DNA of 64,000 nucleotides, taken from NCBI RefSeq assembly GCF_011683955.1, contig NZ_JAAQPI010000005.1:186001-250000 (forward strand), written 5' to 3'. The notes beneath the pieces are model-generated. The model was not told where the DNA came from and did not search any database. It worked only from the letters and a program-made list of their open reading frames with translations. Shown one piece after another: positions 1 through 64,000 of this stretch; position 1 is the first letter of the stretch, and each line of letters opens with the position of its first letter. The stretch comes from Pseudomaricurvus alkylphenolicus. GTDB lineage: Bacteria > Pseudomonadota > Gammaproteobacteria > Pseudomonadales > Cellvibrionaceae. The position numbers and the translations under genes were made by a program.

Positions 1-88
1 GTTTAATGATGCTTCTCACTTCGGGCGATGCTTTAAAGCACAATATGGTGTGACCCCCAGCCAATATCGCAAGCGCGCTCAGGGTTGA
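1..88 (+). CDS. AraC-family transcriptional regulator, C-terminal fragment (cut by window edge)
   Basis: An open frame entering from the left edge encodes about 28 residues and stops with TGA at 86-88. The peptide contains a DASHFGRCFK-x5-G-x-TPSQYRK pattern, which is the second helix-turn-helix and terminal signature of AraC/XylS DNA-binding domains. Everything upstream lies outside the window, so the effector domain and target cannot be judged. The next gene starts 71 bases downstream on the same strand, so the two could be co-transcribed. Confidence 0.8.
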   Translation, partial: FNDASHFGRCFKAQYGVTPSQYRKRAQG

Positions 89-159
89 GTTTGATCTGAC
101 GCCAACGTGCCAGTAAAATCGCTCTCTATCGACGATTTGATGGGGAGCTGTCCCAATTC

Positions 160-1080
160 ATGGCCAGACTGAAAAGCATTGACAATCTGCTGACGGAATT
201 TCAGCAACAACGTCCTATTCGAGGGGGTTCCCTGATTGTCAGTGTCTTTGGTGATTCCATCTCCCAGCACGGCGGCTCCGTCTGGTTGGGGAGCCTTATT
301 GATGCTCTGGAGCCCTTTGGGCTGAACCAGCGTCTGGTGCGTACCTCCGTTTACCGTCTTATCCAGGAAAACTGGCTCGCTTCCAATCAGATTGGTCGCC
401 GTAGCTACTATAGTTTTACCGACCATGGTTTGCGCCAGTATCAAAAGACCGCCCGTCGTATTTATGCCTCATCCCGCAGCGAGTGGGATGGTCAGTGGAC
501 TCTGGTGATTCCCGCCTATGTGGAAGACGAGCGCGACGAGCTGCGCAAGGAGCTGCGTTGGTTGGGTTACGGAGCACTGGCCACAGGGATCCTGGCCCGC
601 CCCGGTGCAGATCGCCGTTCATTGGATGAAACCCTGCAGGAACTGGGGGTGGTGGACAAGGTGGTGGTGATGAACGCGCACACCGAAGAGGTCGCCTCCC
701 AAAAGGTATTGAGGGAGCTGTCTCAGAGCTGCTGGAATCTGAATGAGCTGGAGGAGCGCTATAACGCGTTTCTGGAACGTTATCGACCCGTTCTCAAGGC
801 GGTGAGCAAATCCAAACAGCTGGAGCCGGACCAGTGTTTTCAGCTTCGCACCCTCCTGATCCACGACTATCGCCGCATTCTGTTGAAGGATACGGACCTG
901 CCGGATGCACTTTTGCCCAGTGACTGGGCAGGACGCGCGGCACTGAATCTGACCGCCAATATCTATAAATCCACCTATCGTGGTGCCGAGCAGTTCCTGC
1001 TGGAGCATATGGAAACCGCGGACGGCCGCCTGCCTTCGGCGGATGCCAGCTTCTACCAGCGTTTCGGTGGGTTGGAATAA
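160..1080 (+). CDS. PaaX-like transcriptional repressor
   Basis: A 306-residue protein with the layout of PaaX, the phenylacetyl-CoA-responsive repressor of phenylacetate degradation. It has an N-terminal winged helix (residues about 20-95, with a VRTSVYRLIQENWL recognition region and a GRRSYYSFTD wing) followed by the PaaX central and C-terminal domains (W-T-L-V-I-P near residue 112, LRWLGYGALATGIL near 137). The length matches the family. No paa catabolic gene is visible in the window, so this may regulate aromatic-acid genes to the left or serve a different acyl-CoA-responsive role. It lies between two AraC genes and has its own ATG. The family call is strong; the ligand is inferred from the family only. 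Confidence 0.85.
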   Translation: MARLKSIDNLLTEFQQQRPIRGGSLIVSVFGDSISQHGGSVWLGSLIDALEPFGLNQRLVRTSVYRLIQENWLASNQIGRRSYYSFTDHGLRQYQKTARRIYASSRSEWDGQWTLVIPAYVEDERDELRKELRWLGYGALATGILARPGADRRSLDETLQELGVVDKVVVMNAHTEEVASQKVLRELSQSCWNLNELEERYNAFLERYRPVLKAVSKSKQLEPDQCFQLRTLLIHDYRRILLKDTDLPDALLPSDWAGRAALNLTANIYKSTYRGAEQFLLEHMETADGRLPSADASFYQRFGGLE

Positions 1081-1117
1081 TCCAGGCCTTCGACCGTTCT
1101 TTTGCGCGATGCCGCAA

Positions 1118-1127
1118 AACTTATGCG
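1118..1127 (-). promoter_or_regulatory. Possible AraC half-site upstream of the PchR-like gene
   Basis: AACTTATGCG here is the exact reverse complement of CGCATAAGTT, which begins the in-phase direct repeats at 2215-2246 before the TonB receptor. It lies about 90 bp before the AraC start at 1215. A shared 10-mer at both promoters suggests that the AraC protein also acts on its own gene. Confidence 0.4.
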
Positions 1128-1214
1128 ATCTACCAGCAGTGGTTATTCAGGCTTCCATTGTTGTTGCTATAGTTTCATATTATTGACCGTGTCCTCTGAG
1201 AAGAACCCCGAGGT

Positions 1215-2201
1215 ATGGCAGAAGAATACCTGAATTTGCCTTATACCGACTTAAGTCGCTTTGACTTGAAGTCCGGTCAGAAATCCATCCACCACACCCA
1301 CGGCGACGGGGCAGGTGATGAGATTCTGTTCCAGTTTCAGCCGGGTATGATGGTCCGGATCTTGGATCTTCACGATGTCGCAGCCGGGGAGGATTCTCTG
1401 CGTATGCCCGGCGGCAAAGTCATGATCGTGTGCAAGCTGGAGGGGGATTCCACGCTTAGCAGGGCCGATGAAGAGGAAATGGCTCTACATGCCGGTAGCT
1501 TGTGGGTGTGCTATAGCGATCATGACTTGGATATCGTGGAGACTTCCGACGGTCAGGGGCGTTATTTACTGGTGATGCTGGTGTGTGAACCTGAGGTGTT
1601 TACCCAGGAACCGTTTGATTTGGACATCGTTCAATTACCGGAAAGTCTGCAACGTGCGATCGCAGGCGAAGAGTCAGTGGCAGAGCGATATTCCATCAGC
1701 TCCGGACTGGCGCGATCATTGCGGAACCTGCTGGAGGGCTTGGGGCACTCCGTGTGGAACCGGGCTTTTCTGCAGGCCAAAACGGTGGAAATTGCCTGCG
1801 TCGCTGTACGCAATATCCTCGACGAAGAGTTGCAAAAACAGCGTGCTCATATTTCTGCACGAGAAATAAAAATTATCAATCGGGCGGCCCAGGTATTGCA
1901 GGAACAGTGGCAGCGACCTCCGTCACTGGATGACTTGGTCAAATTGTTGGGGATAGGGAAAAGTCGCCTGACCTGCTGCTTCAAGATGATTCATGGATGC
2001 ACCATTGGCGGCTTCATTCTAAATGTCAAAATGCTGCATGCCCAGGCATTATTGGCAGAAGGCCAATTGAATATCACCCAGGTTGCCCTGGAAGTGGGTT
2101 ATGAGCACGCCAGCAATTTTGCGTCGGCCTTTAAGCGTCATACGGGCATGACCCCCAAACTCTATCAAAAGAGTGTTCTTAATCTTCTGCCTAATCACTG
2201 A
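1215..2201 (+). CDS. AraC-family regulator of the PchR type
   Basis: A 328-residue protein with an N-terminal ligand-binding region (about 1-210) and a C-terminal AraC DNA-binding domain (about 220-325). The first helix-turn-helix is in a LVKLLGIGKSRLTCCFK stretch, and the second shows ITQVALEVGYEHASNFASAFK with the terminal TGMTPKLYQ signature. The LGIGKSRL-x3-FK pattern is typical of PchR-like regulators, which in Pseudomonas sense a siderophore and activate its receptor. The gene sits directly before a TonB receptor on the same strand (148-bp gap), which fits that role. In-phase direct repeats in the gap are the likely binding site. The inducer is unknown. Confidence 0.85.
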   Translation: MAEEYLNLPYTDLSRFDLKSGQKSIHHTHGDGAGDEILFQFQPGMMVRILDLHDVAAGEDSLRMPGGKVMIVCKLEGDSTLSRADEEEMALHAGSLWVCYSDHDLDIVETSDGQGRYLLVMLVCEPEVFTQEPFDLDIVQLPESLQRAIAGEESVAERYSISSGLARSLRNLLEGLGHSVWNRAFLQAKTVEIACVAVRNILDEELQKQRAHISAREIKIINRAAQVLQEQWQRPPSLDDLVKLLGIGKSRLTCCFKMIHGCTIGGFILNVKMLHAQALLAEGQLNITQVALEVGYEHASNFASAFKRHTGMTPKLYQKSVLNLLPNH

Positions 2202-2215
2202 AACTACACAATACC

Positions 2216-2246
2216 GCATAAGTTCTGCGTAATTTCGCATCAATTT
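2216..2246 (+). promoter_or_regulatory. Three in-phase direct repeats (candidate AraC binding site)
   Basis: GCATAAGTT, GCGTAATTT and GCATCAATTT follow one another with 11- and 10-bp periods, placing them on one face of the helix. AraC-type activators commonly bind such direct repeats. The array lies just after the AraC gene and about 100 bp before the TonB receptor start at 2350. A reverse copy of the first unit lies before the AraC gene at 1118-1127. Confidence 0.45.
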
Positions 2247-2349
2247 TAGATCTCCCACTTTGGTAATCTGAATGGGTTCTCGGTTTTTGAGATCTGCAAA
2301 CTGAGGGACACATACCATAAATAGAAACTAAAGAGAGTGGAGAGTATCT

Positions 2350-4611
2350 GTGACCAAGAGTTCACTTAATACGGCAGTCAGTGTATTGGCTGCAGCCGTT
2401 TCCCTGTCGGTTCATACTAATGCATCCGAACAAATCCATGCCCTGGAAGAAATAGTCGTAACTGCAGAAAAGCGTAGCGAAAGTATTCAGGACGTCGGCT
2501 TGGCTATATCTGCATTTGGAGGTGAGCAGCTTAGGGAATTGGGTGTTAACGACCTGACGGACCTGCCCAAGTCTATTCCCAATGTCGATCTTTATGATGC
2601 CTATGGTGGTGGCATGTTGCCGGTTTGGGAGATCCGGGGCGTCGGCCTGCGGGATTTTAACGCCAATAATACGCCTGCCTCTGCAGTCTATGTGGATGAG
2701 GTGTATCAGGTTTCCTCCGCGCAAGGCTCAAAGTCACTTTTTGATATCGAACGCATCGAGGTTCTGAAAGGTCCGCAGGGCGGTCTCTATGGACGTAATA
2801 CCAGTGGTGGTGCAGTTTTGTTGCATACCAATCGCCCCAATCTGGATGAGTTCTCGGGCGATATTCAGTTGTCTTACGGTAAATACGATCGCACGGAAAT
2901 CAAAGCCGCTGTTAACCTGCCGCTGAACGAAATGGCTGCATTAAGACTGTCAGCTCAGAAGGTCGACAGTGATGATAAGTGGCAAACCAGCCTTTCAGCA
3001 AGTAACGACCACGGTGAAGAGGATGTCCAGAATTTTCGTGCCCAATTACTGCTTGCGCCAAATGACGATCTTGAGGTCCTGATCAAAGCCGAGAATAACG
3101 AGAATAATTCCGAGGTGTCGTTGGTACGCGCAGTACCCACCTTTGCGGCAGGTGGAGCCTTCGGCGGCCCTTGCGGTGCCTTTATAAGTGGCTCGTCTGA
3201 TCTAAGTCAATGCTTCTTTGCCAACGGCATTTCCGCTTCGGCGTTGGACAATGACGAAGATGAAGTGATCGGTGATACTGACAGCGTTATGGACAACAAA
3301 GCACAGGACTACCTGATTCATATCACCATGAATTTGGAGGGTATGGTTTTTAACGCTATCTCCAGTTACACCGATTTCGACTATGGGCTCCGTTATGACT
3401 GGACCGGCTTGCCCGGCGACTGGGTAAAGTATTCCTCTGATAACAATATCGAAGTGTTCTCTCAAGAATTTCGTCTCAGTTCCGATGAAGGTGAAAGGTT
3501 AACCTGGGTCGCAGGTATCTCCTATTCGGAGGATTCCTACACCGAAGCGCGACAGTTACTGGCGGAAGATGTATTCGGCCCGGTGGGCGCTTCTATTCCG
3601 TTGAACTACGTGCAGGACACTGAAACCTTCTCTGTCTACGGTCAGGCGGATTACTACCTGACGGATTCCGTAAAACTGATTGGCTCACTGCGTTACACCG
3701 ACGAAGAGAAACAGCTCAATGTCAAAACAGAAGATCTGTTTGCTATTGGATTTCCGACCGGAAGACTGCCGGAGTACGACCTGGATGTGACTTCCGGGAA
3801 ATTGAGCCTGGAGTGGATTCCCAGCGAAGATATGTTGATTTACACCAGTTTTTCCAAGGGATTTAAAGCTGGCGGCTACTTTGGTGGTTTTCCGACGACG
3901 CCCAATGCCATTACTCAGTATGACGAAGAAATAAACTATGCCTACGAACTGGGTTTTAAATCAGAGTGGCTGGATAACACACTGCGGGTAAATGGCGCCG
4001 TGTTCTACTACGACTACCGTGACGGGCAGGCCAGCGGCAACTTCGGCCGTGCCGTGACCACTCTGGGTGTGGTGGATGATCTTCGTCTGGTGAATATCGG
4101 TGACTACGAGTATAGCGGCGCTGAGCTGGAAGTGACATGGTCGCCAGTTGCCGGGTTGACTCTGCAAGCCGGGGCCGGCTACCTGACTTCTGAAATTGTC
4201 GATGCTCATGTTCAATCCGCCGATGGTGTTACTGGCGAGCTGATCGATCTGGAAGGCCGCGAGCTGAGTAATGTGCCCGAGTGGACATACAATTTACTGG
4301 CCCGGTATGAGATGCAGCTGGCCGATCAGCTCAGTCTGGCTGTCCAGTTGGACTATAGCTTTACCGATGAAAAAGCCACGGAGATATCCAGCAGTGCGGC
4401 AGCCAAACAGTTCTTCGCACTGGACCAGCAGAAGACAGCCAACGCACGGATCAGCCTTTTATCAGATGAAGGCTGGCAATTGAATGGTTTCGTGAGAAAT
4501 CTGACAGACGAACGCTTTCAGACGGTCAGGAGCTTCGACGCGGTCATCGGGTTTTCTGAAATCTGGAACGCACCAAGAAGCTGGGGTTTTGAGGCAAGCT
4601 ATTCCTGGTAA
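2350..4611 (+). CDS. TonB-dependent outer-membrane receptor
   Basis: A 753-residue receptor starting at a GTG preceded by GGAGA six bases upstream. It has a signal peptide (about 1-25), a TonB box (EEIVVTA, residues 33-39), a plug domain with the usual IERIEVLKGPQGGLYGRN-like motif, and a beta-barrel ending in an aromatic residue (SYSW). There is no N-terminal STN signalling domain, so it is a pure transporter. It follows the PchR-like AraC gene and precedes a serine hydrolase on the same strand. This suggests uptake of an AraC-sensed compound that the hydrolase may then process. The substrate cannot be read from the sequence; siderophore is one possibility by analogy with PchR. Confidence 0.93.
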   Translation: MTKSSLNTAVSVLAAAVSLSVHTNASEQIHALEEIVVTAEKRSESIQDVGLAISAFGGEQLRELGVNDLTDLPKSIPNVDLYDAYGGGMLPVWEIRGVGLRDFNANNTPASAVYVDEVYQVSSAQGSKSLFDIERIEVLKGPQGGLYGRNTSGGAVLLHTNRPNLDEFSGDIQLSYGKYDRTEIKAAVNLPLNEMAALRLSAQKVDSDDKWQTSLSASNDHGEEDVQNFRAQLLLAPNDDLEVLIKAENNENNSEVSLVRAVPTFAAGGAFGGPCGAFISGSSDLSQCFFANGISASALDNDEDEVIGDTDSVMDNKAQDYLIHITMNLEGMVFNAISSYTDFDYGLRYDWTGLPGDWVKYSSDNNIEVFSQEFRLSSDEGERLTWVAGISYSEDSYTEARQLLAEDVFGPVGASIPLNYVQDTETFSVYGQADYYLTDSVKLIGSLRYTDEEKQLNVKTEDLFAIGFPTGRLPEYDLDVTSGKLSLEWIPSEDMLIYTSFSKGFKAGGYFGGFPTTPNAITQYDEEINYAYELGFKSEWLDNTLRVNGAVFYYDYRDGQASGNFGRAVTTLGVVDDLRLVNIGDYEYSGAELEVTWSPVAGLTLQAGAGYLTSEIVDAHVQSADGVTGELIDLEGRELSNVPEWTYNLLARYEMQLADQLSLAVQLDYSFTDEKATEISSSAAAKQFFALDQQKTANARISLLSDEGWQLNGFVRNLTDERFQTVRSFDAVIGFSEIWNAPRSWGFEASYSW

Positions 4612-4630
4612 TCCGATCTTATGAGGTGTG

Positions 4631-4660
4631 GCCCGGCATCAAGCATCATTGGTGCCGGGC
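4631..4660 (+). terminator. Hairpin between TonB receptor and serine hydrolase
   Basis: GCCCGGCA (4631-4638) pairs perfectly with TGCCGGGC (4653-4660) around a 14-base loop, followed by a short ATTTTT-like tract. It could be a weak terminator or attenuator after the receptor gene. Its presence argues against using the GTG at 4628 as the start of the next gene. Confidence 0.45.
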
Positions 4661-4678
4661 CGCGGAATTTTCGAAACT

Positions 4679-5893
4679 ATGAGGTTTGTTGTGAAAAAAA
4701 TCTATATCGGAGTGGCTGCCATAGCATTGGCAGGAGTAACGGGTCTATACGCAAAAGACAAGGTGGACAGAGTGAATTTCGCATCAACGTTGTTTACCGG
4801 GGAGGAGCAGTACGAGAAGTTTCATCGCATTCGGGACTTTATGCCGGTCAGTACTATGAAAGCGCCAGAAGAGGCCTTTCAATTCAAGGAAGGTAAACCC
4901 ATCGACTTACCGAAGAACTTTCAGTTTGAGGGGCGCACGGTAGATGCAACGCGTTTTCTTGAAGAAACTGATACCAGTGGTTTGCTGGTGATCAAGGATG
5001 GTGAGGTTCGATACGAAAATTATTGGCTGACCGGAGGCCGAGAGGTCAAATGGCTGTCCATGTCAGTGGCCAAAAGTGTAATCGCAACAGCGATTGGTAT
5101 TGCGGTTGATGAGCGGCTTATTGATATTGAAAAAACCATGACCCACTATGTGCCATCGTTAAAAGGTTCTGCGTACGATGGTGTCAGGGTTAAGGACGTT
5201 CTGCAAATGTCATCAGGGGCAGCCTGGAGTGAAGATTACAGCAACCCGGAATCCGATGTGTTGCGTATGGGCAAGATTATGGCACTGGGCGGTTCCCTCG
5301 ACGAATTTGTAGAGGGTATGACGCGAGAATGGACGCCGGGAACCCGCAACCGCTATAACTCCGGGGACACTCAAGCGCTGGGTATGCTGTTAACCGAGGC
5401 GACCGGAAAAAGCATTACCCGCTATCTGCAAGAAAAAATCTGGCAGCCCCTGGGCATGGAGTCGGATGCCCACTGGATTGTGGATGACCACAATATGGAG
5501 ATGGCATTTGGTGGCTTGAATGCAACGGCTCGTGATTACGCCAAAATTGGGGAGCTGTACCGGTTAAAAGGGCAGTGGCAGGGCAAGCAGCTGGTGTCAG
5601 AGTCCTGGGTGAACGAAGCCACCACCCCAGACGCACCTCATATTATGCCGGGAGTGCACAAGGAATTCCCCGTTGGTTATGGCTACCAGTGGTGGGTTCC
5701 CGAGTCCAGAGAGAACGAGTATACGGCCATTGGGGTTTACAATCAGTTCGTGTTTGTGAACCCTGAGCGTGGGTTGGTGATCGTCAAGTTGTCGGCCAAT
5801 TCCAACTATGGCACCACCAACGATGAAGCCTCAAATCGTGAGCTGGAGACTATTGAGTTCTTTAGAGAAGTAGGACGAGGTTTTAAGGGCTGA
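4679..5893 (+). CDS. Serine hydrolase of the beta-lactamase / 6-aminohexanoate-dimer hydrolase family
   Basis: About 404 residues. The nucleophile motif SVAK (SxxK) is at residues 129-132, and the second catalytic tyrosine lies in YNSGDT-x2-LG, where the usual Y-x-N has serine as in NylB-type hydrolases. An N-terminal hydrophobic segment (about 7-23) indicates export or a membrane anchor. An open frame extends to GTG 4628 but would run through the hairpin at 4631-4660. ATG 4679, or GTG 4691 with GAGG six bases upstream, are the better starts. Members of this family cleave amides, esters or beta-lactams. Here it is probably periplasmic and paired with the preceding TonB receptor. The substrate is unknown. 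Confidence 0.82.
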   Translation: MRFVVKKIYIGVAAIALAGVTGLYAKDKVDRVNFASTLFTGEEQYEKFHRIRDFMPVSTMKAPEEAFQFKEGKPIDLPKNFQFEGRTVDATRFLEETDTSGLLVIKDGEVRYENYWLTGGREVKWLSMSVAKSVIATAIGIAVDERLIDIEKTMTHYVPSLKGSAYDGVRVKDVLQMSSGAAWSEDYSNPESDVLRMGKIMALGGSLDEFVEGMTREWTPGTRNRYNSGDTQALGMLLTEATGKSITRYLQEKIWQPLGMESDAHWIVDDHNMEMAFGGLNATARDYAKIGELYRLKGQWQGKQLVSESWVNEATTPDAPHIMPGVHKEFPVGYGYQWWVPESRENEYTAIGVYNQFVFVNPERGLVIVKLSANSNYGTTNDEASNRELETIEFFREVGRGFKG

Positions 5894-5916
5894 CCGGTGA
5901 GGGCAGCCCCACCATT

Positions 5917-5943
5917 GGAGTCAGAACCATGAGTTCTGACTCC
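5917..5943. terminator. Perfect inverted repeat between convergent genes
   Basis: GGAGTCAGAAC (5917-5927) pairs with GTTCTGACTCC (5933-5943), an 11-bp perfect stem with a 5-base loop, in the gap between the convergent serine hydrolase and TonB receptor. It is probably a bidirectional terminator, although the T-tract is poor. Confidence 0.5.
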
Positions 5944-5961
5944 TCCGCACAACAGCGCTCA

Positions 5962-8220
5962 CTAATCCCAGTTATATCGGAAACTGATCCCAGCCCAGCG
6001 GGGACGGCCGTAGTTCGCTGATCGACTCATCGACATAAATGGGGCGTCCAGGGCAAATGCCGACACTCGATACTCCTTATCAGAGACATTCTCCACAAAT
6101 GCCGTAACGGACCATTTGTCATCGACCTTATAGCTGGCACGGATGTTTGTCAGGGTATAGGCCTCTTCCTCCAACGCGGGCTGATTTAGAATATCAAAGA
6201 ACGCCTCTGATTGATAATTGGTCTCAAGTTGAATCGCAGCAGTTCCGTCTAAGAGATCCCATGAGTATCGAACCAATGCGGCACCGGTAAGTGCAGGAAT
6301 TTTGGTGGGTTCGCGATCAACGGTACCACTACTCAACTGAACATCAAATACGGTAGCATCGACATAAGCAGCACTGAGCACAATGTCCCAGCCTTCAGCC
6401 GGAAACAACAGCAACTCGGCATCAATGCCCGACATTTCCGCATCCTGATTAAAGACGTTCTGAGCTATTCCGGGAATCAGCTGGTAGGCCTGATAATCGG
6501 TGTAGTCGTAGTAATACACTGATCCGTTAAAACGTGCGATACCGCCGAGTTCCGATTTGATGCCCAGTTCATAGGCGTTGAGCACTTCCGGATCAAATGT
6601 ATAGAAGTCATCCACGTACTGGACCGGTGGCAGAGGATGGTTAAAGCCACCGCCTTTAACTCCGCGGTTCCAGCTCAGGTATATCAGATTATCTTCGTTG
6701 GGTTTCCAGTCGAGCTCGACCTTAGCAGTGACCAACCCATCGCTCTCGGCGCCTTCAAAGGTGGCGGCATTTGGTACCAGGGTAACCCGATTGTCTCCAT
6801 TGGTTCCGTCGAGGTAGGCCTGAACACTGTTGCTGAAGCTGACTTCCTTGTCGTCATCGGTGTAGCGGGCACCCACGATTAAAGTCAATGTTTCGGACAG
6901 ATCCAATTCAGTTTGACCAAACAGCGCCCAGGTCTTGGTCTCCTGGTCGGCGATGGGATTACCTCCGATCATGTAGGGCGTATCCGGTGAAAAACCCACA
7001 TATTGTTCATAGCGACCGTCAATTTCCAGGTAATAGGCTCCCACCATCCAACGCCCTTCATCCCAGCTGCCATCGATACGCAATTCCTGTGACCATTGAT
7101 CGGCTTCGGTGTCGTTGCCATAGTGCATCTGACCGACACCGCCGGATCCGGTCGCCGTCATAGTCAGAGGATCGAAAGCCGGAATATTGTTGGTTGATGA
7201 TCGATCAGGCCCGCCATCGGTATCACCGATAAACTCCTTATCCATGGTCTGTGCGTTGGTAACCGACACGAAATTAAAATTCTCGAACTCCCAGGTCAAT
7301 GTGGCCGTCAGTCCCTTATGCTCGGTGAAGTAACCTCCCTTGGCATCCCAGGCCCCCTCAAACGGATCGCCGTCTCTGTCTTGATAACCGAAGTTGTCCG
7401 GTCCCACTGGAGCATTTATCGGCAAACCGTCTGATCCTGGCATAACGTTTCCATCCCACTGCCAATAGAAGGGCGTAGGTGTTTCAAATCGGCCACCGTG
7501 GGCGTTTAAAAGCAGATTGCCGGAGCCCCCCAAGTCGAAAGCCAGCTGGGCGCGCAGTGCCCAGGTTTCCTTTTCACCGCCGTCTTTGCCGGAGTTATTC
7601 TTGATCCATGCAGCATTCTCCTCCCATAGGCCGGAGAGTCTGGCTCGAATACCGTCAGTCAATGGGGCGCCAACTGCGCCTTCATAACGTCTGGACTGTT
7701 CCGAACCCAAACCGACATCAAGATAGGCTTCAAATTCTTCGCTCGGCCGTTTGGTGATAAAGTGCAAAAGCCCACCGGTGGCGTTTCGCCCGAACAAGGT
7801 GCCTTGCGGTCCGCGCAGCACTTCGACTCGATCAATGTCAAACATGGCGAAGCCCGTCGCCGGGTTTTGGCTGATGTAGACTTCATCAACATAAACCGCT
7901 ACCGGCGATTCCTGGTGATCTGCAAAATCACTTTGATTCACACCTCGAATGCTAAATGAGTATCCCGAGTCGCCTGTGGTTTGGTTGTATTGAACACCGG
8001 GCGTCATCGCTACTACGTCGGTGGTTTGGGTAAACCCGAGTTCTTTGATCTGATCTCCGGTGAAGGCGCTAATGGCAATGCCCACGTCTTGAGTGGACTG
8101 TTCGCGCTTTTGTGCGGTGACAACAACCTCTTCGATTACAGCGGCAGATGACTCCGTCGTGCTGATAATCAAAGCTGTCGCCAGCAGAGATTTGGTTGTC
8201 CAGGTTTGACCTTGTCTCAT
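5962..8220 (-). CDS. TonB-dependent outer-membrane receptor under paired operators
   Basis: A 752-residue receptor with a signal peptide (about 1-26), a TonB box EEVVVTA (30-36), a plug motif (IDRVEVLRGPQGTLFGRN-like) followed by a large barrel ending in RYNWD. No STN domain. The barrel sequence and overall length suit the broad class of TonB receptors that bring in organic substrates rather than only ferric siderophores, but the ligand is unknown. Two TTTGTA-N5-TACAAA palindromes lie 81 and 121 bp before the start. The same pair precedes the MoaF-like gene, and a TetR gene lies between, so the receptor is probably derepressed by a small molecule sensed by that TetR protein. Confidence 0.93.
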   Translation of the reverse strand: MRQGQTWTTKSLLATALIISTTESSAAVIEEVVVTAQKREQSTQDVGIAISAFTGDQIKELGFTQTTDVVAMTPGVQYNQTTGDSGYSFSIRGVNQSDFADHQESPVAVYVDEVYISQNPATGFAMFDIDRVEVLRGPQGTLFGRNATGGLLHFITKRPSEEFEAYLDVGLGSEQSRRYEGAVGAPLTDGIRARLSGLWEENAAWIKNNSGKDGGEKETWALRAQLAFDLGGSGNLLLNAHGGRFETPTPFYWQWDGNVMPGSDGLPINAPVGPDNFGYQDRDGDPFEGAWDAKGGYFTEHKGLTATLTWEFENFNFVSVTNAQTMDKEFIGDTDGGPDRSSTNNIPAFDPLTMTATGSGGVGQMHYGNDTEADQWSQELRIDGSWDEGRWMVGAYYLEIDGRYEQYVGFSPDTPYMIGGNPIADQETKTWALFGQTELDLSETLTLIVGARYTDDDKEVSFSNSVQAYLDGTNGDNRVTLVPNAATFEGAESDGLVTAKVELDWKPNEDNLIYLSWNRGVKGGGFNHPLPPVQYVDDFYTFDPEVLNAYELGIKSELGGIARFNGSVYYYDYTDYQAYQLIPGIAQNVFNQDAEMSGIDAELLLFPAEGWDIVLSAAYVDATVFDVQLSSGTVDREPTKIPALTGAALVRYSWDLLDGTAAIQLETNYQSEAFFDILNQPALEEEAYTLTNIRASYKVDDKWSVTAFVENVSDKEYRVSAFALDAPFMSMSRSANYGRPRWAGISFRYNWD

Positions 8221-8300
8221 GGCTCTCTCCTCAAAAATGTTTGGCTGAGAAAATCGTTATTGTTTATCGCTCGGATGATTCGGATAAGTTGCCAAGCGAG

Positions 8301-8321
8301 TTTTTGTAGAATATACAAAAA
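8301..8321. promoter_or_regulatory. Operator palindrome 1 of TonB receptor promoter
   Basis: TTTTTGTA-gaata-TACAAAAA is a perfect 8-5-8 inverted repeat. It is one of four TTTGTA-N5-TACAAA sites near the TetR gene. Its centre (8311) is 38 bp from that of the next site. Confidence 0.75.
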
Positions 8322-8340
8322 ATATATTTTGATCAAATTA

Positions 8341-8357
8341 TTTGTAAGGTATACAAA
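8341..8357. promoter_or_regulatory. Operator palindrome 2 of TonB receptor promoter
   Basis: TTTGTA-aggta-TACAAA is a perfect 6-5-6 inverted repeat centred at 8349, in tandem with the site at 8301-8321. The rest of the 8221-8557 gap is AT-rich and contains no gene I can support. Confidence 0.75.
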
Positions 8358-8458
8358 AATGAGGCGTGAGAACAGGGGTTCTTGTTTCGCACTTAACCCT
8401 TTGAATTAAATGGGGAATTTTAGTTATGGAGAGAGTGTTTTTATCGAGAAATAAACAG

Positions 8459-8487
8459 GGCTAGTTATATTCCAAATTCAACTAGCC
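8459..8487 (-). terminator. Hairpin downstream of the TetR gene
   Basis: GGCTAGTT (8459-8466) pairs with AACTAGCC (8480-8487) around 13 bases. On the minus strand it lies about 70 bases after the tetR stop and is followed by a T-containing stretch. It could separate tetR from the receptor gene, which has its own operators. Confidence 0.45.
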
Positions 8488-8557
8488 GTTCTAGAGCCTA
8501 ATGAACAGGCAAGGATGGGAGTCTTTGTGGCTCCAGGGTGTGTATCTTGAGAGTGAC

Positions 8558-9214
8558 TCAGAGGGCTTCGTGAATTACCTTGTCAAACATGGACTTGATT
8601 TCTTTCTCAAGTCCCTTGAATCTTGCCGGGTGGGGTTTTCCCTCGCCGAGGAAGCGCTGAGCATTGTCCATCAAAACCGAAATGATTGCGGCAAGACGAT
8701 AGCTGCGATTACGTTTAATGTTAGGGTTGATCTGACGGATAATCGTGGCCACATTATCGGTGTACCACTCCACCCAGGCTTCGTGGTATTGCTTGGTGAT
8801 AGGGTTACGAGCCCCCCAAGCTTGAGTTTCCCAGATGATAACATCATTTTCATATTCCTTAATGATGCTCATATGGGTGTCGAACAGGCGCTCAAGAACG
8901 CGCTCGGGCGGTTCTTTGCCCATGTAGTCAAAGGCTCCCTCCATGATCGACGTCTTGTACATATCGAGATACTCTTTTTGTAGCTCGACGATCAAGTCAT
9001 CAATGGTGGAAAAGTAATACTGAAAATGACTGGCGGAGATGCCTGCTTGTTTGGCCACACGAGTCATCGTGATGGCACTGTAACCTTCCTCAATCAGCAG
9101 CTCCTGCGCTGCTTCAATGATAAGCTCCCTGCGCAGTTTACTCTTTGGAGATTTTGCCCCCCGAGGGGTTGATTTGGTCAAGCTGCCTCCCGTTATCACT
9201 TTTGATCTTTTCAA
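8558..9214 (-). CDS. TetR-family repressor, probable regulator of TonB receptor and MoaF-like gene
   Basis: A 218-residue TetR-type protein. The N-terminal region is basic, and the helix-turn-helix lies at about residues 28-75 (IIEAAQELLIEEGYSAITMT, VAKQAGISASHFQYYFST). A helical C-terminal ligand and dimer domain follows. It lies between the MoaF-like gene (125 bp upstream, same strand) and the TonB receptor. Both of these genes carry two TTTGTA-N5-TACAAA palindromes, while the tetR upstream gap has none. The simplest reading is that tetR is co-transcribed with the MoaF-like gene and so is autoregulated, but this is inference. The inducer is unknown. Confidence 0.88.
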   Translation of the reverse strand: MKRSKVITGGSLTKSTPRGAKSPKSKLRRELIIEAAQELLIEEGYSAITMTRVAKQAGISASHFQYYFSTIDDLIVELQKEYLDMYKTSIMEGAFDYMGKEPPERVLERLFDTHMSIIKEYENDVIIWETQAWGARNPITKQYHEAWVEWYTDNVATIIRQINPNIKRNRSYRLAAIISVLMDNAQRFLGEGKPHPARFKGLEKEIKSMFDKVIHEAL

Positions 9215-9339
9215 CTCTGCTGCTGTAATCGTAATGATCCTCAGAAGCGCAGTGAAACTCTGTAACCTGGTGACGATTATAGGGTGTGACGGGAAGCAAG
9301 TGAACTCCTTTTGACCGGTGTTTTTTGCAGGCTTGCTCG

Positions 9340-10227
9340 TCAGTAGCCCACGGAGCGTGTTATCTTGGGTATATCGGCAAAGGTGGTCTGGTAGACGGTT
9401 CGAGCACGGCTCTCATCATAACCAAACAGCGCTGCCAGCTCTTGTTGGTTTTTAAAGTCAAACAGAAATGACAGCTGTATCGGGGCGGATTTTTCGTTCC
9501 AGGCAACCAGATAGAGGTCATCGGATACTTTAAAGGAATGGAATCGTTCGGTGTCTGCGACACCCTGTGAGGTACCTTTGTGGCAGAGCCAGGTGACATA
9601 ATTGTCATTCAGGTAAATATGCTCATAGACCGCTGCTTCATTGGGATAGACGACGGTAAAGCGGCTGCCGATCAGGTCTTTCGCTGACGGGAAGGGTTGT
9701 TGACTGCTTGAGTTACCTGCCTCCAGGATAGGCCCCTGAATCGGGAAGAGGTCCATGGTTCCCTCAGGCTGCTCAATCAGGTAACGTCCAAGAAAACCTG
9801 CTGCCCAACCGCGATTGTGGTCGATCACTAGCGCTACAGACTCGCTGGTTCGGGGTTGGGCCATAATAAATACAATGCCAGGGCGTATATCGAATGCCTG
9901 ATAGGAGACCGTTCCCCGTCGACCGGCGATCTCTCCGGTTAGTACTTCCCAGGTCATCTTATCCTCTTCAGCGTGAAACTGGTGTTGCATACGAAATTCA
10001 CCATGTTGGAAATCCACAGTAAGCGTTTTTCCATACAATGAACGGCTGCTTTGCATGCTGCTATCGCGAAAGTTGCCTGTATTTTTAAGAAACAGTCGAC
10101 CCGCCTGAGCCGGAGTCATGACTTCTTGCGTCAAGCTGTCTGCTGTGGGTGCTCCGTGGCAGAGTACAGCGAGTAAAAGGCTTAAAACGCTCCACAGAAA
10201 TCGATACTGAAATACAAATTTAGTCAT
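9340..10227 (-). CDS. Secreted MoaF-like protein
   Basis: A 295-residue protein with a clear signal peptide (about 1-26, ending CHGA). It has two lipocalin-like halves. The N-terminal half includes GKTLTVDFQHGEF, and the C-terminal half includes YEHIYLNDNYVTWLC, KGTSQGVADTER and DDLYLVAWNEK, matching my recollection of the MoaF C-terminal domain. MoaF was named from the Klebsiella monoamine regulon; the database label molybdenum cofactor protein F is probably misleading. The signal peptide places it in the periplasm or outside, where it may bind or transform a small ligand that enters through the co-regulated TonB receptor. That function is inference. Confidence 0.7.
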   Translation of the reverse strand: MTKFVFQYRFLWSVLSLLLAVLCHGAPTADSLTQEVMTPAQAGRLFLKNTGNFRDSSMQSSRSLYGKTLTVDFQHGEFRMQHQFHAEEDKMTWEVLTGEIAGRRGTVSYQAFDIRPGIVFIMAQPRTSESVALVIDHNRGWAAGFLGRYLIEQPEGTMDLFPIQGPILEAGNSSSQQPFPSAKDLIGSRFTVVYPNEAAVYEHIYLNDNYVTWLCHKGTSQGVADTERFHSFKVSDDLYLVAWNEKSAPIQLSFLFDFKNQQELAALFGYDESRARTVYQTTFADIPKITRSVGY

Positions 10228-10293
10228 GACGCCACCTCCCGGGTTATTGATTGCCTGCAGATCATTGCGCTGACGCGCATAACAAACGGCACG

Positions 10294-10312
10294 TTTTGTA
10301 ATTTATACAAAA
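10294..10312. promoter_or_regulatory. Operator palindrome 1 of the MoaF-like promoter
   Basis: TTTTGTA-attta-TACAAAA is a perfect 7-5-7 inverted repeat, 67 bp before the MoaF-like start. It matches the sites at 8301-8321 and 8341-8357. Confidence 0.75.
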
Positions 10313-10332
10313 AATAGCATCAAATCAATAAG

Positions 10333-10349
10333 TTTGTATAAAATACAAA
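10333..10349. promoter_or_regulatory. Operator palindrome 2 of the MoaF-like promoter
   Basis: TTTGTA-taaaa-TACAAA is centred at 10341, 38 bp from the preceding palindrome. This is exactly the spacing of the pair before the TonB receptor. Confidence 0.75.
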
Positions 10350-10455
10350 AATATGGTTTCATGAAAATAATTGGGGGTAGTGCGGGCTTTGGCGGAAAAG
10401 TGCCATAACCGGCCATTGGTTGGTGTACTGTTCGTGCGTTAGATGGATCGTGGCG

Positions 10456-10710
10456 GGCCGCTGCGAAGGGAGCCGTTTTCTTTTATAGTTCGGGAACGGT
10501 CCGCTTCGGGGTGCATCCATCTGGAACACGCTCGAGCCGTCCATGGTCGCTAATAGTTCCGCCACAGCCCAGGCTGCCCTCTCTTCGAGCTTTGCTCGAA
10601 TTCACCTTGTCCATGGCGGAACATTGTCCCATATGGATGCACCCCGAATCGGCCCTTTGCATCGATAATTGGTTTCTTAATTAGAGCTCTGTGCTCCCTT
10701 CGAAGCGGCC
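10456..10710. repeat. Nested inverted repeats forming a ~255-bp palindromic element
   Basis: The outer arms at 10456-10472 (GGCCGCTGCGAAGGGAG) and 10694-10710 (CTCCCTTCGAAGCGGCC) pair with one mismatch. The inner arms CGGGGTGCATCCAT (10507-10520) and ATGGATGCACCCCG (10633-10646) pair perfectly. A central TTCGAGC-ttt-GCTCGAA hairpin is at 10584-10600. The element sits in the 10228-11141 gap, which has no credible gene. It could be a MITE-like element, a structured RNA or a decayed repeat cluster. Confidence 0.55.
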
Positions 10711-10791
10711 CTTACCTTCACGTTTTTGCCTTCTTTTGCAAGGTGCGGGATGCCGCAGATGCCTGCAACGGCCGCACGAATGTAGGTCGGA

Positions 10792-10971
10792 TTAGAAGCG
10801 CTTCGCGCTTCGTAATCCGACGTTCCGCCGAAGGTTTAAATTGGCGGCGGCCGTGTATAAAACACCTGTCGCAGCAACATCCCAAGGTGTTAAAAACCAG
10901 GCCGCAGCCAACGAACATCGCCGGCGGAACCGTCGGATTACGCTCCGCGAAGCGGAGCTAATCCAACCTAC
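10792..10971. repeat. Inverted pair of GTAGGTYGGATTA-type palindromic repeats
   Basis: Copy A (10792-10829) reads GTAGGTCGGATTAG... GTAATCCGACGTTCCGCC. Copy B (10923-10971) is the same element in reverse, GGCGGAACCGTCGGATTACG... CTAATCCAACCTAC. Each is internally palindromic, and together they form a large inverted repeat. Related copies occur at 42.8, 45.6, 48.1, 48.2 and 59.9 kb. Confidence 0.75.
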
Positions 10972-11141
10972 GCGGGAGCAAAACCCTGCCGATTCGAACG
11001 GCAGCTCCTGGCACTCTTCCGACTATCCAATCCCGCCTAGTGATTGTTGTACATAAAACTAAATGTGAAGAGCTCGAATATCAGCAAGTTAACCATCTTT
11101 CCAGATAAATCATACCCACGAATTCTTCGGAGAAACCGTTA

Positions 11142-12551
11142 TTAGAAAGGCGCACTCTGCGGCACCCGTGGGAAAGGAATCGCATCGCGGATATTGTCCA
11201 TGCCGCTGATATAGGTCAGCAACCTTTCAAAACCCAAGCCAAACCCGGCATGAGGCACGGTACCGTAGCGGCGCAGGTCGCGGTACCACCAAAGCGTTTC
11301 CTTCAGGGCTTCGTCCATGCGGGTGTCGAGCACATCCAATCGCTCTTCGCGCTGGGAACCGCCGATTATCTCTCCGATGCCCGGGGCCAGTACGTCCATG
11401 GCGGCGACGGTTTTGCCGTCGTCGTTCAGGCGCATGTAAAATGCTTTAATGTCCTTAGGGTAGTTCTTAACGATCACCGGGCCGTTGACATGCTCCTCGC
11501 AGAGAAAGCGCTCGTGCTCGGATTGCAGATCCAGCCCCCATCGCACCGGGTACTCGAACGACTTGCCGGACTTTTGCAGGATATCGATGGCCTCGCCATA
11601 GTCCATGTGCGTAAATTCACTGTTCACCACTTGTTCCAGTCGATTAATGGCATTTTTGTCGATACGCTGGGCAAAAAATGCCATATCGTCTTCGCGCTGT
11701 TCCAGCACTTCTCGAAAACAGTGTTTGAGAAAGTCCTCCGCCAGGGCCGCGTCGTCCTCCAGATCGGCAAAGGCAATTTCCGGTTCCACCATCCAGAACT
11801 CTGCCAGATGGCGCGAGGTATTGGAGTTTTCCGCGCGGAAGGTGGGGCCGAAGGTATAGACCTTGGACATGGCCAGACAATGGGATTCTACATTGAGTTG
11901 GCCGGACACGGTGAGATAGCTCTCCTGCCCGAAAAAGTCCTCACTATAATCAACCTGACCCTTGTCATCGCGTGGCAGGTTGTTCATGTCCAGAGCAGAC
12001 ACGCGGAACAGTTCGCCGGCGCCCTCGCAGTCGCTGCTGGTGATAATAGGGGTATTCACCCAGCAAAAACCATTCTGGTAGAAATAGTTGTGGATGGCGT
12101 TGGCCAGGGTATTGCGCAGACGGGTCATGGCTCCGAAAGCATTGGTGCGCGGACGCAGGTGCGCCTGGGTGCGCAGATATTCAAACGTGTGGCGTTTCTT
12201 GGCGATGGGGTAGGTTTCCGGGTCATCCACTTGTCCTATTACTTCGATGCTCTCCGCCTGGATCTCGACGGATTGTCCCTGGCCTTCGGATTCCACCAGT
12301 TTGCCGCCGACCACCACCGCGCAACCGGCGCCCAAGTGCGTCACTTCGTCGTAGTTGTCCAGAGTCTCCGGCACCACCGCCTGGATGGAATCGAAACAGG
12401 AACCATCGTTGAGGGCAACAAAGGAGATGCCGGCCTTAGAGGTACGGCGGGTTCGCACCCAGCCTTTGACGGTGACGGTGTCGTTCAGGGGCACGCCGCC
12501 ACTAAAGAGGGTTTTGACTGATTGATGTGTGTGTTTATTCATCGAGCTCAT
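11142..12551 (-). CDS. asnS: Asparaginyl-tRNA synthetase
   Basis: A 469-residue class II aminoacyl-tRNA synthetase that charges tRNA-Asn in the cytoplasm. An N-terminal OB-fold anticodon-binding domain (about 20-120, [24 protein letters not shown] region) is followed by the catalytic core. Class II motif 2 appears in [22 protein letters not shown], and motif 3 in [10 protein letters not shown] near the C-terminus, which ends [11 protein letters not shown] as is usual for AsnS. Length is typical. The start at 12551 is used; a second Met three codons on is equally possible. It is a housekeeping gene flanked by accessory material, and a 423-residue antisense frame over it is a shadow. Confidence 0.97.
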
Positions 12552-12792
12552 TCACGCAGTTTGTAGTTGATGACCGGCAGCTCATTATGAGGTTTCTGAC
12601 CCGGTTGATTTCGCTGTAATCATAGTCCCGAATTCACCGGTCTGCAGCATCTTTTGTCACGGGCGGGCCGGGATTGGTCCGGGAAAGTTGGTAGGTACCT
12701 GAAGAGCTGACCAGAGGGTGGTTTCTCTGTGCATTCCAATACTGCTTTTCTATACTGGGAGAATCGCACAGGGATCATCCCGGGAGGGAACC

Positions 12793-15213
12793 ATGCCGCG
12801 TTTAATGACGCCATTTCTCCTACTTTGGATTTGCTTGCTCGCTTCAGTGGTGCGCGCCGGACAACCTGAGGCCCGGCAATTGCTGGGACAATGGCAGGGG
12901 GTGGATCCCTTCAGCCGACCTGGAGAACATTTCAGGCTGGATCTGGAGATACGGTCTGTCAATGAGATACCGCTATCCGACAACGACCTGCTTGCCTACC
13001 GGGTGGAAGGGCAGATTCAGGTACAGGCCCTGAGTCCTGAGGGTGGCCAGAATCCACTGGTGATAAGCGTCGCTTTTATGGGGCGGTATCAGCCTGTGAC
13101 GGGGATTTTGAGCTACGAGATAAAGGGCACTCCGGCCTATGCGGGCGTCAAAAAAACGGCTGTCCTCAATGATGTCGGCGATACCCTTGCGGTGGTGGGG
13201 CACAGTGCCGGGGCGTCCCGGCATCCGGCGTTTGTGTTAACCCAAAACGCGAGCCTGGCCGCAGAGGTCCTGAGGCTGGCGGAGCCGAGAAGCAATCAAA
13301 GGCCGAATCTCAAAACCAATAAGCCCGCCGCGGATGTGGTTCAACAGCGAGCAGCCTCTGTATCAAGAAGAGGTGTCACTGCCAGTGTCGAGGCGCCCGC
13401 AGGGCAAAAACGATCCAAAAATCCGGCCAGAGCCGAGTATCAGCAGCGTCAAAAGGCGCTGCAGCAACAGATTCAGGAAGCGGTCAGAGCACGGGATAAA
13501 GAGTTAACCGCGCAGCTCAGGCAAGAACTGAAACAGTTACGTAAAGACTATCGTGAGAAAAAGGTGGCCGGGACGTCCGGGAAAACCACTCGTACCCAAG
13601 CCGTGCAGCGTATGAAGGAGCCTTGCCCAGAGCCCATTGTGAACTGGACGAATCATCTGATTGCCAATGGAGATTCAAACCTGGGCTATCGGGGCGATGT
13701 TCAGCTCAGCAACCTGTTTCGCCCCCAGGTTTATGCTTCGGTATTTGGCAAACGCTTTTCGCAGACCGGTGCAGACGAGCTAAAGCAATTGCTCGAAGAC
13801 CTGCAATTGCCTTGCAAGAATGACGGCAGCGCCCTGGCCAAGAGCATGGTTCGTCAACCGTTGAGCTATGTCATTTCAGATCGCAAGGGATTTGGATGGA
13901 CAGAAGCCGGAATTGGTGGCGTTGCGGCTGAGGTGGTCGCCGAGTGGCAACAACGGCTTATAGAGAGCCTGCAAGGCGCCGGGGCGGTCGAGGTGGAGGA
14001 GTATGTTCACACTACGAAAACCTTATTATCACTGTTGTGGCCAATTGAGCGGGACTCCACAGGTTCGGCGATTTTGGCCCGACGTAACAATTTGGCGGTG
14101 ACCGGGATTGATCGTCATCTTGGGCAGCTGGGCCAACGCATAGCCAACGGTGAGGTAGACGCGTTGACAGAGCTTTATCACTTTCCGGAAAGCAAGCTGT
14201 TCAAGAGGCTGCTACCCGAAGAGCTGGATCGGCAGAAGCAACGGTTCTTCGAGGCAGTGGATCAAGGAGTCAATGATTTCGTGGCGCCAATTCGCAGCCA
14301 ACTGGCCAAGCTTAAATCGCCAACGCAGCGACTGGCGCAGGGTCGGGCGTGGTATTTCCCCGCCGCCACCGCTTTGGAACGCTTTAATGATCGGCATACC
14401 TTTCAGCAATTCGAAAACTGGTTCTACAGCGATCGGGATCGGGATTTCAAGGCCGGTAAGAGTGAGCTGTTAGGGGAAATCGATGCTCTTGCAGAGTTGC
14501 TGGAGTCCTTGCAATGGAGCTTTCAATACAAACTCCCCAGAGATAGTGACTTTTCCCAGACCTGGCTTGAGGTGGAAGCGCACCTGTTCGCCAAGCAGGA
14601 AAAATTGGAACACGAACACTATCTGGCTCGCGTGGGGGAGGGGCCCTTTGGCCCTCATGATCCCGGTGCGATCTACCTTAACGCTGTGATTCGAATGGAC
14701 CGGGAACAAATCAAGGCGGAAGACAGGCTGTTCGCATTGGCTTATCAGGACGTAGTTCCCTTTGCCTCAGGATATAGTTCTCGAAGCAGTCTGGTGCAGC
14801 CACTGTTGGTGTTTATCGCGGCCAGTTGGGGGCATGTCTATCAGGGTTGTATGGACAAGAACTACACAAAGTACACCCGCACAACGCAATACGAAAATGT
14901 GGTAACCAATGGATGGGGGGCTGAAATCAGTCGCTACCCCACCTACAGCACCACGACTACCTGGCGAATCAATGATCGCCACAAACCCATGTTTCGCATG
15001 TCTGACGGTAATATTCCGGGTGTGGGGTCTATGAAAATGGCGGCCGCGTTTTTAGGCGGTGATAAACAGAAGTGGAAGATTGTCGACGATCTGTTAGAGG
15101 GATCGCTAAAACAGCTACGAAAAATCATGCAGACTAAACCCTGCAACGATGTGGTTTTGCAAACCATTGACGAAAACCTGATCACCCTCTGGCATGAAAA
15201 GTACGGCGGGTAG
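12793..15213 (+). CDS. Large secreted protein of unknown function with a coiled-coil segment
   Basis: An 806-residue protein that I do not recognise. ATG 12793 is preceded by GGGAGGGAA and begins a good signal peptide (MPRLMTPFLLLWICLLAS, ending VRAG); the frame also extends upstream to 12718 without support. Residues about 30-165 look beta-rich (QLLGQWQGVDPF...). A charged, low-complexity linker follows, then a coiled coil rich in Q, E, K and R (about 220-275). The remaining 520 residues look mainly helical with scattered aromatics, and the last 140 contain several cysteines (about 700, 785). It is convergent with the STN-type TonB receptor 12 bp away. A surface or periplasmic role is likely; function unknown. 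Confidence 0.8.
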   Translation: MPRLMTPFLLLWICLLASVVRAGQPEARQLLGQWQGVDPFSRPGEHFRLDLEIRSVNEIPLSDNDLLAYRVEGQIQVQALSPEGGQNPLVISVAFMGRYQPVTGILSYEIKGTPAYAGVKKTAVLNDVGDTLAVVGHSAGASRHPAFVLTQNASLAAEVLRLAEPRSNQRPNLKTNKPAADVVQQRAASVSRRGVTASVEAPAGQKRSKNPARAEYQQRQKALQQQIQEAVRARDKELTAQLRQELKQLRKDYREKKVAGTSGKTTRTQAVQRMKEPCPEPIVNWTNHLIANGDSNLGYRGDVQLSNLFRPQVYASVFGKRFSQTGADELKQLLEDLQLPCKNDGSALAKSMVRQPLSYVISDRKGFGWTEAGIGGVAAEVVAEWQQRLIESLQGAGAVEVEEYVHTTKTLLSLLWPIERDSTGSAILARRNNLAVTGIDRHLGQLGQRIANGEVDALTELYHFPESKLFKRLLPEELDRQKQRFFEAVDQGVNDFVAPIRSQLAKLKSPTQRLAQGRAWYFPAATALERFNDRHTFQQFENWFYSDRDRDFKAGKSELLGEIDALAELLESLQWSFQYKLPRDSDFSQTWLEVEAHLFAKQEKLEHEHYLARVGEGPFGPHDPGAIYLNAVIRMDREQIKAEDRLFALAYQDVVPFASGYSSRSSLVQPLLVFIAASWGHVYQGCMDKNYTKYTRTTQYENVVTNGWGAEISRYPTYSTTTTWRINDRHKPMFRMSDGNIPGVGSMKMAAAFLGGDKQKWKIVDDLLEGSLKQLRKIMQTKPCNDVVLQTIDENLITLWHEKYGG

Positions 15214-15225
15214 GGGTTTTGTGCG

Positions 15226-18009
15226 TTACTTGAATTGGTAGCTGAGCGTGAGGCCGTAAGTCCGTGGCGGTTGGTAGATCGCATCGAACCCCTCCGGAGT
15301 GATAAATGTCCCGGAGGAGGTTTTAATCGCTTCGTCGGTCAGGTTATTCACAAACGCTTCCACCGACCAGCTTCCCTTATCCGGGCTGTAGAACAAACTC
15401 AAGTCATAGGTTTGGTAGGCGTCCTGCACGGCCAGGCCGTTCACGCCATCGGGGGCGCTGTCGAATACGCCGGGCGCTAGTTTGTCGCGATTGTAAATGT
15501 CCAAAAAGTACTGGTCAGAGAAGGTGGCTTTTAATCTGGAAGTCAGTATACCGGCTGCCACTTGGAAGTCGTGCTCGTAAATCAGTGTCAGCTTCCAGTC
15601 CGGTGTTCTAACCGGGGCGTTGCCGGAGAGGTCTACAATATCCTGTTGTGCGGCTTCATCTCCCGCTGCGTAGTCATTAAACAGATTGCCAAAAAGCGTA
15701 TCCGGAGTCTGAAAATTGTCGAATTCCGCATCCATTAGCGATACGGCCATTTGCACAAAATCCACGTCGCTAATGGCCCAATCCATTTCCACCTCCAGCC
15801 CGTTGACCCTGGCCTTGGCGGCGTTGCGCACGATAGTACTGGTCACGCGATCCACAATGCCATCGCCGTCGTTATCAAAGTGATCGCGGTCTGAAAACTG
15901 CAGGTCTTTGTAGTGGGCGGAAAAGAGCGCCGCGTTTAAGCGCATATGGCCATTGAGAAGTTTGGACTTCAGCCCCAACTCGTAGTTGATGACTTCTTCC
16001 GGGTCGGCTTCATTGCCCCGGTCCTGAATATGCCCCGATTTGAATCCTGTGGTGGCGGAGGCGTAGAGCATAATATCTTCATCGACATCGTATTCATACC
16101 TCAGGAGACCACTGGTATTGCGCCAAGTGGCCGAATAGTCGTTGACCTGCCTTACCCAGCAAGCCTCATCACCGATGCCCTCGCTGGTGCCATTATCGTA
16201 GGGTTGGCCGGCATCGATGGCCGCCTGAGCGCCGGGGTCGGCGTATATCTGGTCGGGACTCGGAGCCCCGGGACCAATAGAACCCGGCTCCAGGTAAGGG
16301 CCGACTGCAGTCACTCGGCAATTGAGGCTGCGGCCCCTGTTGTCTGATTTGGTATCTTCGGTAAAACGTACACCTCCAGTCAGACGGCTGCTGGCGTTAA
16401 GATCGTAGGTGCCCTGAGCATAGAAGGCCTTGGCCTCCACCTGTCGATCAGGCTGCACAAAAAAGGCTACGCCGGCGCCCGGGTCATCACTGATATAGCT
16501 GGTGGTGTTGGTCAAGTCTCCGCCACCATCGTTGTCGGCCTGGTCGATGGTAAAGACAATGTCATTTTTTTCACGAGAGTAAAATGCACCGACAATCCAG
16601 CGCAGTTGTTCGCTATCGCTGTTGACCAGCTGCAACTCATGGGAATGCACTTTAAAGGTTGAACTGACCGTGCGGCGCTGTTCGTAATTACCGCTACGCC
16701 CGCGATCCACATCGAAAGCCTGTTCCCGGGTCATTTTTGCCGTGCCCAGCATGTAGCTGAGGGTGAGGTCGTTGGCGAAGGTGTAGTCGACCCTTGAACG
16801 AATAACGTCGTTGGTCAAGTCGATAAAACCCGGTGTGTCTGAGACCGTTATCCAGTGACCCTTTTCTACCAGCGAGGGATCGAGTTCGGTCACGCTGGTG
16901 CCTCGGTCCGTATAGCGTTCAGCGCTGATAAAGGCGGTTAAACGTTCATGAGGTTGCCACTGCAGCGACAGGCGGCGTGAATACTGGTCCTCCGCGTAGG
17001 GTGCCCGGGCATCGGCAGTAGCTTGTTGATAAACACTGAGATCAGCATCATCGGTTGGATACTGTGGGCCGAGGCCCGCGTAATCCGTCACCAGATCTGC
17101 GTAGGGATCATGCTGGTCGAAGGCAACGGCGGCACGCACCGCCAGAGTTTCAGAGATCGGCAGGTTGAGCATGCCACGAGCCGCCCGACGCTGGAAATTG
17201 CCCATGGATACTGAGGTGTGGGCGTTGAATTCGTCAAACTGAGGTCGCCGGGTCAGAATGTTAATGCTTCCCGAGGTGGCGTTGCGGCCGTAGAGTGTGC
17301 CCTGCGGCCCCCGCAGCACTTCGACTCGGTCAACATCGTAAAGCAAGGCCGCAGCCCCCTGGGCGCGGGGTGAATAGATGCCATCTACATGAAAGGCGAC
17401 CGGTCCGTCGGCGATCTCGGTAATGTTCGTTTGGCCGATGCCTCGTAGTTGCACCAATAATGCGGATTGAACGCCGGTATTGGTCATTTCCAGGCTTGGT
17501 ACGATGTCGGTGACATCGCGAATGTCTTTGGCCTGATGGCGATCCAGCATGGTCTGGCTGATGGCGGTGACGGCAATAGGGGTGTCCTGCAGGTCGGTGG
17601 ATCGACGGGTCGAGGTAACAACGATTTCCTCAATGATTCGGGGCTGGCGCCGTTCCGGCTCCTGTTTGTGGGCCTTCTTCTCTACCGGCGGCAGAATGGT
17701 GATTCCCAGGTCGGGGGTAATTCGAAACCGCAGTCCGGTACCGTCCAGCAGTTGTTCCATGGCCTGGTGCAGGCCGAGTTCACCGGAGATAGCGGGGCTG
17801 GTAAAACGGGTCAGCTGTTCGGAGATACCGAAGATATTTGTATCTGCCTGTTCGGACAGCTGCAGCAGCGCTGCGTCCAGGGGCTGGGCAGGCAAATCAA
17901 TTTGAATAACGGTTTCCTGAATGTCAGGTTGGGCCACCACCAGACTCGAACTCAGGCCGAGCAACGCGGCAAACAGCGGTGAACGAAGGCGGTGAAGTGT
18001 TGGGTGCAT
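15226..18009 (-). CDS. TonB-dependent receptor with STN signalling domain (transducer)
   Basis: A 927-residue receptor. After the signal peptide (1-26) it has an STN domain (about 37-108, with LDAALLQLSEQADTNIF and LLDGTGLRFRI), a linker, a TonB box EEIVVTS (127-133), a plug with VDRVEVLRGPQGTLYGRN-like sequence and a barrel ending YQFK. STN domains touch a FecR-type anti-sigma factor in the periplasm and signal substrate occupancy. Matching fecI and fecR genes lie divergently 372 bp away, forming a FecA/FecR/FecI-type surface-signalling set. Substrate unknown. No copy of the predicted ECF promoter reads toward this gene within its immediate upstream region, which is unusual for such systems. 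Confidence 0.93.
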   Translation of the reverse strand: MHPTLHRLRSPLFAALLGLSSSLVVAQPDIQETVIQIDLPAQPLDAALLQLSEQADTNIFGISEQLTRFTSPAISGELGLHQAMEQLLDGTGLRFRITPDLGITILPPVEKKAHKQEPERRQPRIIEEIVVTSTRRSTDLQDTPIAVTAISQTMLDRHQAKDIRDVTDIVPSLEMTNTGVQSALLVQLRGIGQTNITEIADGPVAFHVDGIYSPRAQGAAALLYDVDRVEVLRGPQGTLYGRNATSGSINILTRRPQFDEFNAHTSVSMGNFQRRAARGMLNLPISETLAVRAAVAFDQHDPYADLVTDYAGLGPQYPTDDADLSVYQQATADARAPYAEDQYSRRLSLQWQPHERLTAFISAERYTDRGTSVTELDPSLVEKGHWITVSDTPGFIDLTNDVIRSRVDYTFANDLTLSYMLGTAKMTREQAFDVDRGRSGNYEQRRTVSSTFKVHSHELQLVNSDSEQLRWIVGAFYSREKNDIVFTIDQADNDGGGDLTNTTSYISDDPGAGVAFFVQPDRQVEAKAFYAQGTYDLNASSRLTGGVRFTEDTKSDNRGRSLNCRVTAVGPYLEPGSIGPGAPSPDQIYADPGAQAAIDAGQPYDNGTSEGIGDEACWVRQVNDYSATWRNTSGLLRYEYDVDEDIMLYASATTGFKSGHIQDRGNEADPEEVINYELGLKSKLLNGHMRLNAALFSAHYKDLQFSDRDHFDNDGDGIVDRVTSTIVRNAAKARVNGLEVEMDWAISDVDFVQMAVSLMDAEFDNFQTPDTLFGNLFNDYAAGDEAAQQDIVDLSGNAPVRTPDWKLTLIYEHDFQVAAGILTSRLKATFSDQYFLDIYNRDKLAPGVFDSAPDGVNGLAVQDAYQTYDLSLFYSPDKGSWSVEAFVNNLTDEAIKTSSGTFITPEGFDAIYQPPRTYGLTLSYQFK

Positions 18010-18381
18010 TGGCTTTCTGTTTTGGTCTTATAAAATGAATGAAAGCACTTTTTTGCGGTATATGGAAGCGTTGCGCCCTAAGGCCACAGGATCTTACGTG
18101 TGTTGGCAGAGAGGGTCTCAGGCAAATAATATGCATATATTTCAATGGGTTACGTTGTTTTCGGGAGTTGTTGTTGAAAACATGGTCGAAAAACTCAAAA
18201 AAACTGAAAATAAAGGAGCGGATTGGGAGGGGGTCTCCGTCTAATGTCAGATGCGTGCGAATCGCCGTCGAAGTCTCCGCCGTGGCAGTGGGGATGGGCG
18301 CTATTCGAGCTATTATCATAATAACAAGTCCGGTTGTTATCTCGTGGGAGTACAAGCCGGGCCTGAGGTTAAAAGTGTCCA
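18010..18381. other. Divergent intergenic region between the STN receptor and fecI
   Basis: This 372-bp gap has no gene that I can support. It contains the candidate ECF promoter at 18215-18242 reading toward fecI and a perfect inverted repeat ATAACAA-gtccgg-TTGTTAT at 18321-18340, about 40 bp before fecI, which could be an operator. Confidence 0.6.
18215..18242 (+). promoter_or_regulatory. Candidate ECF sigma promoter upstream of fecI
   Basis: GGAGCGGATT-N9-TCTCCGTCT. The GGAGCG and CGTC elements are 17 bp apart, matching the -35 and -10 geometry of ECF promoters. The same composite with identical spacing occurs at 20207-20234. Confidence 0.6.
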
Positions 18382-18933
18382 ATGAGACCATCGCCAGGTT
18401 GCAGGGTTGCTCCAGTGAGCCACGATGACAAAGGTGGGTTTGTGCGTGATGTGTATTTGCTCCATCGCGAGGAACTTTGCCGCAATATCGTCAGGAAGTT
18501 TGGTTTCGGCTTTAGCGAGGCTGAGGATATTGTGCAATCTGCTTTTGTGCGTTTTGCGGCCATGGAGTCGCCGGAGTCGGTGGAGAACCCCAGGGCGTTT
18601 CTCTACACCGCCAGCCAGAATATCGCGATTGACCTGAAGCGACATAATCAGGTTGCGCATAAGTATACGCAATACGTTGCCGGCAACGATGCCGAGATAA
18701 CCGACAGCCCGGGACCGGAGCGTCTGGAGGAAGGCCGCCAGCGGCTTGGCATTATCTCGCGGGCGCTCTGGGGTATGCCCAAGAAGCGTCGCCAGTTATT
18801 AATGATGAGTCGTTTTGATGGCTTGTCCTATGCCGAGATCGGTCGCCGGGTGGGGCTGTCGGAATCGGTGGTAAGAAAACATGTGAGCAACGCCCTGGCG
18901 GATTGTCACCGGGCGCTGGAGGCTCGAAGTTAG
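18382..18933 (+). CDS. FecI-like ECF RNA polymerase sigma factor
   Basis: A 183-residue group IV sigma factor. Region 2 spans about residues 28-95 (LCRNIVRKFGFGFSEAEDIVQSAFVRF, followed by PRAFLYTASQNIAIDLKR). Region 4 spans about 125-178 (MPKKRRQLLMMSRFDGLSYAEIGRRVGLSESVVRKHVSNAL). The FLY-T-A-x-N-x-A-x-D signature is typical of FecI. The stop overlaps the start region of fecR, indicating translational coupling. Starts at ATG 18382 or GTG 18415 are both possible; neither has a strong ribosome site. It probably responds to the divergent STN receptor through FecR and, by promoter motif, may drive itself and the receptor gene at 20334. Confidence 0.92.
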   Translation: MRPSPGCRVAPVSHDDKGGFVRDVYLLHREELCRNIVRKFGFGFSEAEDIVQSAFVRFAAMESPESVENPRAFLYTASQNIAIDLKRHNQVAHKYTQYVAGNDAEITDSPGPERLEEGRQRLGIISRALWGMPKKRRQLLMMSRFDGLSYAEIGRRVGLSESVVRKHVSNALADCHRALEARS

Positions 18934-18950
18934 TGATAACGGAAGTGAAG

Positions 18951-19991
18951 ATGCAAACAGAACAACTCAATGCGCAGGCTCGCGATTGGTTTACGTTGAT
19001 GCAGTCCGGCGCCGTGACTGATGTACAGCGGCAACAGCTGCAACAATGGCTGAGTGAAAGCCCGGCTCACGCGCAGGCGTATCGGGAGTATGAGGCGATC
19101 TGGAATGATCTGGGGAATTTGGCAGCGAGTGAAGAGGGGGAGGCGTTGCGGCATTCAGTGGCTCCAGGGATTTTCGCTCGGGTGTTTTCGAGCCTGGCCG
19201 CTAACACCGGCAAGCTCTTTGCGAGTATGACACCCACCGCTGGGGCAGGCGCGGCGGTGGCCGCTACTTTGGTCGTGGCGCTGTTGGTGCTGAGTTTAAG
19301 ACCTCAGCCGGTTGAACGGCAGAGCTTTGTGACGGCCACGAGTGAGGTTAGGGCGTTAACGCTTGAGGATGGCAGTTTGGTGACGCTGGGGGCGAAGTCG
19401 GAATTGAATGTCTGGTTTTCGGATGTGGGCCGGCACATTGAGTTGATTCGAGGGCAGGCTTTTTTTGACGTGAGCAAAGATCCGGCGCGGCCGTTTTGGG
19501 TGCAGTCAGGTGACAGCCTGGTGAAGGTGGTCGGGACGCAGTTTGATGTGAGGCGTGGCAGTAATCGCACACGGGTGGCGGTGGCGGAGGGCATTGTGAA
19601 TGTGTTTGCCGCGGTCGTACAGGGAGAGGATTCTAAACCCACCGGAGATCCGGTGGTGCTTACGGCCGGAAAATCGGTGCAGAAGCCGATGTATCGAGAG
19701 TTCGATGAAGTCAGTGATGTCGCTGTTAAGGATGTGGCCACCTGGCGGCAGGGACGACTGGTTTATCGCAAGGCGAGTCTTGCTGAGGTGGTGGCGGATG
19801 CGAATCGCTATTCCGAGGGGACGATTGCGCTGGGTACGGGGGCATTGAAGGATCTTGAGGTGACGGCGGCATTTAAAACGGATCAGATGGATGTACTGCC
19901 GGAGATGTTGGCGCAGATATTACCGATTGTGGCTTATCGGGAAGAAGGGAATCGGATTTTGATTATGCCTCGGTCTGGGGGTTCTGATTGA
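18951..19991 (+). CDS. FecR-like anti-sigma / signal-transducing protein
   Basis: A 346-residue inner-membrane protein. The N-terminal cytoplasmic sigma-binding part (QARDWFTLMQSGAVT, about 8-60) precedes one transmembrane segment (about 104-122, AAVAATLVVALLVLSL). The periplasmic FecR domain follows (LEDGSLVTLGAKSELNVWFS, RHIELIRGQAFFDVSKDPARPFWV, GTQFDVRR), and a C-terminal secretin/STN-like domain (LAEVVADANRY) contacts the receptor. ATG 18951 is preceded by GGAAG at five bases; frames opening at 18903 or GTG 18933 overlap fecI. It would hold the FecI sigma factor until the STN receptor signals. A strong terminator follows at 20014-20043. Confidence 0.92.
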   Translation: MQTEQLNAQARDWFTLMQSGAVTDVQRQQLQQWLSESPAHAQAYREYEAIWNDLGNLAASEEGEALRHSVAPGIFARVFSSLAANTGKLFASMTPTAGAGAAVAATLVVALLVLSLRPQPVERQSFVTATSEVRALTLEDGSLVTLGAKSELNVWFSDVGRHIELIRGQAFFDVSKDPARPFWVQSGDSLVKVVGTQFDVRRGSNRTRVAVAEGIVNVFAAVVQGEDSKPTGDPVVLTAGKSVQKPMYREFDEVSDVAVKDVATWRQGRLVYRKASLAEVVADANRYSEGTIALGTGALKDLEVTAAFKTDQMDVLPEMLAQILPIVAYREEGNRILIMPRSGGSD

Positions 19992-20013
19992 TTGTTGTTG
20001 CATTTTCCGGTTT

Positions 20014-20043
20014 AAAAAATCGCACTTTTCAGTGCGATTTTTT
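20014..20043 (+). terminator. Rho-independent terminator after fecR
   Basis: AAAAATCGCAC pairs with GTGCGATTTTT around a TTTTCA loop, followed by a run of T. It ends the fecI-fecR transcript and isolates it from the receptor operon at 20334. Confidence 0.88.
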
Positions 20044-20087
20044 TTGCCTGCATTTTTATGATTATGTGGAAGGAGCACTGAAACCAC

Positions 20088-20115
20088 TGTAGCAGCGGGC
20101 TCAGACCGCGACCGA
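20088..20115 (+). repeat. REP-like repeat, TGTAGCAGCGGGCT... type
   Basis: TGTAGCAGCGGGCTCAGACC followed by GCGACCGAT. It is a divergent member of the family found at 23239, 24949 and 25761. It lies in the 342-bp gap between fecR and the next receptor, which otherwise holds the fecR terminator and the ECF-like promoter at 20207. Confidence 0.65.
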
Positions 20116-20206
20116 TGCAAAGAGCCGGATTGGGACTAATTTGACTTAATCCAACGCCATTCGGGAAAGTCCGATATCATCGAGTTCAAACTTTTTTCAA
20201 AAAAAT

Positions 20207-20234
20207 GGAGCGGATTTCTACCGGCTCTCCGTCT
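20207..20234 (+). promoter_or_regulatory. Candidate ECF sigma promoter upstream of the TonB receptor/halogenase locus
   Basis: GGAGCGGATT-N9-TCTCCGTCT, identical in both boxes and in spacing to 18215-18242. It lies 100 bp before the receptor ATG at 20334 and reads toward it. It links this locus to the neighbouring FecI sigma factor. Confidence 0.62.
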
Positions 20235-20333
20235 TTAGGGAACGTACCAGCAGCATGCTACAGATCCGGATCCTGTACGTAACCAAAGTTGTTCAAATTT
20301 GTTGATCAAATTGCTCAAGGAGAGTTATTGAAT

Positions 20334-23141
20334 ATGTATAAGAAACACAAGCTTTCCAGTGCTGTACTGGCTGCGGTTACCGCTATGGCCAGTGCACAAT
20401 ATACAGCCGCACAAAGTGGCGAGGTTACAGAGTCTGACAAGGCTTTTGCCAATACCCTTGAAGAAGTGGTTGTACAAGGGATTCGTGGCAGTCTGCAGCG
20501 GTCTATGGATGTAAAGCGCGATAGCAGCGGTGTTGTCGATGCGATTTCTTCGGAGGATATCGGTAAGTTCCCCGATCAGAATCTGGCGGAATCTCTGCAG
20601 CGTATTACCGGTGTTTCAATCGATCGCGCCGGTGGTGAGGGTCAGTTGATTACAGTTCGCGGGTTTGGACCGCAGTTTAATACGGTGCTGGTGAATGGCC
20701 GTCAAATGGCGTCGGAGAATCAGACTCGCGCCTTTAGTTTTGACACCATTTCCGCGGATATGGTGAGCAGCATTAATGTTCACAAAACCTCTACTGCGAC
20801 TCAGCAATCCGGTGGTATTGGTTCTACGGTGAATATTGCTACCGCCAGACCCCTGCAGCTTGATGGTATGAAGCTGGTGGGTAGCGTCAAGGCGTTATAC
20901 GATGAAAACAGCGAGGAAACGACACCCGAATTCTCCGGTTTGTTCAGCAATACCTTCGCTGACGACCGCGTTGGTGTGTTGGTGGCGGTATCACACAAGG
21001 AGAGTGAAACCCGTTTGAATCAGGCTCAAGCCGATGGTTGGTTGGAAAATGTGGGAATACCGCAGGAGCAGTTGAATGGCGGGGCGGGGCACGACGGTAA
21101 TATCTTTTCTCCCCGTAACTACGATACCAAGGTGACGTTTGAAGAGCGCAGCCGTACCAATGCCAATCTGGTTCTGCAGTTTGCCCCTACGGATGAGTTG
21201 GAGTTGACGTTTGATGCGTTGTATTCCGATTTTGATATCGAAGCGGATGCCACGTCCTACGGCCACTGGTTTACGGGTCCGAACATCGAAAATGCGGTGA
21301 CTGACGAAAATGGTACTGTGATCGATTTGTACCAGGAAGTAGGTCTGGCGACGGATTTTCACGCCAAGCAGTTCGACCGTCTGACCGAAACCAAATCTTT
21401 CGGTTTTAACGCGGATTGGCACTTCAGTGATAATCTGAACCTGAAGTTTGACGCTTTCGTGTCCAAGGCCGAGCGCGAGGCCAACAACGGCGGCGGTAAT
21501 CAGTTGTCTTTGATCGGATACGCCAACCGGGTGCGTTTTCAATCCGACGATGCCATTCTGCCTTGGGTGAGCGGCTTCCAGGATCCGGCGGATAATATTG
21601 TCGATGGCGAGGGTATTTCCCGTCCGGTGTCTGACTATCTCGATCCGGCCAATGGTCGTGCTCATGTGATGTTGCGCCGGGGTTGGGAGGTTGAAGATGA
21701 TGTGCAGCAATTCCGGATGGACGGCCTCTGGAATGAGGGCAATGATACCGGTCTGGTGGAGGCACGATTCGGTCTGATGTTCTCCAATGAGACCAAATCG
21801 CTGACCCGGTGGGACAACGAGGGTGTGGGGATTCACTGTACTTTCTGTGGTTACCCTAATTCGCCGGATGTGCCGGATGAGTTTCAGACATTGTTTGATG
21901 CCGGCAGCGACTTTCTCGATGGTATCAGTGGTTCCGGGCGTACCCCTACCGTTTGGTTACAGCACAACGGTGAGCAGCAGTTTTCCTTTCTGGAGGATAT
22001 CAGCGGAGTCAGCTTTGACGCCGTTCGCCGTGATAATTCTTTTGAGGTCGAAGAGGAAACCCTGTCTGCCTACATGGAGATGGATTTCGCCGGTGAGATC
22101 GCCGGAATGCGAATTTCCGCCACTGCCGGTGTCCGCTACGAAAGTACGGATGTAAGGGTCGATGGTACCGAGTCTCCGATCGAGGGTCTGAGTATTCTGG
22201 ACCAGACGGAAATGGTGGCCTCCTTTGGTGCAGCGTCGCCCATCAGTGCAACCTCTGACTATACGGCTTTGTTGCCTAATCTGAGCGTCAATCTGGAGAT
22301 AACGGAAAATCTGGTAGCCCGCTTTGCCGCCTCTCGTACTCTGACCCGCCCGACGCTGGAAAATATGGCGCCGGTGACCAATATCGGTACGACTCGCCAG
22401 GGCGGCAACCTGACCGCTACCGCCGGGAACCCCGAGTTGCAGCCGTTCGAATCGGATAACGTGGACTTGTCCCTGGAGTGGTACTACGACGAATCCAGCT
22501 ATGTGTCTGTGGGTTACTTCCAGAAGGACGTCAATAACTTCATTATCAACGGTACCACCGACCAGACGTTTGTTATCAGCGATGGCAGCTTTCTGACTGA
22601 CCCATCAACGGGTGATGATGTCAACGCACCGGATGCCAATGATCAGGTGGCTGTATTTACCACCACACTGCCCAATAACGGCGAAGCGGCCACGGTGGAT
22701 GGCGTGGAGCTGGCGCTGCAGCATACGTTTGGTGAAACCGGTTTTGGTGTGATTGTTAACGCCACCCTGGTGGACAGCGACGCCGAGTTGGATGCCGCCG
22801 ACATTAACCAGAAGTTTGCCGTTACCGGTCTGAGTGACTCTATGAATCTGGTGGGCTTTTATGAGAAGGGGCCTTTCCAGTTCCGCTTGGCCTATAACTG
22901 GCGTGACAAGTTCCTGCAGTCTCTGACTCAGACCAACGGCGATGGTGTGACTCATGTGGATGAATATGAGCAGTGGGATATGAGTGGCAGTTACGAGATT
23001 AACGATAACCTGATGGTGGTGTTTGAAATTACCAACCTGACGGAAGAGATTGTGACCAAACACGGTCGTTTCGACAATCACTTTCTGTTGGCTGAAGACG
23101 CCGGTCGTCGTTTCGCTCTGGGGCTGAACGCCAAGTTCTGA
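20334..23141 (+). CDS. TonB-dependent receptor of the Xanthomonas/Caulobacter type
   Basis: A 935-residue receptor starting at ATG 20334 after AAGGAGAG; a TTG 15 codons upstream was not used. It has a signal peptide (1-26), TonB box LEEVVVQG (42-49), and a plug beginning GIRGSLQRSMDVKRDSSGVVDAIS and DIGKFPDQNLAESLQRITGVSIDR. That plug is the hallmark of the large TonB-Xanth-Caul family, which often imports carbohydrates or their derivatives. The barrel ends FALGLNAKF. It heads a same-strand series: halogenase-like protein, SapC, DUF6445, sugar porter. A terminator at 23158-23181 follows it, so downstream genes are probably expressed at a lower level. Confidence 0.94.
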   Translation: MYKKHKLSSAVLAAVTAMASAQYTAAQSGEVTESDKAFANTLEEVVVQGIRGSLQRSMDVKRDSSGVVDAISSEDIGKFPDQNLAESLQRITGVSIDRAGGEGQLITVRGFGPQFNTVLVNGRQMASENQTRAFSFDTISADMVSSINVHKTSTATQQSGGIGSTVNIATARPLQLDGMKLVGSVKALYDENSEETTPEFSGLFSNTFADDRVGVLVAVSHKESETRLNQAQADGWLENVGIPQEQLNGGAGHDGNIFSPRNYDTKVTFEERSRTNANLVLQFAPTDELELTFDALYSDFDIEADATSYGHWFTGPNIENAVTDENGTVIDLYQEVGLATDFHAKQFDRLTETKSFGFNADWHFSDNLNLKFDAFVSKAEREANNGGGNQLSLIGYANRVRFQSDDAILPWVSGFQDPADNIVDGEGISRPVSDYLDPANGRAHVMLRRGWEVEDDVQQFRMDGLWNEGNDTGLVEARFGLMFSNETKSLTRWDNEGVGIHCTFCGYPNSPDVPDEFQTLFDAGSDFLDGISGSGRTPTVWLQHNGEQQFSFLEDISGVSFDAVRRDNSFEVEEETLSAYMEMDFAGEIAGMRISATAGVRYESTDVRVDGTESPIEGLSILDQTEMVASFGAASPISATSDYTALLPNLSVNLEITENLVARFAASRTLTRPTLENMAPVTNIGTTRQGGNLTATAGNPELQPFESDNVDLSLEWYYDESSYVSVGYFQKDVNNFIINGTTDQTFVISDGSFLTDPSTGDDVNAPDANDQVAVFTTTLPNNGEAATVDGVELALQHTFGETGFGVIVNATLVDSDAELDAADINQKFAVTGLSDSMNLVGFYEKGPFQFRLAYNWRDKFLQSLTQTNGDGVTHVDEYEQWDMSGSYEINDNLMVVFEITNLTEEIVTKHGRFDNHFLLAEDAGRRFALGLNAKF

Positions 23142-23157
23142 CAGCCCTACACCTTGT

Positions 23158-23181
23158 GGCCGCCTATGGCGGCCCTTTTTT
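23158..23181 (+). terminator. Rho-independent terminator after the TonB receptor
   Basis: GGCCGCC-tat-GGCGGCC followed by CTTTTTT, 16 bases after the receptor stop codon. Confidence 0.85.
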
Positions 23182-23238
23182 CCACGAACACAGGAGAGAT
23201 GAATAGTTTTCAATTCATCCCATTTAGCACTATCCACT

Positions 23239-23263
23239 GTAGCAGCCCGCTCCGAGGGCGACT
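23239..23263 (+). repeat. REP-like repeat, TGTAGCAGCCCGCTCCGAGG... type
   Basis: TGTAGCAGCCCGCTCCGAGG followed by GCGAC, in the gap between receptor and halogenase. It is nearly identical to the copy at 24949-24976, and an inverted copy lies at 25761-25786. Confidence 0.75.
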
Positions 23264-23365
23264 GACTTTGGCAGCATTGCTTAGGCATCAGGAGATTGAC
23301 CAAATATAAATTGAATTAAGAAAAACAGAGCGAAGAAATACAAACAGATAATAAGAGGTACTAAC

Positions 23366-24910
23366 ATGAATAAACCCGTAAAGTCTGTAATCGTCGTCGG
23401 CGGTGGCACCGCCGGATGGATTACTGCCGGCCGTATTGCCGCCAAACATCGCTGCAGCTCTGAGTCTGCAGTGCAGGTGACGCTTATTGAGTCGCCAAAC
23501 ATTAATATCATCGGCGTGGGTGAGGGCACCTGGCCGACCATGCGCAATACCCTGATGAAGTTGGGAATCTCCGAAACGGATTTTATGCGCGCCTGCGATG
23601 CCACCTTTAAACAGGGCGCCAAGTTCGCCCGCTGGGTGGACGGCAGTCGTGACGATTTTTACTACCACCCATTAATGCTGCCCCAGGGCTTTGGTCGTGT
23701 TGACCTGTGCAGCTATTGGCAGGCGCAGCAGGGGAGGGAGTCTTTTTCCAATGCCGTTTGTTTCCAGGAACAGGTGTGTGAGCGGGGGTTGGCCCCCAAG
23801 CTGATCACCACACCGGAGTTTGGATCCGTCGCAAACTATGCGTACCATTTGGACGCTGGAAAATTTGCGCGATTTTTGCAAAATCACTGCGTTAACCAAC
23901 TGGGTGTTCGCCACATACTCGACGATGTCGTCGGTGTGCAAAAAGCGAAGAATGGCGATATCGAATCCCTTAAGACTGCACATCATGGTGACCTCAGCGG
24001 TGACCTGTTTGTGGATTGCACCGGTTTTCGATCCCGGCTATTGGGTGACGAAATGGACGTGCCGTTAGTGGATCGCAGTGACGTACTCTTTATCGACACC
24101 GCCATTGCGGTGCAGGTGCCCTACGAACAAGCGGACGATCCGATCGCGTCTCATACCATCTCGACCGGCCAGGAAGCAGGCTGGATCTGGGATATCGGAT
24201 TGACCCGACGTCGTGGTGTGGGGTACGTATATTCCAGTAAACATACGTCTGAGGAAAACGCCCAGGATACGCTGGCCCAATATGTGGGGCCGGCAATTGA
24301 GCAGCTGGATGTGAGGAAGATTCCCATACGCTCCGGTCATCGTCAGCTATTCTGGAAAAACAACTGCGTGGCCGTTGGCCTATCAGCCGGTTTTCTGGAA
24401 CCCCTGGAGGCTTCTGCACTGGTATTGGTGGAGCTATCAGCGGAGATGTTGGCCGAACAGTTGCCGGCCACTCGCGGGGTGATGGATATCTGCGCACAGC
24501 GGTTTAACGATACCTTTCAATATCGGTGGGACCGCATTATCGACTTCCTCAAGTTGCACTATATTCTCAGCAAACGCACGGATAACGATTTCTGGAATGA
24601 CAATCGCGATCCGACCTCTATTCCCGACAGCCTTCAAGCGCTGATGAGTTTGTGGCAATACCGCTCGCCGGGAGATCAGGATTTTACCAGCAACAACGAG
24701 GTCTTCCCGGCGGCCAGCTATCAGTACGTGCTCTATGGTATGGGTTTTAAAACAGAGACCGCCGCATATGCCCACACTCTGATAGAGCAGGAACTGGCGC
24801 GAGAGCAGTTTGGCAAAAACCGTATGGCAACCGAAAGAGCATTGGCGGGTTTGCCCCGGCACCGCGATCTGATTAACAAGATTCACGAGTACGGCTTCGC
24901 AGCGGTTTGA
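23366..24910 (+). CDS. Flavin-dependent tryptophan-halogenase-like protein
   Basis: A 514-residue protein of the flavin-dependent halogenase superfamily. The FAD-binding GGGTAGW motif is at residues 12-18. The lysine equivalent to the catalytic Lys79 of PrnA is K82 (TFKQGAKFARW), and the glutamate motif FLEPLEAS is conserved near residue 345. The diagnostic W-x-W-x-I-P is present as W-I-W-D-I-G (about 273-278), so the proline is replaced. Homologues sitting beside TonB receptors and SapC in Xanthomonas/Caulobacter-type loci are common and have no proven halogenation product. Whether it halogenates tryptophan, another indole or a sugar-linked aromatic is open. It uses reduced flavin from an unlinked reductase. 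Confidence 0.87.
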   Translation: MNKPVKSVIVVGGGTAGWITAGRIAAKHRCSSESAVQVTLIESPNINIIGVGEGTWPTMRNTLMKLGISETDFMRACDATFKQGAKFARWVDGSRDDFYYHPLMLPQGFGRVDLCSYWQAQQGRESFSNAVCFQEQVCERGLAPKLITTPEFGSVANYAYHLDAGKFARFLQNHCVNQLGVRHILDDVVGVQKAKNGDIESLKTAHHGDLSGDLFVDCTGFRSRLLGDEMDVPLVDRSDVLFIDTAIAVQVPYEQADDPIASHTISTGQEAGWIWDIGLTRRRGVGYVYSSKHTSEENAQDTLAQYVGPAIEQLDVRKIPIRSGHRQLFWKNNCVAVGLSAGFLEPLEASALVLVELSAEMLAEQLPATRGVMDICAQRFNDTFQYRWDRIIDFLKLHYILSKRTDNDFWNDNRDPTSIPDSLQALMSLWQYRSPGDQDFTSNNEVFPAASYQYVLYGMGFKTETAAYAHTLIEQELAREQFGKNRMATERALAGLPRHRDLINKIHEYGFAAV

Positions 24911-24948
24911 TTAGCCAACTCCCCGTGAGCTCAATTTGGGGCAATCCC

Positions 24949-24976
24949 TGTAGCAGCCCGCTCCGAGGGCGACCGA
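24949..24976 (+). repeat. REP-like repeat, TGTAGCAGCCCGCTCCGAGG... type
   Basis: TGTAGCAGCCCGCTCCGAGG followed by GCGACCGAT, between the halogenase-like gene and sapC. Confidence 0.75.
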
Positions 24977-25044
24977 TATCCGGTTGAGTTCAAACATTGA
25001 AATTTTGCTTAAGTAAGCGCATACAATACAGAGAGAAGACTATT

Positions 25045-25785
25045 ATGACTTGCCTGGTCTCACTACATCATAAGCAGCATCGGAATCTTCGGATTAACCC
25101 TCAGGCCGTTGAAACTCAAAACGCCAACCTGCATATGGTACCAGTAGTACTCAGCGAATTTCTAAAACTGGCGGTCCAGTACCCCATTGCGTTCACTAAA
25201 AACCGAGACACCGGCCGCTTTGTCTGTGTCGCCATGCTTGGATTGGAGCCGGGCGAAAACCTGTTTGTGCAAGAGGGAAACTGGGATGCTCTTTACGTAC
25301 CGCTTCAGGTTTCCAGGCAGCCCTTTTTTGTCGGGCAGGAATCGGGCAACGACTCCAATCAGGAAAAACTGGTGGTCTGTGTCGATACTGATCATCCGGG
25401 CGTGAGTGAACAGGGCAGCGAGAGACTGTTTGATGACCAGGGAAGCGACAGTCCATATCTCTCCAGTGCCAAATCGAAGCTGGCAGAACTGTTTCGTGGC
25501 GAGACTGAGATACAAGCATTTACCGATGCGCTGCTGGAGCTAAAACTGCTGCAGCCGATGCGCTTGGAAATCACATTGGAAAACCGGCAATCCCTGACAC
25601 TGCAAGGGATGTACACTATTGACGAAGAGCAGTTCAAACGACTGCCGGACGAGCAACTGTTGGATTTGCGCCATCGGGATTATCTGGCACCGATCCATAC
25701 CATGATCACATCCCTGGGGCAGATCTACGCCCTGGTTCGACGCAAGAACGCGACAAAACCAGTCGCTCTCGGAGCGGGCTGCTAA
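25045..25785 (+). CDS. SapC family protein
   Basis: A 246-residue protein matching the SapC family, named from an S-layer-associated protein: HRNLRINPQAVETQNANLHMVPVVLSEF, YPIAFTKN, LGLEPGENLFVQEGNWDALYVPLQV. ATG 25045 follows GAGAGAAG; the open frame also reaches a TTG at 24997. SapC genes recur beside TonB receptors and halogenase-like genes, but their biochemical role is not established. Unusually, the last eight codons and the stop lie inside an inverted REP-like repeat (25761-25786), so the C-terminal PVALGAGC is repeat-derived. Confidence 0.85.
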   Translation: MTCLVSLHHKQHRNLRINPQAVETQNANLHMVPVVLSEFLKLAVQYPIAFTKNRDTGRFVCVAMLGLEPGENLFVQEGNWDALYVPLQVSRQPFFVGQESGNDSNQEKLVVCVDTDHPGVSEQGSERLFDDQGSDSPYLSSAKSKLAELFRGETEIQAFTDALLELKLLQPMRLEITLENRQSLTLQGMYTIDEEQFKRLPDEQLLDLRHRDYLAPIHTMITSLGQIYALVRRKNATKPVALGAGC

Positions 25786-25786
25786 A
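25761..25786 (-). repeat. REP-like repeat overlapping the 3' end of sapC
   Basis: The minus strand reads TAGCAGCCCGCTCCGAGAGC followed by GACT, the inverse of the copies at 23239 and 24949. It supplies the last codons and stop codon of the sapC frame. Confidence 0.72.
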
Positions 25787-25842
25787 GAGAATAATGCCAA
25801 GTTAGCGGAAATATGTGTCATTGAATAGAGGTGGTAACAGGT

Positions 25843-26562
25843 ATGGACGGGTATAGCATCAGCGAGCATGCTGAGGTTCAATCCTTTCACGTGGGTCATG
25901 GCAAAGAGCCGGTGGTCGTTATCGACAATCTGCTGGAACATCCGCAAGACCTGGTGCAATACGCACTGGAGGGGCCTTGCTTTGAGCAGCAGTCCCAGGA
26001 CTTTTACCCCGGAATACGACAAGCGGGGCCGCAGAAGTATGCTCAGAAAGTCAGACGGAGTTTAGAGGAAAACCGTTATTTTGCCGTATTTGAGGCGAGC
26101 AAGGTAGATACCATCTCCTGTGTGCTCTCCATCGCCACCGTACCGCCAGCGAAGCTGCGCCCGATCCAAACGGTGCCGCATTTCGACAGCTGTTGCAACG
26201 ATTCCTATGCCATGGTGCACTATCTTTGCGCGCAACATCATGGTGGCACCTCGTTTTATCGTCACAAGAGTACCGGCTTGGAAAAAGTCCAACAACATCA
26301 ATTGGGCGGCTATATGCGTACCCTTAAAGCTGAGTTGATGGCGGATACATCCCACGCACCAGCATATATCCACGGCGATACCAATCAATTCGAACGCATA
26401 GGAACGGTGCCGGCGAAATTCAACCGGGCAGTGATTTACCGCTGCAGTTTATTGCATTCGGGCGATATTCAACCAGACTTGGGGTTGGCGCGTGACCCTC
26501 GCAAAGGTCGGCTAACCGCCAACCTGCTATTCACGGCTGCCGATCCCAGTTCAACCCACTGA
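25843..26562 (+). CDS. DUF6445 family protein, probable Fe(II)/2-oxoglutarate-type oxygenase fold
   Basis: A 239-residue protein of the DUF6445 type that accompanies halogenase-like and SapC genes. Possible iron ligands are HFDS (H-x-D, about residues 109-111) and the distal histidine in CSLLHSGDI (about 205), with a following arginine region (DPRKGRLTANLLF) suited to 2-oxoglutarate binding. This makes an oxygenase activity plausible but unproven. ATG 25843 follows GAGGTGG; a GTG at 25831 is an alternative. Its stop codon overlaps the first possible ATG of the transporter gene (TGATG at 26560), indicating translational coupling. Confidence 0.72.
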   Translation: MDGYSISEHAEVQSFHVGHGKEPVVVIDNLLEHPQDLVQYALEGPCFEQQSQDFYPGIRQAGPQKYAQKVRRSLEENRYFAVFEASKVDTISCVLSIATVPPAKLRPIQTVPHFDSCCNDSYAMVHYLCAQHHGGTSFYRHKSTGLEKVQQHQLGGYMRTLKAELMADTSHAPAYIHGDTNQFERIGTVPAKFNRAVIYRCSLLHSGDIQPDLGLARDPRKGRLTANLLFTAADPSSTH

Positions 26563-26579
26563 TGACCAGGGTATTTACT

Positions 26580-28052
26580 ATGACAAATAACAAGGCCCCC
26601 GATTTGAACAGCCATACACACCACCGACGAACAGTTCTCAGAATCACGGTGGTGGTAGCGCTGGCCGGATTATTGTTCGGCTACGACACGGGTGTTATTG
26701 GCGGCAGCCAGCTGTATTTTACAGAGTACTTCCAGTTGACGCCGGGACAGCAGGGTTGGGCGGTCAGCAGTGCCCTCTACGGTTGCCTGTTTGGTGCCAT
26801 GGCTGCCGGATTCCTGACCAAGAGCATTGGTCGCAAATACACGCTGATTCTCTCAGGATTCCTGTTTTCACTCTCCGCCTGGGGCTCGGGAATTGCCGAC
26901 TCTCTGCCGCAACTGGTGATCTACCGCATTATCGGTGGGTTGGGCGTGGGCATGGCATCCATGGCGGCACCCATGTATATCGCGGAAATCTCTCCTCCAA
27001 AGGAGCGGGGCCGTATGGTGTCTTACTACCAGCTGGCTGTGGTCGTGGGTTTTTTTATCGTTTTCCTGGCAACCTATTTTATCGGTGGCGGCAACGTTGC
27101 GGGGATGTCCGCTGAAGCCATTAAGGAGCTGCATCACCACAATGTCACGCAAGGCTGGAGAGTGATGCTCTGGTCAGAGCTGTTGCCTGCGGTGTCTTTC
27201 TTTATATTGTTGTTTTTTGTCCCGCATAGCCCCCGCTGGTTAATGATCAAGGGGCGGGAAGAAGAGGCGCGCAAGGTGCTGCTGACGATTACGGCAGACG
27301 ACGCGGAGGCGGACAGCGAACTAGAGGATATTCGCCGTTCTCTCTCGCAGCACCAGTCCGCTGGTTTCGCCAGTCTGTTATCGGGCCCCTTGCTGTTTGT
27401 GTTGTTTCTCGGAGTGATGTTGTCAGTGTTTCAGCAGGTTACCGGAATCAATGCGATTCTTTATTACGGTGCGGAAATTTTCGCCAACGCCTTGGGATAT
27501 GGCCCCGAGGATGCGCTTAAGCAACAGTTGTGGCTGGGTGCGGTTAACCTTGTGTTTACCTTTGTGGCCATCTATACGGTTGACCGCTGGGGCAGAAAAC
27601 CATTGTTGCTGACGGGCACATTGGGCATGTTTTTGGGGTTGTCCGTTCTTGGCTTGACGATTTATACCGGCCAGATGGGCATGCTGTCACTGTTGGCCAT
27701 TTTGGTGTTTATCGGTTCTTTTGCGCTGTCCATGGGGCCGGTGGTCTGGGTCATGTTGTCCGAGATTTTCCCCAACCGGGTACGCAGCGTGGCTATGTCT
27801 GTGGCGGTGGCGGCACAGTGGTTGTTCAATGGCATTGTGGCCAGTACCTTTCCACTGGTTAACAATAGTGCGTTTAACAGCCAGCAGTTTAACGGTGCCT
27901 TGCCGTATTTTGTCTTTGCGGGCTTCTGCCTGGTGACTATGGCCTTTGTCTGGAAGCTGGTGCCGGAAACCAAGGGTAAGACCCTGGAGGAAATGGAAGC
28001 ACTGTTTGAGCGCAACAGGCTGCCTGGCAATGCTGCTGAGGCCACGGGCTAG
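26580..28052 (+). CDS. Sugar-porter family MFS transporter
   Basis: A 490-residue twelve-helix transporter of the major facilitator superfamily, sugar porter group. Signatures are GYDTGVIGG in helix 1, GRKYTL in loop 2-3, PPKERGRM after helix 4, PHSPRWLMIKGR before the central loop, QQVTGINAILYY in helix 7, DRWGRKPLL in loop 8-9, and PETKGKTLEEME at the C-terminus. It would carry a monosaccharide, probably by proton symport, across the inner membrane. The last gene of the TonB receptor/halogenase/SapC/DUF6445 series, it supports a carbohydrate as the imported substrate. ATG 26580 has AGGG eight bases upstream; ATG 26562 overlaps the previous stop. Confidence 0.93.
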   Translation: MTNNKAPDLNSHTHHRRTVLRITVVVALAGLLFGYDTGVIGGSQLYFTEYFQLTPGQQGWAVSSALYGCLFGAMAAGFLTKSIGRKYTLILSGFLFSLSAWGSGIADSLPQLVIYRIIGGLGVGMASMAAPMYIAEISPPKERGRMVSYYQLAVVVGFFIVFLATYFIGGGNVAGMSAEAIKELHHHNVTQGWRVMLWSELLPAVSFFILLFFVPHSPRWLMIKGREEEARKVLLTITADDAEADSELEDIRRSLSQHQSAGFASLLSGPLLFVLFLGVMLSVFQQVTGINAILYYGAEIFANALGYGPEDALKQQLWLGAVNLVFTFVAIYTVDRWGRKPLLLTGTLGMFLGLSVLGLTIYTGQMGMLSLLAILVFIGSFALSMGPVVWVMLSEIFPNRVRSVAMSVAVAAQWLFNGIVASTFPLVNNSAFNSQQFNGALPYFVFAGFCLVTMAFVWKLVPETKGKTLEEMEALFERNRLPGNAAEATG

Positions 28053-28070
28053 CACGGTGAAGACAGGAGG

Positions 28071-28562
28071 CTATTCCTTCCAGTCCAATTTGTGAAGCGG
28101 ATAGCCCAGCATCCATTTGGCCCGTTCAAGGATAATGCGGATGTTGGTTTTTACGATACCCAACTCTTCAATCGCACAGAATTCGTCGACCGCGCGGTTT
28201 AGGTCGGCGATATCTCTAGAGCAAGTGAAGCAGATATAGTCATAATCGCCGGTGACTCGCACGCAGTCCATAAACTCGGGCACATCAGCGATTTCCTTTT
28301 CCAGGCGCCGTCGAACCGGGGCGGTATTGTTTTCCAGTTTGAACTCCAAATAGGCGATCACGTTCTCGCAGATCTCATCCAGGTCCAGTTCCACCACAAA
28401 CCCCTTGAAATATCCCGCCTCCTTCAGGGCCTTGGTCCGCTGCAGGCAAGCACTGGGCGAGAGGCCAACCCGCTCGGCCAGGTCCACATTGGAGAGATCC
28501 GCCTCCTTGTGCAGTACCGTGAGTATCTTGCGGTTGTAAGCGTCCAGTTTTGTCTTTTTCAT
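28071..28562 (-). CDS. Lrp/AsnC-family transcriptional regulator
   Basis: A 163-residue protein. The N-terminal winged helix has LDAYNRKILTVL and LSNVDLAERVGLSPSACLQRTKALKEAGYFKGF (about 5-55). A C-terminal RAM ligand-binding domain follows (VPEFMDCVRVTGDYDYICFTCSRDIADLNRAVDEF). The frame extends to 28667, but ATG 28562 gives the normal Lrp N-terminus. It is divergent from the TonB receptor at 28845, and a 16-bp palindrome lies midway. Lrp-type proteins usually sense amino acids or related nitrogen compounds, which suits the adjacent permease and hydantoinase-like genes. Confidence 0.92.
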   Translation of the reverse strand: MKKTKLDAYNRKILTVLHKEADLSNVDLAERVGLSPSACLQRTKALKEAGYFKGFVVELDLDEICENVIAYLEFKLENNTAPVRRRLEKEIADVPEFMDCVRVTGDYDYICFTCSRDIADLNRAVDEFCAIEELGIVKTNIRIILERAKWMLGYPLHKLDWKE

Positions 28563-28679
28563 AGTGCCTTCTGCTTTATGGGAACTAGCTATTGAACAAA
28601 TGGAATATCCAGTACTCGGTTTAGCTCTTATTCTACTAAGATTAGAAGCCAAATCAGGCTCATTCAAGGGCTATTGCCC

Positions 28680-28695
28680 CATAATCAAGATTATG
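28680..28695. promoter_or_regulatory. Candidate Lrp-type operator
   Basis: CATAATC-AA-GATTATG is a perfect 16-bp palindrome, located between the lrp start (28562) and the receptor start (28845). Lrp/AsnC proteins bind AT-rich palindromes of about this size. Confidence 0.5.
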
Positions 28696-28844
28696 AAGCG
28701 CTCACCCCGAAATTACGTGGAATATTTTGCCAATTCCTCTGCCTCGAAAATTTAAATTTCTGCCAGCTGGGCATACTGAATTTCCAACCCGGTATCACCC
28801 AAAGCGGTCGATACTTATAAATGCAATAAAGATCGGAGCAGGAA

Positions 28845-30947
28845 ATGGCAATCTCAAACAAAACAGCAATAGCCGCGGCGTTAGCGCTGGCAGCCACCGG
28901 CGGTGTTGCTACCCCTACCTGGGCAGAAGTCATCGCCCTGGAAGAAATTGTGGTATCGGCCCGAAAGCGCGACGAAAACCTCCAGGATCTACCGGACTCG
29001 ATCACCGTATTTTCCTCCCAGACCATCGAAGACGCCCGTATTACTGAAATCGCGGATTTCGCCGAGCTGACGCCTAATCTCGACGTATTTGGCAATTTCA
29101 GGCCCAATCTGGCTTTTGTCAGCGTTCGTGGCCTGATTACACCCCAGGTGGGTGAACCACCCCTGGCGTTTGTGGTGGACGGTGTGACCGTACCCAACCT
29201 GGAGTTTATCAACCAGGGGCTACACGACATCGAACGCATTGAGGTGCTGCGGGGCCCCCAGGGCGCTCTCTATGGGAAAAACGCCATTGGTGGCGCGATT
29301 AATATTGTCACCAAACAGCCCTCGGATGAGACTGAGGGGTCGCTGCAGGCCACCTTTGCCGAGGGTGACGATATGCGCCTTGCTGCAAATATCTCTGGCG
29401 CCCTGGTGGAGGATGCAGTCTACTACCGGCTTTCCGGCTTCTATCGCGACAGCGATGGTCTGATCGACGACAAGTTTCTGAATGAGGGCGTTGATTATAT
29501 CGACCAGACCGTGATGCAGGGCATGCTGCGCTTCCAGATCTCCGATCAGACCACTCTGGACCTGCGCGGCAGCTACAGCGATGGCGACTACGGCGTAGGC
29601 TACTACACGGTGGTGACTCCCGAAACCCAGGAGGATTTCTCCATCGAGCCTGCCCACAATGTGTACCCCGAGGATGTGAACAGCCTGACCGCATTTTCCA
29701 TAAAACTGGAGCACGATACCGACTACGGGCTCTGGTCTGTGGTTGCCGGTTACAATAAATCTGATGATGACAACTTTTTGGATGCGGACTTTACACCGTT
29801 GCCGGCAGATCCGGACAATTTCTTCTTCCCTGCCGCACAACGGAATGTAGTGGAGGACGAAGCCACCAGCATGGAAGTGCGCTTTGTTTCGCCGGGAGAT
29901 GAAAAACTTCGTTGGTTGGTGGGGGGCTTTTACCAACAACGTGATCGTACCAGCCTGTTCAGCTTTTACGACGATCTGATCGGCGATCAGCGCCGCGAGC
30001 GTGAGGATTTTACAGATGCCGACCTGTTATTCGCAATCAATGATGAGCAGGAAAGCGAAGCCTGGGCAGCCTTTGGCCAGCTGAACTATGACCTCAGCGA
30101 TACTTTAGAATTGACCGCAGCGCTGCGTTATGACGAGGAAACGCGCGAGTCTTTTACCCCCGGCGACAAGGCTTTGACCTTTGCTGAAGAGACCTTTAGC
30201 GAGCTGCAACCGAAATTCTCACTGGCCTGGCAGGCCACGGAAAACCTGCTGACCTATGTGACCTATTCGCACGGTTTCCGCTCCGGTGGTTTTAACGAAT
30301 TCCACCCGGACATTGTTCGTACCTTTAACGAAGAGATCTCTGATACCTACGAGATCGGTATCAAGTCCGAATGGTTCGACGGTCGTATGACCCTGAACGC
30401 GGCACTGTTCCAGGTGGCTCAGGACGATGCCCAGTTTACCGGCTTTAACCCGATTACCTTTACCCTGGAAAACCTCAGCGTGGATGAGGTGGAGGTACGT
30501 GGATTCGAGCTGGAACTGAATGCTCGCCCAACTGAAGGTCTGAGTCTCACCGCCGGCGCCGGCTTTGTGGACAACGAAATCAACAGGTTCGAACGTGACC
30601 TCTCGCTGGAAGGCAACACCATGCCATTTGTGCCTGAGGTGACTCTCAATGCCGCTATCAGCTATGAGCATCAGTGGGGAGACGGTCTGACGGTTGTGTA
30701 CCGGGCCTCCGCCAACTACAAGGGCGAGACGGACTATGTGCTGGAAAACATTTTCCCCACCGACTCCTATACGTTTGTTGATCTGAGCGTAAAGGTGGGA
30801 GCGCAGCAGTGGAGTGCGACTTTGTTTGTGGACAATGCCACCGATGAAGACGCCATAGGCTCCATCAGTAACTTCGGTCTGCCCTATGGTATTCGCTTCC
30901 GCAATACCCCGCAGCAGGCTGGCGTTCAGCTCCGTTACAATTTTTGA
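28845..30947 (+). CDS. TonB-dependent receptor of the NCS1/hydantoinase locus
   Basis: A 700-residue receptor with a signal peptide (about 1-27), TonB box EEIVVSA (33-39), plug motif (IERIEVLRGPQGALYGKN-like) and a barrel ending QLRYNF. No STN domain. ATG 28845 follows GGAGCAGG. It is the first gene of a same-strand run with an NCS1 permease (28-bp gap), a hydantoinase/oxoprolinase-like gene and DUF917, and is divergent from an Lrp regulator. The context suggests import of a nitrogen-containing organic compound across the outer membrane, which would be an uncommon TonB substrate; this is inference. Confidence 0.93.
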   Translation: MAISNKTAIAAALALAATGGVATPTWAEVIALEEIVVSARKRDENLQDLPDSITVFSSQTIEDARITEIADFAELTPNLDVFGNFRPNLAFVSVRGLITPQVGEPPLAFVVDGVTVPNLEFINQGLHDIERIEVLRGPQGALYGKNAIGGAINIVTKQPSDETEGSLQATFAEGDDMRLAANISGALVEDAVYYRLSGFYRDSDGLIDDKFLNEGVDYIDQTVMQGMLRFQISDQTTLDLRGSYSDGDYGVGYYTVVTPETQEDFSIEPAHNVYPEDVNSLTAFSIKLEHDTDYGLWSVVAGYNKSDDDNFLDADFTPLPADPDNFFFPAAQRNVVEDEATSMEVRFVSPGDEKLRWLVGGFYQQRDRTSLFSFYDDLIGDQRREREDFTDADLLFAINDEQESEAWAAFGQLNYDLSDTLELTAALRYDEETRESFTPGDKALTFAEETFSELQPKFSLAWQATENLLTYVTYSHGFRSGGFNEFHPDIVRTFNEEISDTYEIGIKSEWFDGRMTLNAALFQVAQDDAQFTGFNPITFTLENLSVDEVEVRGFELELNARPTEGLSLTAGAGFVDNEINRFERDLSLEGNTMPFVPEVTLNAAISYEHQWGDGLTVVYRASANYKGETDYVLENIFPTDSYTFVDLSVKVGAQQWSATLFVDNATDEDAIGSISNFGLPYGIRFRNTPQQAGVQLRYNF

Positions 30948-30975
30948 TCGCTAACACCTGTCTGGAGCAATGCTG

Positions 30976-32277
30976 ATGACGGCAAACACGCAACAACCCA
31001 GTGACGACTGGCTGGACGATTACCCGACTACGCCAGTGCCCGAGTCGCGCTTTACCTCGGGCTTTCGCATCTGCCTGATTATTTCGGCGGTGTCTTTTGC
31101 GCTGCCCAATCTGGTGGCAGGGCTGGAGCTGGGATCGAGGTTGGGAGTCGGCACCAGCCTGGCCGCGTTTCTAACCGGTGGCCTGGTGCTGGCGCTGATC
31201 AGTTTCGTAACGGGGCTGGTGGGTACACTGAACCGTTTGTCGTCCTACATGATCATCCAGTTTGTGTTTGGTCGCCAGGGGGCCAAGCTGGTGAATCTGA
31301 TGTTCGCCGTGGCCATGCTTGGCTGGTTCGGTATTAACATCGATTTGCTCAGTCAGGCCCTGATCTCGATCTTTGAGGCTGGTGAGAAATCTGTTTGGTT
31401 GTTTGAAGTGACGGGTGGCGCAATCATTACCATCACCACACTGTTTGGTGTGCGTCTGATCAATGGCTTGTCCACGTTGTTTGTGCCGGTATTGGTCGCG
31501 GTGTGCCTGTATCTGCTGAGCCAGGTACTGGGAGCCGGTAATGATCCCGTCGTGCCGTCGACAGCGCAGGAGCCCCTGACCTACGGCGAGGCGGTCTCAG
31601 CCGTGGTGGGTGGATTGATTGTGGGTTCCGTGCTGTTACCGGACTTTACCCGTTTTATTCGTAAACCCTCTCACATGTGGCTGGTGGCGGCGGTACCGTT
31701 TCTGATCGTCGAACCGTTTGTTCTCACCATAGCCGCGATTTCCGGTGAGGTTACTGGCGAGAGCGATGCACTGACCATGATGTTGGCCATGGGATTGGGC
31801 TGGGGCGCATTCCTGTTGGTGATTATGTCCAGCTGGATTCTTAACAGCATGAACCTGTACAGCTGCTCGCTGAGTGTGGCCAGTGTATTTCCAAGGGGTA
31901 CCGAGTGGAAGCAAGTAGTGATACTCGGCATTGCCGGCACCCTGGCGGCTTCGTTCAATCTGTTGGATTATTTGGTCACCTTCCTGTTTTACCTGGCCAT
32001 CACCTTTGCGCCTGTGGCGGGCATTTACGTGGTGGATTTCTTCCTGCTGAGGCGCTGCCGGCCCTACGATGTCTCCCGCTTGTCGTCCATCGATTCCGTA
32101 AATTGGGCAGCGATTGTGGCCTGGGGCTTCGGCATCTGGGCGTCCATTCTGTCAGCGGAAATGGGCATTAGCCTGACCACCATTGAAGCCTGCGATGCGG
32201 TGCTGTCATCCATGGTGGTGTACGGGGTGATGAGTGAATTGATGAAAAAAGTCAGTGGAAAAGAGTTAAGCGTATGA
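30976..32277 (+). CDS. NCS1-family purine-cytosine/hydantoin-type permease
   Basis: A 433-residue membrane protein with about 12 hydrophobic helices, resembling CodB-type NCS1 permeases (LPNLVAGLELGSRLG near residue 40, TLNRLSSYMIIQFVFGRQGAKLVN, MLGWFGINIDLLSQA). ATG 30976 has GGAG eight bases upstream; ATG 30970 is too close to it. NCS1 members move cytosine, purines, hydantoins, allantoin or thiamine precursors with sodium or proton coupling. Its stop overlaps the next gene's ATG by four bases (ATGA), so permease and hydantoinase-like protein are translationally coupled. Exact substrate unknown. Confidence 0.9.
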   Translation: MTANTQQPSDDWLDDYPTTPVPESRFTSGFRICLIISAVSFALPNLVAGLELGSRLGVGTSLAAFLTGGLVLALISFVTGLVGTLNRLSSYMIIQFVFGRQGAKLVNLMFAVAMLGWFGINIDLLSQALISIFEAGEKSVWLFEVTGGAIITITTLFGVRLINGLSTLFVPVLVAVCLYLLSQVLGAGNDPVVPSTAQEPLTYGEAVSAVVGGLIVGSVLLPDFTRFIRKPSHMWLVAAVPFLIVEPFVLTIAAISGEVTGESDALTMMLAMGLGWGAFLLVIMSSWILNSMNLYSCSLSVASVFPRGTEWKQVVILGIAGTLAASFNLLDYLVTFLFYLAITFAPVAGIYVVDFFLLRRCRPYDVSRLSSIDSVNWAAIVAWGFGIWASILSAEMGISLTTIEACDAVLSSMVVYGVMSELMKKVSGKELSV

Positions 32278-33815
32278 AAATTGGTATTGATGTGGGCGGT
32301 ACCCACACCGACGCTGTCGTGGTAGACGGCAACAATATTATTGCGGCCGTCAAGTCGCTGACGACAGAAGATATCAGCAGCGGCATTACTCATGCGCTGG
32401 AGTCCGTTCTGAATGAAGAGGGTGTCGAGTCGTCAAATATTCAGGCAGTGATGATTGGCACCACCCAGTTTACCAACGCCGTGGTTGAACGCCGCCATAT
32501 GAACCCGGTAGCGGCAATTCGTATCGGTCGTCAGTCCTCAGCCGCAGTTCCGCCCAAAGTGGGTTGGCCCGTGGACATAGACGCTTGCCTCGGTAGCGAG
32601 GTGTTTATGCTGGAGGGTGGCTATGAATATCATGGTGGCCCCATCTGCCCGCTCGATGACAGGGAAGTGGATGCATTGATCAAGAGCTTACGGGCTCGCC
32701 AAATCGGCGCTGTGGCGTTGTGTGGTGTTTACGCGCCGGTTAATGCCGAGCAGGAAAACGCGGTGGCCGATCGCATCAAGGCGGAACTGCCAGAGGTGGA
32801 TATTACGCTTTCGCACCAGGTGGGTCGTATTGGCCTGTTGCAGCGGGAAAACGCCGCGCTCTTGAACGCTTCGTTGATGGGATTGTCGAAAAAAGTTATT
32901 CGCGCGTTTCAATCTGCGCTCAAATCCCAGGCGATTCAGGCTCCCCTATTTATCAGCCAGAACGACGGTACGGTAATGACCGCCAGCTACGCGGAGCACT
33001 TTCCGGTACTGACTTTTTCCTCCGGCCCCACCAATTCCATGCGCGGCGCCGCCTTTCTCTCTGGTCTGCGCGACGCGATTGTCATCGATGTGGGCGGCAC
33101 CACCGCGGATGTGGGTATGCTGGTGCACGGTTATCCCCGTGAGTCCAATGTTGCCATTGAGGTGGGCGGCGTTTCCACCAACTTTCGAATGCCGGATATT
33201 CTGCCCCTGGCGCTTGGTGGTGGCAGCATTGTGCAAGAGGACGGCAAAACCATTGGTCCCATTTCCGTGGGGCACGATTTGGTTTCCCGGGGTCGTATAT
33301 TTGGTGGCGATACACTGACGGCAACGGATATTGCCGTTGCTGCAGGCGTGGCGGAAATTGGCGAACCCGCACGAGTGTCAGCACTTTCAGAACAGACGGT
33401 GCAAACCGCCATGGCACGCATGCGCGAAATGCTGGCCGATACCGTGGATCGCATTAAAACCGGTGATCAACCCCTTTCTGTTATTGCCGTTGGCGGAGGG
33501 GCATTTCTGGTACCCGAGGATTTGCCCGGAGCAGAATCCGTGTTGAGACCCGGCAATGCCGGTGTTGCCAATGCCGTGGGTGCCGCATTGGCAGAGATTG
33601 GCGGTGAAGTGGAAATGCTCTATGTGCCAGGCAAGACCAGCCGCGGTGACGCCATTGCCGAAGCCACACGCCTGGCGACCGTCAAGGCCGTAGAGGCAGG
33701 CGCCTGTAGCGACACCACCCGTGTCACCGATATTGAAGAAACCACCCTGGCCTATATGGCCGAGGACACCGAGCGCCTGCGCGTAAAAGTCGTTGGCCAG
33801 CTGAAGGCGGCATAG
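32274..33815 (+). CDS. Hydantoinase/oxoprolinase family protein, HyuA-type subunit
   Basis: A 513-residue protein with an actin/hexokinase-like ATPase fold. MKIGIDVGGTHTDAVVVDG forms the N-terminal phosphate-binding strand. A GTTQFTNAVVERR region is typical of Hydant_A_N, and DVGGTTADVGML begins the Hydantoinase_A domain (about residue 266). Relatives hydrolyse cyclic amides such as hydantoins or 5-oxoproline with ATP. No HyuB-type partner is visible; instead a DUF917 gene follows after 10 bases. In some fungal proteins these two domains are fused, supporting a functional complex. Substrate unknown; a hydantoin or related lactam is plausible from the linked NCS1 permease. Confidence 0.9.
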   Translation: MKIGIDVGGTHTDAVVVDGNNIIAAVKSLTTEDISSGITHALESVLNEEGVESSNIQAVMIGTTQFTNAVVERRHMNPVAAIRIGRQSSAAVPPKVGWPVDIDACLGSEVFMLEGGYEYHGGPICPLDDREVDALIKSLRARQIGAVALCGVYAPVNAEQENAVADRIKAELPEVDITLSHQVGRIGLLQRENAALLNASLMGLSKKVIRAFQSALKSQAIQAPLFISQNDGTVMTASYAEHFPVLTFSSGPTNSMRGAAFLSGLRDAIVIDVGGTTADVGMLVHGYPRESNVAIEVGGVSTNFRMPDILPLALGGGSIVQEDGKTIGPISVGHDLVSRGRIFGGDTLTATDIAVAAGVAEIGEPARVSALSEQTVQTAMARMREMLADTVDRIKTGDQPLSVIAVGGGAFLVPEDLPGAESVLRPGNAGVANAVGAALAEIGGEVEMLYVPGKTSRGDAIAEATRLATVKAVEAGACSDTTRVTDIEETTLAYMAEDTERLRVKVVGQLKAA

Positions 33816-33825
33816 GAGACCTGGT

Positions 33826-34944
33826 ATGAGCAGAACTGGAATAAGCAATGCACCAAAAATCATTAATGCCGAAGATATTCAAGACATTGCCGTCGGCAGT
33901 AGTTTTCTTGCCACGGGTGGTGGTGGTGATCCTTACATCGCCCAGCTTACCACGGAGCAAATTCTCAAGCAGTCCGGAGGTGTTGAGCTGCTCTCCCTCG
34001 ATGCGGTGCCTGACGACGCCCTGGTGGTGGCCATCGGTGGCATTGGCGCGCCGATGGTATCGTTGGAAAAACTCGGTAATGGCCAGGAGCCTCTGTGGGC
34101 ATTGGAAGCCTTGGAAGCTCACGTCGGACGCAAGGCGGATGCCTTGATTTCATTTGAGGTGGGTGGTGCCAATTCCCTGATACCTATTGCCGCTGCCGCC
34201 CAGCGCAATTTGCCGGTCATTGATGCCGACGGCATGGGGCGGGCTCTGCCGGAAATGCAAATGGTCACCTTCAGCATCTATGGTGTCAAAGGAACTCCCA
34301 TGGCCGTGGTGGATGAATTTGGCGATAGTGTTGTCATTAACGCTCGCAACAGCAGCGCCGCAGAGCGACTGGTGAGAAACGTGAGCCAAGCCATGGGCGG
34401 TGCCTGTGTATCCGCCGAGCATATGATGGATGGTGCCACTGCCAAACAAGTTTCGGTACCGGGCACCCTGGATCTGTGTCGTCAGGTAGGCGCCGCCATA
34501 CATCGTCATCGCGGTAATCCGAGCGCTTTTCTGCAGGATCTGGAAGGCATTATGGGCGGCTCTATCTATGGCACAACCCGAGTACTTTCCGAAGGCAAAG
34601 TCGTCGATGTGCGTCGGAAGATCGAGGGCGGGTTTAATATCGGCGAAATCGTTCTGGAGCCCTTCGGCGATCCCGAAAACCCGGTGGTGATTCAATTCCG
34701 CAATGAATACCTGACGGCGGAGCAGGGTGGCCGCCAATTGGCCATGGTGCCGGATTTGATCTGTGCCATTGATGCCGATACGGCGTTGCCGGTGACCGCC
34801 GAAAGTGTTCGTTTTGGGCAGCGGATGATATTTGTGGGTGTGGGTGCGCCGGAGATTATGCGCCGGGAGCAGGCGCTGGAGTTTGTGGGGCCGCGGGCGT
34901 TTGATATGGCGTTTGATTTTACGCCGTTGGAGGAGATTGCCTGA
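33826..34944 (+). CDS. DUF917 family protein, partner of the HyuA-like protein
   Basis: A 372-residue DUF917 protein. Visible features are an N-terminal GSSFLATGGGGDPYIAQL segment, SFEVGGANSLIPIAAAAQRNLPVIDADGMGRALPEMQM, and the C-terminal MRREQALEFVGPRAF stretch. DUF917 genes regularly accompany hydantoinase/oxoprolinase genes, but a catalytic role has not been settled. The start is preceded by GGAGACC. Its location ten bases after the HyuA-like gene indicates co-translation. A G-C hairpin at 34948-34965 separates it from the convergent PfkB gene. Confidence 0.88.
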   Translation: MSRTGISNAPKIINAEDIQDIAVGSSFLATGGGGDPYIAQLTTEQILKQSGGVELLSLDAVPDDALVVAIGGIGAPMVSLEKLGNGQEPLWALEALEAHVGRKADALISFEVGGANSLIPIAAAAQRNLPVIDADGMGRALPEMQMVTFSIYGVKGTPMAVVDEFGDSVVINARNSSAAERLVRNVSQAMGGACVSAEHMMDGATAKQVSVPGTLDLCRQVGAAIHRHRGNPSAFLQDLEGIMGGSIYGTTRVLSEGKVVDVRRKIEGGFNIGEIVLEPFGDPENPVVIQFRNEYLTAEQGGRQLAMVPDLICAIDADTALPVTAESVRFGQRMIFVGVGAPEIMRREQALEFVGPRAFDMAFDFTPLEEIA

Positions 34945-34947
34945 GTG

Positions 34948-34965
34948 GGGGGCTATCAAGCCCCC
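34948..34965. terminator. Hairpin between convergent DUF917 and PfkB genes
   Basis: GGGGGC-tatcaa-GCCCCC, followed by TT, in the 29-bp gap between the two stop codons. It could serve both genes. Confidence 0.6.
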
Positions 34966-34973
34966 TTAGACAT

Positions 34974-35873
34974 CTACCTCCTGGAGAAATCCTGGAAAAG
35001 CCCATCCAGCGTCTCGGGGGACAGGGATGGGTTATAGAGTTTCCTGGATCCTACACACAATGCAGCCGCAGCCGATCCGTATAGCATGCAGTTCTGAACG
35101 CTTGCGTTTTGGAAATGAGCGAACAGGAATCCGCTGAAGTAAGCGTCTCCCGCACCGTTGCTATCCACTAGCGGAAAGTCCGGCAGGATATCCTGCTGGT
35201 ACCATCTTCCCTCGGAGGTCAGCGCCGTCGATCCTTCTTTACCGTGGGTGCAAACCACCAGCTCTTTACCCGCGTTGATCTGCTGAGCCATAAAGCTCTC
35301 ATAGTCCGGGAGGTTATCACTGGAGACAAAGATAACGTCTGCCATATCGATAAATTCCCGGTGGTAGCTGTCTTTGCCGTCGTAGTCGTGAAGATCGATC
35401 CACAGGGGCTTGTTATGAGCTTTGGCGATGGCCAGTGTCGGTCGGGTATAGTCCAGAATACTGATGGCCGCGATATCGGTTTTCGCCATAGCCTTGGAAA
35501 TTGATTCGACATCGATTTCCTTGGGGCAATCGGGCGGGTGAGTAAAGATGGATATTCTTTCGCCGGAGGGCGACATCAAGTTGGTATGCTGCTCTGTTGG
35601 CGCTTGGGTTAGCTCAACCAGTAGCTCGATGTTAGGGTGTTGCAATTCGCCCAGAACAAAGTCTGCCTGGGAATCCTGCCCTACGATGGTGTGCAGCGTC
35701 GTATCTATTCCCAGCCTCGACAGATTCAAGGCTTTACCCGCACCGGTGCAGCCGACTCCCTGGTAGCTCTCTTTGGCCCAGATAGTCTGTGGCCCCGGTT
35801 CCATTGGCGAGGGAAGGTGAATGATGGTATCAAGGGAAGTACCCCCGACCAGCAGTACGTGTTTTTTCTTCAT
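34974..35873 (-). CDS. PfkB-family carbohydrate/nucleoside kinase
   Basis: A 299-residue ribokinase-fold kinase. The N-terminal GGTSLDTIIHL and GGxG-like GVGCTGAGKALNLSRLG (substrate lid region), and the C-terminal PfkB signature DSNGAGDAYFSGFLFAHF, with the catalytic aspartate in GAGD, are all present. ATG 35873 is preceded by GAGGGAA; the frame extends to 35927 without support. The family phosphorylates ribose, fructose, adenosine, pseudouridine and similar sugars with ATP. Convergent with the hydantoinase-like locus, it might handle a sugar moiety released from the imported compound, but no direct link is visible. Confidence 0.88.
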   Translation of the reverse strand: MKKKHVLLVGGTSLDTIIHLPSPMEPGPQTIWAKESYQGVGCTGAGKALNLSRLGIDTTLHTIVGQDSQADFVLGELQHPNIELLVELTQAPTEQHTNLMSPSGERISIFTHPPDCPKEIDVESISKAMAKTDIAAISILDYTRPTLAIAKAHNKPLWIDLHDYDGKDSYHREFIDMADVIFVSSDNLPDYESFMAQQINAGKELVVCTHGKEGSTALTSEGRWYQQDILPDFPLVDSNGAGDAYFSGFLFAHFQNASVQNCMLYGSAAAALCVGSRKLYNPSLSPETLDGLFQDFSRR

Positions 35874-36002
35874 TAGAAATTCCCTCTTTAATTGAACTGC
35901 AAGGGTTGGCATGACGTCAGGCATCAAAAATCCTACCCAAAACGGGACTCAATTCAATCCAATTCCTGCTATTGACGGCTGGTCCGTACATGAATACGTA
36001 TG

Positions 36003-36079
36003 CACTTTCGATAAAGTGGACCCCGGGTGCGATAAAGCGGAATCCTGTCTTCTACAAAAGGCAAATACCCCTTGTAGAA
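36003..36079. promoter_or_regulatory. Inverted repeats upstream of the MATE gene
   Basis: CACTTT-cgat-AAAGTG (36003-36018) and TTCTACAA-N14-TTGTAGAA (36050-36057 with 36072-36079) lie in the divergent gap between pfkB and the MATE gene, the latter ending 35 bases before the ATG. They are possible operator sites; no regulator is adjacent. Confidence 0.35.
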
Positions 36080-36113
36080 TGCCGGACTTTTCCTGCTGGC
36101 GGGTCACGGCCTC

Positions 36114-37481
36114 ATGATGTCTTCTTTTCGCTCGCGACGTTTTCTTCCTGAGTTTCGCCAAATTGCCTTGCCGGTGATGGCGCTCGCCGTTCTCAACGCC
36201 ACCCTCGGTATTGCCGATGTCATGATGGTGGGGTCTCTCAGCAGCGATGCGGTGGCCGGTGTAGGGCTCGCCGCTAAACTGCACTTTATCACCATCCTGG
36301 TGATTCTTGGATTTGCCACTGCCGGCCGCGTGCTTGTGGCTCAGTACTACGGTGCGCGGCAATCCGGCAAGATCAAGGAAAGCCTGGTACTGACGCTGTT
36401 TACCAGCGTCTGGATGATCTCGCCCTTTGCGCTATTGTTTGGCTTTTCGCCCGAATCCTGGCTGCGCTATATCAGCGACGATGTGGGTATTGTTGAGGTG
36501 GCCGGTCGTTATCTTGAGATTACCGCAGTGATTGTGATCTTTTCGGCGATCAATCTCAGTTTCGAGATCTCGCTGCGCGCTGTGGGTTACGTCAAGCTAC
36601 CCCTGTATCTGGGGGGCGCGGCTGCTGTGACCAATATTGTGCTGAACTACATGCTGATCTTTGGCCGTTTTGGGGCTCCGGAACTTGGTGTGGAGGGGGC
36701 CGCCTGGGGTTCTTTTTGGGCTCGCACGTTGCAGTTGGGCGTTCTTATGGCCGTGCTCTACGTCAGCCGAAATCCGCTGGCGCCCAGACTACGGGACCTG
36801 AAAATCTTGCGGGATAAATCCCGTTGGCAGGCCTATATGAGCTATGCGCTGCCGGTGGTGGGTACCTTTATCCTGTTTGGCGTGGGCAGCTCACTCTACT
36901 ATGTGATTGCGGGCCGTATGGGGGAAGACGCCCTCAAGGTCATCAGCATTATTTCTCCGATTGAGTCGCTGATGATGGCCGTGTTCGCTGGATATGGCGA
37001 GGCGGTGGCCATACTGGTAGGCCGGGCGCTGGGCGCACGCAAATATCAGTTTGCCTGGTTGTTACGTCAGTTTACAGCTCGCTGGGGTATCGCATTGGCA
37101 GCCTTGACCGGCGTGCTGCTCTGGCTCAGCCATCCGCTGATTCTGGCGCCCTTCAGGGGCCTGGAGGGTGAGACTCGTCAGCTTGTTCTCAACAGTTACC
37201 TGATTCTGTGCCTGCTGATCTGGGTCCGTGTGCAGAACATGATCATCATCGTTGGCGTTTTACGGGCAGGGGGCGATAACCGCTGGTGCCTGAATCTGGA
37301 AATTATCACACTCTGGCTAGTTGGCCTGCCGTTCAGTGCGGTTGTCGGGTTGTTTCTGCAGTGGTCGTTCGAATGGGTGTATCTGATGATGTTTCTGGAG
37401 GCGATCATCAAATGGCTGGCTTCAGAGTGGCGTATTCGGCAGAAAGTCTGGTTGAATAATCTCACCCATGTTCTGGCCTGA
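36114..37481 (+). CDS. MATE-family efflux transporter
   Basis: A 455-residue membrane protein of the multidrug and toxic compound extrusion family, with about twelve helices in two halves. The N-terminal ALPVMALAVLNATLGIADVMMVGSLSSDAVAGVGLA pattern is characteristic, and the second half begins around residue 240 (YALPVVGTFILFGVGSSLYYVIAGRMGEDALKVISI). Proteins of this family exchange sodium or protons for cationic drugs or metabolites. ATG 36114 is used, with a second ATG immediately after. It stands alone between divergent pfkB and convergent ceramidase-like gene, so its substrate cannot be inferred. Confidence 0.92.
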   Translation: MMSSFRSRRFLPEFRQIALPVMALAVLNATLGIADVMMVGSLSSDAVAGVGLAAKLHFITILVILGFATAGRVLVAQYYGARQSGKIKESLVLTLFTSVWMISPFALLFGFSPESWLRYISDDVGIVEVAGRYLEITAVIVIFSAINLSFEISLRAVGYVKLPLYLGGAAAVTNIVLNYMLIFGRFGAPELGVEGAAWGSFWARTLQLGVLMAVLYVSRNPLAPRLRDLKILRDKSRWQAYMSYALPVVGTFILFGVGSSLYYVIAGRMGEDALKVISIISPIESLMMAVFAGYGEAVAILVGRALGARKYQFAWLLRQFTARWGIALAALTGVLLWLSHPLILAPFRGLEGETRQLVLNSYLILCLLIWVRVQNMIIIVGVLRAGGDNRWCLNLEIITLWLVGLPFSAVVGLFLQWSFEWVYLMMFLEAIIKWLASEWRIRQKVWLNNLTHVLA

Positions 37482-37491
37482 CGCCGTGCCT

Positions 37492-38754
37492 TTATGGTGC
37501 AGTGGACCTTGATCGGTATAGTGCCTCAAGGGACTCGATAGCGTCGTTGAGTTGGCGTTCTCCAGCACTGGCATCAATCCAGAGATCTTTGAGGTCGGCT
37601 CCATAACCACCATATTGCATAGCTTCTCTGGTTGGCACATATCCCAGTGAGCCGTTGGTATAACCCACAAAGAAGGTATGTTTGACAGGACTTTTCTGTT
37701 TAAGCCTGACACCGAATTGATTGAAAAACTCACCGGAGAAACTGGCGAGTGCGATAGTGTCGGTGAGGATCAGCGTATTGACTTCGGCTGGGGCAACGTC
37801 GAGATCAGACGCTTTGACCACCGGCAAAGAGTAGCCCTGGTTGCTGAAACTGAAGCGCCCGCGCGCCTGGTATTGAGTAATGTCCGCCAGGGTTTTCATG
37901 ACTTCATCAGCCAGCTTTTCACCGAGTTCGTTGGATTTTTTCAAAGCCACAGCCGTGGGTTTGGTGTCCGCTTCATAGGGGTTAACGTCACCGGCAGCAC
38001 CGAGCAGGAACAATGTTTCTCCTTCACCGCGTCGCTTGAGGCTACTGGCCAACTGGCCGGGATAGTCCGCCGAAATCACCACATTGTTCAGGTCCATGGT
38101 AACGACCGGGTGCGCACTGTAGTTCACAATATTGGCCAGGGTGTCTCCGTTCTGCTTCTTGATATTGATAACCCCCACGGATTGATCAACGCGTCGATTG
38201 GATACTCGCTGAGGATTCGTCCATAACATTTCGGCACTACCGCCCGGTTTACGGATAATGCGGTTATAGGCTTCATCCAATTGCCCCTCGGATGCGCCGA
38301 TCTTTACTGGCTCCATAGTCGTTAGCGCCGCCTCGGTAGCTGAGACGATTTTCTCCTTCAGTGCCTTATAGTCGTAGTTGCCCACATAACCGGAGTGGGT
38401 ATGGGTGATACTGAGAAAAACCTGATCAAAGGAAAACTGCGACCGAAGAGCGGCCAACAACTCTGCATAGGCCGTGGGGTGAATATACCCCAGATCCAGT
38501 GCGATCAGCGCGATTCGGCTGTTGTCGTCGGACAGGATAAGTGATTTGGCGTAGAGGGGGTCCGAGATATCACCCACGGTTTTGGAACCCGAGGCCAGGG
38601 TTTCAACGACATCGTTGTGAGCCACGGGGGTAATGACGGCCGATGATACGCCTGCACTAAAGTTCCCTGTCTTTATTTCCGCCACTTTGGATTCTGCCGC
38701 AGCGGTGAAGGAGGTATTCATCAGAATCAATACCCACAGCCATATTCGCTTCAT
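37492..38754 (-). CDS. Secreted neutral/alkaline ceramidase-like hydrolase
   Basis: A 420-residue protein with a signal peptide (about 1-20, MKRIWLWVLILMNTSF). It shows motifs of the neutral ceramidase N-terminal zinc-hydrolase domain: AGVSSAVITP, LDLGY, ITHTHSG (zinc histidines), NYSAHPVVTM, SADYPGQL and GAAGDVNP. Classical ceramidases are about 650-750 residues with a C-terminal immunoglobulin-like domain, which is missing here. It therefore belongs to the shorter relatives of uncertain substrate. The frame extends to 38814, but ATG 38754 starts the signal peptide. It is convergent with the MATE gene (11-bp gap). Confidence 0.78.
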   Translation of the reverse strand: MKRIWLWVLILMNTSFTAAAESKVAEIKTGNFSAGVSSAVITPVAHNDVVETLASGSKTVGDISDPLYAKSLILSDDNSRIALIALDLGYIHPTAYAELLAALRSQFSFDQVFLSITHTHSGYVGNYDYKALKEKIVSATEAALTTMEPVKIGASEGQLDEAYNRIIRKPGGSAEMLWTNPQRVSNRRVDQSVGVINIKKQNGDTLANIVNYSAHPVVTMDLNNVVISADYPGQLASSLKRRGEGETLFLLGAAGDVNPYEADTKPTAVALKKSNELGEKLADEVMKTLADITQYQARGRFSFSNQGYSLPVVKASDLDVAPAEVNTLILTDTIALASFSGEFFNQFGVRLKQKSPVKHTFFVGYTNGSLGYVPTREAMQYGGYGADLKDLWIDASAGERQLNDAIESLEALYRSRSTAP

Positions 38755-38994
38755 ATTCTCGTCCCGATGTGTTGCCGGTGTTACTTCCGTGATAGAAGCG
38801 TTTGCTTTTATCATCCTGGCCGCAGGGCGACTAGAGGAATGCGCCGAGAAGGACTCACGCTGCGATTAATTGGTCCCCAATCCACCCGCCAGTGCCACTG
38901 TTTCGTGGAACGGGGATAGGTGCAAGCGGCATCCACTCTTAAGGATTATATTGAAGTTGAAGCCATCGGCGGCCAAATACAGATCAGTGTCACC

Positions 38995-39552
38995 TTACCA
39001 GTACTTGGGGTCGTCCAGTGCTGCGACACATATCGTTTTACCCTCCATGGACGGAATCGGGTCACCATTAAGCGACTGTGCAAGCCAGCCTTGCGGTTGG
39101 CTTAATGGCTGGGGTGCCTCTACTGCGGTTTCGTTGATGTGGCAAAAGCCTACCTTCGAATAGTAATTTGGGTCGCCATAAGTAAAAGCTAAATTCACCT
39201 GTAAGGATTTTAGGTGGTCTAGTCCAAACTTAATAATCTTTTGGCCAATACCTGTTCCTTGCAGGCTTGTGCAGACTGCCACTGGTGAGAGTATAAACGC
39301 CAACTGGCCTTTGGGTACGTTAAGCCTGCTAAAGAATATGCTGGCAACAATACGATCATCATCGATTGCAATGAAACCGATCAAATCTTCGGGCTCCGTA
39401 GTGGCAATCAGCTCAGAGACCAGATTGCCTATAATCTGTCCTTCGGATTCACCCTCGGAATCCGCGAAAACGTCAGTGAACAATTTAATGACCTCTTCTG
39501 TATCTGATTTCCTAAATTGTTCCAGTTTCATAGCCATGGCTCGCGAATACAT
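38995..39552 (-). CDS. GNAT-family N-acetyltransferase (YhbS-like)
   Basis: A 185-residue acetyltransferase. The acetyl-CoA-binding motif A is in LSPVAVCTSLQGTGIGQKII (Q-x-x-G-x-G, about residues 90-108), followed by AFTYGDPNYYSKVGF, which resembles YhbS-type proteins. ATG 39552 has GAGAGAG six to seven bases upstream, so it is preferred over internal ATGs five and seven codons later. It transfers an acetyl group from acetyl-CoA to an unknown amine. No operon partner: the neighbours are 160-240 bp away. Confidence 0.88.
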   Translation of the reverse strand: MYSRAMAMKLEQFRKSDTEEVIKLFTDVFADSEGESEGQIIGNLVSELIATTEPEDLIGFIAIDDDRIVASIFFSRLNVPKGQLAFILSPVAVCTSLQGTGIGQKIIKFGLDHLKSLQVNLAFTYGDPNYYSKVGFCHINETAVEAPQPLSQPQGWLAQSLNGDPIPSMEGKTICVAALDDPKYW

Positions 39553-39672
39553 GTCTAATCTCTCTCAGGTAAATACCGGCCAAGAAAAGCAGTAACTCCA
39601 TTAGTGATCTAATTCCCAATAAGCGCAACCCAGTACAGTTGTTGGCGAATTTGAATCGACACAAAAATGAAA

Positions 39673-39691
39673 AGGGGGCCGAACACCCCCT
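39673..39691 (-). terminator. Terminator after the RutR-like gene
   Basis: On the minus strand AGGGGG pairs with CCCCCT around a short loop, followed by TTTTCATTTTTG. It lies about 26 bases after the stop of the TetR gene. Confidence 0.7.
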
Positions 39692-39716
39692 CAAAGAAAT
39701 CATCTGAATACCGGAC

Positions 39717-40358
39717 TCAGCTAATCCCACACCCCTTCAAAACCATCCTCACCAAGTTATCCGCAATCCGTTCAAAATCCTCATCATCCAACTGCTCCTT
39801 ATTCATCGCCGCCAGCACCTGCACGCCGAAATCCGCATAGTGCTGGGTCGAGCCCCAGATAAAGAACAACAAATGAATCGGGTCGATGGGGTCCATCTTG
39901 CCCTGGTCGATCCAGGATTGGATGGCCTCCACCTTGCGGCCGATCCATTCCCGGAAGTCGGTTTTCAGGTATTCGCTCAGGTGGGGGGCACCGTGGATGA
40001 TTTCGCTGGCGAAGATCCTTGAGGCGGCGGGGTTGGTTTTGGAGTACATCACCTTGGCGCGGATGTAGGCGGTGAGGGCTTGCTTGGGGTCGTCTTCCGC
40101 TCGAATGGTATCGAAGGTGGTGTTCCAGATCTCGACGATGTCGCCCAGGACGGCGGCGTAGAGGTCGAGTTTGTTTTTGTAGTAGTAGTGGATGTTGGCC
40201 CGGGGCAGGTCGGCCCGTTCGGCCACGCGCTTCATGGAGGCGCCTTTGAAGCCGTAGGTCAGGAACTCTTCTTCGGCAGCCGCCAGGATGACCCCTTGGT
40301 TTTTCTGGCGAATGCGGCCGGCGGGTTCCTTACGCCGGTTTTTGATGATATCGGTCAT
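39717..40358 (-). CDS. TetR-family regulator resembling RutR
   Basis: A 213-residue protein similar along its length to RutR, the E. coli uracil/thymine-responsive regulator of pyrimidine and purine metabolism. The helix-turn-helix covers GVILAAAEEEFLTYGFKGASMKRVAERADLPRANIHYYYKNKLDLYAAVL (about 22-72). The C-terminal domain has NPAASRIFASEIIHGAPHL and the characteristic PIDPIHLLFFIWGSTQHYADFGVQV. It follows malate synthase and the purine operon on the same strand. RutR boxes in E. coli read TTGACCA-N2-TGGTCAA; palindromes TTGACACATGTG-N-CAGG before xdhA and the second tsx gene are plausible targets. The ligand may be a purine breakdown product; this is inference. Confidence 0.87.
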   Translation of the reverse strand: MTDIIKNRRKEPAGRIRQKNQGVILAAAEEEFLTYGFKGASMKRVAERADLPRANIHYYYKNKLDLYAAVLGDIVEIWNTTFDTIRAEDDPKQALTAYIRAKVMYSKTNPAASRIFASEIIHGAPHLSEYLKTDFREWIGRKVEAIQSWIDQGKMDPIDPIHLLFFIWGSTQHYADFGVQVLAAMNKEQLDDEDFERIADNLVRMVLKGCGIS

Positions 40359-40452
40359 GGTGCTGTGGGTACCGCTCTCTTAAATCCAGTCACTTGATTA
40401 TAGGGAAAGAGGGCGGCAGCGACCAGAGCCCAGCGCCCGTAGTTGGTGGATT

Positions 40453-40478
40453 CCCGCCCCTTTTTGTATGGGGGCGGG
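40453..40478. terminator. G/C hairpin after malate synthase
   Basis: CCCGCCCC (40453-40460) pairs with GGGGCGGG (40471-40478). It lies 45 bases after the malate synthase stop on the minus strand. It lacks a T-run, so it may be only a pause or RNA-stabilising hairpin. Confidence 0.4.
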
Positions 40479-40522
40479 GATAATGCTGAGCCCAAGGTTA
40501 CCGCCATGCTGACGGGCTGGGA

Positions 40523-42700
40523 TCAGAGGTTTTTGTAGGCCCTGCGGCGGCGGTGCAGGGCGGGTTCGGTGTAGCCGCTGGGTTGCTGCGTGCCTTCGAA
40601 GATGAGGTCTCGGGCAGCAGCCATGGCGACCGTATTGTTCGGATTTTCGCCAAATGGGCGGTAGTCCGGGTCGTTGCTGTTTTGTTGGTCCACGAGTTTG
40701 GCCATGCGCTGCAGGCTGGCCTCGACTTGTTCCTGGCTGCAAATGCCGTGGTGCAGCCAGTTGGCCAGGTGTTGGCTGGAGATGCGTAAGGTGGCGCGGT
40801 CTTCCATCAGGCCGACGTTGTTGATGTCCGGTACTTTGGAGCAGCCCACGCCTTGGTGGACCCAACGCACGACGTAGCCGAGGATGCCCTGGATATTGTT
40901 GTCCACTTCTCGTTCGATGGCTTCGGGGGCCAGGGTTTCTTTGAGGAGTGGAACAGTCAGCAGTTTTTCCACTGATGCCAGCGGTTGTGTTGCAAGGGTT
41001 TTGCGACGCTCGCTGACATCCACCTGATGGTAGTGCAGGGCGTGCAGGGTGGCGGCGGTGGGGGAGGGCACCCAGGCGCAGTTAGCCCCGGCGGTTGGGT
41101 GGCTGATTTTTTCGTTCAACATTTGGGCCATGGCGTCCGGTATGGGCCACATGCCTTTGCCGATCTGGGCGCGGCCGTTGAGCCCGCATTGCAGGCCGAT
41201 GGCGACGTTGCGAGTTTCATAGGCGTTGATCCAGGCTTGCTGTTTCATGGCTTCTTTAGTCACCATGGGGCCGGCGTCCATCACGGAGTGGATTTCGTCG
41301 CCGGTGCGGTCCATAAAGCCTGTGTTGATAAACACCACCCGCTCCCGCGCGGCGTGGATGCATTGTTTCAGGTTAACGGAGGTACGGCGTTCTTCGTCCA
41401 TCAGGCCCAGTTTGAGGGTGTTGCGTGGTAGCTGCAAGGCTTGCTCAATGCGTTCAAACAGGGTGACGGCAACGGCCACTTCTTCGGGGCCGTGCATTTT
41501 TGGTTTGACGATGTAGATGCTGCCCGTGCGGGAGTTACGCAGGGGGCCGGTACGCTTGAGGTCGTGGATGGCGGTCAGACTGGTGATCATGCCATCGAGA
41601 AACCCTTCAGGGATTTCTTTGCCGTCGGCGGTGAGTACGGCGTCGGTGGTCATCAGGTGGCCGACGTTACGCACGAACATGAGGCTGCGGCTGGGCAGGG
41701 TCAGAGTTGAGCCGTCGGTGGCGGTGTAGGTGCGGTCCGGATTGAGGCGGCGGGTGATGGTCTTGCCATTTTTGCCGACTTGCTCCTGCAGGTCGCCTTT
41801 CATCAGACCCAGCCAGTTTTTGTAGACTTGCACTTTATCATCGGCATCGACGGCGGCGACGGAGTCTTCGCAGTCCTGAATGGTGGTGAGGGCGGCTTCC
41901 AGCAGCAGGTCTTTGACGCCGGCACGGTCGGTCTGGCCGACGGTATGGGTGCGATCGATCTGGATTTCGACATGCAAGCCGTGGTGTTTTAACAGTACCG
42001 ATTCCGGTTGCCGGGGCATGCCGAGGTAGCCTATCAGTTGCTGAGGTTGCTCCAAGCGGGTGATCTGGCCATCACCCAGGGTTACCTGCAGTTCGCCATC
42101 TTCAATGGCATAGGCCGCCGCTTCGCGATGGGAACCGGTCTGCAACGGAAAGTTCTGGTCGAGAAAACGCTTGGCAAAGGCGATCACCTTGTCGCCACGC
42201 ACGGGGTTGTAGCCCGGTGTTTTGTCTGCGCAGTCGTCGTCTTCAATAATGTCGCTGCCGTACAGGGCATCGTAGAGGCTGCCCCAGCGGGCATTGGCCG
42301 CATTGAGGGCGTAGCGGGCGTTCATTACGGGCACCACCAGTTGCGGGCCTGCCAGTTGTGCAATTTCCGCGTCCACGTTGGCGGTGGTGATCTGGAAGTC
42401 GTCAACGTCCGGGGCGATGTAGCCGATGTTTTGCAGGTATTGTTGGTAGTTTGCCAGATAGGCTTTATCGTCCGATTGCGCCGGGTGATCTCTGTGCCAT
42501 TGCCCAAGTTGTTGCTGCAGCTGTTGGCGTTTTTTCAACAATGCCTGGTTTACGGGTGTCAGGTCTTTGCAGATGTCTTCCAGGGATTTCCAGAAGGCTT
42601 CGGCATTGATACCGGTGCCGGGGATGATGTCGTGGTTGACCAGTTGGTATAAGGGTTCGGCGATTTTCAGTCCGCCGATATTGATCCTGCTGTTTGTCAT
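40523..42700 (-). CDS. glcB: Malate synthase G
   Basis: A 725-residue monomeric malate synthase, close to the 723 residues of E. coli GlcB. It condenses glyoxylate with acetyl-CoA to malate in the cytoplasm. Characteristic sequences include GTKP-like [41 protein letters not shown] (catalytic region), [27 protein letters not shown] and [17 protein letters not shown]. It lies directly downstream of the purine operon, whose final product is glyoxylate, so it probably assimilates allantoin-derived carbon. A strong terminator at 42874-42909 separates it from puuD, so it likely has its own promoter in the 262-bp gap. GGAAG precedes the ATG. Confidence 0.96.
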
Positions 42701-42783
42701 AGTTTGTTTTACTTCCAGTCTTACATACGTACAAAAAACAACAGGCTTTTGGAGCGCTGTTGTTTGGATATTGCCACGTCTTT

Positions 42784-42817
42784 GGTGGATTACGGTTTCG
42801 CCTAATCCACCCTACGC
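42784..42817 (-). repeat. GTAGGGTGGATTA-type palindromic repeat
   Basis: GGTGGATTACGGTTTCGCCT followed by AATCCACCCTACG, in the gap between glcB and puuD. It belongs to the same family as the repeats at 10.8, 45.6, 48.1 and 59.9 kb. Confidence 0.75.
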
Positions 42818-42873
42818 GGAGCACATCTTTAGTGTGGCAAATTGGATTCAGGTTGGACCAAAACCCAGATACA

Positions 42874-42909
42874 AAAAATCCAGTTACCCGCCTGTAGTCG
42901 GGTAACTGG
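42874..42909 (-). terminator. Rho-independent terminator after puuD
   Basis: CCAGTTACCCG and CGGGTAACTGG form a perfect 11-bp stem with an 8-base loop. On the minus strand it is followed by ATTTTTTGT. It lies about 55 bases after the puuD stop and ends the purine operon. Confidence 0.88.
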
Positions 42910-42962
42910 CAAAAGCCATAGAGGATTAGAACTCTATAGGTGTGACACTCGGTAATACTGCG

Positions 42963-44168
42963 TTAGTGTTCTGGCGCCCCCTGCGCGACCCAAAGGGCAA
43001 TGTACTGGCGCTCTTCGTCGGTCATGTGGGTTTTGTTCATAAACGGCATGTCGGTGGAGTCTACGGTGCGGGCTTTAATGCGTGGTGCCCACTGCTTCAT
43101 GGCGGTCATATTGTCAAAGGTGACGCCGCCCGGTGGTGTGGTAAACATATCGTCGGTGGGTGCGCTGGAGTGGCAGGTACCACAACGGGCCGTTAGGATG
43201 GTTTCTACCTTGGTTACGTCCACATTGCTGACGGAATGTTCGTGTCCGGCAGGTGGCGTGACAGATTTAGGCGCAATCATGACCGCCAGAGCAATGGTGG
43301 CGAGGCCGGCACCTACCAGTAGAGCGGGGTTTTGCTTACCGGTGTGGCGAGCCACAAAGAACACACGGATGGCGGCGGTGATGGCAAAGATAATCATCAG
43401 TACCAGCCAGTTGTAGCCGTGGTTGTAAGTCATTGGGTAGTGGTTGCTGATCATAATAAAAATCAGCGGCAATGTGGTGTAGGTATTATGGGTAGAGCGC
43501 AGCTTGGCTTTCATGGCCCAGGAGGAATCCGGCGCTTCGCCTTTTTCTACCGCCTCTACCAGTGCACGCTGGCCGGGCATAATTGTGCTGAAGACGTTAC
43601 CGGCCATGATGGTACCAATAACCGCACCCATATGGATGTAGGCACCGCGGGCGCTGAAGACTTCGGTCAGGAACCAGGCGAGGCCGGTGGCCAGTGCCAG
43701 CAGAATCAGACCCAATGCCAGACCGTGGTCCGCCAGTTTGGTGCGGCACAGACCGTCGTAGACAAACCAGCCACCGATGATGGAACCCAGACCAATGGCA
43801 ATGGCTTCCATCTGGCTCAACTCGGCAATGCGCGGGTCGATAAGGTAGGCTTCGGCGCCCACGTAGTACATCAGGGTCAGCAGCAGGAAGCCGGTAATCC
43901 AAGTGGTGTAGGCTTCCCACTTAAACCAGTGCAGGTGCTGGGGCATGGCGGGCGGGGCCAGTTTGTATTTGGCCACCTCGTAAAAACCACCGCCGTGGAT
44001 GGCCCAGAGATCACCGCGAATACCTTTGTCCGCTTTCTCCTTGGGGGGAGTTTCGAGGCTGTTGTCCAGCCAGACGAAGTAAAAGGATGCTCCGATCCAG
44101 GCAATGCCCGTAATCACATGGGCAAAGCGTAAAATCAGGTTTAACCATTCTGTCAGATAGGGATCCAC
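42963..44168 (-). CDS. puuD: Membrane-bound urate oxidase with cytochrome c domain
   Basis: A 401-residue PuuD-type urate hydroxylase that converts urate to 5-hydroxyisourate in the inner membrane. The N-terminal part (about 1-290) has some eight hydrophobic helices, beginning with LRFAHVITGIAWIGASFYFVW. The C-terminal domain carries one c-type haem site, CGTCH, at residues 329-333, with a likely distal methionine in the MPFM region. Electrons therefore go to the respiratory chain rather than directly to oxygen, unlike soluble uricase or HpxO. It is the last gene of the purine operon, followed by a terminator. Confidence 0.95.
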   Translation of the reverse strand: MDPYLTEWLNLILRFAHVITGIAWIGASFYFVWLDNSLETPPKEKADKGIRGDLWAIHGGGFYEVAKYKLAPPAMPQHLHWFKWEAYTTWITGFLLLTLMYYVGAEAYLIDPRIAELSQMEAIAIGLGSIIGGWFVYDGLCRTKLADHGLALGLILLALATGLAWFLTEVFSARGAYIHMGAVIGTIMAGNVFSTIMPGQRALVEAVEKGEAPDSSWAMKAKLRSTHNTYTTLPLIFIMISNHYPMTYNHGYNWLVLMIIFAITAAIRVFFVARHTGKQNPALLVGAGLATIALAVMIAPKSVTPPAGHEHSVSNVDVTKVETILTARCGTCHSSAPTDDMFTTPPGGVTFDNMTAMKQWAPRIKARTVDSTDMPFMNKTHMTDEERQYIALWVAQGAPEH

Positions 44169-44216
44169 GGTGAATACCTCCAGCCTATTTCATTATTTTA
44201 AATTTAATCGCACGAG

Positions 44217-45530
44217 TTATTTTTCGTCGCGCTGATGGGCCTGTTCACCCATCACGTAAGTTGCTCGAATGGCGCGGTCGTCGCCGAGAATGCTCAGCAC
44301 AAATAAACGCTCCATCAAATCGCGGCACTGCTGCATGCGCAGGTCCATCAATGGTGTGGCTTTGTAATCCAGCACCACAAAATCCGCTTCTTTGCCCACG
44401 GTGAAGTTACCGATCTTGTCGTCCAGATCCAGCGCGCGGGCACCGCCCAGGGTCGCCAGGTAGAAAGACTTCAGTGGGGTGAGTTTTTCACCACGCAGCT
44501 GTTGGGTCTTGTAGGCCTCGTTCAGCGTTTGCAGGATGGAAAAACTGGTGCCGGCGCCGACGTCGGTGCCCAGGCCCACTTTGATGTTGTATTGCTCTGC
44601 CTGTTTGAGGTTGAACAGGCCGCTGCCCAAAAACAGGTTTGAAGTGGGGCAGAAGGACAGAGCGGATTGGCTTTCCGCCAGACGCTGACATTCGTCTTCA
44701 CACAGGTGAATGCCGTGGGCGAATACGCTGCGTTTGCCCAGCAGGCCGTGTTGGTCGTAGGCGTCCAGGTAGTGTTTGCTGTCCGGGAACAGTTCCGATA
44801 CCCACACCACCTCGTTGGCGTTTTCGGAAAGGTGGGTGTGCATATACACATCCGGGTATTCCTTCAGTAGCTCGGCGGCGCGGTGCATCTGCTCGCTGCT
44901 GCAGGTGGGTGCGAAACGCGGGGTAACGGCGTATTGCAGTCGGTCGCGGCCGTGCCACTTTTCGATCAGGGCCTTGCTTTGTTCGTAGCCGCTGTCGGCG
45001 CAGTCGGTGAGTTCTTCCGGGGCGTTGCGGTCCATCAGCACTTTACCGCAGATCATGCGCAAGTTTTTGGCCTGGGCGTGTTCGAAGAAGGCGTCCACGG
45101 ATTCCGGGTGAACGGTGCCGAATACCAAAGCGGTGGTGGTACCGTTGCTCAGCAGCTGGTCGAGGAAGAACTCGGCACGCTGGCTGGCGTATTCGCGGTC
45201 TTTAAACTGAGTTTCCGTGGGGAATGTGTAGGTGTCCAACCATTCCAGCAGTTGCTCCCCGTAGGAGCCGATCATCTCGGTCTGCGGGTAGTGAATATGG
45301 GTATCGATAAAGCCGGGGGCGATCAGGCCGTCGGTGTGGTGAATCACCTCGGTGCCTGCGGGCAGGTCGGCGAGCATCTCTTCCGCTTTGCCCAGCGCCT
45401 CGATGCGGCCGTTGTGTACCAGCATCAGACCGTCTTCCAGGTACTGGTATGATTTCTCTGACGGCATTTGGGCCGGGTCGCCCAAAAAGTGGAGAATGTC
45501 GCCGCGAAATGCCTTTAGTGTATCGCTCAT
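44217..45530 (-). CDS. guaD: Guanine deaminase
   Basis: A 437-residue amidohydrolase that deaminates guanine to xanthine and ammonia. Zinc-binding PGFIDTHIHYPQ (about residue 75) and the guanine-deaminase-specific GSYGEQLLEWLDTYTFPTE are present, followed by the HLSEN and HGIHL metal sites and GLGTDVGAGTSFSILQTL near residue 320. Length is typical. It feeds guanine into the XdhABC step encoded at the start of the operon. It is separated from puuD by 48 bases and from allA by 93 bases that carry a palindromic repeat. Confidence 0.96.
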   Translation of the reverse strand: MSDTLKAFRGDILHFLGDPAQMPSEKSYQYLEDGLMLVHNGRIEALGKAEEMLADLPAGTEVIHHTDGLIAPGFIDTHIHYPQTEMIGSYGEQLLEWLDTYTFPTETQFKDREYASQRAEFFLDQLLSNGTTTALVFGTVHPESVDAFFEHAQAKNLRMICGKVLMDRNAPEELTDCADSGYEQSKALIEKWHGRDRLQYAVTPRFAPTCSSEQMHRAAELLKEYPDVYMHTHLSENANEVVWVSELFPDSKHYLDAYDQHGLLGKRSVFAHGIHLCEDECQRLAESQSALSFCPTSNLFLGSGLFNLKQAEQYNIKVGLGTDVGAGTSFSILQTLNEAYKTQQLRGEKLTPLKSFYLATLGGARALDLDDKIGNFTVGKEADFVVLDYKATPLMDLRMQQCRDLMERLFVLSILGDDRAIRATYVMGEQAHQRDEK

Positions 45531-45576
45531 GGTTTTGTTCTCTTGAACTTTCGTTTTTTCGTTTCTTCGTTCTTTC

Positions 45577-45613
45577 GTAGGGTGGATTAGGCGCTTGCGC
45601 CGTAATCCACCAT
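45577..45613 (+). repeat. GTAGGGTGGATTA-type palindromic repeat
   Basis: GTAGGGTGGATTAGGCGCTT followed by GCGCCGTAATCCACCAT, between guaD and allA. A CTTTCG/TTTCGT-rich pyrimidine tract precedes it (45545-45576). Confidence 0.75.
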
Positions 45614-45623
45614 TTGCCTCGCC

Positions 45624-46145
45624 CTATGCATTGTCTGATAGGTTAACGCGCAGTTGCTGCTCTGGGGTCAGCTCTATTTCATCGCAATTGTGACCATCGC
45701 CACCGCGGTCTACCACCAAAAAGTCACTCTGTTCATTAAGCGCCAGGCAGAAGTGGTGCCAGGTGCCTTTGTGGTAGTTAACACCCTGGTCGCTGCGGGC
45801 CAGAAACACCTGCAGCTGCGACTCATCGAAATCGCCCGCCGGCGCCACTACCACCAGGTAGGGTTGTTGGCCCATGGGGATAAACGCCTGGCTCGATAAT
45901 GGATGGCGCTCCATCATTTTGATGGCAATGGGTTGCTGCAGTGGCGTGGAGCGAAAAATGCTCACAATGGCGCGGCCGCCTTCGGCGTCCACATCGATGT
46001 CGGCCAGGTTGTGGTATCGCTCGGTGTAACCCTGGTTAATGCCGAAGTGGTGCGCTTGGTCGCTCACTTCAATCACATCGCCGAAGGGCGCAAAGGCTTC
46101 GCGGGTCAAGGGTTGTGGCTGCACGGTGTTGATGGTGTCGCTCAT
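45624..46145 (-). CDS. allA: Ureidoglycolate lyase
   Basis: A 173-residue cupin-type enzyme that splits ureidoglycolate into glyoxylate and urea, the last step of allantoin breakdown. Family features are the N-terminal PLTREAFAPFGDVIE, the IVSIFRSTPLQ and MMERHPLSSQAFIPM region with a conserved metal-site histidine, and GVNYHKGTWHH. It lies three bases after uraH. The urea has no visible fate in this window because no urease genes are present. The glyoxylate can be used by malate synthase, encoded downstream. Confidence 0.95.
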   Translation of the reverse strand: MSDTINTVQPQPLTREAFAPFGDVIEVSDQAHHFGINQGYTERYHNLADIDVDAEGGRAIVSIFRSTPLQQPIAIKMMERHPLSSQAFIPMGQQPYLVVVAPAGDFDESQLQVFLARSDQGVNYHKGTWHHFCLALNEQSDFLVVDRGGDGHNCDEIELTPEQQLRVNLSDNA

Positions 46146-46148
46146 GGT

Positions 46149-46490
46149 TCAGCTGCCCCGGTAGGTGGAATAGCCGTAGGCGGTCAGCAACAGCGGAATA
46201 TGATAGTGAGCACCACTGCCGTCGATGGTAAAGACGATATCCACGTAGGGATAAAAGCCGGCTTCTTCGTTGCGATCAAAATAGGCCTGGGTGTCAAAGT
46301 GCACGCGGTAGCAGCCACCGTCCAGTACCCGGTCCTGGTCCAGCAAATTGGGGATGCGACCGTCGCTGTTGGTGGTGCCGGAGGCCAGTTGCTGCCAGTC
46401 GCCGTTGACCTGCTGATACAGGGTAATGGCTAGGTCGGCGGCGGGCAGGCCACGGGTGGTATCCAGAACGTGGGTGGTAATTTGGCTCAC
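46149..46490 (-). CDS. uraH: 5-Hydroxyisourate hydrolase (transthyretin-like)
   Basis: A 113-residue protein ending in YRGS, the signature C-terminus of HIU hydrolase that separates it from transthyretin. The N-terminal ITTHVLDTTRGLPA motif with its catalytic histidine is also present. It opens the 5-hydroxyisourate ring made by PuuD to give OHCU. It has no signal peptide and is probably cytoplasmic. It sits between uraD and allA with short gaps, in the order expected for the pathway. Confidence 0.96.
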   Translation of the reverse strand: MSQITTHVLDTTRGLPAADLAITLYQQVNGDWQQLASGTTNSDGRIPNLLDQDRVLDGGCYRVHFDTQAYFDRNEEAGFYPYVDIVFTIDGSGAHYHIPLLLTAYGYSTYRGS

Positions 46491-46537
46491 GATTGGGCTC
46501 CTTTGTTTTCCCTTGTCGTCGAATCAGCTTAGCTGCT

Positions 46538-47038
46538 TCAGACCAACTTATTCAGGCGGATATGGAAGATCTTGCGCTGTTCTTCCGCCGCGTTTTTCAG
46601 TTCGGCCTCCCGGTCGTTGGGGAGACGGGCATTGAGCAACGCCAGCATTTCTACAGCGCTCTTGCCAGTAGCACAGACGATAAAGATAAAACCAAACTTC
46701 TCTTCGTATTCGCTGTTACCGGCGGCCAGGGCATCGATCACTTCGTCGCTGGCTTCGTTTACCGAGGATTGCTCGCCGCTGGCCAACTCCTTGGTGTTGG
46801 CGTACTTGGCCTTGAGGCTGCTGACGTCGCCGATTTTGGGGTGACCGTCAAAGGCTTCCAGGTAGTCGCCCTCCGCCAGGTCGAGCCAGTTTTCATTGGC
46901 TGCGGTGTACAGAGCATCGGCATCGGCAAAAGGGCGCGCCTCGACCATGCGGGCAACCCAAGTGCTGCTGGTGCAGCACTGCATAAACGCGTGGGTCGCC
47001 TGGTCGGCGCTCATGGCATTGAGATCCGCGAGGCTCAT
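46538..47038 (-). CDS. uraD: OHCU decarboxylase
   Basis: A 166-residue protein of the 2-oxo-4-hydroxy-4-carboxy-5-ureidoimidazoline decarboxylase family. It gives stereospecific S-allantoin from OHCU. The conserved FDGHPKIGD motif, with catalytic histidine at about residue 66, and the helical FGFIFIVCATGKSAVEML region are present. The start overlaps the alc stop by four bases (ATGA), indicating translational coupling with allantoicase. Confidence 0.96.
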   Translation of the reverse strand: MSLADLNAMSADQATHAFMQCCTSSTWVARMVEARPFADADALYTAANENWLDLAEGDYLEAFDGHPKIGDVSSLKAKYANTKELASGEQSSVNEASDEVIDALAAGNSEYEEKFGFIFIVCATGKSAVEMLALLNARLPNDREAELKNAAEEQRKIFHIRLNKLV

Positions 47039-48051
47039 TTCAGGTCTTCCTTACGGTAACCGAAGACGCGCATGCGCGATACACCACCATCCGGGAAGAT
47101 GTTCAGACGCACGTGGGTAAAGGTCTGCTGCGCTGACTCGATCTCTTGCATAAACAGGTGCTCGCGGTGGGCGTAGAGCTTCTGTTCGCCAATCACGGTT
47201 TGCCACTCGGTGTTGCCGGCCAGTACATCGCTGTCGCTGCCGTTGGTACCTTCCAGGGAGAAACGGTCCGGGAAGTTACCTTTAAAGTGGGCCGTGTCCA
47301 CGAGAACTTTGTTGACGGAACCTTCGGTGGCCAGCTTGACGATGGACCAGTCGGGGCCTGGGTCACGGCGGCGCTTGGTTTCCCAGCCGTCACCCATGTT
47401 AACGCCACGGCCGGGCATGATCAGGTTGTTCTTGTCGCTGAAGAACATGTCGGAGCACAGCAGTGCACGACCGCCGTTTTTGATGGAGGCCAGGTCGATC
47501 AGCTCACCGGGCAGGAACTGGGAGGCATCGATGCTGGGGTCGCCGTACACGCGGAAGCGGGCCACACCACCGTCCGGGAAGATGTTGAGGCGGATGTGGG
47601 TCCAGATCTGGTCGCTGTCGATGCTGAACAGGTTCTGGCTGTGGGCGTCTACCGGGGTCTGGGGCAGCAGGGTGGTCCACTCGGTGTTGTCATCCAGCTG
47701 ACCGTTGCAAACGCAGGCTTCGATGGAGACGGACTGAGGGGCGTTACCGCGGAAGTGGTTGGTGTCCACATCAAAGCCGCGGATCACACCGGGAATGCCC
47801 AGGCGAATGGTGCACCAGTCAAACTCGCGACCGTTGTCGCGACCGTAGCTGCGGCGCGATTCCCAACCGTCCATCCACTTGCCGCGATCGGTGTATTTGT
47901 CATCGATAAAAACGCCGCGACCGGGTTTGAGCAGATTTTCCATGCCCGCGAAGAAGTCATCGCTGCAGGCCAGGGTTTCGCCGCCAAGGCGCTCAGAGGC
48001 CATGTCGATCAGCTGTTGGGTAAAGTAGGTGTTCAGTTCTTCGTTGTTCAT
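47035..48051 (-). CDS. alc: Allantoicase
   Basis: A 338-residue allantoate amidinohydrolase that makes ureidoglycolate and urea from allantoate. It shows the internal duplication typical of the family: LIDMASERLGGETLACSDDFFA...PGRGVF in the first half and LIDLASIKNGGRALLCSDMFFS...PGRGVN in the second. Each half also has a WES/WETKRRRD-type strand and an FPDGGV-x-R-x-R-V-Y/F-G ending. ATG 48051 gives the usual N-terminus. The frame runs open to 48165 only because a 36-bp tandem repeat upstream preserves it. This allantoicase route, rather than the AllC allantoate amidohydrolase, releases two ureas. Confidence 0.95.
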   Translation of the reverse strand: MNNEELNTYFTQQLIDMASERLGGETLACSDDFFAGMENLLKPGRGVFIDDKYTDRGKWMDGWESRRSYGRDNGREFDWCTIRLGIPGVIRGFDVDTNHFRGNAPQSVSIEACVCNGQLDDNTEWTTLLPQTPVDAHSQNLFSIDSDQIWTHIRLNIFPDGGVARFRVYGDPSIDASQFLPGELIDLASIKNGGRALLCSDMFFSDKNNLIMPGRGVNMGDGWETKRRRDPGPDWSIVKLATEGSVNKVLVDTAHFKGNFPDRFSLEGTNGSDSDVLAGNTEWQTVIGEQKLYAHREHLFMQEIESAQQTFTHVRLNIFPDGGVSRMRVFGYRKEDLK

Positions 48052-48066
48052 TGTCGGTCCATTCGT

Positions 48067-48145
48067 AGGTTGGCGTTTCGCGATGTCGTCCAATCCCTTC
48101 TGAGGCTGGGTTCTCGCGATATCGTTCAATCGTTTTGTAGGTTGG
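48067..48145 (-). repeat. Imperfect 36-bp tandem repeat upstream of alc
   Basis: AGGTTGG, AGGCTGG and AGGTTGG recur at 48067, 48103 and 48139, with intervening CGCGAT-x-TCGT-x-CAATC blocks. The period of exactly 36 bp keeps a frame open and produces an apparent N-terminal 12-residue peptide repeat (NDIARTQPQ / DDIAKRQPT) on the alc frame. That peptide is unlikely to be translated. Confidence 0.7.
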
Positions 48146-48224
48146 ATTAGCGCAGCGTAATCCAACGGGTTTTTGGTTTAATTTTAAATAATGTCGGATT
48201 ACGCTGCGCTAATCCGACCTACGT
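48137..48224. repeat. Inverted pair of GTAGGTTGGATTA-type repeats between alc and allB
   Basis: GTAGGTTGGATTAGCGCAGC-GTAATCCAAC (48137-48167) and its inverse GTCGGATTACGCTGCGCTAA-TCCGACCTAC (48193-48224). Each is palindromic, and together they form a larger inverted repeat with a 25-bp centre. Confidence 0.8.
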
Positions 48225-48238
48225 TTTTGCGGTTTTAA

Positions 48239-49597
48239 TTACTTCAAATTTCCCTTAAGCAGGGGTTGTCCGGCCGGGCCGGTCACAAACTGGTCGTTTT
48301 CAAACACTTTGGTGCCGCGCAGGTAAGTCGCCATCACCTCGCCCACAACGGCTTTGCCTTCATAGGGGGTGATCTTGTGGCGGTGTTTGATCATGTCGTT
48401 GCTGATCAGGTATTCGGCACCGTCGTTAAATACCAGCAGATCGGCGTGGTAGCTCTCGGCGATGCGGCCCTTAATATGGCCCAATCCGGCAAAGTCGGCG
48501 GTGGCGGCGGACATCAGTCGCGAAACCTCTTCCAGTTCAAAGCCGCGATCCAGTGCGTCGGTCCAGATCAGGGGCAGTCCGAACTGCAGCGCCGAGATAC
48601 CGCCCCAGGCTTTTTCCACGTCACCACTGTCGATGTGTTTGAGCTGTGGTGTGCAGGGGGAGTGATCGGAGACGATAAAGTCGATCACGCCATCTTTAAT
48701 CGCCTGCCACAGTTGTTCGCGGTTGCTGTTTTCGCGAATCGGCGGGCAGCACTTAAACAGCGTCTTGCCGTCCGGGATGTTTTCTGAAAACAGGGTCAAA
48801 TAGTGGGGGCAGGTTTCTGCACTCACGCCCAGTCCTTCGCTGCGGGCGGCACTGATGTTTTCCAGCGCCTCGGCGGAGGAAAGGTGCACGATGTGGGTTT
48901 TGCAATGGTGACCTTCTTGCTTGAGTTCGCGGGTCAGTTTGATCATCAGATCAATGGCGTCGTTTTCCCACTGCTTGGGGCGCGACTCCAGAAACGTCTG
49001 GTAGCTGTCGCCGATCACCGGTGGTTCGGTGTCTTCACTATCCAGCTCTGCGTGAATCAGGTAGGGGGCGTTGTGCTTGGCCAGAATCGGCATGGCCTTG
49101 CGCAGGTCCTCCTCGGTCATATTGGGGAATTCTTCGATGCCGGAGTCGATCAGGAAGGATTTTACACCGAGCACACCGGCGCTCAGGAGTTCGTCCAGAT
49201 CGTCGACGCTGTCCGGGATAACGCCACCCCAGAAGCCGACATCGACCCAGAGTTTGTCGACAACCGCTTCCATCTTTTCGTGCAGTGCCTGCTTGTTGAT
49301 GGTGACGGGGATGCAGTTCAACGGCATGTCCACCAGGGTGGTAATTCCGCCGGCGGCAGCGGCCTGGGTGGCGGTGTTAAAGCCTTCCCAGTCGGTGCGG
49401 CCGGGTTCGTTGATGTGCACGTGGGTGTCCACCAGACCGGGCATTAATACTTGGTTGCCCAGGTCTTCCACTGTGCAGCCGGGGTTCTCGTTATGGGGCA
49501 GTACGGCTTCAATAACACCGTCGTTGATTTTGACGGTGGCCGCGCGGATTCCTTCTGGGGTAATAACCCGCTGGCTGCGTAAGGCAAACTGACTCAA
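48239..49597 (-). CDS. allB: Allantoinase
   Basis: A 452-residue cyclic amidohydrolase that opens allantoin to allantoate. The binuclear metal site begins in DTHVHINEPGRTDWEGF (about residue 57). It continues with a SFLIDSGIEEFP region where the carbamylated lysine (K in GVKSFL) is expected, then HAELDSE, HIVHLSSAEA and SDHSPC. Length is normal. It precedes alc in the operon with the 187-bp repeat-containing gap between, and follows xdhC after a gap with a strong hairpin. Confidence 0.96.
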   Translation of the reverse strand: MSQFALRSQRVITPEGIRAATVKINDGVIEAVLPHNENPGCTVEDLGNQVLMPGLVDTHVHINEPGRTDWEGFNTATQAAAAGGITTLVDMPLNCIPVTINKQALHEKMEAVVDKLWVDVGFWGGVIPDSVDDLDELLSAGVLGVKSFLIDSGIEEFPNMTEEDLRKAMPILAKHNAPYLIHAELDSEDTEPPVIGDSYQTFLESRPKQWENDAIDLMIKLTRELKQEGHHCKTHIVHLSSAEALENISAARSEGLGVSAETCPHYLTLFSENIPDGKTLFKCCPPIRENSNREQLWQAIKDGVIDFIVSDHSPCTPQLKHIDSGDVEKAWGGISALQFGLPLIWTDALDRGFELEEVSRLMSAATADFAGLGHIKGRIAESYHADLLVFNDGAEYLISNDMIKHRHKITPYEGKAVVGEVMATYLRGTKVFENDQFVTGPAGQPLLKGNLK

Positions 49598-49620
49598 TGT
49601 CGGTTACTCCGTGTTTTTGT

Positions 49621-49706
49621 GGAGAACAGCAGATAGTCTTTTCTCAACCGGCAGATTAGGGCTGCCGGGCGCACGCAATTTGGGAAAAGACTATCGGCTG
49701 TCCTCC
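49621..49706. repeat. Long hairpin between allB and xdhC
   Basis: Arms 49621-49643 and 49684-49706 pair over 23 bp with two mismatches (GGAGAACAGC-A-GATAGTCTTTTC). Inside is a perfect CCGGCAG-attaggg-CTGCCGG hairpin (49648-49668). This occupies most of the 122-bp gap within the purine operon and could form an RNA processing or attenuation structure. Confidence 0.7.
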
Positions 49707-49719
49707 GTGTGAAATGGGT

Positions 49720-50589
49720 TTAGGCGCTGGCGACGGTGTCTTCGCTCAACATGGTTTTCAATTCTTTCCAGTGCAAACCCTGTTGCGTGGGTTTGGCCGG
49801 TTCGTCCCGTTGGTACAAGCCGATGATCTCACCGGCTATCGACACGGCGACTTCCATCGGGCGTTTGCCCGGCACGGCGCTCAAGCCCACCGGGCAGTTG
49901 ATGCGTTGCACCAGTTCCGGGGCGATGCCGCGGTGGTCAAAGCGCTGCTGGAAGCGCTTCCACTTGGTGTCAGAACCGATCAGACCCAGGTAGCCAAAAT
50001 CTTCGCGCTTCAGCACACGGCGACAGATTTCGTAATCCAGCTGGTGGTTGTGAGTCATAACAATGTAATAGCTGTTGGCCGGCATGGTATCGACTTCGTC
50101 GGCCGGGGTGTCACTGACGACTTTGACAACATTGCTGCTGTTGGTGGCGTTTGCCGGGAACAGTTCCTCGCGGGTGTCCACCCAGCTCAGGCGACAAGGC
50201 AGGCCTGAGAGGATAGGGGCCAATGCCTGACCAACGTGCCCGGCACCAAACAACATAATGTTGATACGACTGGCGGCAAAGGGCTCGAACAGCAGGCTGG
50301 TGCTACCGCCACAGCATTGACCGAGGGAAGGACCCAGCGGAAAGTGCTCAATGTGCTGTTGGGTATCGCCACCGGCGAGAATACGATGGGCAATCTCGAC
50401 GGCTTTGTATTCCAGATGGCCGCCACCAATGGTGTCGTAGCTGCGATCGGCGGTAACCACCATCTTGGTGCCACTGTCGCGGGGGGCAGACCCCCTCACG
50501 CCGAGTATTGTCACCAAAACATAAGCTTCACCTTGTGCCGTTAAGTCATTGACCGCGTCGACCCAGCGAGTATTGGCTGTCATTGTCAT
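49720..50589 (-). CDS. xdhC: Xanthine dehydrogenase accessory protein XdhC
   Basis: A 289-residue chaperone that binds molybdenum cofactor, promotes its sulphuration and inserts it into XdhB. The N-terminal XdhC/CoxI domain includes YVLVTILGVRGSAPRDSGTKMVV and the conserved cysteine region GQCCGG. A C-terminal Rossmann-like domain begins with MLFGAGHVGQALAPIL. It follows xdhB by 15 bases and is co-transcribed with it. Confidence 0.95.
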   Translation of the reverse strand: MTMTANTRWVDAVNDLTAQGEAYVLVTILGVRGSAPRDSGTKMVVTADRSYDTIGGGHLEYKAVEIAHRILAGGDTQQHIEHFPLGPSLGQCCGGSTSLLFEPFAASRINIMLFGAGHVGQALAPILSGLPCRLSWVDTREELFPANATNSSNVVKVVSDTPADEVDTMPANSYYIVMTHNHQLDYEICRRVLKREDFGYLGLIGSDTKWKRFQQRFDHRGIAPELVQRINCPVGLSAVPGKRPMEVAVSIAGEIIGLYQRDEPAKPTQQGLHWKELKTMLSEDTVASA

Positions 50590-50604
50590 GATCCTGACCT
50601 CTCG

Positions 50605-52938
50605 TTAGCGCTTTTGCAGGTTAGCGACGGCTGCCAGCACACGCTCGGGCGTGGCCGGGGTATGCAGCTCCGGGCTGACCTGGTAATCGGCGACACTGGC
50701 AACGGCGTCGCGTAGGGCGGACCAAACGGAAATCGCCAGCATAAAGGGGGGTTCACCCACTGCCTTGGAGTTGTAGATGGTGGCTTCGCGGTTGGGCTCG
50801 TCCGGCATCAACTCCACGTTAAACACTTCGGGCATATCCGCTACGGCCGGGATCTTGTAGGTGGCCGGACCGGTGGTGAGCAGACGCCCTTGGTCGTTCC
50901 ACATCAGTTCTTCTGTGGTGAGCCAACCCATGCCCTGGACAAAGCCGCCTTCAATCTGGCCGATATCGATGGCCGGGTTCAGCGAGTGACCCACGTCGTG
51001 GAGAATATCCACACGGGTGACCTTGTATTCCCCAGTTAAGGTATCGATCAATACCTCGGAGCAAGCAGCACCGTTGGCGTAGTAGAAGAACGGGCGACCG
51101 GCGGCTTTTTCACGATCGTAGTGAATTTTAGGGGTTTTGTAGTAGCCGGTGGACGACAGCGAAATACGGTTGGTGTAAGCCAACTGCGCCAGTTCACCAA
51201 AGCTCATCACTTTTTCGCCGATAGTGACTTGGTTATCGGCAAATACTACTTGAGAAGCATCGACATTAAAGTGCTCGCAGGCGAAATCGATAAAGCGCTG
51301 CTTAATGGTGCGCGCCGCGTTTTGAGCGGCCTTACCGTTCAAGTCAGTGCCGGAAGAGGCAGCGGTGGGCGATGTATTAGGCACCTTGTCCGTGCGGGTG
51401 GAGGTGACGTTAATGGTGTCCACATCCACCTGGAATTCTTCAGCGACAACCTGGGCGACTTTGGTAAACAGGCCTTGGCCCATTTCGGTGCCACCGTGAT
51501 TGAGCTGAATGCTGCCGTCGGTATAAACATGAATCAAGGCACCGGCCTGGTTCAGGTGTTGTACGGTAAAGGAGATACCGAACTTAACGGGAGTCAGAGC
51601 AATACCTTTCTTCAACAGAGGGTTGGCGGCGTTAAATTCCAGAATTTCTTCGCGGCGCTGCTGGTAGTTGCTGCTGGTTTCCAGCTTTTCGATGATTTCC
51701 GGCAGCAGGTTGTGTTCGACGGTCTGATGGTAATGGGTAACATTGCGATCATCGGTGCCGTACAAATTGGTCTTGCGCACTTCCAGTGGGTCCTTGCCCA
51801 GCTCGCGTGCGATATCGTCCATGACACCTTCGATGGTCATCATACCCTGAGGGCCACCAAAGCCACGGAAGGCGGTGTGAGAAACGGTGTTGGTTTTACA
51901 GCGGTTACCGGTGACGCGCGCCTGGTTCAGGTAGTAGGCGTTGTCGGAGTGGAACATGGCCCGGTCGACAATGGCGTCGGACAAGTCCGGTGAGTAACCA
52001 CAGTTGCCGTTAACGGTGACTTCGATACCTTCGATGCGGCCGTCGCTGTCAAAACCAACGCGGTAGTTGTTTTCGAAGGGGTGACGCTTACCGGTCAGTA
52101 CCATATCGTCGCTGCGGCTCAGGCGCAGTTTGACGGGCTGACCGCTCTTGCGTGCCAGCAGGGCGGAAACACAGGCCCAGGGTGCGGCGTGGGTTTCTTT
52201 ACCCCCAAAACCGCCGCCCATACGACGCATGTCGACGGTTACCAGGTTAAAGGGAATGCCCAGTACCTCGGCCACCAGCATCTGTACTTCGGACGGATGT
52301 TGGCTGGAAGTATAAATGGTCATGCCGCCGTCTTCGGTGGGTTCAGCGGTGGAGATTTGACCTTCCAGATAAAAGTGTTCCTGACCACCGATCTGTACTT
52401 CACCTTCGAGCACATGGGCGGCTTTGGCAATCGCCGCGTTGGCATCTCCACGCTGCTGGGTGTGAGGTGGGCGAACAAAGTTTTCCTGTTCCAGGGCTTT
52501 CTTAACGCTGAGCACAGGTTCCAGTTCTTCGTATTCCACAACGGCCAGTTTGGTGGCCTTGCGGGCCAGGTCGTGGCTGGTGGCGGCGACGGCAAAAATG
52601 GTCTGGCCAAGGAATTCAACTTTTTCTTTGGCAATCACCGGATCACCGGGAAATACCGGTCCGATATCGATGTGTCCGGGGACGTCGTCGGCGGTGATCA
52701 CCGCTACCACACCTTCGGCTTCGCGAACCTTGGAGAGGTCCAGGCTTTTGATCAGTCCGTGGGCAATGGTGCTTTGACCGATGGCTGCGTGCAATTGGTT
52801 GGCCAGTTCGGGGCGATCATCTATATAGACGGCTTCGCCGCTGACGTGTTTGTCGGCGCTCTCGTGTTTGCGTGACTTGCCTATGCCTCCTTTAATGGCG
52901 GAGGACTGAGCCGGATTGATTTCGGGGAGATTACGCAT
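50605..52938 (-). CDS. xdhB: Xanthine dehydrogenase, molybdopterin-binding subunit
   Basis: A 777-residue large subunit holding the molybdenum cofactor, which hydroxylates hypoxanthine and xanthine to urate. Visible features include GEAVYIDDRPE near the N-terminus, RMGGGFGGKETHAAPWACV (cofactor-binding glycine-rich motif, about residue 240), TAFRGFGGPQGM, and QLNHGGTEMGQGLFTKV. The catalytic glutamate of KAVGEPPFMLA is near residue 725. ATG 52938 has AAAGGAG about ten bases upstream and overlaps the xdhA stop by eight bases; a longer frame to 52977 would overlap further and is less likely. Confidence 0.96.
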   Translation of the reverse strand: MRNLPEINPAQSSAIKGGIGKSRKHESADKHVSGEAVYIDDRPELANQLHAAIGQSTIAHGLIKSLDLSKVREAEGVVAVITADDVPGHIDIGPVFPGDPVIAKEKVEFLGQTIFAVAATSHDLARKATKLAVVEYEELEPVLSVKKALEQENFVRPPHTQQRGDANAAIAKAAHVLEGEVQIGGQEHFYLEGQISTAEPTEDGGMTIYTSSQHPSEVQMLVAEVLGIPFNLVTVDMRRMGGGFGGKETHAAPWACVSALLARKSGQPVKLRLSRSDDMVLTGKRHPFENNYRVGFDSDGRIEGIEVTVNGNCGYSPDLSDAIVDRAMFHSDNAYYLNQARVTGNRCKTNTVSHTAFRGFGGPQGMMTIEGVMDDIARELGKDPLEVRKTNLYGTDDRNVTHYHQTVEHNLLPEIIEKLETSSNYQQRREEILEFNAANPLLKKGIALTPVKFGISFTVQHLNQAGALIHVYTDGSIQLNHGGTEMGQGLFTKVAQVVAEEFQVDVDTINVTSTRTDKVPNTSPTAASSGTDLNGKAAQNAARTIKQRFIDFACEHFNVDASQVVFADNQVTIGEKVMSFGELAQLAYTNRISLSSTGYYKTPKIHYDREKAAGRPFFYYANGAACSEVLIDTLTGEYKVTRVDILHDVGHSLNPAIDIGQIEGGFVQGMGWLTTEELMWNDQGRLLTTGPATYKIPAVADMPEVFNVELMPDEPNREATIYNSKAVGEPPFMLAISVWSALRDAVASVADYQVSPELHTPATPERVLAAVANLQKR

Positions 52939-54421
52939 GGCTGGTCGCTCCTTTCTGACTGATAAATCCTCCATCAAAGTAATTCACTACGCGGGAGTTG
53001 GCTTGCGGCTGATCCAACTCCAGGTAGCATTTCTTGAGAAGGTTTTTGGCAACCTGCATGCGGTAGTCTGCAGAGGCGCGAACATCGCTCAGTGGTGAGA
53101 AGTCGTTTTCCAGCGCCTGCATGGCATTTTCAATGGTGGCGGTGTTCCAGGCTTGGCCTTTCAAGGCGGCTTCGCAGTTAGAAGCACGCTTGGGAATGGC
53201 CGCCATGCCACCGTAGGCCACGTCGGAAGTTTCGATGACTCCGTCTTTCACGTTGATGTGAAATACGCCGAGTACGGCGGAGATATCGTCGTCCAGTCGC
53301 TTGGAGATCTTATAAATCTTGAGGGCGTGATCGGCTTTGGCTTTAGGGATAAAGACGCTGCGAATAAATTCGTGTTCGCGCTGGTCTGTGACTTTGTAAT
53401 CGACAAAGTAGTCTTCAGCTGGGATGGTGCGTTCCTGCTGACCACGACGCAATGTGATGGTGGCGCCCAGGGCGATCAGCACCGGAGGGGTGTCTCCGAT
53501 GGGGGAGGCGTTGCCGATATTGCCGCCGAGTGTGCCGTGGTTACGAATTTGCAGTGAGCCGAGCCGCTCTATCATGTCGCCAAAGTCGGGGTATTCCGCA
53601 GCAAGGCGTGGCGTGAACTCACTGTAGGGCAGGGCGGCACCAATGGTGAAGCCTTGGTCCGTTTCTTCGAATATCTGCAGTTCTTCAACGTTGCCGACGT
53701 AAATCAGCGTTTCGAGCTGCTTAAGCTGCTGGGTGATTTCCAAGGCCAGGTCGGTACCACCGGCCAACAAACGCGCCTGGGGGTGTTGCTGGAGCAGGCT
53801 AGCGAGTTCTTCAACCGTGTTGGGGGCGAAGGCGCTGTGTTCACCGTCAGTCAGCTCACGGATGCTATCAGCGTGGATAGCCTGCAGGGTTGCGGTGGTG
53901 TAGGCCTTGTTGCGATCGAACTGGTCGGGCCCATGGTTTGCCGCGGCCTTGGCGGCATCCAGAATGGCTCGGTAGCCAGTGCAGCGGCAGAGGTTGCCGG
54001 CCAGGGCTTCCAGTGTCTGGTGTTGGTCGGGGTTGGGGAAGTTTTTGTGCAACGCAAACAGCGACATGACAAAACCGGGGGTACAAAAGCCGCACTGGGA
54101 GCCGTGGTGGTCGACCATGGCCTGCTGCACCGGGTGCAGTCTGTCGCCGTCTTTCAGGTCTTCGACGGTAATCAGTTGCTTGCCGTGCAGGCTCGGCATG
54201 AGGCCGATGCAGGCATTGAGGCTCTTGTAACGCAGGTCGCCGTTTACCAGCTCCGCTATGACAACGGTGCAGGCACCACAGTCGCCGGAGCAGCAGCCTT
54301 CTTTAGTACCGCTGCGCTTCTCCTCGGCACGCAGGAACTGGAGGATGCTGGTATTGGGGTTGCAATCAGTCAGGGTTCTCACGGTGTTGTTCAATAAGAA
54401 CCGGATGGATTTGTCCGCCAT
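52931..54421 (-). CDS. xdhA: Xanthine dehydrogenase, iron-sulphur/FAD subunit
   Basis: A 496-residue small subunit. Two [2Fe-2S] domains come first: GCCSGDCGACTVV (about 41-53), then CGFCTPGFVMSL and CRCTGYRAI (about 105-145). The FAD-binding domain follows with LLAGGTDLALEI, NIGNASPIGDTPPVLIALGA and a CO-dehydrogenase-type C-terminal region. It passes electrons from XdhB to NAD. The frame reaches 54583, but ATG 54421 gives the normal family start (MADKSIRFLLNNT). It is the first gene of the purine operon, with a palindromic operator at 54472-54493 about 50 bp upstream. Confidence 0.96.
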   Translation of the reverse strand: MADKSIRFLLNNTVRTLTDCNPNTSILQFLRAEEKRSGTKEGCCSGDCGACTVVIAELVNGDLRYKSLNACIGLMPSLHGKQLITVEDLKDGDRLHPVQQAMVDHHGSQCGFCTPGFVMSLFALHKNFPNPDQHQTLEALAGNLCRCTGYRAILDAAKAAANHGPDQFDRNKAYTTATLQAIHADSIRELTDGEHSAFAPNTVEELASLLQQHPQARLLAGGTDLALEITQQLKQLETLIYVGNVEELQIFEETDQGFTIGAALPYSEFTPRLAAEYPDFGDMIERLGSLQIRNHGTLGGNIGNASPIGDTPPVLIALGATITLRRGQQERTIPAEDYFVDYKVTDQREHEFIRSVFIPKAKADHALKIYKISKRLDDDISAVLGVFHINVKDGVIETSDVAYGGMAAIPKRASNCEAALKGQAWNTATIENAMQALENDFSPLSDVRASADYRMQVAKNLLKKCYLELDQPQANSRVVNYFDGGFISQKGATSHA

Positions 54422-54471
54422 ATTTCTCGATCCAGATTTATTGTGATTTGGGGCCAAACGGTTTTTCTCAA

Positions 54472-54493
54472 AACCTGACACATGTGACAGGTT
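54472..54493. promoter_or_regulatory. Candidate RutR-like operator upstream of xdhA
   Basis: CCTGACACATGTGACAGG, flanked by AA and TT, is a 22-bp palindrome with two mismatched positions (one symmetric pair). It sits between xdhA (minus) and the first tsx gene (plus), so it could serve both. The core TGACACATGTG-N-CAGG recurs at 55989-56005. The rest of the 54422-54738 gap shows no gene. Confidence 0.65.
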
Positions 54494-54738
54494 TTCTAAT
54501 CTAAACGAAACACCAGGCCGGGTCAACTTAGTTTTAGCTTGTTTTGGCGACTGTTTCTGACTGTTGTGGCAAGTTTTGGTCAAATACTCTAAGCCGTTGT
54601 TTTTATAGGAGGAAAAGTAATGAAAATGACATTTATATGACTGTGAGAGGGGTTTGGTTGACAGATACCGGGCCCCGGACTTGACTTTGAAAAGGCGCCA
54701 GGAGCGGCTGATTAATAACGAATTGGGAGTAAGTGTGT

Positions 54739-55581
54739 ATGATTTTTAACCAGAAAAGGTCATTTCCGGCTTTTGTGACGGTTTTGTTAAGTCTTTTTTC
54801 ACTGGGAGCGGTAGGGGCGCAATGGAGTTCAACGGAGTTGCATTTGCAGTATGGGAATTTGCAGAAGGCGTTTCAGGGGGGCGACGGAGGTGCTGAGACG
54901 GGGGGCACGACGATTTTGACCCTGCAGCATGCCAGTGGTTGGAAGTATGGGGATAACTTCTTTTTTATTGATCATTTGAATTATGGCCGTACGGATCTGG
55001 AGAAGCTTGCGGGTATAGAGCCGACTGATGAGTTGTATGGGGAGTGGTATTCGAATTTCAGTCTCGGGAAGATGACGGGTAAGGAGTGGTCGTTTGGTCC
55101 GGTGTCGGATGTGGGGTTGATTGCCGGGTTTAATTTCGCGCAGGAGGTGGACACGCTGTTTTATCTGCCGGGGGTGAGGTTTTCTTTGAAGTTGCCCGGG
55201 TTTGCCTTTGCGAATGTGGATGTGACGGGGTATTTCCAGGATGGTCCGGATAAGTTTGGGGTGGATGCGGATGATGATGGCTTTATGGTGGATTTTAATT
55301 GGGCGTTTCCGTTTAAGTTGGGGGAGACGCTTTGGAGTCTTGAGGGGCATGTTGAGTATATCGGTGGTGCGGATTTGACGATTGATGGTTTTGATGTGGG
55401 GGCTGAGCGGGAGAGTTGGATTTTGGCGCAGCCGCAGTTGCGGTTGGATGTGGGGCATTTGTTGTTTGGTACTAAGGATCAGTTGTTTGCGGGGGTTGAG
55501 TATCAGTATTGGAGCAATAAGTTGGGGGATAAGGATACGGATGAGAGTATGGCGCAGGCTTTGTTGGTGTGGCGGTTTTGA
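54739..55581 (+). CDS. Tsx-like nucleoside-specific outer-membrane channel (copy 1)
   Basis: A 280-residue outer-membrane protein with a signal peptide (about 1-27) and a 12-stranded-barrel pattern resembling the Tsx/OmpK family. Typical segments are TILTLQHASGWKYGDNFFFIDHL, LYGEWYSNFSLGK, and the C-terminal YQYWSNKLG...LVWRF ending in phenylalanine. Tsx channels let nucleosides diffuse into the periplasm. It is strongly similar to the next gene but uses very different synonymous codons, notably many TTG and GGG. ATG 54739 follows GGGAG; a GTG two codons earlier is an alternative. It is divergent from xdhA and so probably belongs to the same purine regulon. Confidence 0.87.
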   Translation: MIFNQKRSFPAFVTVLLSLFSLGAVGAQWSSTELHLQYGNLQKAFQGGDGGAETGGTTILTLQHASGWKYGDNFFFIDHLNYGRTDLEKLAGIEPTDELYGEWYSNFSLGKMTGKEWSFGPVSDVGLIAGFNFAQEVDTLFYLPGVRFSLKLPGFAFANVDVTGYFQDGPDKFGVDADDDGFMVDFNWAFPFKLGETLWSLEGHVEYIGGADLTIDGFDVGAERESWILAQPQLRLDVGHLLFGTKDQLFAGVEYQYWSNKLGDKDTDESMAQALLVWRF

Positions 55582-55617
55582 TCTTTTTGTGCCTCAAAGG
55601 GAGGTTGTACCAAATTC

Positions 55618-55669
55618 GTGGATTTACCCCAAAGGGGCACAAGAGCCGCGAAGCGGTGTAATCCGCCGG
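55618..55669 (+). repeat. GTGGATTTACCC...GGGCACAAGAGCCG repeat
   Basis: GTGGATTTACCCCAAAGGGG then CACAAGAGCCGCGAAGCGG and TAATCCGCC. A near copy occurs at 59742-59774. It resembles a variant of the GTAGGTGGATTA family with an insertion. Confidence 0.55.
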
Positions 55670-55688
55670 TCTGGTTCTGTGCCTCAAA

Positions 55689-55831
55689 AGGCGGTCGGGC
55701 GGTTGTTTTCGGAGCTGTCGGTCGGCCCTCCAGGCTACCCTCAGTCCAGAAAAAGCCCGGCAAAAAACGCCGGTCTTTTTCACTCCTTCGGCTCCCTCTT
55801 TAACGCTCCGAAAACAACCGCCCGACCACCT
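55689..55831. repeat. 143-bp element with 23-bp perfect inverted ends and internal terminator
   Basis: 55693-55715 (GGTCGGGCGGTTGTTTTCGG-AGC) is the exact reverse complement of 55805-55827, extendable outward by three more pairs after one mismatch. Between them, AAAAAGCCCGGC and GCCGGTCTTTTT (55750-55780) form a terminator-like hairpin with T-tracts on both strands. It fills the middle of the 482-bp gap between the two tsx genes. It may be a MITE-like element or structured RNA; no credible coding frame is present. Confidence 0.65.
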
Positions 55832-55988
55832 CTCACACCGCGGTATGCTGACTCGGGTGCCTTAATGAAAAAATATCTCCAAATTGATCAATTTCTTACC
55901 TTCTCTAACTCTCTGATTTAAATAAACTGAAACGTTTAACCTAATCACTAAGGTAATTAAAAACCTGTCTTGAGTGTCAAAAATATTC

Positions 55989-56005
55989 TTGACACATGTG
56001 CCAGG
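55989..56005. promoter_or_regulatory. Candidate RutR-like operator upstream of the second tsx gene
   Basis: TTGACACATGTGCCAGG shares the TGACACATGTG-N-CAGG core with the palindrome before xdhA. It lies about 60 bp before the ATG at 56064. Confidence 0.62.
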
Positions 56006-56063
56006 ATTCTGTTTTTCTTGGTCTCGCAATAACACTGACTAATTGTTTCGTGGAGAGACGAGA

Positions 56064-56894
56064 ATGATAAAAACCAAAACCACCTTGACCGCTTTGACTC
56101 TGATGACTTGCGCCAGCGCATTGCAGGCCGCTGACTGGAGCAGTACCGAAGTCCATTTCCAGCACGGTAATCTGCAGAAGGCCTTCCAGGGTGGCGGCAG
56201 TGAGTCCGAGACTGGTGGCACTAACATTTTGACGCTGCAGCATGCCAGTGGCTGGAAGTACGGCGACAACTTTTTCTTTATCGACCACCTTAACTACGGC
56301 CGCACCGATGCCGAGAAGGCTTCCGGTTCTGGTACTGACGATGAGCTTTACGGTGAGTGGTATTCGAACTTCAGTCTTGGCAAGATCACTGGTAAGGATT
56401 TGAGTTTTGGTCCTGTCAAGGATATTGGTCTGATCGCCGGTTTTAACTTTGCGCAGGAAGTCGACACGTTGTACTACCTGCCCGGCGTGCGCTTTGCTCT
56501 GAATCTACCCGGTTTTGCCTTTGCTAACCTCGATGTGACTTCCTATATTCAGGACGGCGAGGATAAGTTCGGCGTTGACGCCGAAAGCAACACTTATATG
56601 ATCGATTTTAACTGGGCCTATCCGTTCAAGATTGGTAACACCAGTTGGAGTCTGGAGGGGCATGTGGAATATATCGCCGGTTCCGATATCACTATCAATG
56701 GCGCAGATTTTGGTGCCGAGCGTGAGAGCTGGATTCTGGCGCAGCCACAGTTGCGTCTGGATCTTGGGGAGGTGCTTTTCGACAACAAGGGTAAGTTGTT
56801 TGTCGGCCTGGAGTACCAATACTGGAACAACAAACTCGGTGATGCAAATACCGACGAGAGCGAAGTGCAGGCATTGGTCGTCTGGAATCTGTAA
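56064..56894 (+). CDS. Tsx-like nucleoside-specific outer-membrane channel (copy 2)
   Basis: A 276-residue paralogue of the preceding gene with a signal peptide (about 1-22, ending LQAA). It has the same barrel segments (NILTLQHASGWKYGDNFFFIDHLNY, LYGEWYSNFSLGK, ERESWILAQPQLRLDLG, YQYWNNKLG) and ends LVVWNL. ATG 56064 follows GGAGAG; the frame also runs from 56043. Codon usage matches the neighbouring genes, unlike copy 1. A palindrome shared with the xdhA promoter lies upstream, linking it to purine catabolism. It probably admits nucleosides or purine bases. Confidence 0.88.
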   Translation: MIKTKTTLTALTLMTCASALQAADWSSTEVHFQHGNLQKAFQGGGSESETGGTNILTLQHASGWKYGDNFFFIDHLNYGRTDAEKASGSGTDDELYGEWYSNFSLGKITGKDLSFGPVKDIGLIAGFNFAQEVDTLYYLPGVRFALNLPGFAFANLDVTSYIQDGEDKFGVDAESNTYMIDFNWAYPFKIGNTSWSLEGHVEYIAGSDITINGADFGAERESWILAQPQLRLDLGEVLFDNKGKLFVGLEYQYWNNKLGDANTDESEVQALVVWNL

Positions 56895-56939
56895 CAGTCT
56901 GACGATCGAGGTCGAACACCTCTCGAAAAAGGATCTTTC

Positions 56940-56958
56940 AAGCCCGGTTGCCGGGCTT
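56940..56958 (+). terminator. Hairpin after second tsx gene
   Basis: AAGCCCGG-ttg-CCGGGCTT, 45 bases after the stop. A smaller GAGGT-cgaac-ACCTC hairpin precedes it. The T-tract is weak. Confidence 0.6.
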
Positions 56959-57006
56959 CTCATGGGGTAAAGGTCACTGTAGCTATCCAAAGAGGGTGGC
57001 ACAGCT

Positions 57007-57756
57007 ATGATTTACCGCCTGATGTTCATAGTGGCCTTTATGGCCCTGGCAAATCCGCTTAAGGCTCAACAGACGCACTTTGTGTTTGGCGTTGAGGACT
57101 TGGATTATCTTCCTCACTACGGTTACGCAGAAGGGAAGGACTACGGTGGATTTTCCCGGGCGGTGTTCGATCGCTTCGCCGATTGGGCCGGAATCACAAT
57201 CAGCTACAGACCCTTGCCCATCAAACGGCTCTACAAGGAGTTTCTGTTTGAGGATGAGCTGGACTTTAAGTACCCGGATCATCCTCAGTGGCAAAGCGAG
57301 CTTAAGGATGAGTTAAGGATTCACTATAGCCGTTCGGTGGTGAGTTATGTGGATGGCATTATGGTGCCCCCTGCTAAATTGCAGACATCGGCCGGGACCA
57401 TGAAAACGCTCGGGGTTCCCAGAGGTTTTACTCCGACGGGTTATCTGCAGCAGATTCGTGATGGCGGCCTGGTGGCAGTGGAGCAGCCTAATCTGAACGC
57501 ATTGCTGAAGATGGTAATGACGCGACGTGTGGATGCTGCCTTGATCAACGTCGATGTGGCCCGCCACCGTCTGCTTAACGATTTGGATAATCCTGGTGGT
57601 CTGGTGTTCGATCCAAGCCGCCCACATTTTAAGAGTTCGTACTTTCTATCGACTCGAAAGCACCCCGAGCTGTTGCGAAAATTCAATCAGTTTCTGCAAT
57701 TGCATCAGCGCGAGATTCAACAATTCAAGGACAAGTTTCAGATTCACGAGGGATGA
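57007..57756 (+). CDS. Periplasmic substrate-binding-like protein linked to a chemoreceptor
   Basis: A 249-residue protein with a signal peptide (about 1-20, ending LKAQ) and the two-lobed pattern of family 3 solute-binding proteins: VFGVEDLDYLPHYGY, GFSRAVFDRFADWAGITISYRPLPIKRLYKEF, a hinge region with ALINVDVARHRL, and FSRPHFKSSYFLS-like C-terminal lobe. No ABC permease or ATPase is adjacent. Instead it is 24 bases before a methyl-accepting chemotaxis gene, so it more likely presents a ligand to the receptor than feeds a transporter. Being next to Tsx channels and the purine operon, a purine or nucleoside ligand is a reasonable guess only. Confidence 0.75.
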   Translation: MIYRLMFIVAFMALANPLKAQQTHFVFGVEDLDYLPHYGYAEGKDYGGFSRAVFDRFADWAGITISYRPLPIKRLYKEFLFEDELDFKYPDHPQWQSELKDELRIHYSRSVVSYVDGIMVPPAKLQTSAGTMKTLGVPRGFTPTGYLQQIRDGGLVAVEQPNLNALLKMVMTRRVDAALINVDVARHRLLNDLDNPGGLVFDPSRPHFKSSYFLSTRKHPELLRKFNQFLQLHQREIQQFKDKFQIHEG

Positions 57757-57780
57757 CATTTGACTGACAGGTAACCCACT

Positions 57781-59718
57781 ATGAAGTCACTGCTCAATCT
57801 GCGTCTTAAACACAAATTGATTATCAGTATGGCTGCGGCGTTGTTGTTGCCGCTGATTATCAGTACCACTTTCTTTGCTCACAGTATCCGTAGCCTGATG
57901 GACGAGCGTATGACCGCCTCGGAATTGCCGACGGCATTGCGTGAAGTTCGTAACAGTATGGAACTGGAGCTGCAAAAGCCTGTACTCATTTCCAAGGGTA
58001 TTGCTGAGAACCGGTTTGTTCAGCGTTGGTTGGAATCAGGCGAGTCGCCGGAGCAATTGGGCGATATCAAGGACTACCTGAGTCACTTGAAGGAACAGAA
58101 TCAGGCAATATCAGCCTTTGTTGTTTCTGGCACCACCGGGTCTTACTATAACAACGGTGGTCTGTTCAAAACCCTGTCCAGGGATTCCGCCAAAGACGGT
58201 TGGTTTTACGATTTTATCGACAGCGGCCAGCCAGTAGGTTTAAGTATTGATGTGGACGAAGCCTCTGGCCAGACCACGGTATTTATCAACTACGGTATCA
58301 CACTTAATGGCAGTGTAAACGCCGTTGGGGGGATTGGTGTTTCCCTCAGCCGTATGTCAGAGATCGTTCGCGAATACAGCGTTGGTCAAACCGGACAGAT
58401 TTTTGTGGTGGACGCCAAGGGACAGATCAAGCTGCATCGCAACGCCGCATACAGTGGCAAGGATATTACTGAGGTTATCGAAGGTGAACAGATTCATCGC
58501 AAGTTATTGAGCGATGGAGGTTTTGCCAGCCTGGAATTTGAACGGCAGGGGGAGTCGTTTATTGGCGCCGCTATACCGTTGGTTTCCAGTGACTGGATTC
58601 TGGTTGCCGAGATTCCGAAGGCGGAGCTTTACTCAGGGCTCAACGATACGATTGTCAGCAGTATATTGATCAGTCTGGTGATTGCGGTTGTATTTTTGGT
58701 CTTTATCGCAATGCTTGCGCGCAATATTATTAATCCGATTGAAACCATCTCGGAGTCGCTGGAGGATATCGGTAAACGCGGGGGTGACTTGACATCGCGC
58801 CTGCCCGAAGATCGAGCCGATGAAATCGGCGATCTCGCCCGAGGTGTGAACCAGTTTATCGAGCAGCTGCAGGAGATGTGTCGCAAAATACTGGAGGCAT
58901 CCATAGCGTTGGATGGTGCCACTTCTGATGTGAATCGCAATATTGAAATCGCTTCGGATTGCACGCAACAGCAGCAGCAAAATACAGATATGGTGGCTAC
59001 GGCTGTCAACGAGATGGGCTCTACGGTATTGGAGATTGCCCGCAATGCCAGTGAGGCCGCGGACGTGTCTCGTATGGCTCAGGAGGCGTCTGCGCAGGGG
59101 CAGGAGTTTGTGGAGCAGAGCATCCAGGATATGGGCCAGTTGACAATGGCGATGGACAGCTCAGTGGAATCGGTGCAGGCGCTGGCCCATGAGATCCAGT
59201 CCATTACCAGTGTGTTGGAAGTGATCCGCGGTATTTCCGAGCAGACCAATCTGCTGGCTCTCAATGCCGCCATTGAAGCGGCACGGGCGGGAGAGCAGGG
59301 CAGGGGCTTTGCCGTTGTTGCTGATGAGGTTCGGACACTGGCGCAACGCACCGCCCAATCTACGGAAGAAATCAATGAGATGATTCAGCGGCTCGACCAA
59401 CGTGCACACGATACGGTAACCGCTATTCAGATGGGGCATTCCCAAACGGAAACCAGCGTCAAAGGGGTGGAGGAAACCGGAGAGCGGCTGCGCAGCATCG
59501 CGGAACGTATTACTCGTATCTCGGATATGAATTATCAGGTGGCGGCGGCTACGGAGGAGCAGAGCCAGACCACCGAGGAGATTAATCGCAATGTGACGCT
59601 GATTGCGGATCATTCGCGCACCACGGGTGAAGCGGTGGTGCAGTGTAATGAGCTGTGCACGAGGCTTAATCAGCAGGCGCAATTGCTGAATGGATTAATG
59701 GGGCGGTTTACGTTGTAA
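57781..59718 (+). CDS. Methyl-accepting chemotaxis protein
   Basis: A 645-residue chemoreceptor. Transmembrane helix 1 spans about 13-35, and a periplasmic Cache-like sensor domain runs to about 285 ([46 protein letters not shown]). Transmembrane helix 2 (about 293-315) leads into a HAMP domain ([24 protein letters not shown]...[14 protein letters not shown]). The signalling domain has the universal hairpin tip [35 protein letters not shown] (near 495). It signals through CheA/CheW to the flagellar motor. The 24-bp linkage to a binding protein suggests indirect ligand sensing. Confidence 0.95.
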
Positions 59719-59741
59719 ATGTAATCATGGCAAGGCGTTGG

Positions 59742-59774
59742 GTGGATTTACCCAAAAAACGGGCACAAGAGCCG
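59742..59774 (+). repeat. GTGGATTTACCC...GGGCACAAGAGCCG repeat
   Basis: GTGGATTTACCC-AAAAAAC-GGGCACAAGAGCCG, a near copy of 55618-55648, directly after the chemoreceptor gene. Confidence 0.6.
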
Positions 59775-59788
59775 AAGGCGTCGCCTAG

Positions 59789-59825
59789 CCAACAGTAGGC
59801 GCTTTAGGCGAGCGCCTACTGTTGG
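59789..59825. terminator. Perfect 15-bp hairpin after the chemoreceptor gene
   Basis: CCAACAGTAGGCGCT-ttaggcg-AGCGCCTACTGTTGG. It lies between two repeat elements in the gap between the convergent chemoreceptor and DUF2783 genes. There is no T-run, so it may be a repeat hairpin rather than a true terminator. Confidence 0.5.
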
Positions 59826-59859
59826 AATCCACCAATTGCCGGCAAAGTGCCAAATCCAA

Positions 59860-59890
59860 GGTGGATTACGCTACGCTAATCCACCCTACG
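59860..59890 (-). repeat. GTAGGGTGGATTA-type palindromic repeat
   Basis: GGTGGATTACGCTACGCTAA followed by TCCACCCTACG. It belongs to the same family as the repeats at 10.8, 42.8, 45.6 and 48.1 kb. Confidence 0.78.
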
Positions 59891-59928
59891 CAGGTACGCA
59901 GTGCGATTGAGCTTTAGGGTAATCGCGA

Positions 59929-60117
59929 TTACTGCTCCGACGCTACCTCAAGCGCCTGGTCTAGCACACCTGCTTCTCCAATATGATTGGCCAACACCAA
60001 AATCAGCTTGGCGTTCATCAGTTGGATTTCGTCTTCCGATAAATCCCGCTGAGCATCGATCAGCTTCTGGTAAAAATCGTCCGGGTTTTTAATATTGGCT
60101 TTCAGATTTAATGACAT
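59929..60117 (-). CDS. DUF2783 small protein, partner of the flavin monooxygenase
   Basis: A 62-residue protein of the DUF2783 type, with the pattern DDFYQKLIDAQRDLSEDE-x-Q-L-M-N-A-K-L-I-L-VLANHIGE. Such genes are usually found directly beside FAD-dependent aromatic monooxygenases, as here (25 bases downstream). It has no signal peptide or membrane segment and is probably a helical cytoplasmic accessory protein. Its biochemical role is not known to me. Confidence 0.85.
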   Translation of the reverse strand: MSLNLKANIKNPDDFYQKLIDAQRDLSEDEIQLMNAKLILVLANHIGEAGVLDQALEVASEQ

Positions 60118-60142
60118 TTTTTGCTCCTTTATTCTATCTTAT

Positions 60143-61756
60143 TTAGTGCTGGCAAGTGGCTTTGGCGATGGCGGCCTGAATGGCGTCGGCATCGAATTCA
60201 CGCCAGCGGGCGGCAACGTGCTGATCGGGGCGCAGCAGATACACGGCACCTTGTTGCCCGTCGAAGCGCTCTGTCAGTAGGCCTTCTTTATCCTCCAAAT
60301 CGCGTCCGACTACGGTTACCTTGGCATTAATACCGTTAAAAGAAACGGTGTTGGTCGCAGGAGCATCACCAAATACCAGTACTTCAAATTCACCGCCGAT
60401 CTGGTTCAGGAACCAGCCGTCTTTGCCGTCTTTAACGATGGGAGAGTCTGCGCAGTTGCTACCGGGCTTCATGCAACCGGCAAACTCGGTACCGTCATCG
60501 GTATTCAGTGATGACTGCACATAAGGCGTCGGCATGGACAGGCGTCCACTGTTGACAAGAGGCCTGGCAAATTCGTGTTTTTCCGCTAACCTCAGCACAG
60601 CGTCGCGAAAGAATCGACTGCTTTTGCTCTTGGGGGTAATAAAGTCGGTGGAGCGAGTGGAATTCAGCAGGTTGTCATCGGCCGCGAAAACGCGCTCCTC
60701 GGAGTAGGTGTCCAGCAGTTCCAATCCGGCTTTGCCGTCCAGTACAAGCTTGAGCTTCCAGCCCAGATTGTCGATATCCTGCACACCGGTGTTGGCGCCG
60801 CGGGCACCAAAGGGGGAAACCTGGTGGGCGGCATCGCCGGCAAACAGCACACGACCGTAGCGGAACTTGTCCATGCGGCGACAGGCAAATTGATAAACTG
60901 AAACCCACTCCAATTCAAATTCCGCATCGTCACCGAGCATCTGTTTCAGTAGAGGAATAACATTTTCGGGTTTCTTGGCTTCTTCGGGGTCGGCATCCCA
61001 ACCTAATTGGAAGTCGATGCGCCAGACATCGTCAGACTGTTTGTGAAGTAGAGCGGATTGATTCTTATGGAACACCGGATCGAACCAGAACCAGCGTTCA
61101 GTCGGGAAATCGCTCTTCATAACGACGTCAGCAATCAGGAAGCGGTCCTGGAAGAACTGACCGGAGAATTCGCCGTCCACCATTTTGCGCGTATCGCTGT
61201 TAGCACCATCGCAGGCGATGATCCAGCCCGCCTCCATGGTAAAGACACCGTCGGGAGTCTCAATTACCAGCGATGCATGGTCGTCGTGCTGTGTGATGTT
61301 CAGCAATTTGTGTTTCCAGCGCAGATCAACGTTCTCTTCACTTGCGCACTTGGCAACCATATATTCTTCCAGGTAGTACTGCTGCAGATTGATCATGGCC
61401 GGCATCTTGTGGCCTTCCTCCGGCAGCAAATCAAATTCGTAGGCCAGTTTTTCCTTGAAAAACACCTTGCCCACCTTCCAGCTTACGCCTTTTTCAACCA
61501 TAGGGGCGGCGACACCGAGACGGTCCCAGACTTCCAGCGGACGTTTGGCGTAACAGACGGCCCGCGAGCCGATACTGACGGTGTTGTTGTCATCCAGCAC
61601 TACGGTGGGTATGCCCTGAGCGGCGCATTCCAGTGCGGCGGTCAGGCCGATGGGGCCGGCTCCGATAATGACGACGGGATGACGCTTGATAACGCCTTGC
61701 TCTTGCTCTCGCGATTGCTGGTATTCAAATTCCGGGTAGGTGTAGGTGTTTAGCAT
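60143..61756 (-). CDS. FAD-dependent class A monooxygenase (aromatic hydroxylase family)
   Basis: A 537-residue flavoprotein hydroxylase. The N-terminal dinucleotide fold is VVIIGAGPIGLTAALECAAQGI (about 28-49), the second motif is IIACDGANSDTRK (about 180), and the FAD ribityl motif is VLFAGDAAHQVSPFGARGANTGVQDIDNLGWKL (about 304-336). A C-terminal thioredoxin-like region follows. Length and motifs resemble MhpA-type 3-(3-hydroxyphenyl)propionate hydroxylases more than the shorter HpxO urate hydroxylase (about 380 residues). The substrate is probably an aromatic or heteroaromatic ring. Two direct repeats at 61800-61839, 22 bp apart, lie upstream. It forms a unit with the DUF2783 gene. Confidence 0.88.
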   Translation of the reverse strand: MLNTYTYPEFEYQQSREQEQGVIKRHPVVIIGAGPIGLTAALECAAQGIPTVVLDDNNTVSIGSRAVCYAKRPLEVWDRLGVAAPMVEKGVSWKVGKVFFKEKLAYEFDLLPEEGHKMPAMINLQQYYLEEYMVAKCASEENVDLRWKHKLLNITQHDDHASLVIETPDGVFTMEAGWIIACDGANSDTRKMVDGEFSGQFFQDRFLIADVVMKSDFPTERWFWFDPVFHKNQSALLHKQSDDVWRIDFQLGWDADPEEAKKPENVIPLLKQMLGDDAEFELEWVSVYQFACRRMDKFRYGRVLFAGDAAHQVSPFGARGANTGVQDIDNLGWKLKLVLDGKAGLELLDTYSEERVFAADDNLLNSTRSTDFITPKSKSSRFFRDAVLRLAEKHEFARPLVNSGRLSMPTPYVQSSLNTDDGTEFAGCMKPGSNCADSPIVKDGKDGWFLNQIGGEFEVLVFGDAPATNTVSFNGINAKVTVVGRDLEDKEGLLTERFDGQQGAVYLLRPDQHVAARWREFDADAIQAAIAKATCQH

Positions 61757-62287
61757 TGTTATAGGTCTCCATTAATGGCATGCCTTGGTGATAAGGCAGT
61801 AGTTACCGTTGAAACCAATAGTAGTTACATGTGAAACTAAAATCAAGAGATATCACCACAGAAATTCAGGTTATTTTAGGTTTTTGGCGGTCTGAATGGA
61901 CGATAAAGTTTGTAAAACAAGGAGGGATCATCAAATAAAAGAAGGAATAGGTTTAATGTGGCCAAAATAAAACCGTGGCAGTCTTACATATGGTTGCATA
62001 TGAGAGTATATGAAGGGTTGGGTGGCGTTGTTGGGTGCTCGAGTAACCAATCCTTTATTTGATTTGAGCGGAGCGCCAGCCGTTTGGGTTCGCCGGGACA
62101 GTGTGTTAGAGGTCATATGAAGATAAGTCATAGATAGATGGCGAATGTCGTGCTATAACCTCTTGTGCTCATAGGGAATTGGGTCTTGATTCACCAAAAA
62201 GGAATTTTCCTTCCTGAAGTCAATCCTCTCCCTTGTGTACTTGTTTGTCAGGCGACGTGTTCAATTGTAAAAAGGGAGTTAACCATA
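61757..62287. other. Intergenic region upstream of the flavin monooxygenase and DUF805 genes
   Basis: This 531-bp stretch has no coding frame I can support. Its main features are the tandem direct repeats at 61800-61839 near the monooxygenase start and general AT-richness. A frame opening at 62165 is an unsupported extension of the DUF805 gene. Confidence 0.6.
61800..61839 (-). promoter_or_regulatory. Two 18-bp direct repeats at a 22-bp interval
   Basis: TAGTTACCGTTGAAACCA (61800-61817) and TAGTTACATGTGAAACTA (61822-61839) share TAGTTAC-N3-TGAAAC-N-A. The second is also nearly palindromic (TAGTT...AACTA around ACATGT). They lie 44-83 bp before the monooxygenase start, in the position of operator or activator sites. 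Confidence 0.55.
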
Positions 62288-62698
62288 ATGACGGAAAATA
62301 TTTACGAAAGCCCCAACTCGCAGATCTTGAACGAATCTGACGAGGTTGTGTCCCACACTGTGAAGGAAATCCTCTTTTCTTTTCGGGGTCGTATTCGCCG
62401 ATCTACTTACTGGAAGTCAATGCTGGGGATGATGGGGGTCTTTCTGATACTTTTTCTTGTCGTCGGTGCATTAAATGTCAGCGAAGGTGCTATTTCACTG
62501 GCAATGCTGATTTTGTATTTGCCATTAATGTGGATTTCTTTCGCAATCCAAGTGAAACGTTGGCATGATCGGGACAAATCCGGGTGGTGGGTACTTATTT
62601 CTTTTGTTCCTATCATTGGTCCGATCTGGGCATTTGTTGAAAACGGTTGTCTGGCCGGTACAGAAACCGCGAATCGTTTTGGCCCACCGGAAATCTAA
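62288..62698 (+). CDS. DUF805 family membrane protein
   Basis: A 136-residue small inner-membrane protein. The soluble N-terminus (about 1-28) is followed by the DUF805 signature FSFRGRIRRSTYWKSML, three to four hydrophobic helices, and the KRWHDRDKSGWWVLISFVPIIGPIWAF motif, ending NRFGPPEI. ATG 62288 follows AAAAGGGAG. Related proteins (YhaH type) are of unknown function. A GGCCACC...GGTGGCC hairpin follows. Confidence 0.9.
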   Translation: MTENIYESPNSQILNESDEVVSHTVKEILFSFRGRIRRSTYWKSMLGMMGVFLILFLVVGALNVSEGAISLAMLILYLPLMWISFAIQVKRWHDRDKSGWWVLISFVPIIGPIWAFVENGCLAGTETANRFGPPEI

Positions 62699-62720
62699 AA
62701 TCTGTCGTCGCGCTGACCTG

Positions 62721-62741
62721 GGCCACCCCTTTGAGGTGGCC
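62721..62741 (+). terminator. Hairpin after the DUF805 gene
   Basis: GGCCACC (62721-62727) pairs with GGTGGCC (62735-62741), 22 bases after the stop. No T-run follows. Confidence 0.45.
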
Positions 62742-62779
62742 ATCTGGTGGTGAGAGTGGTTAAGGGAATGTTTTCTGGT

Positions 62780-63134
62780 TTAGAAAGCTTTGTTTAGTGT
62801 GACGCCGAAGGTACGGGGATTACCGGTGCATCGAAGGTGCTGCCTTTGTAGGATTTATCCAGAACGTTGCGTCCCCACAGCGTCAGTTGCAGATCACCTG
62901 ATCGGATAGGAATTCATAGTCACAGTAGACTTAGCCATCAATGCCTTCTGTAAGAGATAAGGACTGCTTAATCCCGAGGCTGACAACATTTTCCGGATCA
63001 ATCACCAAACGATCTCCCGAGCGGTCACGGCTGCCGTTGCCGTTCTGGTTAGGATCGCCCCGTGCGTCAAATGCCAGAGCAAGCCGGTGGGGATAGCTTG
63101 GCAATCCGGGCCCCAAATTGATAATTTGTGCCAT
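62780..63134 (-). pseudogene. Remnant of a TonB-dependent receptor C-terminus
   Basis: On the minus strand the end of a beta-barrel can be read. GDLQLTLWGRNVLDKSYKGS is followed, after a frame change near 62825, by GNPRTFGVTLNKAF and a stop at 62780-62782, which is the typical last strand of TonB receptors. Upstream, a separate frame (62931-63134) encodes a segment with GDPNQNGNGS and DRLVIDPENVVSLGIK, broken by a stop at 62931. The plug and most of the barrel are absent. It is thus a decayed, internally frameshifted fragment left by deletion. Confidence 0.65.
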
Positions 63135-63162
63135 GCTTGGGCTAGTGCATAAGGGAAGGATT

Positions 63163-64000
63163 ATGACTGAGCCTCAGTTAAAACGTTCTATCTCATTGCC
63201 GCTCCTTGTATTTTACGGATTGGGGACCATCGTTGGTGCGGGGATATATCTGTTGGTCGGGAAGGTCTCCAGTGAGGCAGGCACAGCAACCGCTTATGCT
63301 TTTCTGTTGTCAGGACTGGTCGCTTCTTTTTCAGCACTCAGTCACGGGGAGTTGGCAGCCAGGCTGCCGCGCTCTGCCGGTGCCAGTGTTTATGTCGATC
63401 GGGCCTTTAGGCGCAGGTGGCTTGCAGGGCTTGTGGGCTGGGCGGTTGTCGCAACCGGCATTGTCTCTAGCGCTGCTATGGTGCGGGGCAGCGTGGGATA
63501 TCTGGATGTATTTATCACATTGCCACCAGCCCTTGTGATGGGAATTTTTACCCTGTTGCTGGTTGGGATTGCGATATGGGGAATGAAGGAAAGTGCCCTA
63601 TTGATCACTCTCATAACCTTGCTTGAAGTTGGGGGGCTGATCGTCGCGATTTACATCAGCAGTGACTTGGCCCCAGTATTGTCGTGGTCTGAAATTTTGA
63701 TGCCCCCAATTGATACGGGTGCCTGGCTGGGGATCAGCATAGGAGCCTATCTGGCTTTTTATGCCTTTATTGGCTTTGAAGATATGGTCACCGTCGCAGA
63801 AGAGGTGACAGATGTGGAACGTGCCATGCCCCGGGCCATCATAATCGTAATGGTCCTCGCGACAGTACTTTATGTCGGTGTTGGCATCGCCGCACTGCGG
63901 GTTATGCCTGTCGCGGATCTGGCTGCCAGCTCCGCCCCATTTGCCGACCTCATCAGTCGTGCCGGGCAATCCCCTGTTTTTATCACCCTTATTAGCCTGA
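63163..64000 (+). CDS. APC-family amino-acid permease, N-terminal part (cut by window edge)
   Basis: An open frame of 279 codons runs from ATG 63163 (preceded by AAGGGAAGG) off the right edge. It begins with a cytoplasmic tail and helix 1 containing YGLGTIVGAGIYLLVG, the signature of amino acid-polyamine-organocation transporters. Further hydrophobic helices follow, including AYLAFYAFIGFEDMVTVAEEVTDVERAMPRAI, which matches the conserved helix 6 to loop region. Substrate specificity cannot be assigned from this half. It is divergent from the TonB-receptor remnant. Confidence 0.9.
   Translation, partial: MTEPQLKRSISLPLLVFYGLGTIVGAGIYLLVGKVSSEAGTATAYAFLLSGLVASFSALSHGELAARLPRSAGASVYVDRAFRRRWLAGLVGWAVVATGIVSSAAMVRGSVGYLDVFITLPPALVMGIFTLLLVGIAIWGMKESALLITLITLLEVGGLIVAIYISSDLAPVLSWSEILMPPIDTGAWLGISIGAYLAFYAFIGFEDMVTVAEEVTDVERAMPRAIIIVMVLATVLYVGVGIAALRVMPVADLAASSAPFADLISRAGQSPVFITLISL

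What the first reader, a model, noticed from the sequence alone, without database searches (positions are those of the whole stretch)
18215..20234. Shared ECF-type promoter links FecI to itself and to the TonB receptor/halogenase locus
GGAGCGGATT-N9-TCTCCGTCT occurs at 18215 before fecI and at 20207 before the receptor at 20334, with both boxes identical and the same nine-base spacer. GGAGCG and CGTC are 17 bp apart, as in ECF promoters. No such site reads toward the STN receptor in its immediate upstream region. This suggests that the STN receptor acts as sensor while the sigma factor drives a different receptor and its enzymes.
Basis: partly seen in the sequence, partly recalled or inferred. 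Interest (0 to 1): 0.72.

Follow-up and report, generated by a model that had tools for sequence, protein, structure and literature searches.

The report
Sugar-sensing sigma factor promoter pair
Two matching DNA switches probably let a bacterial regulator turn on its own gene and an outer-membrane nutrient importer, apparently on cue from a second, separate receptor, and the same arrangement recurs beside sugar-digesting genes in related bacteria.

Summary
The sites at 18215-18242 and 20207-20234 are the only matches with two or fewer mismatches in the 8.88-Mb genome. Relatives trim the motif: TCTCC is not conserved; the core is GGAGCGGATT-N13-CGTCTT, an ECF-type -35/-10 pair with 17 bp between GGAGCG and CGTC.

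The core (up to 3 of 16 mismatches) precedes fecI in 20 of 20 rows of the window's FecI clade, 10 of them outside the motif-building set. In 8 of 8 family loci with fecI beside a receptor about 55% or more identical to the window's, both genes carry a site. The 13 other FecI-like matches in this genome lack it. No site reads toward the divergent STN receptor in 6 of 6 loci.

Best explanation: FecI/FecR cell-surface signalling, probably for carbohydrate. An STN receptor senses; FecI activates itself and an STN-less importer. In 7 of 8 testable relatives a site precedes a GH3 gene.

Limits: a terminator-like hairpin separates importer and halogenase in 8 of 8 loci, in some relatives the STN gene lies co-directionally downstream of fecI, and there are no expression data. 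A new variant of a known kind.

The parts
15226..18009 (-). TonB-dependent receptor with N-terminal STN signalling domain (putative sensor/transducer), 927 aa
   Evidence: Pfam barrel 106 bits, plug 61 bits, STN 22.9 bits (below the 28.4 cut-off); orthologues L049 and L052 pass (31.3, 36.1), L055 and L138 do not (22.6, 24.9), L124 has no STN hit; profile of 13 N-termini hits solved signalling domains, best E 5.4e-16
18215..18242 (+). ECF-type promoter-like site upstream of fecI: GGAGCGGATT, CGTC at 18238-18241, 167 bp before the fecI ATG
18382..18933 (+). fecI-like ECF sigma factor, 183 aa
   Evidence: Sigma70_r2 and Sigma70_r4_2; TIGR02937 67.7 bits over cut-off 42.9
18903..19991 (+). fecR-like anti-sigma factor (open frame from TTG; true start probably further in)
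   Evidence: PF04773 73 bits, PF16220 53 bits
20016..20041 (+). terminator-like hairpin with T-run after fecR, before the second site
   Evidence: a clear counterpart in only some relatives
20207..20234 (+). ECF-type promoter-like site upstream of the STN-less receptor: GGAGCGGATT, CGTC at 20230-20233, 127 bp before the ATG
20334..23141 (+). STN-less TonB-dependent receptor (putative importer), 935 aa
   Evidence: TIGR01782 670 bits over cut-off 310; no STN hit
23158..23174 (+). terminator-like hairpin between receptor and halogenase
   Evidence: an equivalent in 8 of 8 loci; 0 of 60 shuffles score as high in 6 of the 8, 2 of 60 in L055, 7 of 60 in L053
23366..24910 (+). flavin-dependent (tryptophan-type) halogenase family protein
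   Evidence: PF04820 414 bits; nearest PDB chain 2pyx, E 1.9e-175
24997..25785 (+). SapC family protein
   Evidence: PF07277 234 bits
25831..26562 (+). DUF6445 protein
   Evidence: PF20043 250 bits
26562..28052 (+). XylE-like MFS sugar porter
   Evidence: PF00083 394 bits; TIGR00879 397 bits over cut-off 237.8; 70-75% identical MFS follows fecI-fecR in L118, L119 and L121-L127

Best explanation
The locus is a FecI/FecR cell-surface signalling system of a carbohydrate-linked type. Step 1 (inferred): an oligosaccharide binds the divergent STN receptor (15226-18009). Step 2 (inferred from the family): its signalling domain acts on FecR and frees FecI. Step 3 (sequence evidence strong, no transcript data): FecI-RNA polymerase uses GGAGCGGATT-N13-CGTCTT-type promoters at two places, before its own gene (positive feedback) and before a second, STN-less TonB receptor that does the bulk import. 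Step 4 (inferred): the halogenase, SapC, DUF6445 and MFS genes downstream are expressed at a lower level by read-through of the hairpin after the receptor gene. The substrate is probably a glucose-type or amino-sugar oligosaccharide.
For: Rarity in the genome. In 144 family genomes the 16-base core with up to 1 mismatch gives 32 matches; all 11 exact ones lie before fecI or the receptor, 9 of the 21 one-mismatch ones before fecI, a receptor or GH3, and the other 12 are near the reversed-control count of 8; 9 of the 11 of these with a locus fall in a mechanical ORF of 120 aa or more. Both sites in 8 of 8 loci, from five genera, receptor site 100-127 bp from the start codon. Ten loci outside the motif-building set: 10 of 10 with a fecI site of up to 3 mismatches. 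FecI tree: 20 of 20 rows of the window clade have the site; in the sister clade 12 of 19 siteless rows show GGRGACGAT at the same spacing; 13 FecI-like paralogues of this genome have 6-8 mismatches. No site toward STN in 6 of 6. In G018 an STN receptor gene is followed by a site and an STN-less receptor. Sites before GH3 genes in 7 of 8 testable loci, 63-136 bp from the aligned start. No Fur box above shuffles.
Against: No transcript or mutant data; sensor and importer roles rest on domain content. In L055, L057, L118 and Porticoccaceae the STN gene lies co-directionally downstream of fecI, so exclusion of the sensor from the regulon is not general. The hairpin argues against simple co-transcription with the enzymes. 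Of 38 named loci, 17 of the more distant ones (L129, L130, L134, L136, L137, L139-L150) have no site of up to 3 mismatches at fecI. In L138, a ninth locus of this layout, the receptor site has 4 mismatches. In L067 (receptor 36% identical) one search found none. L123 has no site before its GH3 (6 mismatches). Among window genes tested no glycoside hydrolase lies beside the cluster; in L052 the tested genes after the block are a two-component pair and an alpha/beta hydrolase, not sugar genes.
Confidence: 0.78

Rival explanations
1. The repeated element is an operator for another regulator (repressor or activator) that controls fecI and the receptor, not an ECF promoter.
For: Two conserved blocks with a variable spacer also fit a dimeric regulator; a LacI-family gene lies about 5.5 kb upstream of fecI in L049.
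Against: The halves are not an inverted repeat once relatives are aligned. The spacing is fixed and the CGTC half is followed by A in 27 of 29. Presence follows the FecI tree, and the sister FecI clade has its own -35 variant. Sites occur in loci with different neighbours.
Confidence: 0.07
2. FecI drives itself and the STN-less receptor, but the STN receptor is also in the regulon through an undetected or indirect route, so this is an ordinary FecA-type loop with an extra receptor.
For: In L055, L057, L118 and Porticoccaceae the STN gene is co-directional downstream of fecI; in L066 a related site (GGGGCGGATC..CGTCTC) lies 254 bp before the aligned start of an STN-type receptor of the sister clade.
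Against: No site toward STN in 6 of 6 divergent loci.
Confidence: 0.2
3. The system senses iron or siderophore as in FecA/FpvA, and the cluster is for iron uptake.
For: The STN receptor resembles siderophore receptors (TIGR01783 152.6 bits, below cut-off 223.5); siderophore and heme receptors are its nearest solved relatives.
Against: No Fur box above shuffles. Neighbours in the window or relatives are sugar-linked: MFS sugar porter, LacI/SIS/NagA-type genes in L049, GH49, GH3, GH30.
Confidence: 0.08
4. The two-site coincidence is chance or a local duplication.
For: The two sites lie 2 kb apart with identical boxes.
Against: Flanks and spacers differ; both sites recur in 8 of 8 loci from five genera.
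Confidence: 0.01

Closest known systems
E. coli FecA-FecR-FecI ferric citrate signalling
   Same: FecI-like sigma, FecR-like anti-sigma, STN receptor; a hairpin after the receptor gene that lowers downstream expression (PMC9249621, passages seen)
   Different: E. coli fecIR is Fur-controlled and not autoregulated, and fecA is the target (PMC9249621, passages); here fecI has the same site as the target, no Fur box was found, and the target receptor lacks STN
Pseudomonas TonB-dependent transducers (FoxA, PupB, FpvA type)
   Same: Homologous signalling domain
   Different: There one receptor both transports and signals and its gene is in the response (PMC11637429, passages seen)
Stenotrophomonas HemI-HemR-HemAD
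   Same: FecIRA-like; autoregulation of the operon was examined, and the text says many ECF sigma factors autoregulate (PMC12772443, passages seen)
   Different: Heme uptake, Fur-repressed, one operon including the receptor
Bacteroides ECF-sigma/anti-sigma controlled SusC systems
   Same: Glycan import by TonB receptors under an ECF sigma factor
   Different: SusCs of those loci carry the STN domain themselves (PMC7782687, passages seen)
Ralstonia PrhA-PrhR-PrhI and Pseudomonas PUMA3 (VreA-VreI-VreR)
   Same: Signalling component apart from transport; sigma drives other genes (PMC1790865; PMC2729926; passages seen)
   Different: Targets there include secretion and virulence genes, not a second importer; VreA has no barrel
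SAR92 laminarin loci flanked by an ECF sigma gene
   Same: L127 is from MAG X_MB111, which PMC10108472 names among those with such a locus (passages seen); it has fecI, fecR, MFS, STN-type receptor, GH3 and GH30
   Different: The passages seen give no promoter or regulon; the figure is not held, so identity of that locus with L127 is likely, not shown

Membership tests
FecI-like ECF sigma factor | Sigma-70 regions 2 and 4, ECF family | tested here: met
FecI-like ECF sigma factor | Adjacent FecR-type anti-sigma gene | tested here: met
   PF04773 and PF16220; FecR follows FecI in 20 of the 20 loci L049-L068
FecI-like ECF sigma factor | Assignment to group ECF243 | not tested
   Group name from PMC9249621; no ECF classifier at hand
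ECF-type promoter | Two conserved elements at fixed spacing | tested here: met
   29 aligned sites, 17 bp between GGAGCG and CGTC
ECF-type promoter | FecI-dependent transcription start just downstream | not testable with these tools
   No RNA data
TonB-dependent transducer (cell-surface signalling) | N-terminal STN signalling domain, plug and barrel | tested here: met
   Window STN 22.9 bits, below the cut-off; L049 and L052 above it, L055 and L138 below, L124 no hit; family profile hits solved signalling domains. The structure prediction did not run to an end
TonB-dependent transducer (cell-surface signalling) | Transducer gene is in the regulon of its sigma factor | tested here: not met
   No site toward STN in 6 of 6 divergent loci; open in co-directional loci
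TonB-dependent transducer (cell-surface signalling) | Transducer also transports the inducer | not testable with these tools
   Needs uptake assays
Fur-controlled iron signalling system | Fur box at fecI or receptor | tested here: not met
   Best 11 of 19 to the E. coli consensus, reached in 153 and 171 of 200 shuffles
TIGR01782 TonB receptor | Score over cut-off | tested here: met
   670 against 310 bits
Flavin-dependent tryptophan-type halogenase | Trp_halogenase domain, catalytic Lys and Glu contexts | tested here: met
   PF04820 414 bits; FKQGAKF at 81 and FLEPLE at 343 (residue roles recalled)
Flavin-dependent tryptophan-type halogenase | GWxWxIP motif (recalled) | tested here: not met
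   GWIWDIG at 272; activity unknown

The most novel reading that the evidence does not exclude
A clade of carbohydrate-linked FecI/FecR systems in Cellvibrionaceae and Porticoccaceae (SAR92 included) uses its own promoter code, GGAGCGGATT-N13-CGTCTT. In a Cellvibrionaceae branch it splits sensing from import between two TonB receptors: the STN sensor stays outside its own regulon, while FecI amplifies itself and the STN-less importer. Swapping the sensor and the hydrolases (GlcNAc-type, GH49, GH3/GH30 loci) retargets one conserved switch to different glycans.
Probability: 0.5. Interest if true: 0.72.

Novelty: new variant of a known kind. Interest (0 to 1): 0.58.

Why it matters
The FecI/FecR signalling described in the papers seen here is mostly for iron, with one receptor both sensing and importing. 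Here a conserved promoter code makes a glycan-linked branch readable from sequence, predicts target genes in marine bacteria including SAR92, and sets up a clean test of whether sensing and import can be separated. It also places a functionally unexplained halogenase/SapC/DUF6445 gene set behind a candidate regulator.

Tried and rejected
Inverted repeat GGAG..CTCC as an operator: not kept in relatives. Iron/Fur control: no Fur box above shuffles. The three own-genome sites with 3 mismatches and the two extra with 1 mismatch to a 14-base core (one place is in both lists): these four places, read in L003, L004, L101 and L102, lie in mechanical ORFs of 127-461 aa, so taken as chance. Exact 17-base pattern in 390 genomes of the order: 0 matches; it could not match the window's own sites, which differ in the last bases, and little is expected by chance either, so it says little. 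Two intergenic one-mismatch sites, G056 (L080) and G101 (L085): next genes are a 177-aa ORF without Pfam hit and an MFS gene, left open. Paper searches joining halogenase, TonB receptor and SapC gave no paper or one unrelated one, listing only.

An error of mine: and the paralogue block, read loci of minus-strand matches unreversed; one search repeats this with the right strand, and only its paralogue and tree results are used.

On it I narrowed the GlcNAc evidence to L049, the MFS identity to 70-75%, the sister-clade motif to 12 of 19 rows, added the L052, L067, L123 and L138 results, and ran, which tests GH3 sites in more loci and gives the hairpin a shuffle control.
Full report
What is there. 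The window is 64 kb of contig 55 of an 8.88-Mb genome. The closest named relatives of its FecI are Cellvibrionaceae and Porticoccaceae, many of them metagenome-assembled. The gene order around the finding is: STN-type TonB receptor (15226-18009, -), then divergently fecI (18382-18933), fecR (18903-19991), an STN-less TonB receptor (20334-23141), a tryptophan-type halogenase (23366-24910), SapC, DUF6445 and an XylE-like MFS sugar porter, all +.

The observation. Both sites exist as written, and no third is found in the window with up to 3 mismatches. In the whole genome three more matches have exactly 3 mismatches, against 1 match for the reversed control. A 14-base core with 1 mismatch allowed gives the two sites plus two others, with 2 in the control. 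The extra places (L003, L004, L101, L102; L102 is the third place as well) lie in mechanical ORFs. At this stringency the candidate regulon in this genome is two promoters.

Comparison with relatives. FecI matches were found in 131 of 144 family genomes. I fetched 20-kb neighbourhoods of 20 of them. In the 8 family loci where fecI sits beside a receptor about 55% or more identical to the window's (window, L049, L050, L051, L052, L053, L055, L057), a site precedes fecI in 8 of 8 (90-254 bp to the aligned start) and the receptor in 8 of 8 (100-127 bp). They come from five genera. The weakest is the L055 receptor site with 3 mismatches of 16 (same genome as L117). The matrix was built from 16 sites, most of them these, so their scores are not independent. 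In L067, with a receptor 36% identical, none was found.

Loci outside the motif-building set. In one search I scanned 38 loci of named genomes (L113-L150, of 79 fetched). L113-L117, L120, L128 and L129 are genomes already seen. Ten are new and fall in the window's FecI clade: L118, L119, L121-L127 and L138; 10 of 10 have a fecI site with up to 3 mismatches. Of the more distant ones L131, L132, L133 and L135 have a 3-mismatch site; L130, L134, L136, L137 and L139-L150 have none, and L129 has none at fecI. In L138, which also has the receptor, the receptor site has 4 mismatches.

Family-wide search. The 16-base core with up to 1 mismatch in 144 genomes gives 32 matches in 23 genomes, with 8 in the reversed control. 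The 11 exact matches are all before fecI or the receptor. Of the 21 one-mismatch matches, 8 are before fecI or a receptor and 1 before a GH3 gene. The remaining 12 are near the control count; 11 of them have a locus, and in 9 of these 11 the site falls in a mechanical ORF of 120 aa or more.

Tree and controls. A tree of 67 FecI-type proteins puts the window FecI in a clade of 20 rows (support 90/83, not among the firmest), all with the site. Its sister clade of 21 rows has 2 with up to 3 mismatches; of the other 19, 12 show GGRGACGAT at the same spacing with CGTC (6) or CGTT (6), 2 more were printed and differ, and 5 with 6-7 mismatches were not printed. The 13 other FecI-like matches of this genome have 6-8 mismatches in 330 bp upstream, shuffle fractions 0.33-1.0. 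Long branches make deeper placements unsure.

The promoter. Twenty-nine sites aligned give GGAGCGGATT-N13-CGTCTT, followed by A in 27 of 29, with A-rich DNA 17-19 bases upstream. Expected starts are near 18248 and 20240 (inference).

Sensor and importer. The divergent receptor has an STN domain. The window copy scores below Pfam's cut-off (22.9 against 28.4); L049 and L052 score above it, L055 and L138 below, L124 has no STN hit. A profile of 13 N-termini matches solved signalling domains of pseudobactin, pyoverdine, HasR and FecA receptors, best E 5.4e-16. The receptor at 20334 shows none. In the six divergent loci the best match toward the STN gene has 5-7 mismatches (shuffle fractions 0.13-0.97), while toward fecI it has 0-1. 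In eight loci with the STN gene co-directional with fecI or its receptor, the best match within 400 bp before it has 5-7 mismatches; there it may be read from another promoter. In G018 the order is STN receptor, site, STN-less receptor. In the sister clade STN-less receptors followed by a halogenase lie after fecR in L058, L059, L061, L062, L064 and L108, and a site precedes them in L059 and L108 (STN absence was tested by Pfam in L059 and L108).

Substrate. In L049 LacI, SIS and NagA-type genes precede the block, and HGSNAT-like, MFS and BadF-type kinase genes follow it; that these form a GlcNAc pathway is my recall. ORFs of similar size and order occur in L050 and L051, of which one was scanned (an MFS). 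In L052 the scanned genes after the block are a response regulator, a histidine kinase and an alpha/beta hydrolase. G018 and G014 have GH49 genes. GH3-ExopC genes are found in loci of both FecI clades. A site with up to 3 mismatches lies 63-136 bp before the aligned GH3 start in 7 of the 8 loci where that region is on the contig (L124, L125, L121, L127, L108, L105, L064; not L123 with 6 mismatches); L119 and L126 are cut off, and L118 and L122 have no GH3 match (Pfam for GH3 in L064, L105, L108, L119, L124, L127). L127, from SAR92 MAG X_MB111, also has GH30; PMC10108472 lists that MAG among those with a laminarin locus and says these SAR92 loci are flanked by an ECF sigma gene (passages seen). 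The window's MFS is 70-75% identical to the MFS after fecI-fecR in L118, L119 and L121-L127, which makes a glucose-type oligosaccharide the first guess for the window. This is inference.

Enzymes. A terminator-like hairpin lies between receptor and halogenase in 8 of 8 loci. In 6 of them 0 of 60 shuffles of the gap score as high, in L055 2 of 60, in L053 7 of 60. Terminator-like sites overall are no more frequent in the window region than in shuffles (11 found, 11.7 expected). PMC9249621 describes a hairpin after fecA that lowers fecBCDE expression. I therefore expect the enzymes to be expressed below the receptor. No site was found before the window's halogenase, MFS or next receptor.

Novelty. 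The parts are known; the combination is a variant. E. coli fecIR and hasI are reported as not autoregulated (PMC9249621), though autoregulation is described as common among ECF sigma factors (PMC12772443). Classical transducers are their own targets (PMC11637429), and SusCs under ECF control carry STN themselves (PMC7782687). PrhA and PUMA3 are precedents for signalling apart from transport. Of all these papers I saw passages only. I saw no description of this promoter code or of the two-receptor split in the listings of searches, which cover the held open-access library only; most listed papers were not opened.

Noticed in passing
window 20087-20115, 23237-23265, 24948-24976: Three intergenic copies of a CTGTAGCAGC-type sequence, REP-like by eye; the first differs most.
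   Followed up: no
window 24179-24199 (halogenase residues 272-278): Halogenase has GWIWDIG where flavin-dependent halogenases usually have GWxWxIP (motif recalled), with Lys and Glu contexts kept.
   Followed up: partly
window 28845-52977: A further TonB receptor is followed by a purine/uracil-type permease, hydantoinase-like genes, a urate oxidase N-domain protein, amidohydrolases, malate synthase and a molybdopterin-binding oxidoreductase, among others: may be a purine catabolism region.
   Followed up: no
G000: This genome is 8.88 Mb while the five same-genus genomes searched are 4.0-5.7 Mb; two of them have no FecI match and the best in the others is 55% identical (G114), against 74% in another genus: possible horizontal gain of the locus.
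   Followed up: no
sister FecI clade, upstream of fecI (L029-L043): 12 rows show GGRGACGAT at the same spacing before fecI: a natural -35 variant for studying co-evolution of sigma region 4 and promoter.
   Followed up: partly
L124, L125, L121, L127, L064, L105, L108, upstream of GH3: The same promoter element stands 63-136 bp before the aligned start of GH3-type genes in 7 of 8 testable loci.
   Followed up: partly
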